Positions 1 to 34,775 of a stretch of DNA of 34,775 bases are shown here, piece after piece; the first letter of the stretch is position 1; each line of letters opens with the position of its first letter. Source of the DNA: Tateyamaria pelophila. Lineage in GTDB: Bacteria; Pseudomonadota; Alphaproteobacteria; Rhodobacterales; Rhodobacteraceae. The notes below the pieces were generated by a model that was given only the letters and a program-made list of their open reading frames with translations, was not told the origin of the DNA and ran no database searches. The position numbers were made by a program, and so were the translations under genes. The stretch is taken from assembly GCF_019966495.1 (NCBI RefSeq), contig NZ_JAIMIA010000051.1, positions 1-34,775 of the forward strand, written 5' to 3'.

Positions 1-6
1 AACGCA

Positions 7-74
7 TGATCTTCTCTCCTGAATTTTGAAACCATACCGCCACAGCGGGTTTCAAAATTCAGGAGAGAAGATCA
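7..74. repeat. Perfect 27-bp inverted repeat with 14-nt loop
   Basis: The arms at 7-33 and 48-74 are exact reverse complements over 27 bp, separated by 14 nt. No T-run follows on either side, so it does not look like a typical intrinsic terminator. Long perfect arms close together resemble two abutting ends of an insertion sequence or a miniature inverted-repeat element. The arms contain a purine-rich GGAGAGAAGATC block. I see no transposase beside it and no other copy in the window. The mobile-element reading is inference; the repeat itself is directly visible. Confidence 0.75.
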
Positions 75-477
75 GAGAAAGATTCGCTGAAGCGGACCGG
101 CTAGAAGCCGGTGGCTTCGATCCATTAGGTGGAAAGTGAATTGGAGCCAAAATAGCTGACTTTTTTAGTCATCATCCTCCACCGAAATCTTGGTATCGCA
201 GAGACAGAGAGACAACCCACAGGTTCCGCCGCGTGGAAAAGCAGTAACGCCTCGACTGTCCGGATATCGCGATCGAGGAGCCTGTTTTTGCTAGGCACGA
301 CCGGACGTGGAGGCCCGCTCCGGTCCTGCCTCCGTTTCCAGTCTGGTCCCTGATCTGCGCCCGCATCATCAACTGCGCTTTTCACTGCCCCCATCGCCCG
401 CTATAACCGCACCGAAGCAAGATCACGCGCGTCCTATTTCGGATGCCGTGACCGTTACCAACCATTTGAGGACGAGA
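75..477. other. Leader region upstream of accB, no gene recognised
   Basis: About 400 bp with no recognisable protein in any frame. The accB frame stays open upstream to a possible start at 307, but that extension (Pro/His/Arg rich) does not resemble any AccB N-terminus. In many Rhodobacterales aroQ precedes accB; no aroQ sequence is visible here. A promoter for accBC should lie in this stretch, but I cannot place one with confidence. Confidence 0.5.
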
Positions 478-972
478 ATGACAAAAACCAACCATGACTC
501 GGATGTGGCCTTCATCAAGGCCCTGGCGGAATTGCTACGCGAGAATGACCTGACCGAATTGCAGGTCAAACGGGATTACGGCGAAGATGACAGCCTGAAC
601 GTGCGGGTCTCCCGGCAAATGATTCAGCAGGTTGCTGCACAAGCCACCGCAATCCCGACGCCTGTCGCTGCCCCCGCCGCGGGTGCCACTGTCGGCGAGG
701 CTGCCAGCCCAGCACCTGCGGTGGATCCGGCCAACGACCCGGGCGCTGTCACGTCTCCGATGGTCGGAACGGTTTATTTGCAAGCGGAACCGGACGCCCC
801 CTCCTTCATTTCAATCGGCCAGAAAGTCGAAGAAGGCGAAACCTTGTTGATTGTCGAAGCCATGAAAACGATGAACCATATCCCATCGCCCCGCGCCGGT
901 ACGGTCAAACGGATCGTGGTCGACAATGGCGCGGCGGTCGAGTTCGGCGCACCGCTGGTGATCCTCGAATAA
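478..972 (+). CDS. accB: Acetyl-CoA carboxylase biotin carboxyl carrier protein
   Basis: This is the 164-residue biotin carrier subunit of acetyl-CoA carboxylase, which shuttles carboxyl groups between biotin carboxylase (AccC) and the carboxyltransferase in the first committed step of fatty-acid synthesis. The N-terminal 50 residues match the AccB leader. An Ala/Pro-rich linker spans about 57-90, and the biotinyl domain spans about 90-164. The biotinylation motif EAMKTMNHI is present, with the modified lysine at K130. The ATG at 478 was preferred over an upstream in-frame start at 307 because a GAGGACGAG ribosome site precedes it and AccB homology begins there. accC follows after 10 nt, so the two form an operon. 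Confidence 0.96.
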
Positions 973-982
973 GGCAGGCCAC

Positions 983-2329
983 ATGTTCAAGAAAATCCTG
1001 ATTGCCAACCGCGGAGAGATCGCTTTGCGGGTCATCCGCGCCGCCCGCGAGATGGGCATCGCCACGGTCGCCGTGCATTCGACAGCCGACGCCGACGCCA
1101 TGCATGTGCGTATGGCCGACGAATCCATCTGTATCGGTCCACCCTCCTCCGCCCAATCCTACCTGAGCTTTCCCGCCATTATTTCGGCTTGCGAAATCAC
1201 CGGAGCCGATGCCATCCACCCCGGCTATGGATTTTTATCGGAAAACGCTCAATTCGTTCAGATCGTCGAAGACCACGGCCTGACATTCATCGGCCCGACG
1301 GCAGAGCACATCCGTGTGATGGGCGACAAGATCACCGCAAAGGACACGATGAAGGCGCTTGGCGTACCGTGTGTGCCCGGCTCGGACGGTGGCGTGGCAA
1401 CGCTGGAAGAAGCGAAGGCCATTGCAGAAGAAATGGACTATCCCGTCATTATCAAGGCCACCGCTGGCGGCGGCGGGCGCGGAATGAAAGTTGCAATTGC
1501 GGCGGCCGACATGGAAAGCGCATTCATGACCGCGCGAGCCGAAGGCAAATCCAATTTCGGCAATGACGAAGTCTATATCGAAAAATATCTGACCACCCCG
1601 CGCCACATTGAAATTCAGGTCTTTGGCGATGGAAAAGGACGCGCGGTGCATTTGGGCGAACGAGATTGTTCGCTGCAACGACGCCATCAAAAAGTGTTCG
1701 AAGAAGCACCGAGCCCCTCGATCACGGCCGAAGAACGGGCCTATATCGGCAAAGTCTGCGCCGACGCTGTAGCCAACATCAACTACATTGGCGCAGGCAC
1801 GATTGAATTTCTGTATGAGAACGGTGAGTTCTATTTCATCGAGATGAACACGCGTTTGCAGGTTGAGCATCCGGTGACCGAAGCCATCTTCGGCGTCGAT
1901 CTGGTCCGTGAGCAAATCCTCGTGGCGGCGGGCGAAGACATGTCATTTCATCAAGACGATCTGAAAATCAACGGCCACGCGATCGAAGTGCGGATCAACG
2001 CGGAACGTTTGCCTGACTTCACCCCCTGCCCGGGTCGGATCACGCAATATCATGCGCCCGGCGGTCTTGGCGTTCGGATGGACTCAGCGCTCTATGATGG
2101 GTATGTCATTCCACCCTATTACGACAGTCTGATCGGGAAACTGATTGTGCACGGGCGCGATCGGCCAGAGGCACTCGCGCGGCTGAAGCGGGCGCTCGGC
2201 GAGTTGATTGTCGACGGCATTGACACCACAGTACCGCTGTTCCACGCGCTGCTGGCTGAACCGGGCATCCATACGGGGCAGTATAATATCCACTGGCTCG
2301 AACACTGGCTGGAAGGATACAGCACCTGA
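983..2329 (+). CDS. accC: Acetyl-CoA carboxylase, biotin carboxylase subunit
   Basis: This 448-residue cytosolic ATP-grasp enzyme carboxylates the biotin on AccB using bicarbonate and ATP. The N-terminus [16 protein letters not shown] is the family hallmark. Also visible are the glycine-rich ATP-grasp loop (GGGGRGMK), the [18 protein letters not shown] segment, and the [14 protein letters not shown] catalytic and metal-binding segment. Length matches the usual 446-450 residues. It lies directly behind accB in the standard two-gene operon. A short AGGC-type ribosome site precedes the ATG. No anomaly is seen. Confidence 0.97.
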
Positions 2330-2683
2330 ACAACAGTATGCCCTTCAAGTTTCAGTACGCGAAAACGACTACGTTGCATTCCGTTTCCGGATGAAAACGA
2401 CCCGCTTCCGCCGCTCGGGGCTGGTACCGATAATCTGGTTTGCTTGATCCACAGTCTCACCAAGTGCGTCCGAGAAATAGACTTGGCAAGTGTGTGAAAC
2501 GCACTGAATTTAGCCCTTCGGTTGCCTGAAACACGATAATGAGCGGCAGGACAGGTCCACGGCATGCTCGGCATGGAAATTTTTCACTTCTGGTTCGCTT
2601 GACCCCCGGTTGTGATAATAGAACTGCGAACCGGACCAGAGACCAGGCCGGGCTAGGCGGGTTTGAAATCAGACGAGAAAGCG
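2330..2683. other. accC-aat intergenic region, no gene recognised
   Basis: About 350 bp without a convincing coding frame. A GATAAT hexamer at 2614-2619 follows a TTGAC-like stretch at 2599-2603, but the spacing is too short for a standard sigma-70 promoter, so I do not call it. The length suggests that aat has its own promoter rather than read-through from accC. Confidence 0.4.
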
Positions 2684-3325
2684 ATGAAGGACTTTGTGAT
2701 CACGCCAGAACTTTTGCTCAGGGGCTATGCCAACGGCATATTTCCAATGGCAGAAAGCCGCGATGATCCAGAGGTTTTTTGGGTCGATCCCCGCAAACGG
2801 GGCATTCTTCCCTTGGATGGATTCCACATCTCGCGCAGCCTGAGCCGGGCAATGCGGCGCAGTGACTGGACCCTGACCGCGGATGCGGATTTCGAAGCCG
2901 TGGTCGACGGCTGTGCTGATCGCTCCGACACATGGATCAACCCGGAAATCAGACGGCTTTATTCCGCGCTCCGTCGCAGCGGCCATGCCCATTCGATGGA
3001 AGTCTGGGAAGGTTCGGCATTGGTCGGCGGCATTTACGGCGTCGTGCTGGGAGCCGCGTTTTTTGGGGAAAGCATGTTTTCGCGCCGCACCAACGCATCA
3101 AAAATGGCGTTGGCAGGTTGCGTCGACCGGCTTCAAAGGGGCGGCTTTACGTTGTTCGATACGCAGTTCCTGACGGAACATCTGGCTTCACTGGGTGCCA
3201 TCGAAATCACACGTGCGCGCTATCATGACATGCTGGCCGCAGCGCTGGACCGGAGCGCAGATTTCAGTGGCCCCGCGCTTGCAACCTTTCAGGACGTGAT
3301 ACAGCGCAAAACCCAGACGTCGTAG
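2684..3325 (+). CDS. aat: Leucyl/phenylalanyl-tRNA--protein transferase
   Basis: This 213-residue enzyme transfers Leu or Phe from aminoacyl-tRNA to the N-terminus of proteins starting with Lys or Arg, marking them for ClpS-ClpAP degradation (bacterial N-degron pathway). Family signatures are GYANGIFPMAE near the N-terminus, WVDPRKRGILPLD, the FGESMFSR segment and LFDTQFLTEHLASLGA near the C-terminus. I chose ATG 2684, preceded by GAGAAAG, over an in-frame TTG at 2663. The 3' end overlaps the convergent DUF2155 gene by 37 nt. Location beside accBC is typical of Rhodobacterales. Confidence 0.94.
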   Translation: MKDFVITPELLLRGYANGIFPMAESRDDPEVFWVDPRKRGILPLDGFHISRSLSRAMRRSDWTLTADADFEAVVDGCADRSDTWINPEIRRLYSALRRSGHAHSMEVWEGSALVGGIYGVVLGAAFFGESMFSRRTNASKMALAGCVDRLQRGGFTLFDTQFLTEHLASLGAIEITRARYHDMLAAALDRSADFSGPALATFQDVIQRKTQTS

Positions 3326-3648
3326 CGGGCGTGCTCCATCGGGTTCAAAGCGGGGGATGCAGCGACCATCCATCCGGAAAAGACCGCCCCCGTGCGCCCT
3401 GTTTCGGTGATTTGCAGGCCCGCAAAGGCGTTGCCTGACGGATTGCCCACGGGATAGCGGCATTCGGTCAGGGTGATATTCAGCCGTTCGAACTTCACCG
3501 TCCGGCCTGTGGGCAATTCAATGTCAACAACGGCCCCGTTGAATTTGTCGAGGCCACGCAGCACAGCGCCGGACGCCGACTCAGTCCGAACCTGCCCCGA
3601 TACACTTGTGCCAAGCATCATGCATAGCACGGCCAATCGCAGCATCAT
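3289..3648 (-). CDS. DUF2155 domain-containing secreted protein
   Basis: A 119-residue protein with an N-terminal signal peptide (about residues 1-18, MMLRLAVLCMMLGTSVSG) followed by one DUF2155 domain. Family landmarks are the DKFNG segment, the conserved cysteine in TLTECRYP, and the C-terminal YDVWVLRC. Function is not established for the family. Alphaproteobacterial members are predicted periplasmic proteins of about 120-180 residues. The start codon overlaps the mlaD stop by 4 nt, implying translational coupling. Its 3' end overlaps aat tail-to-tail. Confidence 0.85.
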   Translation of the reverse strand: MMLRLAVLCMMLGTSVSGQVRTESASGAVLRGLDKFNGAVVDIELPTGRTVKFERLNITLTECRYPVGNPSGNAFAGLQITETGRTGAVFSGWMVAASPALNPMEHARYDVWVLRCITS

Positions 3649-4103
3649 TCGCCTGCGTCCCCGGACCCTGAAACGAATTTCAGCAGCAGCGAAATCAGGC
3701 TGATCGACCCTTGGGTGTCAGTAATTTCATCACCCGGTTCATAGTTGAACGGCGATCCACCGGGCACGATCTCCACGAAATTGCCGCCCAGCAAACCTTC
3801 GGAGCTGATGATGATCGCGCTGTCATCTGGAATCAACGTGTCCTTGCCAAGCGCGACCGTGGTGTCGGCCCGGAATGTCGTCGCATTCAATCCCACATCC
3901 GTGACGGTACCGATTTTCACGCCAGCCAGGCGCACATCCGTTCCGACGTTGACGCCTTCGAGGCTGCGGAAGCTCGCTGACAACGGATAGGTCGCCCCAC
4001 CGCCCGTTCCCAGGCCGCCGACCTGAGCGCCGTATATGGCAATTGCGACCGCCGCCGCCAGAACAGCGCCACCAACCAAAACCTCGGTTGTGTTCTCAGA
4101 CAT
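3645..4103 (-). CDS. mlaD: Outer-membrane lipid asymmetry protein MlaD (MCE domain)
   Basis: A 152-residue MCE-domain protein. MlaD anchors in the inner membrane and forms the periplasmic lipid-binding hexamer of the Mla phospholipid transporter that maintains outer-membrane asymmetry. An N-terminal membrane helix spans about residues 8-28 (VLVGGAVLAAAVAIAIYG). The MCE core follows with VGTDVRLAGVKIGTV and the GLLGGNFVEIVPG segment. I chose the internal ATG at 4103 because homologues begin MSENTTEVLVGG; an upstream in-frame start at 4142 would overlap the previous gene. The rest of the Mla system is not in this window. Confidence 0.9.
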   Translation of the reverse strand: MSENTTEVLVGGAVLAAAVAIAIYGAQVGGLGTGGGATYPLSASFRSLEGVNVGTDVRLAGVKIGTVTDVGLNATTFRADTTVALGKDTLIPDDSAIIISSEGLLGGNFVEIVPGGSPFNYEPGDEITDTQGSISLISLLLKFVSGSGDAGE

Positions 4104-4113
4104 CGTCGGGGCC

Positions 4114-4497
4114 TTATTCCGGGGTCCAGGCTTCGTAGTCACCGCGGTCGGCAGGGGCGGCCCGGCGAATGGAACCGGCAGGCGCGTAGGCCATTGCTGT
4201 TCCGGTCAAATTCGGCTGGTGTGGCTTTTCCCATGCTTTGTGGGGCAAAGGTTTGTCCGTGGGTGGTTCGTCCCATGTGCGGTGCAGCCATCCGTGCCAC
4301 TGTGGGTCCACACGGCTGGCCTCGGCCTCGCCGTTGTAGATCACCCAGCGGCGGCTGTCGTCGGCATTGCGATAAAAGACATTCCCTTGGGAATCGTCTC
4401 CGACTTTCGTACCTTTGCGCCATGTAAACAACTGGGTGTTGAGCGTCTGGCCGTTCCACCATGTCACGGAACGCAACAGCGTATTGAGAATGCCCAT
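4114..4497 (-). CDS. NDUFA12-family complex I accessory subunit homologue
   Basis: A 127-residue homologue of the 17.2-kDa accessory subunit of NADH:ubiquinone oxidoreductase (NDUFA12/B17.2), one of the few supernumerary subunits shared by mitochondria and alphaproteobacteria. Family features are [42 protein letters not shown] and the Trp/Pro-rich tail. It acts at the peripheral arm of complex I on the cytoplasmic side. It precedes mlaD by 10 nt in a conserved alphaproteobacterial gene order. Whether mlaD and this gene are functionally linked is unknown. Confidence 0.93.
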
Positions 4498-4579
4498 TTT
4501 TCGCCTCCGACGGTTTCAACACTCTATGCCGCATCCGCTGCGCCGCGTCCAGAGGACACAGGCACGCAAGCCGGGCAGA

Positions 4580-4942
4580 TCATGATGGCAAGAGTGCGGT
4601 GACTTCGATTTCAATTCGATATTTCGGATCGATCAGCCCGCATTCAATCATCGTGGCAGCAGGTGGGTTGGGACCGAATGTTGCCGCCAGAATGGGCCAA
4701 CACGGTTCGAATTCTGATCTGTCTGGCAGCATGTAGGTGACCCGCACAACGTCGTGCCAATCGGCGCCTGCGTCGCGCAGCGCTTCATGAATTGTCGCCA
4801 ATGCATTCTCGCACTGCTCCGTCACGGTATCGCCTTGACCGACGGTGCCCGCCACATGAACCCAGCCGCCTGCCACGACCGCACGACAATACCCGATCCT
4901 CGACTCGAATGCGCCATCGGACGAAATACGCAGAATGGTCAT
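4580..4942 (-). CDS. RidA/YjgF-family protein lacking the deaminase arginine
   Basis: A 120-residue Rid-superfamily protein, normally a trimer that hydrolyses reactive enamines and imines released by PLP enzymes. The fold signatures are present: VHVAGTVGQG, the CENALATIHEALRDAGADWHDVVRVTYML helix-strand block, and IEIEVTALL at the end. The arginine that archetypal RidA uses to hold the substrate carboxylate (the R of PARS) is replaced by Ala96 in a PPAAT context. It is therefore unlikely to be a canonical imine deaminase and belongs to another Rid subgroup. It lies downstream of the clpX terminator and 82 nt upstream of the NDUFA12 homologue on the same strand. Confidence 0.85.
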   Translation of the reverse strand: MTILRISSDGAFESRIGYCRAVVAGGWVHVAGTVGQGDTVTEQCENALATIHEALRDAGADWHDVVRVTYMLPDRSEFEPCWPILAATFGPNPPAATMIECGLIDPKYRIEIEVTALLPS

Positions 4943-5037
4943 GTGTTCCTCCCACCATGGCGCACCAGGGTGCGCCTTACGGGCATAGAATTCGGCCCTG
5001 CGCTTAAAAAGACAAGGTATGAACGAGAGTGGCTGCG

Positions 5038-5067
5038 CAAAGAAAAGGCGGACCTCAGGCCCGCCTT
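5038..5067 (-). terminator. Intrinsic terminator downstream of clpX
   Basis: On the minus strand an 8-bp stem with one G-T pair (GGCGGGCC / GGTCCGCC, loop TGA, positions 5047-5065) is followed by TTTTCTTT. It begins about 25 nt after the clpX stop. It should separate clpX from the RidA-like gene downstream. Confidence 0.8.
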
Positions 5068-5092
5068 CGTCTGTTTGTCTGTGCTGTGGCGT

Positions 5093-6358
5093 TTAGCCGG
5101 CGGTCGCAGGCTCTTTTTCTGCATCTGCGTGGATCATCAGCGGCGCCGCATCTGAATTTACCGCTTCCTCGTTCACGACAACCTCGGTGACCGAATCCAG
5201 ACCGGGCAATTCGAACATTGTATCCAGCAGGATATCCTCGAGGATCGAACGCAGACCCCGTGCACCGGTTTTCCGCTCAATCGCGCGCTTGGCGATCGCA
5301 CTCAGCGCATCTTCGGTGAACGTGAGGTCGGTATCTTCCAACTCGAACAGGCGCTGGTATTGTTTCACCAATGCGTTCTTGGGCTGTGTCAGAATGGTGA
5401 CCAACGCGTCCTCATCCAGATCTTCGAGTGTCGCCAAGACAGGCAAACGTCCGACAAATTCCGGGATCAAACCGAATTTCAGCAGATCTTCAGGCTCCAG
5501 ATCCATGAATATCTCGCCAACGCCGCGCGATTCCTCGCCCCGCACATCTGCACCAAAGCCCATGGCAGAGCCCTTGCCGCGCTGCGCAATGATCTTGTCG
5601 AGACCCGCAAAGGCTCCGCCGCAGATAAACAGGATATTGGTCGTGTCCACTTGCAGGAATTCCTGTTGCGGATGCTTGCGCCCGCCCTGAGGGGGCACCG
5701 ACGCAACGGTGCCTTCCATAAGCTTCAGCAACGCCTGCTGCACACCTTCGCCCGACACGTCGCGTGTGATCGAAGGGTTTTCTGACTTCCGCGTGATCTT
5801 GTCGACTTCGTCAATATAGACGATGCCCCGTTGCGCGCGTTCGACATTGTATTCGGACGATTGCAGCAGCTTGAGGATGATGTTCTCGACATCTTCGCCT
5901 ACATAGCCCGCTTCGGTCAGCGTGGTGGCATCCGCCATCGTGAAGGGCACGTCCAGAATGCGGGCCAGAGTTTGCGCCAGCAATGTCTTGCCACAGCCCG
6001 TAGGGCCGATCAGCAGAATATTGGATTTCGCCAGCTCGATGTCACCACCCTTTTGCGCGTGGTTGAGCCGCTTGTAGTGGTTGTGCACGGCGACCGACAA
6101 CACGCGCTTGGCCATGGCCTGACCAATCACATAATCATCCAGCACTGCGCAAATATCTTTGGGTGTGGGCACGCCATCGGTGGACTTCAGGCCAGAAGCC
6201 TTCGTTTCTTCCCGAATGATGTCCATGCACAGTTCGACACATTCATCGCAGATAAACACGGTCGGCCCCGCGATCAGTTTGCGCACCTCATGCTGGCTCT
6301 TGCCGCAAAAGCTGCAATAGAGGGTATTCTTGCTGTCGCCGCCAGAATTCGTGGCCAT
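5093..6358 (-). CDS. clpX: ClpXP protease ATPase subunit ClpX
   Basis: This 421-residue AAA+ unfoldase recognises degrons (such as ssrA tags and, in alphaproteobacteria, cell-cycle regulators), unfolds substrates and feeds them to ClpP. An N-terminal zinc finger uses C15, C18, C37 and C40. Walker A is GPTGCGKT, the pore loop is GYVGED, and Walker B is IVYIDEVDK. The GARGLRSI sensor-2 segment and the C-terminal small domain are complete. Length agrees with the alphaproteobacterial norm of about 420. clpP lies 177 nt upstream on the same strand, the usual clpP-clpX order. Confidence 0.98.
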
Positions 6359-6535
6359 GTCGCGTCCTTCCCGGCAGTCGCCGCCATTTCGGATGCCGGA
6401 AATGAACCGGCTTTCCCGCGTTGACCGTCAGTTTAAGACAGCCCCGCAGGGTCCACAATCGTCTTTTTCTCTGACCCGAAGGTCAAACACCGTTACGTCA
6501 CCGCAACGGTGCACATCTTATTTTCCTGTGTCGTC

Positions 6536-7177
6536 TTACTTGTCTTTGTCGTCGTCTTTCGCGCGGTTCGCGACAATCTCGTCGATATGGCCCCACTCCT
6601 TGGCCTCTTCCGGCGTCAACCATGTGTCGCGATCCAGTGCTTTTTGAACCGTGTCATAATCCTGACCGGAATGTTTCACATACATCTGATACATCCGCTC
6701 GCGGGTTTGCTCGATATGCCGGGCCGAGATCAGAATATCGGCAGCCATACCCTGCGATCCGCCTGACGGCTGGTGCACCATGATCTCGGAGTTTGGCAAC
6801 GCAAACCGCATCCCCGGTTCACCACCGATTGCAATCGCGGACCCCATCGACGCCGCCATGCCGCAAATCAGCGTCGACACTTTGGGTTTGATATATTGCA
6901 TTGTATCGTAAATGGAAAAGCCTGCTGTCACCTCACCGCCGGGCGAGTTGATGTACATGCTGATTTCCTTTGACGGGTTCTCGGCCTCGAGATGCAGCAA
7001 CTGCGCGACGATCAGATGGCTCATCCCGTTGTGAATCGGGCCATTGATGAAAATGATCCGTTCCTTCAGAAGGCGCGAAAAAATGTCATAGGCACGTTCA
7101 CCACGGCTGGTCTGTTCGACAACCATAGGCACGAGATTGCCGGTAAAATGGGTATACTGATCGATTGGGTCGCGCAT
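6536..7177 (-). CDS. clpP: ATP-dependent Clp protease proteolytic subunit
   Basis: This 213-residue serine peptidase assembles as a tetradecamer and degrades substrates delivered by ClpX or ClpA. The catalytic triad is S110 (GMAASMGS), H135 (IMVHQPSGG) and D184 (LDRDTW). The ATG at 7177 is preceded by AGGAATTA, a better ribosome site than that of the in-frame upstream start at 7210. Homologues also begin close to MRDPIDQY. The C-terminus ends in a charged DDDKDK tail. It is divergent from the photolyase-like gene, with 132 bp between starts. Confidence 0.97.
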
Positions 7178-7236
7178 TAATTCCTGCCTCGTCTGATTTT
7201 GCGAGACCATACCCGCAAAGAGATTACCCGAGTCTT

Positions 7237-7261
7237 AGTATCGGCGCTTGGGACCTGCAAG
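7237..7261 (-). promoter_or_regulatory. Possible sigma-32-type promoter upstream of clpP
   Basis: On the minus strand CTTGCAG is followed after 11 nt by CGATACT, about 60 nt upstream of the clpP start. This loosely fits heat-shock (RpoH) promoters (CTTG near -35, C-rich/TAT near -10). clp genes are commonly RpoH targets. The match is imperfect and was made by eye. Confidence 0.25.
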
Positions 7262-7309
7262 GGGGGCACGACGCTTGAAGCCTGTCGATCTCCGTCTAAG
7301 TGGACCTCA

Positions 7310-8539
7310 ATGACAGACGCGATGACCCGATTTCCTCCCACCCGGCTGGCGGCCCTGGAACGGTTAAGCCGGTTTGTGCCCCACGCCGGGCGCGATTATG
7401 CCGCGCGCCGCAATTATGATCTGGGGCCGGACAAGCATGACGGCGTGTCCATGCTCTCGCCGTATCTGCGCACGCGATTGCTGACGGAACGCGACGTGCT
7501 GGATGCGGTGTTGGGACGACACAGCGCATCCGCCGCCGAAAAGTTCGTGCAGGAGGTGTTCTGGCGCACCTATTGGAAAGGCTGGCTCGAAATGCGCCCG
7601 GCGGTCTGGACCCAGTACAAAACCGCCCTCAAGGGCCAGATTGACGCGGTCCAAACCCAATCGGGCCTGCGCGCAGCGTGGGAAGCTGCGTGTACGGGGC
7701 AAACCGAGATCGCGTGTTTCAACGCCTGGGCCAATGAGTTGGTCGAGACCGGATACATGCACAATCACGCGCGCATGTGGTTTGCCTCGATCTGGATATT
7801 CACGTTGCGCTTGCCGTGGGAGCTCGGCGCGGATTTCTTTTTGCGGCATCTGCTGGATGGTGATCCGGCGTCCAACACGCTCGGGTGGCGCTGGGTTGCC
7901 GGCATCCAGACTCCGGGCAAAACCTACCTGGCCCGCACATCCAACATCTCAAAGTTCACCGAAGGGCGGTTTGCCCCGAAATGGCAACTGGCGGGCGAAG
8001 CACCGGCGCTGAATGCCCCCCCGGTGCCCGAACGCCAACCCGTGCCCGCAGTAGCGCCGCCAAGGCCCAACCTGACCACAGGTCTCCTGCTGCATGATGA
8101 TGATCTCAGTCCGGGATATGTGCTTGATGCAGGCCTTGCACCGATTGCGACGGCCGTCGTGACGACACGCAAAGGACTGTCGCCTCTCTCGATTGCACCG
8201 AAGGTGGAGGCTTTCGCGCAGGCGGCCTCCGAGGATACCGTGACACGGTTCACCGACAGACTCGGGACAATCGCGCGCCCGGCCCCGACCGCCCCGGCGC
8301 TCGCGCGGTGGGCCGCAGAACAAGGCATTGAACAGATCTTGACCCCTTATGCCCCGGTCGGTCCCAATGCGGATCTGATCGGACGCCTCGCTGCGATGCC
8401 GGATGGCCCACGGATTGCTCAAATCCGCCGTGATTTCGACAGTGCAGCCTGGCCGCACGCCACGCACGGGTTTTTCCGGTTCAAGGATCAAATCCAGACT
8501 TTGTTGGGTGCGATGCGCGGTTTGAACACCGTCCGTTAA
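7310..8539 (+). CDS. Photolyase/cryptochrome-like FAD-binding protein, apparently permuted
   Basis: A 409-residue protein whose N-terminal half (about 25-225) carries the FAD-binding helical domain of the photolyase/cryptochrome family: VSMLSPYLRTRLL, FWRTYWKGWLE, then ETGYMHNHARMWFASIW and DGDPASNTLGWRWVAG. The usual N-terminal alpha/beta antenna domain is absent. A Pro/Ala-rich linker (about 228-253) leads to a C-terminal region (about 254-409) with photolyase-like segments, notably LARWAAEQGIEQIL and WPHATHGFFRFK. This suggests inverted domain order. Start 7310 was taken because homology begins just after it; the frame is open back to 7199. DNA repair, blue-light sensing or another flavoprotein role are all possible. 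Confidence 0.8.
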   Translation: MTDAMTRFPPTRLAALERLSRFVPHAGRDYAARRNYDLGPDKHDGVSMLSPYLRTRLLTERDVLDAVLGRHSASAAEKFVQEVFWRTYWKGWLEMRPAVWTQYKTALKGQIDAVQTQSGLRAAWEAACTGQTEIACFNAWANELVETGYMHNHARMWFASIWIFTLRLPWELGADFFLRHLLDGDPASNTLGWRWVAGIQTPGKTYLARTSNISKFTEGRFAPKWQLAGEAPALNAPPVPERQPVPAVAPPRPNLTTGLLLHDDDLSPGYVLDAGLAPIATAVVTTRKGLSPLSIAPKVEAFAQAASEDTVTRFTDRLGTIARPAPTAPALARWAAEQGIEQILTPYAPVGPNADLIGRLAAMPDGPRIAQIRRDFDSAAWPHATHGFFRFKDQIQTLLGAMRGLNTVR

Positions 8540-8962
8540 AACGCCGACGACGGCAGACCCGATGGCGCGGGAGACAATACCTGCCCGACCAGCCTCAGTG
8601 GCACCTGAAATAAGTACGTGCGGCCCATGGGACGGCGGGCGGGGCGTCTTTGCCAAAGGCAAAGAGCGTCCGACCCCGTCCGAAACCACCGACAGATATG
8701 CTGTCGCTCCGCCTCCCAGATCCTGATCCGCGACCCTTAGGGCAGTCCTCAACAGGTTTACGCAGGTGGCAACCGGCATTCCTTCGGGAACATTTGACAG
8801 CACGCCGATTTTGCAGTGGTGCTCAACAACGCTTCTCAAGAACTGAACGTACGCAAGGCCTTTGGTGAAGCAGGTGCAGCATATTGCCGATACCCCAGCA
8901 AATCATCGCGCGTTTGAATCCTTGGCGAAAAAATGGACCACCAAAGAAGAGCGACCACACAT
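8540..8962. other. Non-coding, probably decayed sequence
   Basis: No intact gene is visible. On the plus strand around 8798-8914 a stretch reads QHADFAVVLNNASQELNVRK and continues to a stop. It has protein-like composition but no start, and I could not assign it to a family. Together with the relic next to it, this suggests accumulated gene debris between the photolyase-like gene and kynU. Confidence 0.4.
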
Positions 8963-9147
8963 TTAACGCCTTCTGTTTTCAAAGTGACCGATTACCACCT
9001 TTTCCGACGGGATCATCTTGTTGGTCAATTGCACAGGAACATCCGGTTTGCGCTGATCTTCCTTGACCGCAAATCCGATCTTCCCGTTGTCATGGCCGCC
9101 AACATCGCGCCAGTGCTCAGAGCCGCAACACAGGCGACGGCCATCAT
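8963..9147 (-). pseudogene. Relic of a LivK-type ABC transporter binding protein
   Basis: On the minus strand an ATG at 9147 opens a signal-peptide-like segment (MMAVACVAALSTGAMLAA). In a different, overlapping frame the sequence continues as NGKIGFAVKEDQRKPDVPVQ and then LTNKMIPSEKVVIG. That resembles the conserved early-middle part of branched-chain amino-acid type (LivK/Peripla_BP_6) binding proteins (NGKKIELVVEDDQSKPDVAV type). Signal region and body therefore appear joined by an internal deletion with a frameshift, and everything after VIG is lost. Family assignment rests on recalled consensus. Confidence 0.55.
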
Positions 9148-9221
9148 CTGTCGCGACGTCTTTCGGTTTCACCCCGAGGTATCAGGCTCTCGCCGCCTTT
9201 CTATGGGCGCGTGTCAAGCCC

Positions 9222-10406
9222 TCATGTCACGCGCTGGCGCGTCAGGTATTTCGGATCATCCCAAAGACGATCTTTCATCACCACTTCGATATGGTCGACC
9301 GCGGCGATCACGTCCGCTTCATCGATATAGAGAGGGGTGAAGCCAAAACGCATGATGTCAGGGGCGCGGAAATCGCCGATGACCCCGCGCGCAATCAGGG
9401 CTTGCATGGCGGCGTACCCATTCTCGAATGCAAAGGAGACCTGGCTGCCCCGCCGTGCACTGTCGCGCGGGCTGGCCAGTGTCAGTTGAGGCACGCGGCT
9501 TTCAACATGGTGAATGAAGGTTTCCTGCAAAGCAATTGAAGCGGAACGCATTTCCGCCATATCCACACCTTCCCAAACGGCCAAAGCGGCGTCCAATGCG
9601 GCCATCTGCAGCACCGGCGGCGTGCCCACGCGCATACGCTCGATGCCCCGCGCGGGCCGATACTTGAGATCGAACGCAAATGGCGCGTCATGGCCCAGCC
9701 AGCCGGCCAGGGCGGGCTCCACGTCGTCGGCCAGATCCTTGCGCACATAGATAAATGCAGGCGCGCCCGGCCCGCCATTGAGGTATTTATAGGTGCAGCC
9801 GATGGCAAATTCACAGCCGCTGGCCTCCAGATCTACGGGCACGGCCCCGGCGCTGTGGGCCAGATCCCAGATCATCACGGCACCTGCCTCATGTGCGGTT
9901 TTCGTCATCGAGCCCATCTCGTGCATGCGTCCAGTGCGGTAATCCACTTCGGTCAACATCACGACGGCCACCGTATCGTCGATGGCGCTCGCCACGTCTT
10001 CGGGGGCCACGACACGCAACTCATAGCCGCTATCCAGCGCTTTGATAAGGCCCTCGACCATATACAGATCAGTCGGGAAGTTACCGGAATCGCTGAGAAT
10101 AACCCGACGGTCCGGGCGCATTTTTATCGCCGCCGCAACAGCCTGAAACACTTTGATGGAGAGCGTATCACCAATGACGACGGTGCCTTGCGGTGCCCCG
10201 ATCAAACGCCCGATTGCATCGCCGATCCGGGACGGTTGCGCCATCCAGCCGGATGTGTTCCAGCCCTTGATCAGCTGGGTGCCCCACTCATCCTGTATCA
10301 TCGCCGCGACCCGGTCTTTCACCGTTTTCGGCAATGGCCCAAGCGAGTTCCCATCAAGGTAAATCATGCCCGCAGGCAGGTCGAAAAAGTCTTTTTGCAG
10401 AACCAT
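9222..10406 (-). CDS. kynU: Kynureninase
   Basis: This 394-residue PLP enzyme hydrolyses L-kynurenine to anthranilate and alanine (and 3-hydroxykynurenine to 3-hydroxyanthranilate) in tryptophan catabolism. The start is diagnostic (IYLDGNSLGPLP). D181 in WDLAHSAGAVP should contact the pyridine nitrogen, and K207 in CTYKYLNGGPG should form the PLP Schiff base. The C-terminal FGFTPLYIDEADV motif is intact. Length is slightly short of the usual 400-420 but complete. The other kynurenine-pathway genes are not in the window. It follows choV on the same strand with a 179-nt gap, so co-transcription is uncertain. Confidence 0.95.
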   Translation of the reverse strand: MVLQKDFFDLPAGMIYLDGNSLGPLPKTVKDRVAAMIQDEWGTQLIKGWNTSGWMAQPSRIGDAIGRLIGAPQGTVVIGDTLSIKVFQAVAAAIKMRPDRRVILSDSGNFPTDLYMVEGLIKALDSGYELRVVAPEDVASAIDDTVAVVMLTEVDYRTGRMHEMGSMTKTAHEAGAVMIWDLAHSAGAVPVDLEASGCEFAIGCTYKYLNGGPGAPAFIYVRKDLADDVEPALAGWLGHDAPFAFDLKYRPARGIERMRVGTPPVLQMAALDAALAVWEGVDMAEMRSASIALQETFIHHVESRVPQLTLASPRDSARRGSQVSFAFENGYAAMQALIARGVIGDFRAPDIMRFGFTPLYIDEADVIAAVDHIEVVMKDRLWDDPKYLTRQRVT

Positions 10407-10585
10407 CTAGGGGATCCTCTTACAGTTCATTCTTGGGTCAGCGTTCCAATTTCATAACCCATTTTTTGCGAGCCTGGCCTGACCCTCACTCCGGCGCGGA
10501 AGATCATGGACGGCTGACGTCAACAGCGGCATAGCATGTGCAGCAGACAGCAGCAGGCGCAATCTTGTCACCTCACAGCCGCCCG

Positions 10586-11593
10586 TCACTGCGCGATACG
10601 GTTGAGAACACTCTCGCGCGAAACGATGCCGATCGCGGTGTTGTTTTCGACAACTTGCAGGATGGGGGCGTCGTGCAATTCAAGCAAGATGTCCTTCACC
10701 GGAAGTTCCACGTCGATCCGCGGGCCTTCACCAGCCCCTTCCACCATGACATCGCGGGCCGTCAGAACGCCAAGCGGGTTCATATGTGCGACGAAATCAG
10801 CGACATAAGGATTGATCGGATTGGTGAAAATATCACGCGGGGAGCCACATTGTACGATCCGGCCGCCCTCCATGATGGCAATGCGATTTCCGATCTTGAA
10901 CGCTTCGTCCAGGTCATGGCTGACGAAAATGATCGTGCGGTTCCGCTTGGTCTGCAATTCCAGCAATTCATCCTGAAGCCGCGCGCGGATGAGCGGATCA
11001 AGGGCGGAAAACGGCTCGTCCATGAGCAAAATCGGCGCGTCGGTGGCAAAGGCACGCGCCAGCCCGACACGCTGCTGCATGCCCCCGGACAACTCTCCCA
11101 CGAGGGCATCCGCCCGATCGGCCAATCCGACCAGCGCCAGTTCCTCGTCTACGCGGGCATGGCGGTCCTTGACCGACATGCCGCCCAATTCCAAACCAAG
11201 GCCGACATTGTCGCGCACCGTGCGCCATGGCAGCAAGCCGAATTGTTGAAATACCATCGCGACCTGCTTCAACCGGATCGCGCGGAGCGTCCGTGCATTG
11301 GCGGTGGTCACTGAATCCATGCCCGAAGGCCCGGCCACACGCACATCGCCGCGCACCACCTGGTTGAGACCATTGACGGAGCGCAGCAAGGTCGATTTGC
11401 CAGAACCAGACAGGCCCATCAGGACGAGTATCTCGCCTTCCTCGACGGTCAGCGAGCAGTTATGCACGCCAAGGACCTGCCCTGTCTCCGCGTTGATCTC
11501 CGCCCGCTCCTTGCCCGCGTCCATCATCGGCAAAGCCTGTTCAGGATGATCCCCGAACACGATGGAAACATTGTCAAAAATCACGGCACTCAT
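10586..11593 (-). CDS. choV: Choline ABC transporter ATP-binding protein
   Basis: A 335-residue ATPase of the osmoprotectant/choline importer class (ProV/OpuAA-like) that powers ChoW. Walker A is GLSGSGKST (about 60-68), the signature is LSGGMQQRVGLARA, and Walker B is ILLMDEPFSALDP. An N-terminal extension (DHPEQALPMMDAGKERAEI) and the C-terminal regulatory tail (about 270-335) fit the choline-specific subgroup. The ATG overlaps the choW stop by 4 nt. It is the last gene of choX-choW-choV. Confidence 0.92.
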   Translation of the reverse strand: MSAVIFDNVSIVFGDHPEQALPMMDAGKERAEINAETGQVLGVHNCSLTVEEGEILVLMGLSGSGKSTLLRSVNGLNQVVRGDVRVAGPSGMDSVTTANARTLRAIRLKQVAMVFQQFGLLPWRTVRDNVGLGLELGGMSVKDRHARVDEELALVGLADRADALVGELSGGMQQRVGLARAFATDAPILLMDEPFSALDPLIRARLQDELLELQTKRNRTIIFVSHDLDEAFKIGNRIAIMEGGRIVQCGSPRDIFTNPINPYVADFVAHMNPLGVLTARDVMVEGAGEGPRIDVELPVKDILLELHDAPILQVVENNTAIGIVSRESVLNRIAQ

Positions 11594-12441
11594 GACCGGT
11601 TCACCCGCAGCATGCGATCCAGAATGATCGCGACGACAACGATCACCAACCCGCTTTCAAAGCCCAGCCCCTTGTCGACACGGTTGAGCGCGCTGACGAC
11701 CGGTTTGCCAAGCCCGTTGGCCCCGACCAGCGCCGAGATGACGACCATGGACAATGACAGCATGATGGTCTGGTTGAGACCCGCCATGATCTGCGGGAAC
11801 GCCGATGGCAATTCCACTTTCCACAAAAGCTGCCGCCCCGTAGCTCCAAAGGACTGTGCCGCTTCGATCAGCGGTTTTGGCGTGTTGGATACCCCCAGAT
11901 GGGTCAGTCGGATTGGTGCCGGCAAAACGAAGATGACCGTCGCGACCAGCCCCGGAACCTCGCCCAGACCAAAAAAAACAATGGCTGGAATGAGATAAAC
12001 GAAAGTCGGCAAGGTCTGCATGATATCGAGCACGGGCAGGACAAAAGAATAGAGCCGCGGCCTGTGCGCCATTGCAATCCCGATTGGCACCCCGATGGAC
12101 ATGCACAGCAGACACGCGGACAGCACGAGGGTCAGCGTCTCTATCGTTTCTTCCCAATAGCCCTGATTGAGGATGAAGAGAAAGCCGAGGCCCACGAAAG
12201 CGCAGACTTTCCAGTTGCGCTGTAGCACCCACGCGAACCCGACGAAAATCACGATCAGGATCAGGGCCGGAATGGTCTCAAACGTCCATAAAATCGCCCC
12301 GGTCATCGCTTCCAGTATTGCGGCCAGACCGTCAAAGAACCAGATCATGTGGGTTTCGAGCCAGTCGAACGCAGCCTCGGCTGCGTCGTCCACCGGGATC
12401 TTGTAATCAGCAAGCCAGTCGAGGCTCAAAAACGAGTCCAT
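11590..12441 (-). CDS. choW: Choline ABC transporter permease
   Basis: A 283-residue inner-membrane permease of the ProW/OpuAB type. The N-terminus starts with the amphipathic LSLDWLADYKIPVDDAAEAA segment and then has about six membrane helices. The typical binding-protein-dependent transport loop with VPIGIAMAHRP and EAAQSFGATGRQLLWKVELP (EAA loop contacting the ATPase) is present. It lies between choX and choV in the standard order. Substrate assignment follows from the adjacent ChoX ligand-site match. Confidence 0.92.
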   Translation of the reverse strand: MDSFLSLDWLADYKIPVDDAAEAAFDWLETHMIWFFDGLAAILEAMTGAILWTFETIPALILIVIFVGFAWVLQRNWKVCAFVGLGFLFILNQGYWEETIETLTLVLSACLLCMSIGVPIGIAMAHRPRLYSFVLPVLDIMQTLPTFVYLIPAIVFFGLGEVPGLVATVIFVLPAPIRLTHLGVSNTPKPLIEAAQSFGATGRQLLWKVELPSAFPQIMAGLNQTIMLSLSMVVISALVGANGLGKPVVSALNRVDKGLGFESGLVIVVVAIILDRMLRVNRS

Positions 12442-12471
12442 GAGGTCAAACCTTTAGCCGCTCTGGTATTG

Positions 12472-12495
12472 GGGCAGGCCAGCGCTGGCCTGCCC
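12472..12495 (-). terminator. Intercistronic hairpin between choX and choW
   Basis: A perfect palindrome: GGGCAGGCC (12472-12480), central AGCGCT, then GGCCTGCCC (12487-12495). It sits in the 61-nt gap between the choX stop and the choW start and has no T-run. Such hairpins commonly stabilise the upstream mRNA or dampen read-through, so that binding protein exceeds permease. Confidence 0.65.
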
Positions 12496-12502
12496 GGATG
12501 TC

Positions 12503-13426
12503 TTAAAGGCCGAGGGCCGACCTGGCCGCTGCCATCGCATCGCCGCCGTCCTGGGTGGTCACACCGTCCAGCCAAACCTCCAGAACGCCGGGGTTGGCCG
12601 TCAGCCATGCGGTCGCGGCTTCGTCCGGGTCCGTACCGTCGTTCAGAATGGCCCCCATGATCTCGTTCTCCATCGCGAGCGAGAATTCGAGGTTTTTCAG
12701 GAACTGCCCGACATTCGGGCAGGCTTCGGTATAGCCTGCGGTCACGTTTGTCGCCACTTCGGCGCCGCCAAGGTTGGGTCCGAACCAATCGTCGCCGCCT
12801 TCAAGATAGGTCATATCGAAATTCGCGTTCATCGGATGCGGCTCCCATCCAAGGAAAATGATAGGCGCGTCGCGCTTGGACTGACGTTCCACTTGCGCCA
12901 GCATCCCCTGCTCCGAGCTTTCGACAAGGTCGAACCCTTTGAGGCCAAACGCATCCGCGTCGATCATATCGAGGATCAGGCGGTTGCCATCATTGCCGGA
13001 CTCGATGCCGTAAATCTCGCCATCCAGCGCCTCCGCATTCGCAGCGATCGCCTCAAAACTGTCGATCCCGAGGGCCGCACCGGCCGCATTGGTGGCCAGC
13101 GTATATTTTGCGCCCGTCAGGTTGACGCGGACGGTTTCGACCGTGCCCGCTTCCAGATAGGGCGCAATATCGGCTTCCATCGTGGGCATCCAGTTGCCCA
13201 GGAACACATCCACATCGCCCTTGGCGAGCGAGATATAGGTCACCGGTACAGACAATGTCTCGATCTCGGTTTCATAGCCCAGCGCTTGCAACAGGACGGT
13301 TGTCGCGGCGGTGGTGGCCGTGATGTCGGTCCAGCCCACATCCGAGAACGTGACTGTGCTGCAATCTGCGAGTGCCGGACTGGCGGCGATGATTGCCAGA
13401 GCTGAAAGGCCGTTGCGTATGTTCAT
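12503..13426 (-). CDS. choX: Choline-binding periplasmic protein
   Basis: A 307-residue type II periplasmic binding protein with a signal peptide (1-20, cleavage after SPALA). Compared with my recollection of the Sinorhizobium meliloti ChoX site, every recalled ligand residue is found at a constant offset of 11. The aromatic box is W32, W79, Y108 and W194, with D34 and N145 as polar contacts (segments VGWTDI, LGNWMP, GAKYTL, LGWEPHP, ESGNDG). This supports choline (possibly acetylcholine) rather than glycine betaine as ligand. A clear AGGGGAG ribosome site precedes the start. Imported choline would feed betaine synthesis or catabolism encoded elsewhere. Confidence 0.94.
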   Translation of the reverse strand: MNIRNGLSALAIIAASPALADCSTVTFSDVGWTDITATTAATTVLLQALGYETEIETLSVPVTYISLAKGDVDVFLGNWMPTMEADIAPYLEAGTVETVRVNLTGAKYTLATNAAGAALGIDSFEAIAANAEALDGEIYGIESGNDGNRLILDMIDADAFGLKGFDLVESSEQGMLAQVERQSKRDAPIIFLGWEPHPMNANFDMTYLEGGDDWFGPNLGGAEVATNVTAGYTEACPNVGQFLKNLEFSLAMENEIMGAILNDGTDPDEAATAWLTANPGVLEVWLDGVTTQDGGDAMAAARSALGL

Positions 13427-13949
13427 TGAGAATCTCCCCTAGAGTTTTTTTGGCGCGCTCCTGACTTCAAGGCGTGCACGGACAGTTGCGCTTTCTACCT
13501 AAGCGTTTGCGCGCGCCCAAAATTTCTGGGCACACCGTATACAACGCATCGCCTGAGTAAAGCGGAATTGTCCCCGGTCAAATCCATGCTACAGTCGGGC
13601 ATGCGGTGTCCTCCACCCCGCGCGCGCAATGCAACTGTAGCGCAGCGACACCCGGACATGCGTTTGGTCGCTTTTTGCTCAAGTCCATTTGGAACGGCTA
13701 CGGCGCAGACCCCTGCCCCACCGGCAAACGAGCCTGTAAGACATCAAAGGGAATCAGCATGGGCAGCCGACCGGAAATGCCGAGCTGCGCAGTCAGACGG
13801 AGCAAGCGCGTCGGAGGCGAAATCCCCTTCGGACCATACTACCAGCCGTTGAAAGACTGGAGCGTCCCACCGCAGCTGAAACGTGACAAAACCAACCTTT
13901 CGTGGTATCGACGGGCATTATTTTTTGAATTTTGAACGCAAGGCACGCG
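13427..13949. other. Divergent intergenic region between choX and the DyP cassette
   Basis: About 520 bp. Several frames are open on the plus strand (for example 13606-13935), but their translations look like random Pro/Arg/Ser-rich sequence with no ribosome site or family resemblance. The region should contain promoters for choXWV (minus) and the peroxidase cassette (plus). I cannot identify specific operator sites. Confidence 0.45.
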
Positions 13950-14591
13950 ATGACAAATATTGCTGGCAAAGCTTATGCCATGAATGTGCTCACCCCAAGC
14001 AAGCCGCGGATAACCTGGATCAACAGGCTGCTTTTCATGGCTGCGCGCGGCATGCCCGAACGGCTTTTCGGGCTACTTGGCCTCTCCCTGATCCACTTTG
14101 CCCGGTGGGTCATCATCAAGCCCGAAGACTGGCCAGATCTTGGGCAAGGCAAACAGACGCTCGAGAATGACTACATGCTGTTCTGTTCCAATTTTAACGG
14201 GACCTGGGATCAGTATATCGACGCGTTCTCGGATGGCATTCCAAACGGGTTGAACCTTTTTTGGTTCTCGGCAACGAAATACCCGCTTTCTGTTCCGATC
14301 ACGCCGTTCAAGGATTACATCACGCACAATCAGATCAGCACCGATTACTATTACAACGCAACACCGGGTGCGGCACAGCGTGACATCAAGACGTCGGTTC
14401 TGACCTATGACGTGCTGCTGGGCCTGGAAGAGGCGCACAAGACCCAAACGCCCGAAGAGTTCGCGCAAACCTACAAGGCTGCCTTGGGTAAAGTGCAGGC
14501 AGGCTTTGGCGATGCCGGGTTTGGCCCCGTCGCCAGCCTCAGCACGGAACGCGCCGATATCAATCGCGGTGCCTATATTCACAGCCGCTAG
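13950..14591 (+). CDS. Uncharacterised DyP-associated protein A
   Basis: A 213-residue protein of no family I can name. ATG 13950 (AAGG 7 nt upstream) was preferred over an in-frame TTG at 13932. It has no signal peptide; a hydrophobic patch lies at about 38-56. The core reads IHFARWVII (48-56), YMLFCSNFNGTWDQYIDAF (75-93), then WFSATKYP and FKDYITHNQISTDYYY (120-135). The same order of landmarks occurs in the next gene (HLARMFVL, YLVFCADID, the DFATYLDRCHVETT block), so the two appear to be distant relatives. It lies 18 nt upstream of the next gene and in one operon with a DyP peroxidase. Function unknown; a peroxidase-linked role is inference. Confidence 0.8.
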   Translation: MTNIAGKAYAMNVLTPSKPRITWINRLLFMAARGMPERLFGLLGLSLIHFARWVIIKPEDWPDLGQGKQTLENDYMLFCSNFNGTWDQYIDAFSDGIPNGLNLFWFSATKYPLSVPITPFKDYITHNQISTDYYYNATPGAAQRDIKTSVLTYDVLLGLEEAHKTQTPEEFAQTYKAALGKVQAGFGDAGFGPVASLSTERADINRGAYIHSR

Positions 14592-14609
14592 AGCGCAGGG
14601 AGAATTGCC

Positions 14610-15614
14610 ATGCCAGATCTCGACAGTGGGCACATCTTTCTGACGACCCTCGCGCCCATTCGCGACAGTGCGACAGCCCCCAAGCATACGTCCTTCACCC
14701 AGGCCGTGCGCATCGCCCTTGCCAAACTGCCCACCGCGTTGCAATCGCCCGCGACGGTCAAGACCGGGGTCAACAGCCCCTTTTCCCGCAACCGTCGGAC
14801 CCACCTCGCGCGCATGTTTGTGCTCAACGACATTGTCTATAACGGTCGGGTTGGCAAAAACGCCCTTGCCGCATCCCTCACGGGCGATGATCCGTCCGTG
14901 GTGCAACCCGTCGACAGGCTCAACACCTCTTATCTGGTCTTTTGCGCCGACATTGACGCCGTCGAAGAAGATGGCGCGCGCCTGCCGACCCATCTGACAC
15001 CGGAACAACAGCGCAGCGTCCGCGCCTCCTATGCCTGTGAGTTGTGGAACACGATGGAGGATGATCTGCGCGAAATTTACGTCAATTGCGAGGGCTTCGA
15101 GAACGTGGTGACAGCGCAGGACTTCGCCACCTATCTTGACCGCTGCCATGTGGAAACCACGATGCCCTTTCACGACTACTACCTCAAGTTGCCCGAATTC
15201 AATCGACTGCCCGTCAAGATGCTGCTGGCGGCCGTTGGTCTGCCCGCGCTCTTTGCACTCATTGGCCTTGTGCTGCGATTGTTTGGGGTGATGACCATGC
15301 CGATCTTTGGCACAAACACCCTGCTTGCCTTTGTGGGTGGTCTGCTCGTCGCCGGGGTCGCGGGCTTTGTGGCGGTCAAACACGCGATCAGGAACGGAGA
15401 GAAACCTCTGGCCCCGGGCAAATACGACGACCTACCATCCGTTCTCAAAGCGCTCTATATGCAGCAGCAATTCGCGGACTTTGCCGTGGACGCACAAGGG
15501 GCTTCGCCCCAGGACCTGCATGACAGCTTTGGCGCCTTTCTGGAACAGCACAAACCGAGCGACCGCTCAGGCCCGACGCAGCCCCCTGGTGTCATCGCGA
15601 CACCGAAATCCTGA
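14610..15614 (+). CDS. Uncharacterised DyP-associated membrane protein B
   Basis: A 334-residue protein with a soluble N-terminal region (about 1-200) and two predicted membrane helices at about 204-225 and 236-257, joined by a short loop (GVMTMPIFG). A hydrophilic tail of about 75 residues follows. The N-terminal region repeats the landmarks of protein A: HLARMFVLNDI (65-75), YLVFCADIDA (108-117), then IYVNCEGFENVV and FATYLDRCHVETTMPFHDYY. It has a strong AGGGAGA ribosome site. It would tether an A-like domain at the inner membrane. I recognise no catalytic motif. The peroxidase gene starts 17 nt downstream. Confidence 0.8.
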   Translation: MPDLDSGHIFLTTLAPIRDSATAPKHTSFTQAVRIALAKLPTALQSPATVKTGVNSPFSRNRRTHLARMFVLNDIVYNGRVGKNALAASLTGDDPSVVQPVDRLNTSYLVFCADIDAVEEDGARLPTHLTPEQQRSVRASYACELWNTMEDDLREIYVNCEGFENVVTAQDFATYLDRCHVETTMPFHDYYLKLPEFNRLPVKMLLAAVGLPALFALIGLVLRLFGVMTMPIFGTNTLLAFVGGLLVAGVAGFVAVKHAIRNGEKPLAPGKYDDLPSVLKALYMQQQFADFAVDAQGASPQDLHDSFGAFLEQHKPSDRSGPTQPPGVIATPKS

Positions 15615-15631
15615 AGCAAGGCGGATAACAC

Positions 15632-17299
15632 ATGGCACGCACGCTCAACCTCCATGACATTCAGGGCAATGTCGTTCGCGCTTACGGCCGCTTTTCTTTT
15701 CCATTCGCGCGCTACTTCTTTTTCAACATCTCCGACGCAGCCGAAGGCCGCAAATTCGTCGATGACGTCCGCAGGCATGTCACCACGGCTGCGCGCTGGC
15801 CCGAAGAGGCAGAGAAACCGGACTGTACCGTCAACATCGGATTCAGCTTTCTCGGCCTTTGGAAACTGGAAGTTCCCCCGCGCACGCTCAGGGGGATGCC
15901 GTTTGAATTTGCGGAAGGGATGAAAGACCGTGCCTTTGTTCTGGGCGACCGGAACACAAGCGAGGTTGCGGCCGACGATCCGGATTGGGATGCCCATTGG
16001 GATCCGATCTGGCGGGCGAACCGCCAAGGCGGTGATGGCGGGCGCGATGATGTACATATCTGGGTTTCGTTGAACGCCCAGTTGAAAACAATCGGCGCGA
16101 CCGATCCGGTCGATGCCTTGGAAGAACGTACGCAATGGCTCCGCGATCTCTGCACGGCGTCCAATTCCGGCGTGCGTCTGTTGTCCGGGATCGGACCGGA
16201 CGGCACGGGTGATTATCAATCCGCCCACGCGATCTTTGAAAAGCACGGTGACATGATGTTGCCGTCACCCAAGGAGCATTTCGGATTTTCCGACGGGATC
16301 GGCGATCCGGTGTTTGACGGCCAGTATCCTGCCGAAAAGATGAAAACCAGCGTGATCGGACGCGGCAAACGGGTTGATGGCAAATGGGTCCCCATCGCCA
16401 CCGGCGAGTTTTTGCTGGGCCATCCGGACGAAAGCCAGGAACTGCCCCCTGCCGCGATGCCCCCGGAGTTTTCGCAAAACGGCACATTCATGGCCTTTCG
16501 CAAACTGCATGAGAACGTTTCCAGCTTTGACGAAGTCGTGAGCGAAGAGGCCAAACGTTTTGCCACCGTCATGGACATTCCGGAACAGGAAGCCCGCGAA
16601 ACCCTGCGCGCAAAAATGTGCGGACGCTGGTCAGACGGAGTACCTCTTGCGGTGGTGCCCACCTTTGAGTCGTGGCAGGCGTTCCGGGCTGAAAAGGGCT
16701 TTGACGACCCCGACCCGATGGTGGCGGTCCAAAACCACACGGCCTATCTGCGCTCACCCGAAGCGTCTGATTTCCGCTATGCCGACGATATGCCGGGTTT
16801 CAAGGTGCCGGGCGGCGCCCATATCCGGCGTATGAACACGCGCGATTATCTTGACCCGCTGAACAAGCCGGGCGTCGACGCCTCGGGCAAGCCCTATCCC
16901 AACCACGACGCAACCCATGCGCTGAACAAACGCCGCCGCGTCTTGCGCCGCGGGCTGCCATATGGGGCCTCCGACCCGGCACAGAATACGGATCAGACAG
17001 AGCAAGGTGTCGCGTTGATGATCCTCGGAACCAGCCTGTTCCGGCAGTTCGAGTTCGTCCAGCAACAATGGGTGCAATACGGGCTCGACTTTCATCAGGG
17101 CAACAACACCTGCCCCATGCTGGGTGATCACAGTGTCCATACCCGCCACACGATCACGTCCGACCCAAAGAGTGGCAAACCGCCCTACATCATGAGCAAA
17201 CTCAAGACATTCGTGGAATGCCGGGGCGGAGAGTATTTTTTCGTCCCCTCGATGACGGCGCTGCGCCTGATTGCCATGGGGGTGGTTGATCCGACCTGA
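15632..17299 (+). CDS. DyP-type heme peroxidase family protein
   Basis: A 555-residue dye-decolourising (DyP) family heme peroxidase, of the longer type (about 500 residues or more). The family motif GFSDGIGDP carries the distal aspartate D221. The proximal heme ligand is H397 in GAHIRRMNTRD, and the distal arginine is in RRGLPYG (R439/R440). LMILGTSLFRQFEFVQQQW is the conserved C-terminal helix. No signal peptide or Tat motif is visible, so it is probably cytoplasmic, perhaps recruited to the membrane by protein B. It likely oxidises a reductant with hydrogen peroxide; the substrate is unknown. Last gene of the cassette. Confidence 0.88.
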   Translation: MARTLNLHDIQGNVVRAYGRFSFPFARYFFFNISDAAEGRKFVDDVRRHVTTAARWPEEAEKPDCTVNIGFSFLGLWKLEVPPRTLRGMPFEFAEGMKDRAFVLGDRNTSEVAADDPDWDAHWDPIWRANRQGGDGGRDDVHIWVSLNAQLKTIGATDPVDALEERTQWLRDLCTASNSGVRLLSGIGPDGTGDYQSAHAIFEKHGDMMLPSPKEHFGFSDGIGDPVFDGQYPAEKMKTSVIGRGKRVDGKWVPIATGEFLLGHPDESQELPPAAMPPEFSQNGTFMAFRKLHENVSSFDEVVSEEAKRFATVMDIPEQEARETLRAKMCGRWSDGVPLAVVPTFESWQAFRAEKGFDDPDPMVAVQNHTAYLRSPEASDFRYADDMPGFKVPGGAHIRRMNTRDYLDPLNKPGVDASGKPYPNHDATHALNKRRRVLRRGLPYGASDPAQNTDQTEQGVALMILGTSLFRQFEFVQQQWVQYGLDFHQGNNTCPMLGDHSVHTRHTITSDPKSGKPPYIMSKLKTFVECRGGEYFFVPSMTALRLIAMGVVDPT

Positions 17300-17396
17300 T
17301 GCAGGGGCGCGGCCCACGACGGGTGCGGCTCAAAAGAACCTGACCCGCGACAAGGACAACACCGCCGGCTCAAACCAGGACGTAAAAGGCCGCCGA

Positions 17397-18125
17397 TCAG
17401 TGGTTCAGAATTTTCGACAGGAAGTCCTTGGCCCGTTCGCTCACAGGGTTGTCGAAGAATTCAGTGGTTGGTCTGTCTTCGATGATTGCACCCTCGTCCA
17501 TGAAGATGACCCGGTCAGCTACCTTGCGCGCAAATCCCATCTCGTGCGTCACGACCATCATCGTCATCCCTTCCTGGGCCAGTTCAACCATGACATCGAG
17601 CACCTCCTTGATCATTTCAGGGTCAAGCGCCGAGGTAGGTTCGTCAAAGAGCATGGCGATCGGATCCATCGCGAGCGACCTTGCAATCGCAATGCGCTGC
17701 TGCTGACCGCCCGACAATTGGCTGGGATACTTCTTGACATGATCGGCCATCCCGACCCGTGCGAGCAGTTTTTCCGCCCGCGCGACCGCTTCACTCCGGC
17801 TTCGGCCCAAGACCTTTTCTTGTGCAAGACACAGGTTTTCGAGCACCGACATATGCGGGTAAAGTTCAAAGTGCTGAAAGACCATGCCGATGCGTGACCT
17901 GAGGGCGGTCAGGTTTGCGTGTTTGGCCGTGACCTCGTCCCCATCGACGGTGATCCTGCCCTCCTGCACCGGTTCCAGACCGTTGACGCATTTGATCAGC
18001 GTCGATTTACCCGATCCCGAAGGGCCGCACACCACAACGACTTCACCCTTTTTGACGCTGGTGGTGCAGTCCGTCAGGACGCGGAAATCACTGTACCACT
18101 TGCTGATGTTCTCAATGCTGATCAT
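17397..18125 (-). CDS. Amino-acid ABC transporter ATP-binding protein (GltL/GlnQ type)
   Basis: A 242-residue ATPase of the polar amino-acid importer family. Walker A is GPSGSGKST, the signature is [15 protein letters not shown], Walker B is [13 protein letters not shown], and the switch histidine lies in VVTHEMGFA. It is the distal gene of the four-gene importer, and its start overlaps the preceding permease stop by 4 nt. The family closely matches glutamate/aspartate GltL, but the ATPase does not define the substrate. Confidence 0.94.
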
Positions 18126-18778
18126 GTGCTCATCCGGGATTTGAGGCTTCTGACCAGCATGGAACCGGAGAAGCAGATTACGAAGTAGACGACAGCGGCG
18201 AAAAGATACATTTCGACCAGCCTGCCTTCGGTTCGCGCAACGATAGAAGAGGCGGTCATGAAGTCCCGCAAGGACACGACGAAGACCAGCGATGTATCCT
18301 GAAACAGAATGATGCCCTGCGTGACAAGAATTGGGATCATGTTACGGAACGCCTGCGGCAGAACCACGTAGCGCTGGATTTGCCAGTAATTCAGACCTGT
18401 GGATTGTCCGGCATGCACCTGTCCCTGTTTGACGCTTTGAATACCGGCGCGCATGATCTCGGAGTAATAGGCTGCCTCGAAGAGGACAAAGGCGATGAGC
18501 GCGGAATAGAAACTGCCGATCGGCCGCCCGATCGCCAGAGGGACCAGGAAGAAGAACCAGAAGATCACAAGGATCAGGGGCACCGAGCGGATCAGGTTGA
18601 CGTAAGTTGCGGCAATCAACGACAGCGGAAGGATACCTGACAGCCGCGCCAAGGCCAGAAGCGTGCCCAGAACGATGCCGCCGATGATCGACAGGAAGGT
18701 CAGCCACAGGCTGAGTTGCAAGCCCTGCCACAAGAAAGGAAGCGATGACCAGATGACGTTGAAATCAAAGTCTGCCAT
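18122..18778 (-). CDS. Amino-acid ABC transporter permease (GltK/HisM type)
   Basis: A 218-residue inner-membrane permease of the HisMQ/GltK class. It has about five membrane helices with the conserved [20 protein letters not shown] segment and the ATPase-contact loop around [20 protein letters not shown]. It pairs with the permease encoded just upstream to form the heterodimeric channel. Only 3 nt separate the two genes. Confidence 0.93.
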
Positions 18779-18781
18779 GGA

Positions 18782-19501
18782 TCAGCCCTCCTTTCCGACA
18801 TAGCCCGGGATGCGGGTGTATTTTTCGAGGAGCTGCATCAAGACCGTCGCGACAAGTGCGATGCAGACATAGATGACCGTCGCCGCGGTAAAGGCCTCAA
18901 ACCCCTGAAAGGTGTATTCGGCAATCTGCTGGCTTTGTGCGGTGAGTTCCAGAAGGCCGATGGTCAGGGCGAGCGAGGAATTCTTGAAAACTGTCAGGAA
19001 TTCGGAGGTCAGGGGGGGGACGATCATGCGAAACGAGATCGGCAAAAGGACGTAACGATAGGTCTGGCCAACGCTGAGCCCATGGGCGGTTGCGGCTGCG
19101 GTCAGGCCCGGCGGAACGGTTTCGATGCCGGCGCGCACCTGTTCGGCGATGCGTGACGCGGTATAAAGCCCGAGGGCTACGACGGCGGTGACAAATTCGG
19201 GGTTTGGCATGTCGCGCTTCATCCAGCGGCCCCAGTCGTCGGGCAGCATTTCAGGCACCGCAAAATACCAGATGAACATTTGCACCAGCAGGGGCACGTT
19301 CCGGAAAATCTCGACATAGGTGGCACAAATGCCGCGAATGACCTTGTTCGGCACCGTCTTTCCGACGCCAACCAGCGCGCCGATGACAATGGCGATGCAC
19401 CATGCGCTCAAGGCCACCGACACGGTCCACCCAAAACCGCTGATCAGCCAGTTGAGGTATTGCTCCTCAAACAGGATGCTCCAATTCCAGTTATATTCCA
19501 T
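18782..19501 (-). CDS. Amino-acid ABC transporter permease (GltJ type)
   Basis: A 239-residue inner-membrane permease. The N-terminus MEYNWNWSILFEEQYLNWLISGFGWT is typical of GltJ-like subunits. It contains the family segments YVEIFRNVPLLVQMFIWYF and the EAA-type loop EQVRAGIETVPPGLTAAATAHGLS. About five helices are predicted. It follows the binding-protein gene after a 60-nt gap that holds a strong hairpin. Confidence 0.93.
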   Translation of the reverse strand: MEYNWNWSILFEEQYLNWLISGFGWTVSVALSAWCIAIVIGALVGVGKTVPNKVIRGICATYVEIFRNVPLLVQMFIWYFAVPEMLPDDWGRWMKRDMPNPEFVTAVVALGLYTASRIAEQVRAGIETVPPGLTAAATAHGLSVGQTYRYVLLPISFRMIVPPLTSEFLTVFKNSSLALTIGLLELTAQSQQIAEYTFQGFEAFTAATVIYVCIALVATVLMQLLEKYTRIPGYVGKEG

Positions 19502-19525
19502 CTGCCCCGCCCCGCTTATAAGAAA

Positions 19526-19552
19526 GAACCGGCAGGAAGGCCCTGCCGGTTC
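19526..19552 (-). terminator. Intercistronic stem-loop between binding protein and permease genes
   Basis: A perfect 11-bp stem, GAACCGGCAGG (19526-19536) and its complement (19542-19552), with a 5-nt loop. On the minus strand TTTCTTAT follows. It probably works as an attenuator or mRNA stabiliser that keeps the binding protein more abundant than the membrane subunits. Confidence 0.75.
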
Positions 19553-19561
19553 GTCTGTGGC

Positions 19562-20428
19562 TTATTCTGGCAAGGCGCCCAACTGGAACGCCGCAAGCAG
19601 GAGCGGATCAGCAGGCACGCCAAGCGGGTCGAACCACTGGGCGTAGATCGCGTTGATCTCGCCCGAGCGGAACACTTCGGCGAGCGCTTTCTTTCCAACC
19701 AGTTCGAAGGCGCTGTCGTCCCGGCGCACCATCAGCGCGTAAGGGTCAAAGGACAGAAAGTCGCCGACCACCACGAAATCTTCGGGCGATTTGGACTTTG
19801 TCACGGCACCATGGAGCAGGATGTGGTCCGAGGTATAGGCATCCACACGGTCCGTTTCCAACGAGAGCATGCCTTCGGCGATATCGCGAACGGGCAGTAT
19901 CTTGACGTCAAGGCCAGCGGCTTCGACAGCAGCCAGCAAGGCGCGCTCGTTCGTTGTCCCCTGGGCAACCGCAACGACCTTGCCGTCCAGATCGGCAACC
20001 GAATTGATCCCCGAGTCCTTGCGGGTCAGGATTTTGGTACCGGTCACGAAAGTGACAGGGAGGTATTCCACCTGCTGCTGACGCGTCAGGTTGTTGGTGG
20101 TCGAGCCGCATTCCAGATCGATTGTGCCGTTCGCCATCAGCGCGATGCGTGTCTTTGGATTGACCGGCACATATCTGACCGTCAGTTCCTGATCGAGTTC
20201 TTCTGCCACGGCGTCCACGATCTTCATGCACAGGTCGATGGAATATCCGACGGGCTGCTGGTTCTCATCCAGATATGCGAAGGGCACGGAGCTTTCGCGG
20301 TGGCCAATCACGATTTCGCCGCTGCTGGCGATTTTGGCCAAAGTACCGCCATGCGCTTCGGCAAGCGCAACCGGCGCCGAAAAGCCCAATGCGACGATCG
20401 CAGTTAAAAAAGTTTTCTTGAGTTGCAT
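19562..20428 (-). CDS. Glutamate/aspartate-type ABC transporter substrate-binding protein
   Basis: A 288-residue periplasmic protein with a signal peptide (1-23, ending PVALAEA). It belongs to the family 3 solute-binding proteins: GEIVIGHRESSVPFAYLD, VGYSIDLCMKIVDAV, then LECGSTTNNLTRQQQVEY, which is typical of GltI-like proteins. The acidic amino-acid class is consistent with glutamate or aspartate. Its linkage to a regulator, a cysteate-lyase-like enzyme and a racemase makes cysteate or another aspartate analogue a candidate. A 299-nt leader carries a LysR-type operator copy (20574-20611). Confidence 0.9.
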   Translation of the reverse strand: MQLKKTFLTAIVALGFSAPVALAEAHGGTLAKIASSGEIVIGHRESSVPFAYLDENQQPVGYSIDLCMKIVDAVAEELDQELTVRYVPVNPKTRIALMANGTIDLECGSTTNNLTRQQQVEYLPVTFVTGTKILTRKDSGINSVADLDGKVVAVAQGTTNERALLAAVEAAGLDVKILPVRDIAEGMLSLETDRVDAYTSDHILLHGAVTKSKSPEDFVVVGDFLSFDPYALMVRRDDSAFELVGKKALAEVFRSGEINAIYAQWFDPLGVPADPLLLAAFQLGALPE

Positions 20429-20573
20429 TCATATTCTCCATTGTTGGTTAGACGGGTCGACATTTGCCTGTTTCTTTCTTGCCGTCGTTATCATGGCCAA
20501 AGCGCGGGACCGCGCCAGTGCTCAACCCGGAATTTGCGTATTTTAGACATTATCCTCGCCTATGGCATGCGTC

Positions 20574-20611
20574 TAATGCAAATTTTCGCCTGCAAAATGC
20601 GCAAATAGCAA
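20574..20611 (-). promoter_or_regulatory. LysR-type operator copy upstream of the importer operon
   Basis: Read on the minus strand, the 38-bp element is TTGC-N4-TGCGCA-N15-TTTGCATTA. It ends 145 nt before the importer binding-protein start. The same three blocks with identical spacing and the same orientation relative to the target gene occur at 21698-21735. The two copies match at 24 of 38 positions by hand count. Binding by the neighbouring LysR protein is inferred. Confidence 0.65.
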
Positions 20612-20727
20612 GTTTCACACAATTTTTCAGATGCGGCACTCCAATTGAATCGTCCCAAAAGCCGCTCCATTCCGCCGCTTTCCGCACCACCTGCCGGTCG
20701 TGCATCGATGGCGGGCTATCCGGTCGG

Positions 20728-21678
20728 CTAGAGGTCTGGCGCGGGGAGAGTGAGCAATGCGTCCGCGTGCCCGCGGGGCTTGAGGTGCTCGGGCAAGGCG
20801 ATTTGGGACAGCAGGTCGCGCCAGACGGCATGAGATTGCGACCCTCCGTGATCCGAGAGGCGAAACGCCTTGATGTCGAGCGGCTGGACCGGCAAATCCG
20901 CCTCCAGAGAGATCAGCGTGCCTTGCGTCAAAGCCTCGATGACCAGAGAGCGGGGCAACCACGCGATGCCGATGCCGCTGAGGGCGAATTCGTAGGCAGC
21001 AAGGGTCAGAGCGGTTTCCGCCTTGGTAATGATCTCCAGTTCCCTGTCCAGTCGTGGCGCGATATGCCGGTCAAAGACCTGCCCAAGAAAGACATCTGAC
21101 GGGTAGCTGATGGCCGGAAACCGGGAAGATGGAATACTGTCCCGAAGCGACGGGGCACAGACTGGAATCAGGATATCGTGCCCAAGGGCCAATGTTTCAA
21201 AGGCCCCTTCCAGAAAGGGTGTGTGCGTGTCGTGAACCGTGTACATCACCACAAAATCAACTTCTGCCGATAACAGGAGCATCAGGCATTCCTCCTGATT
21301 GCTCGACCTCACCTTGACCGGCACAATGCCCTGCGCGGCCAACGCCCGCACAATCCAGGGAGACAATGTCGTCGTGATCGCATGCTGGCAGGCAAAGCTC
21401 AGAGTGCTGCCGGTCTGGCTGTTTGCGGTTTTGAGTTTTTGTCTGACCTGACGCAACCGCATGCTCAGCGCGCGCAATTCCGGCGCAAGCGCCTCGACAC
21501 CCGCCAGCAGCGTGACGGGCTTGCGCCGCCGGTCGAACAGCTCTGCGCCAATGCTTTCTTCGATCAGGCGCACACGCCGGGTGAAAGCGGATTGCGTCAG
21601 CGACCGTTTTTCCGCCGCCCGCGCGAGCGAGCCGGTTTCAAGCACCGCCAATATGTCGTCGATCCATTCCAGACGCAT
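20728..21678 (-). CDS. LysR-family transcriptional regulator (CuyR-like candidate)
   Basis: A 316-residue LysR-type regulator. The winged helix-turn-helix covers about 1-60 (MRLEWIDDILAVLETGSLARAAEKRSLTQSAFTRRV region), followed by a linker helix and a type II binding-protein-like effector domain from about 90. I took ATG 21678, where family homology begins; an upstream in-frame start at 21726 would run into the divergent promoter. It sits between the importer operon and the divergent lyase-racemase pair, the position expected for a local activator. An operator copy lies 19 bp upstream of its own start, suggesting autoregulation. The effector is unknown; a lyase substrate is likely. Confidence 0.9.
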   Translation of the reverse strand: MRLEWIDDILAVLETGSLARAAEKRSLTQSAFTRRVRLIEESIGAELFDRRRKPVTLLAGVEALAPELRALSMRLRQVRQKLKTANSQTGSTLSFACQHAITTTLSPWIVRALAAQGIVPVKVRSSNQEECLMLLLSAEVDFVVMYTVHDTHTPFLEGAFETLALGHDILIPVCAPSLRDSIPSSRFPAISYPSDVFLGQVFDRHIAPRLDRELEIITKAETALTLAAYEFALSGIGIAWLPRSLVIEALTQGTLISLEADLPVQPLDIKAFRLSDHGGSQSHAVWRDLLSQIALPEHLKPRGHADALLTLPAPDL

Positions 21679-21697
21679 GAGTGCGACCCCAGAAAAC

Positions 21698-21735
21698 TTG
21701 CAGATTGCGCAACTTATGCAGGGCACTTTGCATTA
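21698..21735 (+). promoter_or_regulatory. LysR-type operator in the divergent lyase/regulator promoter
   Basis: The element is TTGC-N4-TGCGCA-N15-TTTGCATTA, with a TTGCGCAA palindrome at 21705-21712. It lies in the 114-bp divergent region, 57 nt upstream of the lyase start and 19 nt upstream of the regulator start. It is a structural twin of 20574-20611. Position and half-site spacing suit a LysR recognition plus activation site. Confidence 0.7.
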
Positions 21736-21792
21736 TCAATCGCAGCTTTCACAGGGTAAACATCGGATGAAGCAAATTAAGGATTTGACGCC

Positions 21793-22806
21793 ATGCATCT
21801 TGCCCGTTTTCCACGCCGTTTTCTCGCGCACCTGCCCACACCGCTGGAGCGCCTTGATCGCCTGACCAAAGAACTGGGCGGACCGGAAATCTGGATCAAA
21901 CGGGATGACTGCACCGGCATGTCCACCGGGGGCAATAAAACGCGCAAGCTGGAATTCCTAATGGCCGAAGCGGAGCTGCAAGGCGCCGATATGGTCATCA
22001 CGCAAGGCGCCACTCAATCCAACCACGCGCGCCAGACAGCGGCATTTGCGGCCAAGATGGGCATGCAATGTCACATCGTGCTTGAAGACCGCACCGCATC
22101 GAACAACGCAAACTACAACAATAACGGCAACGTGCTGCTGGACCATCTGCACGGTGCGACAACCGAAAAACGACCCGGCGGGGGGGACTTCAACGCCCTG
22201 ATCGAGGACATGGCGGCCGAGATGCGGGCGGATGGCAAGAAAGTCTATGCGATTCCGGGTGGTGGATCGAATGCCACCGGCGCATTGGGCTACGTCAACT
22301 GTGCCTTCGAGATGCTGACTCAGGTGAACAACAGCGGGCTGAAGATCGATCACATGGTCACGGCGACAGGCAGTGCGGGCACGCAGGCTGGTTTGATCGT
22401 GGGTCTCAAGGCGATGAACGCCCAGATCCCGCTTTTGGGTATCGGCGTGCGCGCACCCAAGGCAAAGCAGGAGGAAAACGTCTTCAATCTTGCGTGCAAA
22501 ACAGCGGAGAAACTGGGCTGTCCCGGTGTTGTCGAGCGGCACGATGTGGTGGCTAATACCGATTATGTCGGCGAAGGATACGGCATTCCGACCGAAAGTG
22601 GCCTCGAAGCAATCCGCATGTTTGCCGAACTTGAGGCCATCCTGCTGGACCCGGTCTACTCCGCCAAAGGGGCCGCCGGGTTCATAGATCTGATCCGAAA
22701 AGGTCACTTCAAGAAAGGCGAGCGCGTTGTCTTTCTGCACACGGGCGGTTCCGTGGCATTGTTCGGATATGATTCAGCATTCGATTTTTCCGACCGCTGG
22801 ACCTGA
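21793..22806 (+). CDS. cuyA: PLP lyase, L-cysteate sulfo-lyase / D-cysteine desulfhydrase family
   Basis: A 337-residue fold-type II PLP enzyme of the ACC deaminase/D-cysteine desulfhydrase family. K49 in [12 protein letters not shown] should bind [18 protein letters not shown] holds the active-site serine, and [11 protein letters not shown] closes the protein. L-cysteate sulfo-lyase (CuyA, cysteate to pyruvate, ammonia and sulfite), described from Roseobacter-group bacteria and Paracoccus, belongs here. The N-terminus MHLARFPRR and the divergent LysR gene fit CuyA. No sulfite exporter (CuyZ) is adjacent, so D-cysteine or another beta-substituted alanine remains possible. AAGGA precedes the ATG. 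The racemase follows after 12 nt. The gene symbol is tentative. Confidence 0.75.
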
Positions 22807-22818
22807 TCGGCCCGGGCC

Positions 22819-23544
22819 ATGAGCATCCCCGCAGGCAAGGTTCGCCGGATCGGCATCCTCGGAGGCATGGGCGTCGAGGCGACCATTGAGCTGATGAAGC
22901 GGGTGCATGCGGCGACGGATGCGGAGGGGGATCAGGACCATGTTCCCATGTTTGTGGACATGAACCCGCAAGTGCCCTCTCGCATCCGCCACGTGATTGA
23001 AAAAGACGGCCCCGATCCCGGTCCGGTTCTTGCCGAAATGGCGGCAAGGTTGGAACAGGCCGGGGCCGATGTTTTAGCGATGCCCTGCAATACGGCGCAT
23101 TTATATGCACCACAGATTGAAAAAAACGTCGGGATCGCGTTGCTGAACATGCCGAAACTTGCGTGTGAACAGGCGGCGCAGGGTATGAAACAGGGCGCGG
23201 TCGTGGGTATTCTGGCCTCGCCTGCGACCAACAGCACAGGTCTTTTCAAGGATTTCCTGTCGGCGGGCGGTGTAAGGTCAATTTACCCTGAAAACGAAAC
23301 CAAAATTCTGGCGGCGATCCAAAGCATCAAGAAATCCGGGCCGCGCCAGACGGACATCGATTGCCTGAACAGCGAAGCCGCAGCACTGGTTCAACGCGGC
23401 GCGGAGCGGGTGATCATCGGCTGCTCCGAGTTTTCGCTGGTGAGTACGGAAATCGAGGCACCTGTTCCGATTCTTGACACGCTTGACGTCTTGGTGTCCT
23501 CGATCGTCGAATATTCCGGCGCGCGCATGAAATCGCCGAACTGA
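22819..23544 (+). CDS. Aspartate/glutamate-family racemase
   Basis: A 241-residue cofactor-independent racemase of the Asp/Glu/hydantoin superfamily, close to the YgeA/amino-acid racemase type (RRIGILGGMGVEATIELMKRV). The two catalytic cysteines are C90 in AMPCNTAH and C202 in IIGCSEFSL, so a two-base mechanism is intact. Being 12 nt behind the PLP lyase, it probably interconverts D and L forms so that one lyase can use both. If the lyase is CuyA, a cysteate racemase activity is the simple prediction. Aspartate or glutamate racemase remains possible. Confidence 0.85.
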   Translation: MSIPAGKVRRIGILGGMGVEATIELMKRVHAATDAEGDQDHVPMFVDMNPQVPSRIRHVIEKDGPDPGPVLAEMAARLEQAGADVLAMPCNTAHLYAPQIEKNVGIALLNMPKLACEQAAQGMKQGAVVGILASPATNSTGLFKDFLSAGGVRSIYPENETKILAAIQSIKKSGPRQTDIDCLNSEAAALVQRGAERVIIGCSEFSLVSTEIEAPVPILDTLDVLVSSIVEYSGARMKSPN

Positions 23545-23883
23545 GCCCGGCCCGGCATTCAATCGTCCGGAGGAACCGGCGCCAACCGGGCGAAGGCACA
23601 CATCCCGAAAATGCACCGGAGCGGGGCGAGATGTGACATCGCAGTATTGAAACGTCCCGCCGCCTGGACGGTTTCGATCGCGGGATCAATCCTTGTTCTT
23701 CGCATGGGTTCAAATCATGTGGCATCAGCCTTGGTCCGAAACCAAAGGGTTGGCTTCATGAGGCCTGGATGCAGGTCTGGCACAACACCAAGGACACGAT
23801 AAAAGGCGTTGACGCTTCGCGCGTTACATCGGCACTTTAGAACTCTGCGATGTACAGCACAATTTCCAGAACAGGCAAAATCA
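23545..23883. other. Intergenic region upstream of the polyamine hydrolase genes
   Basis: About 340 bp with no recognisable gene, RNA or terminator. The downstream frame is open from 23809, but the extension lacks homology. It presumably contains the promoter for the acetylpolyamine hydrolase operon. Confidence 0.4.
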
Positions 23884-24915
23884 ATGAGAATAATCTACAG
23901 CGAGGATCACCGCCTCCACTTTCCGCAGGCGGAGTTGTCAGGCGGGCAATTCGTAACCCCGTTTGAGCGTCCATCGCGGGTCGAATACGTGCTCAATCGG
24001 TTGCGCGAACGCAAGCTGACAGACATCTGTGCGCCGGGTCCGGTCGATATGGCTCCGGTGCAAGCCTTGCTGGATCCCGGCTATCTGAGCTTTCTGGAAA
24101 CGGCTTGGGACGATTGGAAAGCTGCCGGAATGGCCGGGGAAATCATCGCGGCGAATGTCCCGGCGCGGGGCATGCATCTGGACCGGATCCCGGACAACAT
24201 CGACGGCAAGGTCGGCTATTATTGCCACGCCTCCGAGACCGCGATCACGCAAGGCACATGGGCGGCGGCCTTGTCTTCGGTCGCCAGCGCGCAATCCGCC
24301 CAGCGCCATGTGGCCGCTGGGGCTGACAGCGCATTCGCCCTGTGCCGCCCTCCCGGCCACCACGCGACAGCGGATCAGTATGGCGGCTATTGCTTTATCA
24401 ACAACGCGGCTGTGGTCGCCGATATGTTCCGGATCTCAGGCGCTACGCGTGTCGCCATTCTGGACATTGATTTTCACCACGGAAACGGCACGCAAGCGCT
24501 GTTCTATGACCGTGCCGATGTCATGTTCGCGTCGCTGCATGGTGCCCCGCAAGACGCCTATCCCTACTATCTTGGATATGCCGACGAAATCGGGAAAGGT
24601 GCGGGCGAAGGCACGAACCTCAACTACCCCATGAGCGAAGGCACGGGCTTTGGAGCATGGGCGCAAGCGCTCGACGATGCTATCGCCAAGATCACAGCCT
24701 GGGGGGCGGAGGCGCTTGTTGTCTCGCTCGGCGTGGATGCGTACAAGGACGATCCGATCAGCTTTTTCCGATTGGAAAGCGACGACTTCACCGACGCAGG
24801 CCGCCGCATCGGGCGCATGAAGCTGCCGACAGTATTCTGCATGGAAGGCGGGTACGCGATCGAAGCCGTTGGCATCAACACCGTCAACGTGATCGAAGGG
24901 TTCAAGGATGCGTAA
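23884..24915 (+). CDS. Acetylpolyamine amidohydrolase (histone deacetylase family)
   Basis: A 343-residue zinc hydrolase of the class II histone-deacetylase-like superfamily, predicted to remove acetyl groups from N-acetylated polyamines such as acetylputrescine. The catalytic dyad is H159-H160 (CRPPGHHA). Zinc ligands are D196 and H198 (DIDFHHGNGTQ) and D285 (LGVDAYKDDP), and the transition-state tyrosine is Y324 (MEGGYAIEAVG). The pattern matches the 341-residue Mycoplana ramosa enzyme at an offset of one. ATG 23884 was chosen because MRIIYSEDHRLHFP is the conserved start. It overlaps the next gene by 8 nt, so the products are probably used together. Confidence 0.9.
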   Translation: MRIIYSEDHRLHFPQAELSGGQFVTPFERPSRVEYVLNRLRERKLTDICAPGPVDMAPVQALLDPGYLSFLETAWDDWKAAGMAGEIIAANVPARGMHLDRIPDNIDGKVGYYCHASETAITQGTWAAALSSVASAQSAQRHVAAGADSAFALCRPPGHHATADQYGGYCFINNAAVVADMFRISGATRVAILDIDFHHGNGTQALFYDRADVMFASLHGAPQDAYPYYLGYADEIGKGAGEGTNLNYPMSEGTGFGAWAQALDDAIAKITAWGAEALVVSLGVDAYKDDPISFFRLESDDFTDAGRRIGRMKLPTVFCMEGGYAIEAVGINTVNVIEGFKDA

Positions 24916-25777
24916 CGTCACCTTTGCCGTCACCCAGTTTGCTGCCGATGCGGACAGCGTCCGCAACCTCGATACCGCCGAAGCGATGGTACGTCAGGCG
25001 GCAGCGCAAGGCGCTCAAGTGATCTTGTTGCAGGAACTGTTCGCGGCCCCCTATTTCTGCAAGACACAAGACCCCGCCTATTTCGACTGGGCCGCACCGC
25101 GCGACGGCCACCCGATGCTCGCGCGTTTTGCGGATCTCGCCAGGGAACTTGGCGTTGTTCTGCCGATCTCGTTCTTTGAACGCGCGGGGCAAGCTTTTTT
25201 CTATGCGCTGGTGGTCATTGACGCTGACGGGACCGAACTGGGCCTCTATCGCAAGTCGCATATTCCGCAAGGGCCGGGTTACGAGGAAAAGTTCTATTTC
25301 TCGCCCGGCGACACCGGATTTCGCGTCTGGCAGACCGCCTTTGGCATGATCGGCGTCGGGATCTGTTGGGACCAGTGGTTTCCCGAAGCGGCGCGCGCCA
25401 TGGCGCTGATGGGCGCCGAAGTCCTGCTCTATCCAACGGCGATCGGGTCGGAACCGGACAGTCCGGGTTATGACAGCCAACCCCATTGGGAGATGACGAT
25501 GCGCGGTCATGCGGCCGCCAACATCATGCCATTGCTGGCGTCGAACCGCATCGGGGTCGAGGCACAGGACAACCGCAGTGTTACATTCTACGGGTCATCG
25601 TTTATTGCGGGCGAAACGGGCCAGATGCTGGCCCAGGCCGGGCGGGAAGGTCAGGAAATTATCACTGCCACGGTCGATCTGGACCATGCTGCAGAACTGC
25701 GCCGTTCATGGGGCGTCTTTCGCGACAGACGGATTGATCTTTATGGTGTTTTGACGGGACTGGATGGCACCGCATAG
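24908..25777 (+). CDS. aguB: N-carbamoylputrescine amidase-like nitrilase
   Basis: A 289-residue carbon-nitrogen hydrolase. The Glu-Lys-Cys triad is E43 (LLQELF), K116 (YRKSHIPQGPGYEEKFYF) and C153 (GVGICWDQWFPE). Those surrounding sequences are characteristic of N-carbamoylputrescine amidase, which yields putrescine, ammonia and CO2 in the agmatine route. Coupling to an acetylpolyamine hydrolase and the convergent polyamine importer supports a polyamine role. An agmatine deiminase (AguA) is not in the window, so the substrate could be another N-carbamoyl amine. Confidence 0.88.
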   Translation: MRNVTFAVTQFAADADSVRNLDTAEAMVRQAAAQGAQVILLQELFAAPYFCKTQDPAYFDWAAPRDGHPMLARFADLARELGVVLPISFFERAGQAFFYALVVIDADGTELGLYRKSHIPQGPGYEEKFYFSPGDTGFRVWQTAFGMIGVGICWDQWFPEAARAMALMGAEVLLYPTAIGSEPDSPGYDSQPHWEMTMRGHAAANIMPLLASNRIGVEAQDNRSVTFYGSSFIAGETGQMLAQAGREGQEIITATVDLDHAAELRRSWGVFRDRRIDLYGVLTGLDGTA

Positions 25778-25790
25778 GCGCGGTGGAGAA

Positions 25791-25813
25791 GCGGGGCCGC
25801 AATGCAGCCCCGC
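25791..25813. terminator. Bidirectional terminator between aguB and potD-like gene
   Basis: A 7-bp GC-rich stem (GCGGGGC / GCCCCGC) with a 9-nt loop sits in the 46-bp gap between the convergent stops. ATCAAAAG follows on the plus strand and TTCTCC on the minus strand. It lacks a long T-run but is placed to serve both genes. Confidence 0.6.
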
Positions 25814-25823
25814 ATCAAAAGAC

Positions 25824-26849
25824 TTACTTCAGCAGTTCTGTCCAGATCGCGGTATAGAGATCAACCGCCGACTGTGGGCAGGTTGGTAGGAACTTGCCCG
25901 CCGCCGCGAACTCTGCCGGTGTCACGATCTCGGGTGCGGTTTTCATATCTTCTGGCATGAATTCTTCGGATCCCGCGACCCCGTTCGCATAGCGTGCGAA
26001 GGCGGAAATCATCGCCGCATTCTCAGGCTCGAGGATGAAGTTGATGAACTGATAGGCTTCATCGACGTTCTGTGCGTCAGCCAGCAGCGCAACCGAGTCC
26101 ATGAACAACGGATAGCCTTCCACGGGGTAACCATAGACCACGTCCGGGTTGTTGATCCGGGCGCGCATGGTGGACCCGTTCCAGTTGACCGAAGCCGCAT
26201 AGTCACCGGAGGACAGTTTGTCCGTTGTGCCGTAATCCATCGACAGCCATTTTGGTTTGGCCGCCATCAACCGGTCGCGCACGGTCCGGAGCACGGTCAG
26301 GTCTTCGGTACAGGCCTCGCCGCCCGCATTAAAGATTGCCATGTTCAGAACGTCATTCATTTCGGGTACGATGTTGATCTTGCCCACCAACTCTTCAGGC
26401 GGATCAAGGAACAACTCGGAGGTGTTCGGGTCACCGTCGTAAACGCTTGTGTTGACGGCAATCCCCACCGATCCCCACTGCCATGGCACGGAATGGGCGC
26501 GGTCCGGATCCCATGGCACGTCTTTCCATTCGGCGGCGATGTTGCCGATGTTGGGGATGCGGGAATGGTCCAACTCGGTCAGCAGGCCCTTGCGGACGTA
26601 GACCGGGATATAGTTGGCCGACGGCACAACCAGATCAAAGCCCGACGCCCCCGCTTCGACCTTGGTCAGCGCGGTTGTGTTGCTGTCATAATCCGTGACG
26701 GTCACGGCGATGCCCGTCTCTTCCGTGAACTTTTCCAGCATCTCGGGGCTGGTGTAGTTGCCCCAGTTGTACAGGTTCAGCTCACCTTCGGCCAACGCAG
26801 CAAAAGTACTGCCCAGCAGGGCCGTAGTGGCAATAAGATAGGTCTTCAT
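25824..26849 (-). CDS. Polyamine ABC transporter substrate-binding protein (PotD/PotF type)
   Basis: A 341-residue periplasmic protein with a signal peptide (1-20, ending FAALA). The first strand (ELNLYNWGNYTSPEMLEKF) and VTDYDSNTTALTKVEAGASGFDLVVPS are signatures of PotD/PotF. Other typical parts are SVPWQWGSVGIAVN, then SMDYGTTDKLSSGDYAASVNW and FINFILEPENAAMISAF. Spermidine or putrescine is the probable ligand. It is the last gene of the importer operon and faces the polyamine hydrolase genes. Confidence 0.92.
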   Translation of the reverse strand: MKTYLIATTALLGSTFAALAEGELNLYNWGNYTSPEMLEKFTEETGIAVTVTDYDSNTTALTKVEAGASGFDLVVPSANYIPVYVRKGLLTELDHSRIPNIGNIAAEWKDVPWDPDRAHSVPWQWGSVGIAVNTSVYDGDPNTSELFLDPPEELVGKINIVPEMNDVLNMAIFNAGGEACTEDLTVLRTVRDRLMAAKPKWLSMDYGTTDKLSSGDYAASVNWNGSTMRARINNPDVVYGYPVEGYPLFMDSVALLADAQNVDEAYQFINFILEPENAAMISAFARYANGVAGSEEFMPEDMKTAPEIVTPAEFAAAGKFLPTCPQSAVDLYTAIWTELLK

Positions 26850-26880
26850 AAGGATACTCCCTTTTTGGATTTGGAACGGG

Positions 26881-27687
26881 TTATTCCCGCTTTTTGGTCA
26901 GAAATACGAACGCAATCAGGATCAGGACGGTCAGCGCCAGCAACGCTGTCGAGATGGCATTGACCTCGGGTGTGAGGGCGCGCCGCAGCTGACCCAGCAT
27001 ATAGGTGGGCAACGTGTCCTGCCCTGCCGATTTCACGAACTCGGTAATGATCACATTATCAAGCGAGATGATAAAGGCCAGCATCGCACCCGCAATCACC
27101 CCGGGCAACAGCAACGGCAGCGTGACATAGCGAAACGTCTGCCAGGGCGTCGCATAGAGATCGGCGGCGGCAGTTTCCATGCTGGTGTCCATCCCTTCCA
27201 GCCGCGCCTTGATCGGCAGATAGGCAAAGGGCACGCAGAATGCCGAATGCGCAAGGATGAGGTAGCCCAGACCGGTATAGCCCGTCGCAATCTTGACCGA
27301 GGAGAAGAAGATCAGCAGCGCCACCGCCGTGACAATTTCGGGCACCATCAACGGCTGATTGATGATCATGTAGATCGCCGTCTGTCCCTTGAACCTGCCC
27401 CGTCTCGTGGTGCCAAGGGCGGCCATCATCGCCACCGTGGTCGATATGACGGAGGCCCAGAGCGCGATGATCAGTGAGCGCACCGTGGCATCCTGCACCG
27501 CCTGATTGTTGAATGCCACCACATACCATTGCAGCGAAAACCCGCCCCACTGATTGACCGAATTGCCGCCATTGAACGAATAGATCACCAGCGTTGCGAT
27601 GGGCGCATAGAGCAGCACAAACGACAAGATCGCGATAAAGGTAAACCCCGGCAGGGTCGTCACATCAAAGGCGCGCTTTTTATTCAT
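26881..27687 (-). CDS. Polyamine ABC transporter permease (PotC/PotI type)
   Basis: A 268-residue inner-membrane permease with about six helices. It has the PotC-like opening FTFIAILSFVLLYAPIATLVIYSFN and the ATPase-contact loop with METAAADLYATPWQTFRYVTLP. ATG 27687 (MNKKRAFDV) was chosen over an upstream frame start because the extension is Cys/Arg/Trp-rich and lies inside the previous gene. It overlaps the partner permease by 8 nt. Confidence 0.92.
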   Translation of the reverse strand: MNKKRAFDVTTLPGFTFIAILSFVLLYAPIATLVIYSFNGGNSVNQWGGFSLQWYVVAFNNQAVQDATVRSLIIALWASVISTTVAMMAALGTTRRGRFKGQTAIYMIINQPLMVPEIVTAVALLIFFSSVKIATGYTGLGYLILAHSAFCVPFAYLPIKARLEGMDTSMETAAADLYATPWQTFRYVTLPLLLPGVIAGAMLAFIISLDNVIITEFVKSAGQDTLPTYMLGQLRRALTPEVNAISTALLALTVLILIAFVFLTKKRE

Positions 27688-28582
27688 GGGGCGTGTCCCG
27701 TGACGAGACGCGCGTATAAACCAGCAGCGACACCAGAACGACCAGCAGCAGCAAGGTCGACAGCGCCGCACCCAGCGGCCAGTTCTGACCCTGTCCGAAC
27801 TGCAGTTCGATGAAGTTGCCGATCATCATGTTCTTGCCCCCGCCGAGCACGCGCGGCGTCACATAGGCACCGAGGCTGGGAATGAACACCAGAATGGACC
27901 CGGCAATGATCCCCGGTTTGATGATGGGCAGGATGACCCCCCGCAACACCTGCAAGCGCGAGGCATAAAGGTCATATCCGGCCTCGATCAGGCGAAAGTC
28001 AAAGCGGTCGATGGCAGCATAAAGCGGCAGAACCATGAGCGGCAGATAGACATAGGCCATGCCGATCAGCACCGCCGTGTCGGTGTACAAGATCTGGATC
28101 GGTTCCGAAATCAGGCCCGCATTGATCAGCGCAGTGTTCAGGATGCCCTCGTTGCGGATCACCTCCATGATCGCAAAGGTGCGGATCAGCAGGTTGGTCC
28201 AGAACGGAATGGTAATGAGAAACAGCCAGAAGGCCCGCGATTTGGCAGGCCGTGTCGCAATGAACCACGCCGTCGGCAGGCCGAAGGCGAAGGTGATGAG
28301 CGTGGTCGCGATCGACAGTTTGACCGAGCGCCAGAAGATCGACAGGTTCGCGTCCGCGAAACTTACGGTCTGGTCGAAAATATCCCTTTCGAATAAAACG
28401 CGAAACCAACCGTCTCCGGACAGGATCCACCGGACGCCGGAATAGTCCCCCTTTTCCAGTACGGAATAGACAGCAACGATCAGCAAAGGCCCGCTCGCCG
28501 CAAAGACCAGCAAGACCAACGCAGGCGCAGACAACAACCAGCCGTTGGCACCCTTGCTGCGTTGTGCGCCGTTGCCCTTCAT
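27680..28582 (-). CDS. Polyamine ABC transporter permease (PotB/PotH type)
   Basis: A 300-residue permease with six predicted helices, starting with a basic cytoplasmic N-terminus ([17 protein letters not shown]). It contains the PotB-type [21 protein letters not shown] segment and the EAA-like loop [21 protein letters not shown]. It heterodimerises with the PotC-type subunit. The start overlaps the ATPase stop by 4 nt. Confidence 0.92.
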
Positions 28583-29634
28583 GATTTCAGGACCTGCACC
28601 GCTTTGGCATCGATCGCGATGCTCACCGTATCGCCGACATTGAATGTACCGGCGGACTTGGACTGGACCCGTGCAATGATGTGGCTGCCATCGCCGAGCT
28701 TGAGGTCGTAATGGGTATCCGTGCCCAAATAGGTCGTCTCGGCGATTTGCGCGGCAATGCCCGCGCCAGCCGTCGTCAGGCTGACTTGCTCTGGCCGGAT
28801 TGCAAGCGTGACCGCCCCGACCTGCCCGTCCAGCACAACATCCAGAGCGTCGCCCGTGCCGATGCGGACCTGGTGCCCTTCGACAACCCCTTCAAGGAAA
28901 TTCGTCTCGCCGATGAAGTCGGCGACAAAGCGATTGACCGGATGCTCGTAAATGTCGTGCGGCGTGCCGACCTGCAGCAGTTCACCCTGAGACATGACGC
29001 CGATGCGGTTCGACATGGTCAGCGCTTCTTCCTGATCATGCGTGACGAACACAAAGGTGATACCGGTTTCAGTCTGAAGTCGTTTCAGCTCGCTTTGCAT
29101 CTCTTTGCGCAGCTTGAGGTCCAGCGCCGAGAGCGGCTCATCGAGCAGAAGCACCTCAGGCTCCGGCGCCAACGCGCGGGCAAGTGCCACGCGCTGCTGC
29201 TGCCCCCCCGACAGTTGCTGCGGCAACCGGTCGGCAAAGTCTTCGAGTTTCACCAGCGCCAGAACCCGCGCGACGGCCTTTGCCACGTCGCCCGCAGGTT
29301 TGCCGAGCATCTTCAGACCGAAGCCCACGTTTTGCGCCACGCTCAGATGCGGAAACAGCGCGTAGGACTGGAATACCGTGTTTACCGGCCGCTGATTGGG
29401 AGGAATGTAAGTGATATCGCGCCCAGACAAATGGATGGAGCCCGATGTCGGCGTTTCGAACCCGGCGATACAGCGCAAAAGCGTGGTCTTGCCGCATCCG
29501 GAAGGTCCGAGGAGCGTGAAAAATTCGCCCTTTTCAATTGAAATTGAAACATCTCCAAGCGCCGTGACCGCGTCTTTTCCAGTTGCGTAGATTTTACCAA
29601 TATTGCGCGCATCAACTGCGATGGGTGTGTTCAA
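28579..29634 (-). CDS. Polyamine ABC transporter ATP-binding protein (PotA/PotG type)
   Basis: A 351-residue ATPase. Walker A is GPSGCGKTT, the Q-loop is in [14 protein letters not shown], the signature is [15 protein letters not shown], Walker B is [12 protein letters not shown], and the switch His is in [15 protein letters not shown]-terminal TOBE-type regulatory domain spans about 240-351. It is the first gene of the four-gene importer (A-B-C-D order on the minus strand), with overlapping or near-overlapping genes indicating one transcript. Confidence 0.94.
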
Positions 29635-29675
29635 TCGCTGGTCCCCCTGTTCGCACTGTGCAATGCGTTTTGAGC

Positions 29676-31124
29676 TTATGCAAGATAGTCCAAGAGCATC
29701 GAGGGCCTTTGGTGGGCCCAGGGTGCGGCCTGTTCAATTTCTGCACAAAGCGCAATCAGCGTGGCATCGTCGCCGAACGCCGCAGCCAGATGAATGCCGA
29801 CGGGCAAGCCGTCATGGGTCCAATGCAGCGGTACCGATGCGGCGGGCTGCCCGCTGGCGTTGAACGTGGCGCAGAACGGAGAATACTCAAAAACGCCCCC
29901 CGGACCGATGCGGTAGTTCTCATAGTCTTCGCGTTCATGGGTAAAGCGACCGACCAGCGCGGGCGGCTCGGCCAGGGTTGCAGAGAGGATGATATCATAG
30001 TCGTTGAATGCTGCGGCCATCTCCCGCCCATAGGCGTGGATCGCGTTGACCGCTGCCAGATAATCCGCGCCCGAAATCCCGGCCGCATAGGCGATGGCCC
30101 CCCGTGCGATCCCCTGAACGTCACCTTGCCGCAGGTCACGCCCGTTGGCCCTTGATCTGTTGTGGATCCAGAGCGCCGTGCCGCAGGCGACGATCTTGGT
30201 CCATGCCCGCATCATGCCTTCGTGATCCGCTTTTGGGCATGCAGGCGTCACATGATGCCCCAGACTTTCGAGGGTCCTTGCCGTCTCAAGCACGGCTGTC
30301 TTACAGGCGGCGTCAATGGGTTTTCCGGTAAATGTGGTGTCACAGACCGCGATACGCAAACGCCGCGGGGGGCGGGCGATGGCTGCGCTGTAACTCATCT
30401 CCATTTCGGGTGCGGCATAGGGTGCGCCCAAATCCGGACCGGCACAGGCATCCATCATCGTGGCGTTGTCGCGAACAGATCGCGTCAAAAAGCCGTCGAT
30501 CGCCATCCCGGCCCACCCCTCACCGGCCATCGGCCCATCCGGAAGCCGGGCCCGCGTCGCCTTGAACCCGAACAAGCCGCAGCTCGAGGCCGGGATACGC
30601 ACCGACCCGCCGCCGTCCGATCCGTGCGCCATCGTCACAATGCCAGACGCGACCGCAGCACCCGACCCGCCGGACGATCCACCGGACGTGCGCGACACAT
30701 CCCAGGGGTTGCGCGTCGGACCGTCGTACACAGCAGCTTCTGTCACGGGGCCAACGCCCCCTTCCGGCGAGGTCGTTCGCCCGAATGTCACGATGCCCGT
30801 CGCCCGCATCCGGCGGTAGATTTCGCTGTCGTAGCCATACCGCGTGTCCCGCAGCAGGTTTGACCCGCTATGGGACGGAAAATCGACGGCCTCGGCCCCG
30901 AGATCCTTGATCAGAAAGGGAACGCCCCTGAAAGGACCCTCCGGCAATCCGGCTTTGATCGCGGCGCGTGCGGTTTCTTCCTGCATCAGGACAACCGCGT
31001 TCAAATGCGGGTTGAAGGCGGCAACGCGCGCCAGTGCTTCATCCAGCAATTCATCGGGCGAGACGGAACCCGATGCGACTTGCTGCGCCAGAAATGTCGC
31101 ATCGTCCTGTTCGTGCAGTCCCAT
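29676..31124 (-). CDS. Amidase-signature family amidase
   Basis: A 482-residue amidase-signature hydrolase. The Ser-cisSer-Lys triad is K73 ([11 protein letters not shown]), S150 ([18 protein letters not shown]) and S174 ([13 protein letters not shown]). The ATG at 31124 ([15 protein letters not shown] upstream) was preferred over an in-frame TTG at 31157. It lies 41 nt upstream of the polyamine ATPase on the same strand, so it may be co-transcribed and release amines or acids from amide substrates. Family members vary widely in substrate, so no specific reaction is assigned. It is not obviously GatA, whose partners are absent. Confidence 0.88.
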
Positions 31125-31214
31125 CGGTGCGATCTTTCTCAGTGCAGTGAGTTTCAAGTTTTTGTCCCGGCGCGCGCACAGGATATCAAGACCTTGATCG
31201 CGCGCAAGACTCCG

Positions 31215-33119
31215 CTAGTCAAAGCCCGCCTTTTGTAACGCTTTCAGAACGGTCTGCCGGTTTTCTTCGCCCTTGAAAATCTGTGCAATGTTCTGTGCTT
31301 TCAGAAACGGATAGCGCGCCAGTGCCGCGGCTCTGTATTCCTCCGCCTCTTCCGCCTGCCCCAACATGGCATAGGCCCCAGCGCGAAACATGAGGCTGAC
31401 CGGTTCTTCGCTCATGCGGCCCGGGTACGCGGCGAAGACGTCCAGAACAGCCTGATACTGCCCCAGCATCAGGTTCGATCCGATCGGGCAATTCAATTGG
31501 TCACTACGCGGATAGGGATCAATCCTCAGCGCAAATGCCGACGCTTCCAAAGCTTCCGCTGGACGCCCGGAGAACATTAGAATGCTGCACCGTTCCGCGT
31601 GACTCATGGCATTGTTGGGGTTGATCTCCAGCGCCTGGTCAATCGACCGTTCCGCGCCCGCAAGATCGCCGGAATACTTCTGGCCAGCAGCCAGCAGTTC
31701 AAACGCCCCCGCATTGAAGGGATCAAGTTCTATGGCCTTGCGCGCCAGCGCGATCGCGGTCTCCAGAGAATACTCGGGGCGAAAGGTCCAGCCGAAGGAC
31801 AAATCATTGAGATGGGTTTGCCCCAGAGCCGCAATCGCGTCGGCATAGTCAGGGTCCTCCTCCAGCGCCCTTTCAAAAAGGTCGCGCGCCTCGTTGTTCG
31901 CTTCCCGGACAACCTGTCTGAGCAGGTCACGGCCCTTGAGCACCAGATCGTAAGCCGTCAGGCTCTCTGTCGGTGTCGCGGCGACGCGGGTTTCTTCTTG
32001 CAGCGTCACCCGCACGGCCAGCGCGGCAACCATCTGACGCACGAGACGATCCTGCACCTCGAACAGATCGGTCATTTGCGCGTCGTAGCGTTCTGACCAG
32101 ATCAAAAGCCCGTTCGAGGTGTCGCTGAGTTGTACAGTGATGCGGATATTATCATCGGACCGCTGGACCGACCCCGTCACAACGTAATCCGCCCCCAAGT
32201 CCATGGACAGCTGCGTCACTGGCACAGACTGCGACTTGTAGGGGGCCACAGCGCTCCACGACAGAACCAGCAGGTCGGAAAAGCGCCCCAGCGATCCGAT
32301 CAGTTCTTCGGTCACACCGTCCCCGAAATAGCTGTCTTGCGCCGCACCGCGGCTCTCAAACGGCAGAACGGCAATGGCCGGTTTTTGCAATACGGCTGAA
32401 ACCACCGCATCGCCGCTATCCTGCGCAACCGGATCCTCCTGGCCTATGCTGAAAACCCCGGTCACGAATGCCACCGCAACAAGACTGCATATCGCCACGC
32501 CCACGAGCAGGAGCGCAGCGATCTTGCGGCGCGGCTTTGGCCTTGCGCGGTGTTGCGCGGCCCCGTCCCCGGTCGTAACGGCAAAGACGTGCAAGGGCTC
32601 ATCGATGTTCTTGACCGTGTGAAGACCACGATCCTCGAATGCGACCGGAATCCTGTTTCCGACCTGCTCCTTGAAAGCGGCGGAAACCGCAATGCCGCCC
32701 GGATCAGCCAGCGCTTCGGTGCGCGCCGCAACATTGACGCCATTGCCGAAGATATCATCGCCATCGACGATGATATCGCCGATATTCAAACCGATGCGGA
32801 ATTCAAGCCGCGCGTCCTGTGGCAGATCGGCATTGGCCTGTTTGAGCTTTTCCTGAATAGCGAGCGCGGAAGACAGGGCATCGACGACGCTGTCGAAAAC
32901 CGCAAGCACCGCATCACCAGCGGTGCCAACGACTCTGCCGTTGTACCCGCGCAGTGCCGCATAGAGCAGTTCGCGATGCGCCATCAGCCGGGCATGCGTC
33001 CTGCCCTCGTCCTGCGCCATCAAACGGCTGAACCCAACGACATCCGCATGCAGCACAGCCGCAAGCCGCCGTCCCGACGTGCCGCCTTTCTCAGGCGTGC
33101 TGGGCGTGTCGTCATCCAT
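31215..33119 (-). CDS. Class III adenylate cyclase with TolB-like and TPR regions
   Basis: A 634-residue protein with four parts: a class III cyclase homology domain (about 18-180), a membrane helix (about 201-224), a TolB/FlgO-like domain (about 243-370, KPAIAVLPFES and FGDGVTEELIGSL), and TPR-like repeats (about 400-630). Cyclase residues look intact: metal aspartates D26 (HADVVGFS) and D69 (GTAGDAVLAVF), and the N129-R133 pair (GVNVAARTEA). The layout puts the cyclase in the cytoplasm and the sensing domains in the periplasm. The architecture recurs in alphaproteobacteria. It may couple envelope state to cAMP, but the signal is unknown. Confidence 0.9.
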   Translation of the reverse strand: MDDDTPSTPEKGGTSGRRLAAVLHADVVGFSRLMAQDEGRTHARLMAHRELLYAALRGYNGRVVGTAGDAVLAVFDSVVDALSSALAIQEKLKQANADLPQDARLEFRIGLNIGDIIVDGDDIFGNGVNVAARTEALADPGGIAVSAAFKEQVGNRIPVAFEDRGLHTVKNIDEPLHVFAVTTGDGAAQHRARPKPRRKIAALLLVGVAICSLVAVAFVTGVFSIGQEDPVAQDSGDAVVSAVLQKPAIAVLPFESRGAAQDSYFGDGVTEELIGSLGRFSDLLVLSWSAVAPYKSQSVPVTQLSMDLGADYVVTGSVQRSDDNIRITVQLSDTSNGLLIWSERYDAQMTDLFEVQDRLVRQMVAALAVRVTLQEETRVAATPTESLTAYDLVLKGRDLLRQVVREANNEARDLFERALEEDPDYADAIAALGQTHLNDLSFGWTFRPEYSLETAIALARKAIELDPFNAGAFELLAAGQKYSGDLAGAERSIDQALEINPNNAMSHAERCSILMFSGRPAEALEASAFALRIDPYPRSDQLNCPIGSNLMLGQYQAVLDVFAAYPGRMSEEPVSLMFRAGAYAMLGQAEEAEEYRAAALARYPFLKAQNIAQIFKGEENRQTVLKALQKAGFD

Positions 33120-33255
33120 TTGTGTCGCCTCGGCTCACAACAATTCGCACAAAAACCCCGTTTTCCTTGGTTTGCTTTAAAATACTATCGCTTCATGCAT
33201 TAAATGCGCTATTTATCTGATCAATCAATACGCGTATTCGGGGAGACTTTTTGTC

Positions 33256-33705
33256 ATGCAGACAATTCGTAAATGCTTTGGGATTGCCGCAGCGAGCGCA
33301 GTCATCGCCTTTGCCTCGATGGCGCAGGCCGAGCAAATCAACACCAATGGTCAAAACATCGCACTCGATGGATATGACCCGGTCGCCTATTTCACGCAAT
33401 CGCGTCCGGTTGTCGGCGCGTCGGAATTCCAGTCAGAATGGCAAGATGCGATCTGGCAGTTTGCGTCGGCGGAGCACCAGTCGATGTTCGAAGAAAGCCC
33501 GGAGAAATATGCACCGCGCTATGGAGGGTTCTGTGCCGGAGCCATGTCGGTAAAAGGGTACAAAGCGGAAATTGATCCCCAATACTGGATGATCGTCGAT
33601 GGCCAACTCTTCCTCGGCGGAGAGCAACGGGCGATGGATCACTTTGACACGGATGCCGGTGTCAAAATCAATCAGGCCGATTCGAATTGGCAAGCGCTGA
33701 ACTGA
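33256..33705 (+). CDS. Secreted YHS domain-containing protein
   Basis: A 149-residue protein with a signal peptide (1-25, ending FASMAQA) and one YHS domain (NIALDGYDPVAYFTQSRPVVG, QFASAEHQSMFEESPEKYAP, RYGGFCAGAMSVKG). YHS domains often occur in metal-handling or redox proteins; a single cysteine (FCAGA) is present in the mature part. A GGGGAG ribosome site lies about 10 nt before the ATG. It is divergent from the cyclase gene, with 136 bp between starts. Specific function unknown. Confidence 0.88.
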   Translation: MQTIRKCFGIAAASAVIAFASMAQAEQINTNGQNIALDGYDPVAYFTQSRPVVGASEFQSEWQDAIWQFASAEHQSMFEESPEKYAPRYGGFCAGAMSVKGYKAEIDPQYWMIVDGQLFLGGEQRAMDHFDTDAGVKINQADSNWQALN

Positions 33706-33971
33706 CTTTGGTACGGCTCCAACAAGGGAACGCGCTTGTATTGGCCGCGCGGACGGCATCCGGGCACCCGAATATTTGGGATAAGTTCGCGACGGCCGCG
33801 TCCTGAATAGGAGTGATGCCCCCATCGACCGGAATTGTCCTGATCAATCCTGCGCCCCACGTGACCGACGTCAAACCACCATGCTTGGCCCTGAATGATC
33901 TCATCAAGGGCGCTCCAATGATTGCGAGAAGCGCCGTTTTCTCAAAGGTGTGATCTTTCAAAAAACTGATC
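33706..33971. other. Non-coding region downstream of the YHS gene
   Basis: No intact gene or clear terminator. Frames on the minus strand are open, but their translations have no recognisable homology. Together with the adjoining VOC relic and insertion sequence this looks like a rearranged zone. Confidence 0.4.
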
Positions 33972-34079
33972 TTACCGGACTTCGTAGATCTCGATCGGAA
34001 GTCCCTCCGGGTCGGCAAAAAACGTAAACCGTGATCCTGTGGTCTCATCAATCCGGACGTGTTTGATGCGCCACCGCGT
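33972..34079 (-). pseudogene. C-terminal relic of a VOC (glyoxalase-like) family gene
   Basis: On the minus strand, one frame ending at the TAA at 33972-33974 reads VRIDETTGSRFTFFADPEGL and then PIEIYEVR. This is the typical last strand and helix of vicinal-oxygen-chelate proteins (FFxDPEGxxIEx, with the metal-binding Glu in IEIYE). Only about 35 codons are left; an in-frame stop lies just upstream and there is no start codon. The 5' part may have been lost when the nearby insertion sequence arrived. Confidence 0.6.
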
Positions 34080-34365
34080 TTAGAATTTGTCTAGTTTATC
34101 GAATGCCGCGCGAATGGATCACGCGCATTCGCCCGTGATTGGTCATTTGCAATCGGCAATTTGCGCCTTTCCAATAACGCGAAGCAAGCCTAAGGCAGCG
34201 CCTGAGCGCAAAGCATTCCAAAACATCCTGCGATCTGTCAGCCCCCCTCTGCTTTGGCCGGTTGCATTCAACCCGCATTCCCCAAGTAGATCTCTGATTT
34301 CGCTGTCTTGAACGTGATATTTTCTATATATATCATGGCGTTGGTTGCTGCGGAGGATGTGTTTC
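34080..34365. other. Leader of the IS1380-type element, boundary not located
   Basis: About 285 bp between the VOC relic and the transposase start. The left terminal inverted repeat of the element should lie here, but I cannot place it without the right end, which is outside the window. An AT-rich segment (TTTTCTATATATATCAT, about 34319-34335) just before the GGAGG ribosome site may be the transposase promoter. Confidence 0.4.
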
Positions 34366-34775
34366 ATGGATCACCCAGAGGGTGCGGGCTTGCAGCGGGC
34401 AGATCGTGTGGATTTTGACCCTCGCGTGCGGCTGGAATTCCGGGGCGCTCAGCTCAGTTCGGATGGCGGCCTTCTGGTGATGCGCGAGCTTGATGACGCG
34501 CTCGGTCTGTCCAATCTGGCGTCTGCTGCCCTGTGCGATAATCGCCGTGGCAAGAACACGATCCACCGGCTCGACGGGCTGTTTCGGCAATCGGTCTACG
34601 GCCGGTTGGCAGGATACGGGGACGTCAATGACGCCGACCGTCTCGCGCTCGATCCCGTGATGCGCCAGGTTGTCGGTGGCCGTGCCGTCGATGCGCATGC
34701 CGCATCCACGTCGCAGATGGGCCGGTTCGAGACCGAGGGACTGGCGACCGCAGAGAACCGGGCGGCTCTGTCTGA
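34366..34775 (+). mobile_element. IS1380-family transposase, 5' part, runs off the window
   Basis: The first 136 codons of a DDE transposase of the IS1380 family. The N-terminus (RVDFDPRVRLEFRGAQLSSD, then GGLLVMRELDDALGL) and the middle (DNRRGKNTIHRLDGLFRQSV, then YGRLAGYGDVNDADRLALDP) are characteristic. The ATG is preceded by GCGGAGGATG. No stop or frameshift is seen in the visible part, so the element may be intact. The DDE catalytic core lies mostly beyond the window edge. Confidence 0.9.

Follow-up and report, generated by a model that had tools for sequence, protein, structure and literature searches.

A predicted CuyR operator stands before both a cysteate lyase operon and an ABC importer in Tateyamaria pelophila

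The locus described here lies in a window, meaning the whole stretch of 34,775 nucleotides that was analysed, from the alphaproteobacterium Tateyamaria pelophila. A cuyR-like gene for a LysR-type regulator (20728..21678, minus strand) sits between two predicted operators, with cuyA and cuyB downstream of the plus-strand copy and a four-gene importer downstream of the minus-strand copy. The regulator starts at an ATG at 21678, M1 and W5 of its MRLEW opening being invariant in 27 aligned sequences, and it carries the domains PF00126 (48.1 bits) and PF03466 (52.3 bits), both over their cut-offs; LysR families within the window were sought in a chosen set of ORFs. The description of this protein as CuyR-like is borne out, as it is a relative of the Ruegeria pomeroyi CuyR (54% identity), is divergent from cuyA and has the same operator, which places it in the CuyR group. 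The product of cuyA (21793..22806, plus strand) is a D-cysteate sulfo-lyase (NF052482, 549.4 bits against a cut-off of 450), and that of cuyB (22819..23544, plus strand) is a cysteate racemase (NF052483, 270.6 bits against a cut-off of 190). Published work describes CuyB as converting the L and D forms of cysteate into each other and CuyA as favouring D-cysteate (PMC11382572).

The importer is of the polar-amino-acid ABC type and is encoded entirely on the minus strand. Specifically, it consists of a substrate-binding protein (19562..20428), two permeases (18782..19501 and 18122..18778) and an ATPase (17397..18125). The binding protein finds its best family among glutamate/aspartate-binding proteins, under the cut-off, and fails the test for a GltI-type glutamate/aspartate importer (NF008063, 225.7 against a cut-off of 375). 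Both permeases pass the general domain TIGR01726 only, and for the ATPase no score exceeds the cut-off among the 25 NCBIfam models shown. The best structure match of the binding protein is 2ia4/2vha, titled putative periplasmic binding protein, which we take to be a glutamate/aspartate binder. Since none of the 19 listed genomes of the same genus (G001-G019) has a match to the window LysR at E 1e-40, the cuyR-cuyA-cuyB locus (20728-23544) looks accessory.

The initial annotation had proposed that one 38-bp operator, TTGC-N4-TGCGCA-N15-TTTGCATTA, flanks the regulator gene in two copies, and both are present without a mismatch, at 20574-20611 (minus strand) and 21698-21735 (plus strand). As had been claimed, three identical blocks totalling 19 bases recur at the same spacing, each copy faces its own target gene, and the LysR ATG lies 19 bases from the cuyA copy. 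The window holds no further copy at up to three mismatches (shuffle mean 0.04). Furthermore, the pattern is not frequent elsewhere: in the whole genome of 5,649,492 bases in 280 contigs, the same two copies are the only matches at up to three mismatches, and a reversed control pattern has none. The core of the proposed motif stands in both copies, but its edges were drawn slightly tight, as the conserved stretch covers 44 bp. The predicted CuyR operator of the cuyAB promoter accordingly spans 21694..21737 (plus strand), with a T-N11-A dyad at 21699-21711 and a half-site, TTTGCATTA, at 21727-21735, and that of the importer promoter spans 20572..20615 (minus strand), with its dyad at 20610-20598 and the same half-site, TTTGCATTA, at 20582-20574. 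Both dyads show T-N11-A, with imperfect self-complementarity that extends to 14 and 10 of 23 positions. The two copies agree in 24 of 38 columns, or in 28 of 44 over the longer site. Such agreement is only moderately unlikely, given that 43 of 2000 dinucleotide shuffles of both gaps reach 24/38 in any register and either orientation. Taken alone, the identity of the pair is modest evidence (p about 0.02), so that the comparison across genomes decides.

This comparison places the two copies well apart from the rest of the window. Because the alignment that delimited the 44 bp included the window's own site, scoring relied on a leave-out matrix of 24 sites, built without the own site and that of genome G074. 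With this matrix, the importer copy ranks first in the window (36.6 bits) and the cuyA copy second (31.5 bits), followed by scores of 15.3 and 13.1, which overlap the same two sites on the opposite strand, and then by 8.8. A second model, R1, comprises 64 sites before cuyA, the own cuyA site included, and no importer site. In the T. pelophila genome, where 150 of 1129 first-look candidates were scored, R1 finds the cuyA site at E 6.6e-5, the importer site at E 8.2e-5 and nothing else up to E 10. A chance pairing of the two copies is weakened by these leave-out tests and by the held-out loci described below.

The motif recurs in orthologous loci, as the operator proposal predicts. CuyA relatives provided 60 loci, drawn mostly from the upper end of the relative list plus G117, and in 26 of these a divergent LysR lies no more than 400 bp from cuyA. 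With the own site included, 26 of 27 sites measure 44 bases over the aligned stretch, and the remaining one (L048) has one extra base. Outside the training set, 69 of 72 loci score at least 20 bits, and the three misses (L175, L176 and L177) reach 8.8 to 15.0 bits; the 72 come from the best 80 of 223 in a regulator-alignment search, eight with sites already in training having been set aside, and some named ones are near kin of training genomes. The cuyR-cuyA gap of R. pomeroyi DSS-3, likewise outside the training set, scores 42.1 bits. By comparison, among 34 cuyA genes that lack the regulator within 400 bp, only 1 scores at least 20 bits. These counts indicate that the motif accompanies the regulator and not cuyA as such; the notion that it is part of cuyA itself is ruled out by the 33 regulator-less genes that stay below 20 bits. 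The one exception, at L071:9838, is a CuyR-like site of 22.9 bits before a cuyA without a neighbouring CuyR. Another cuyA without a neighbouring CuyR, at L099, has 15.2 bits, and a plasmid-borne cuyA accompanied by a LysR of like orientation (L113) shows no site of 10 bits.

The same data bear on whether the sites might be bound by some other regulator, such as the paralogous LysR that sits beside a TRAP transporter in related clusters. This paralog has a related 44-bp motif of its own, one instance of which scores 29.3 bits in Jannaschia helgolandensis. Yet the paralog's motif differs in consensus, the T. pelophila genome holds one match to the window CuyR at E 1e-40 (15 of 40 candidates scored), and the motif studied here goes with CuyR, which together make binding by another regulator exceedingly improbable.

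The proposal further tied the importer to the lyase regulon, and this link extends beyond T. pelophila, since an operator copy also stands before the orthologous importer in G074 (40.3 bits) and in J. helgolandensis (40.0 bits). In the latter genome, the importer lies behind a LysR gene, TRAP genes and a hydrolase gene, its operator is about 5 kb from the regulator, and the operator is still kept. The distance from importer site to start codon in the three genomes is 143, 147 and 148 bp. With R1, G074 yields the cuyA and importer sites plus one match at E 0.5, and J. helgolandensis yields the importer site first (1.1e-5), then the cuyA site (1.6e-4) and a TRAP-transporter promoter at E 0.02. 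Beyond its cuyA site at 2.2e-6, the R. pomeroyi genome G370 (strain SZCCDBG043) gives matches at E 1.08 and 6.39. A specific search there for another site at a transporter found none below E 1, so that this genome differs from the window in having no second operator detected. A wider scan covered 50 CuyR genomes out of the 80 named loci, many of these 50 having supplied sites to R1, and under its stricter filters 127 candidates were scored in each genome. A match at E 0.01 or below is present in all 50, and 46 have a single match. The remaining four contribute five extra matches, three of which overlap the main site on the opposite strand and two of which lie elsewhere (G383 and G418). All 30 best matches that were checked are located 53 to 72 bases before cuyA. 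With one match in 46 of 50 CuyR genomes and the 30 checked best matches all before cuyA, only certain lineages have the importer arm.

The promoters into which these operators are set offer a view of their arrangement. A set of 95 was compiled by taking, for each locus, the highest-scoring site of at least 25 bits, identical sequences being counted once and L064 and L071, where the best site is of the TRAP type, being left out beforehand. Of these promoters, 93 precede cuyA, and the two that do not (L136 and L179) have their top sites before importers. The T-N11-A dyad occurs in 94 of the 95, and columns 2 and 22 are complementary in 84, two counts that are partly circular in a set chosen by motif score. 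The consensus reads about TAANWTGCAA-N4-TGCAWNTTA, followed by a half-site of about AWTTCGCATTWG. Columns outside the operator are free of this circularity, and there 55 of the 95 promoters have TAnnnT at columns 64-69, as opposed to at most 3 at other shifts of 1 to 6; these columns are predicted to serve as a -10 box, since they behave as one would. For cuyA, the predicted box is TAAACA (21757..21762, plus strand), in which the final T is absent. For the importer, it is TAATGT in the same register (20547..20552, minus strand), which is weak by itself at 3.4 bits, a score reached by 0.012 of window positions; a consensus scan offers TAAAAT, ending at 20540, as an alternative importer -10.

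Further downstream, C, A, T and T at columns 80, 81, 84 and 85 occur jointly in 31 of 95 promoters, a number that never exceeds 6 when the register is shifted. In the window, these columns fall within a GCAAATT box that spans columns 79-85 of both promoters, at 21772..21778 (plus strand) before cuyA and at 20531..20537 (minus strand) before the importer. The cuyA copy abuts a presumed ribosome-binding site, AAGGA; the importer copy lies 102 bases ahead of the start codon and can for this reason hardly be ribosome-binding. Scored over columns 45-90 against a profile of 92 promoters, the window importer promoter reaches 11.7 bits, which 1.2e-4 of window positions attain, and judged by its letters it resembles the cuyA promoters beyond the operator. 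The register is weaker in the G074 importer promoter, whose 5.4 bits are reached by 8.9e-4 of window positions, and poor in that of J. helgolandensis, whose -2.5 bits are reached by 0.013 of them, and the L179 promoter is also a poor match beyond its operator (-1.3 bits).

These features help to judge whether the importer copy could have arisen by chance or be a non-functional relic of promoter duplication. The share of shuffles that equal the identity of the pair and the single match in 46 of 50 CuyR genomes would fit such an origin, but the copy is the top site of the window under a matrix from other genomes, it recurs before the same importer in two further genomes at nearly the same distance from the start codon, and the boxes downstream of it are common to both window promoters. 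An accidental or relic copy is thus very improbable.

The locus fits a known class, the LysR regulon. In the classical LysR layout, a T-N11-A recognition site lies near -65 and an activation site near -35. If transcription began near column 76, the dyad centre would fall at about -64 and the half-site at about -42 to -33. The window resembles classical LysR regulation in its T-N11-A dyad, its half-site over the presumed -35 region and its divergent genes, and differs from it in the operator consensus given above and in the GCAAATT-like box after the -10.

The available data are best explained by a model in which CuyR, acting through both operators, very probably activates cuyAB and a cysteate importer. 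Specifically, both copies would be operators of a single LysR-type regulator, the CuyR encoded between them. One CuyR dimer would occupy the T-N11-A dyad, centred at about -64, and a second would reach the half-site over the -35 region, at about -42 to -33. Upon binding of the inducer, most likely cysteate, contact with RNA polymerase would switch on cuyA-cuyB at one operator, and at the other it would switch on the four-gene ABC importer, which would bring cysteate in. CuyR probably also limits its own synthesis, because the 44-bp edge of the cuyA operator is 15 bases from the cuyR start codon. A minus-strand promoter-like pair at 21760-21732 (9 of 12 matches; chance expectation mean 0.8 in shuffles) would put the cuyR transcription start inside this operator. 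Since importer and cuyR point in the same direction, read-through from cuyR could also feed the importer.

That cysteate is what the importer carries is suggested by the company it keeps. Orthologs of the binding protein at E 1e-60 occur in 7 of 295 family genomes and in 4 of the 50 named CuyR genomes, and CuyA is found in 6 of the 7 importer-bearing family genomes as compared to 89 of 295 overall (own included). Among 13 importer loci, 8 lie beside a cuyA-type gene or under a CuyR operator. Three of them are under the operator (own, G074 and J. helgolandensis), and five follow a cuyA-type gene about 61-64% identical to the window cuyA (Phaeobacter pP92_a, G150, G255, G401 and, at a contig end, G234). 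Three of the importer-linked CuyA proteins were tested, those of Phaeobacter (a second copy), G150 and G401, and with 522-532 bits all exceed the CuyA cut-off of 450. This linkage of importer and cysteate lyase in two arrangements supports cysteate as the substrate, and the importer is a likely entry route for it. No intact cuyA-type gene was detected beside the other five of the 13 importer loci. Three of these (G403, G217 and G408) have only a LysR detected alongside, and G407 has a cuyA fragment before the importer. The importer-bearing G259 shows no CuyA at E 1e-80, has neither a cuyA-type gene nor a LysR beside the importer, and carries a CuyB-like gene about 7 kb away. A cuyA fragment precedes the importer at L250:8127-8360, in a Roseovarius MAG with a CuyR-cuyA locus elsewhere. 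Near the cuyA-importer operon, a double-length racemase with two CuyB-like halves occurs at L110:15704-17137 and at L252:16432-17775.

The substrate range could nevertheless be broader than cysteate, because the best family of the binding protein is the glutamate/aspartate one. This raises the question whether the sites are true CuyR operators in front of an importer that moves another acidic amino acid, such as aspartate or glutamate, and is merely co-induced, or that acts as a general scavenger. The under-cut-off family assignment, the structure match and G259, with its importer and no CuyA at the cut-off used, all point in this direction. On the other side stand the 8 of 13 importer loci tied to a cuyA-type gene or a CuyR operator, the cuyA fragment of G407 and the enrichment of CuyA among importer genomes, and another substrate is on balance unlikely.

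Against known systems, the locus shows both likeness and difference. R. pomeroyi DSS-3 carries cuyR-cuyA-cuyZ (SPOA0159-0157), in which cuyZ is named a sulfite exporter (PMC4334477). As in the window, LysR and cuyA are divergent there with the same operator in the gap, and CuyA is 87.9% identical, but cuyZ follows cuyA in DSS-3 and the racemase gene cuyB follows it in the window. R. pomeroyi also possesses a cysteate transporter shown by mutants, cuyTUVW (SPO3040-3043), which the same study describes as confined, or almost confined, to R. pomeroyi within its set of compared strains (PMC10130141). Like cuyTUVW, the window importer is a four-gene transporter assigned to cysteate, in its case from sequence; the best match of its binding protein in R. 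pomeroyi G370 is 32% identical. Phaeobacter pP92_a and others couple an orthologous importer to a CuyA (binding protein 82% identical in Phaeobacter). These loci differ in forming a single operon, with a CuyA of roughly 62% identity and a different LysR (about 31%), and in the cuyA-importer promoter of Phaeobacter no site reaches 10 bits under the matrix.

For CuyR, a regulator that already had a name, no published description of a DNA site was found in the openly licensed papers searched, and the main text of one regulon survey makes no mention of CuyR, cysteate, sulfonate or taurine (PMC5343134). Plankton compounds taken up and used by marine bacteria include cysteate (PMC10130141). A CuyR site that spans genera would allow cysteate regulons to be read from sequence, and it provides a function that can be put to the test for an importer whose sole label would otherwise be amino acid ABC transporter. 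A broader reading is possible and somewhat doubtful: the operator may form part of an 85-bp module, composed of dyad, -35 half-site, -10 and a GCAAATT-like box at about +4 to +10 that is possibly a third regulator contact, which may have been placed before unrelated importers, and the window importer may be a dedicated cysteate importer distinct from cuyTUVW. In this tentative reading, the importers would be of the amino-acid type in T. pelophila, G074 and J. helgolandensis and of the OpuAC type in L179.

Several minor observations complete the picture. In G411, a marine proteobacterial MAG (locus L179), the single match (34.2 bits) precedes not cuyA but an OpuAC-type ABC importer operon with a hydrolase gene (L179:12308-13418). 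The window also contains genes for an OpuAC-type binding protein and a permease (11590-13426), near which no strong CuyR site was found (best 6.0 bits). Relatives of cuyA furthermore reside on plasmids of Ruegeria, Phaeobacter, Sulfitobacter and others, a divergent LysR adjoining in 4 of the 5 plasmids viewed. Finally, the related but distinct 44-bp motif beside the paralogous LysR, about AACTATGCAAN5GAATAGTTTGATGAAATGTTCGAATTGGC, is seen at L065:11074, L114:9809, L136:9000 and others. It has 40 pattern matches, some in duplicate genomes and at least two of which (L144 and L185) are CuyR sites. In the loci annotated or scanned, it adjoins TRAP transporter genes and possibly marks another sulfonate uptake regulon.
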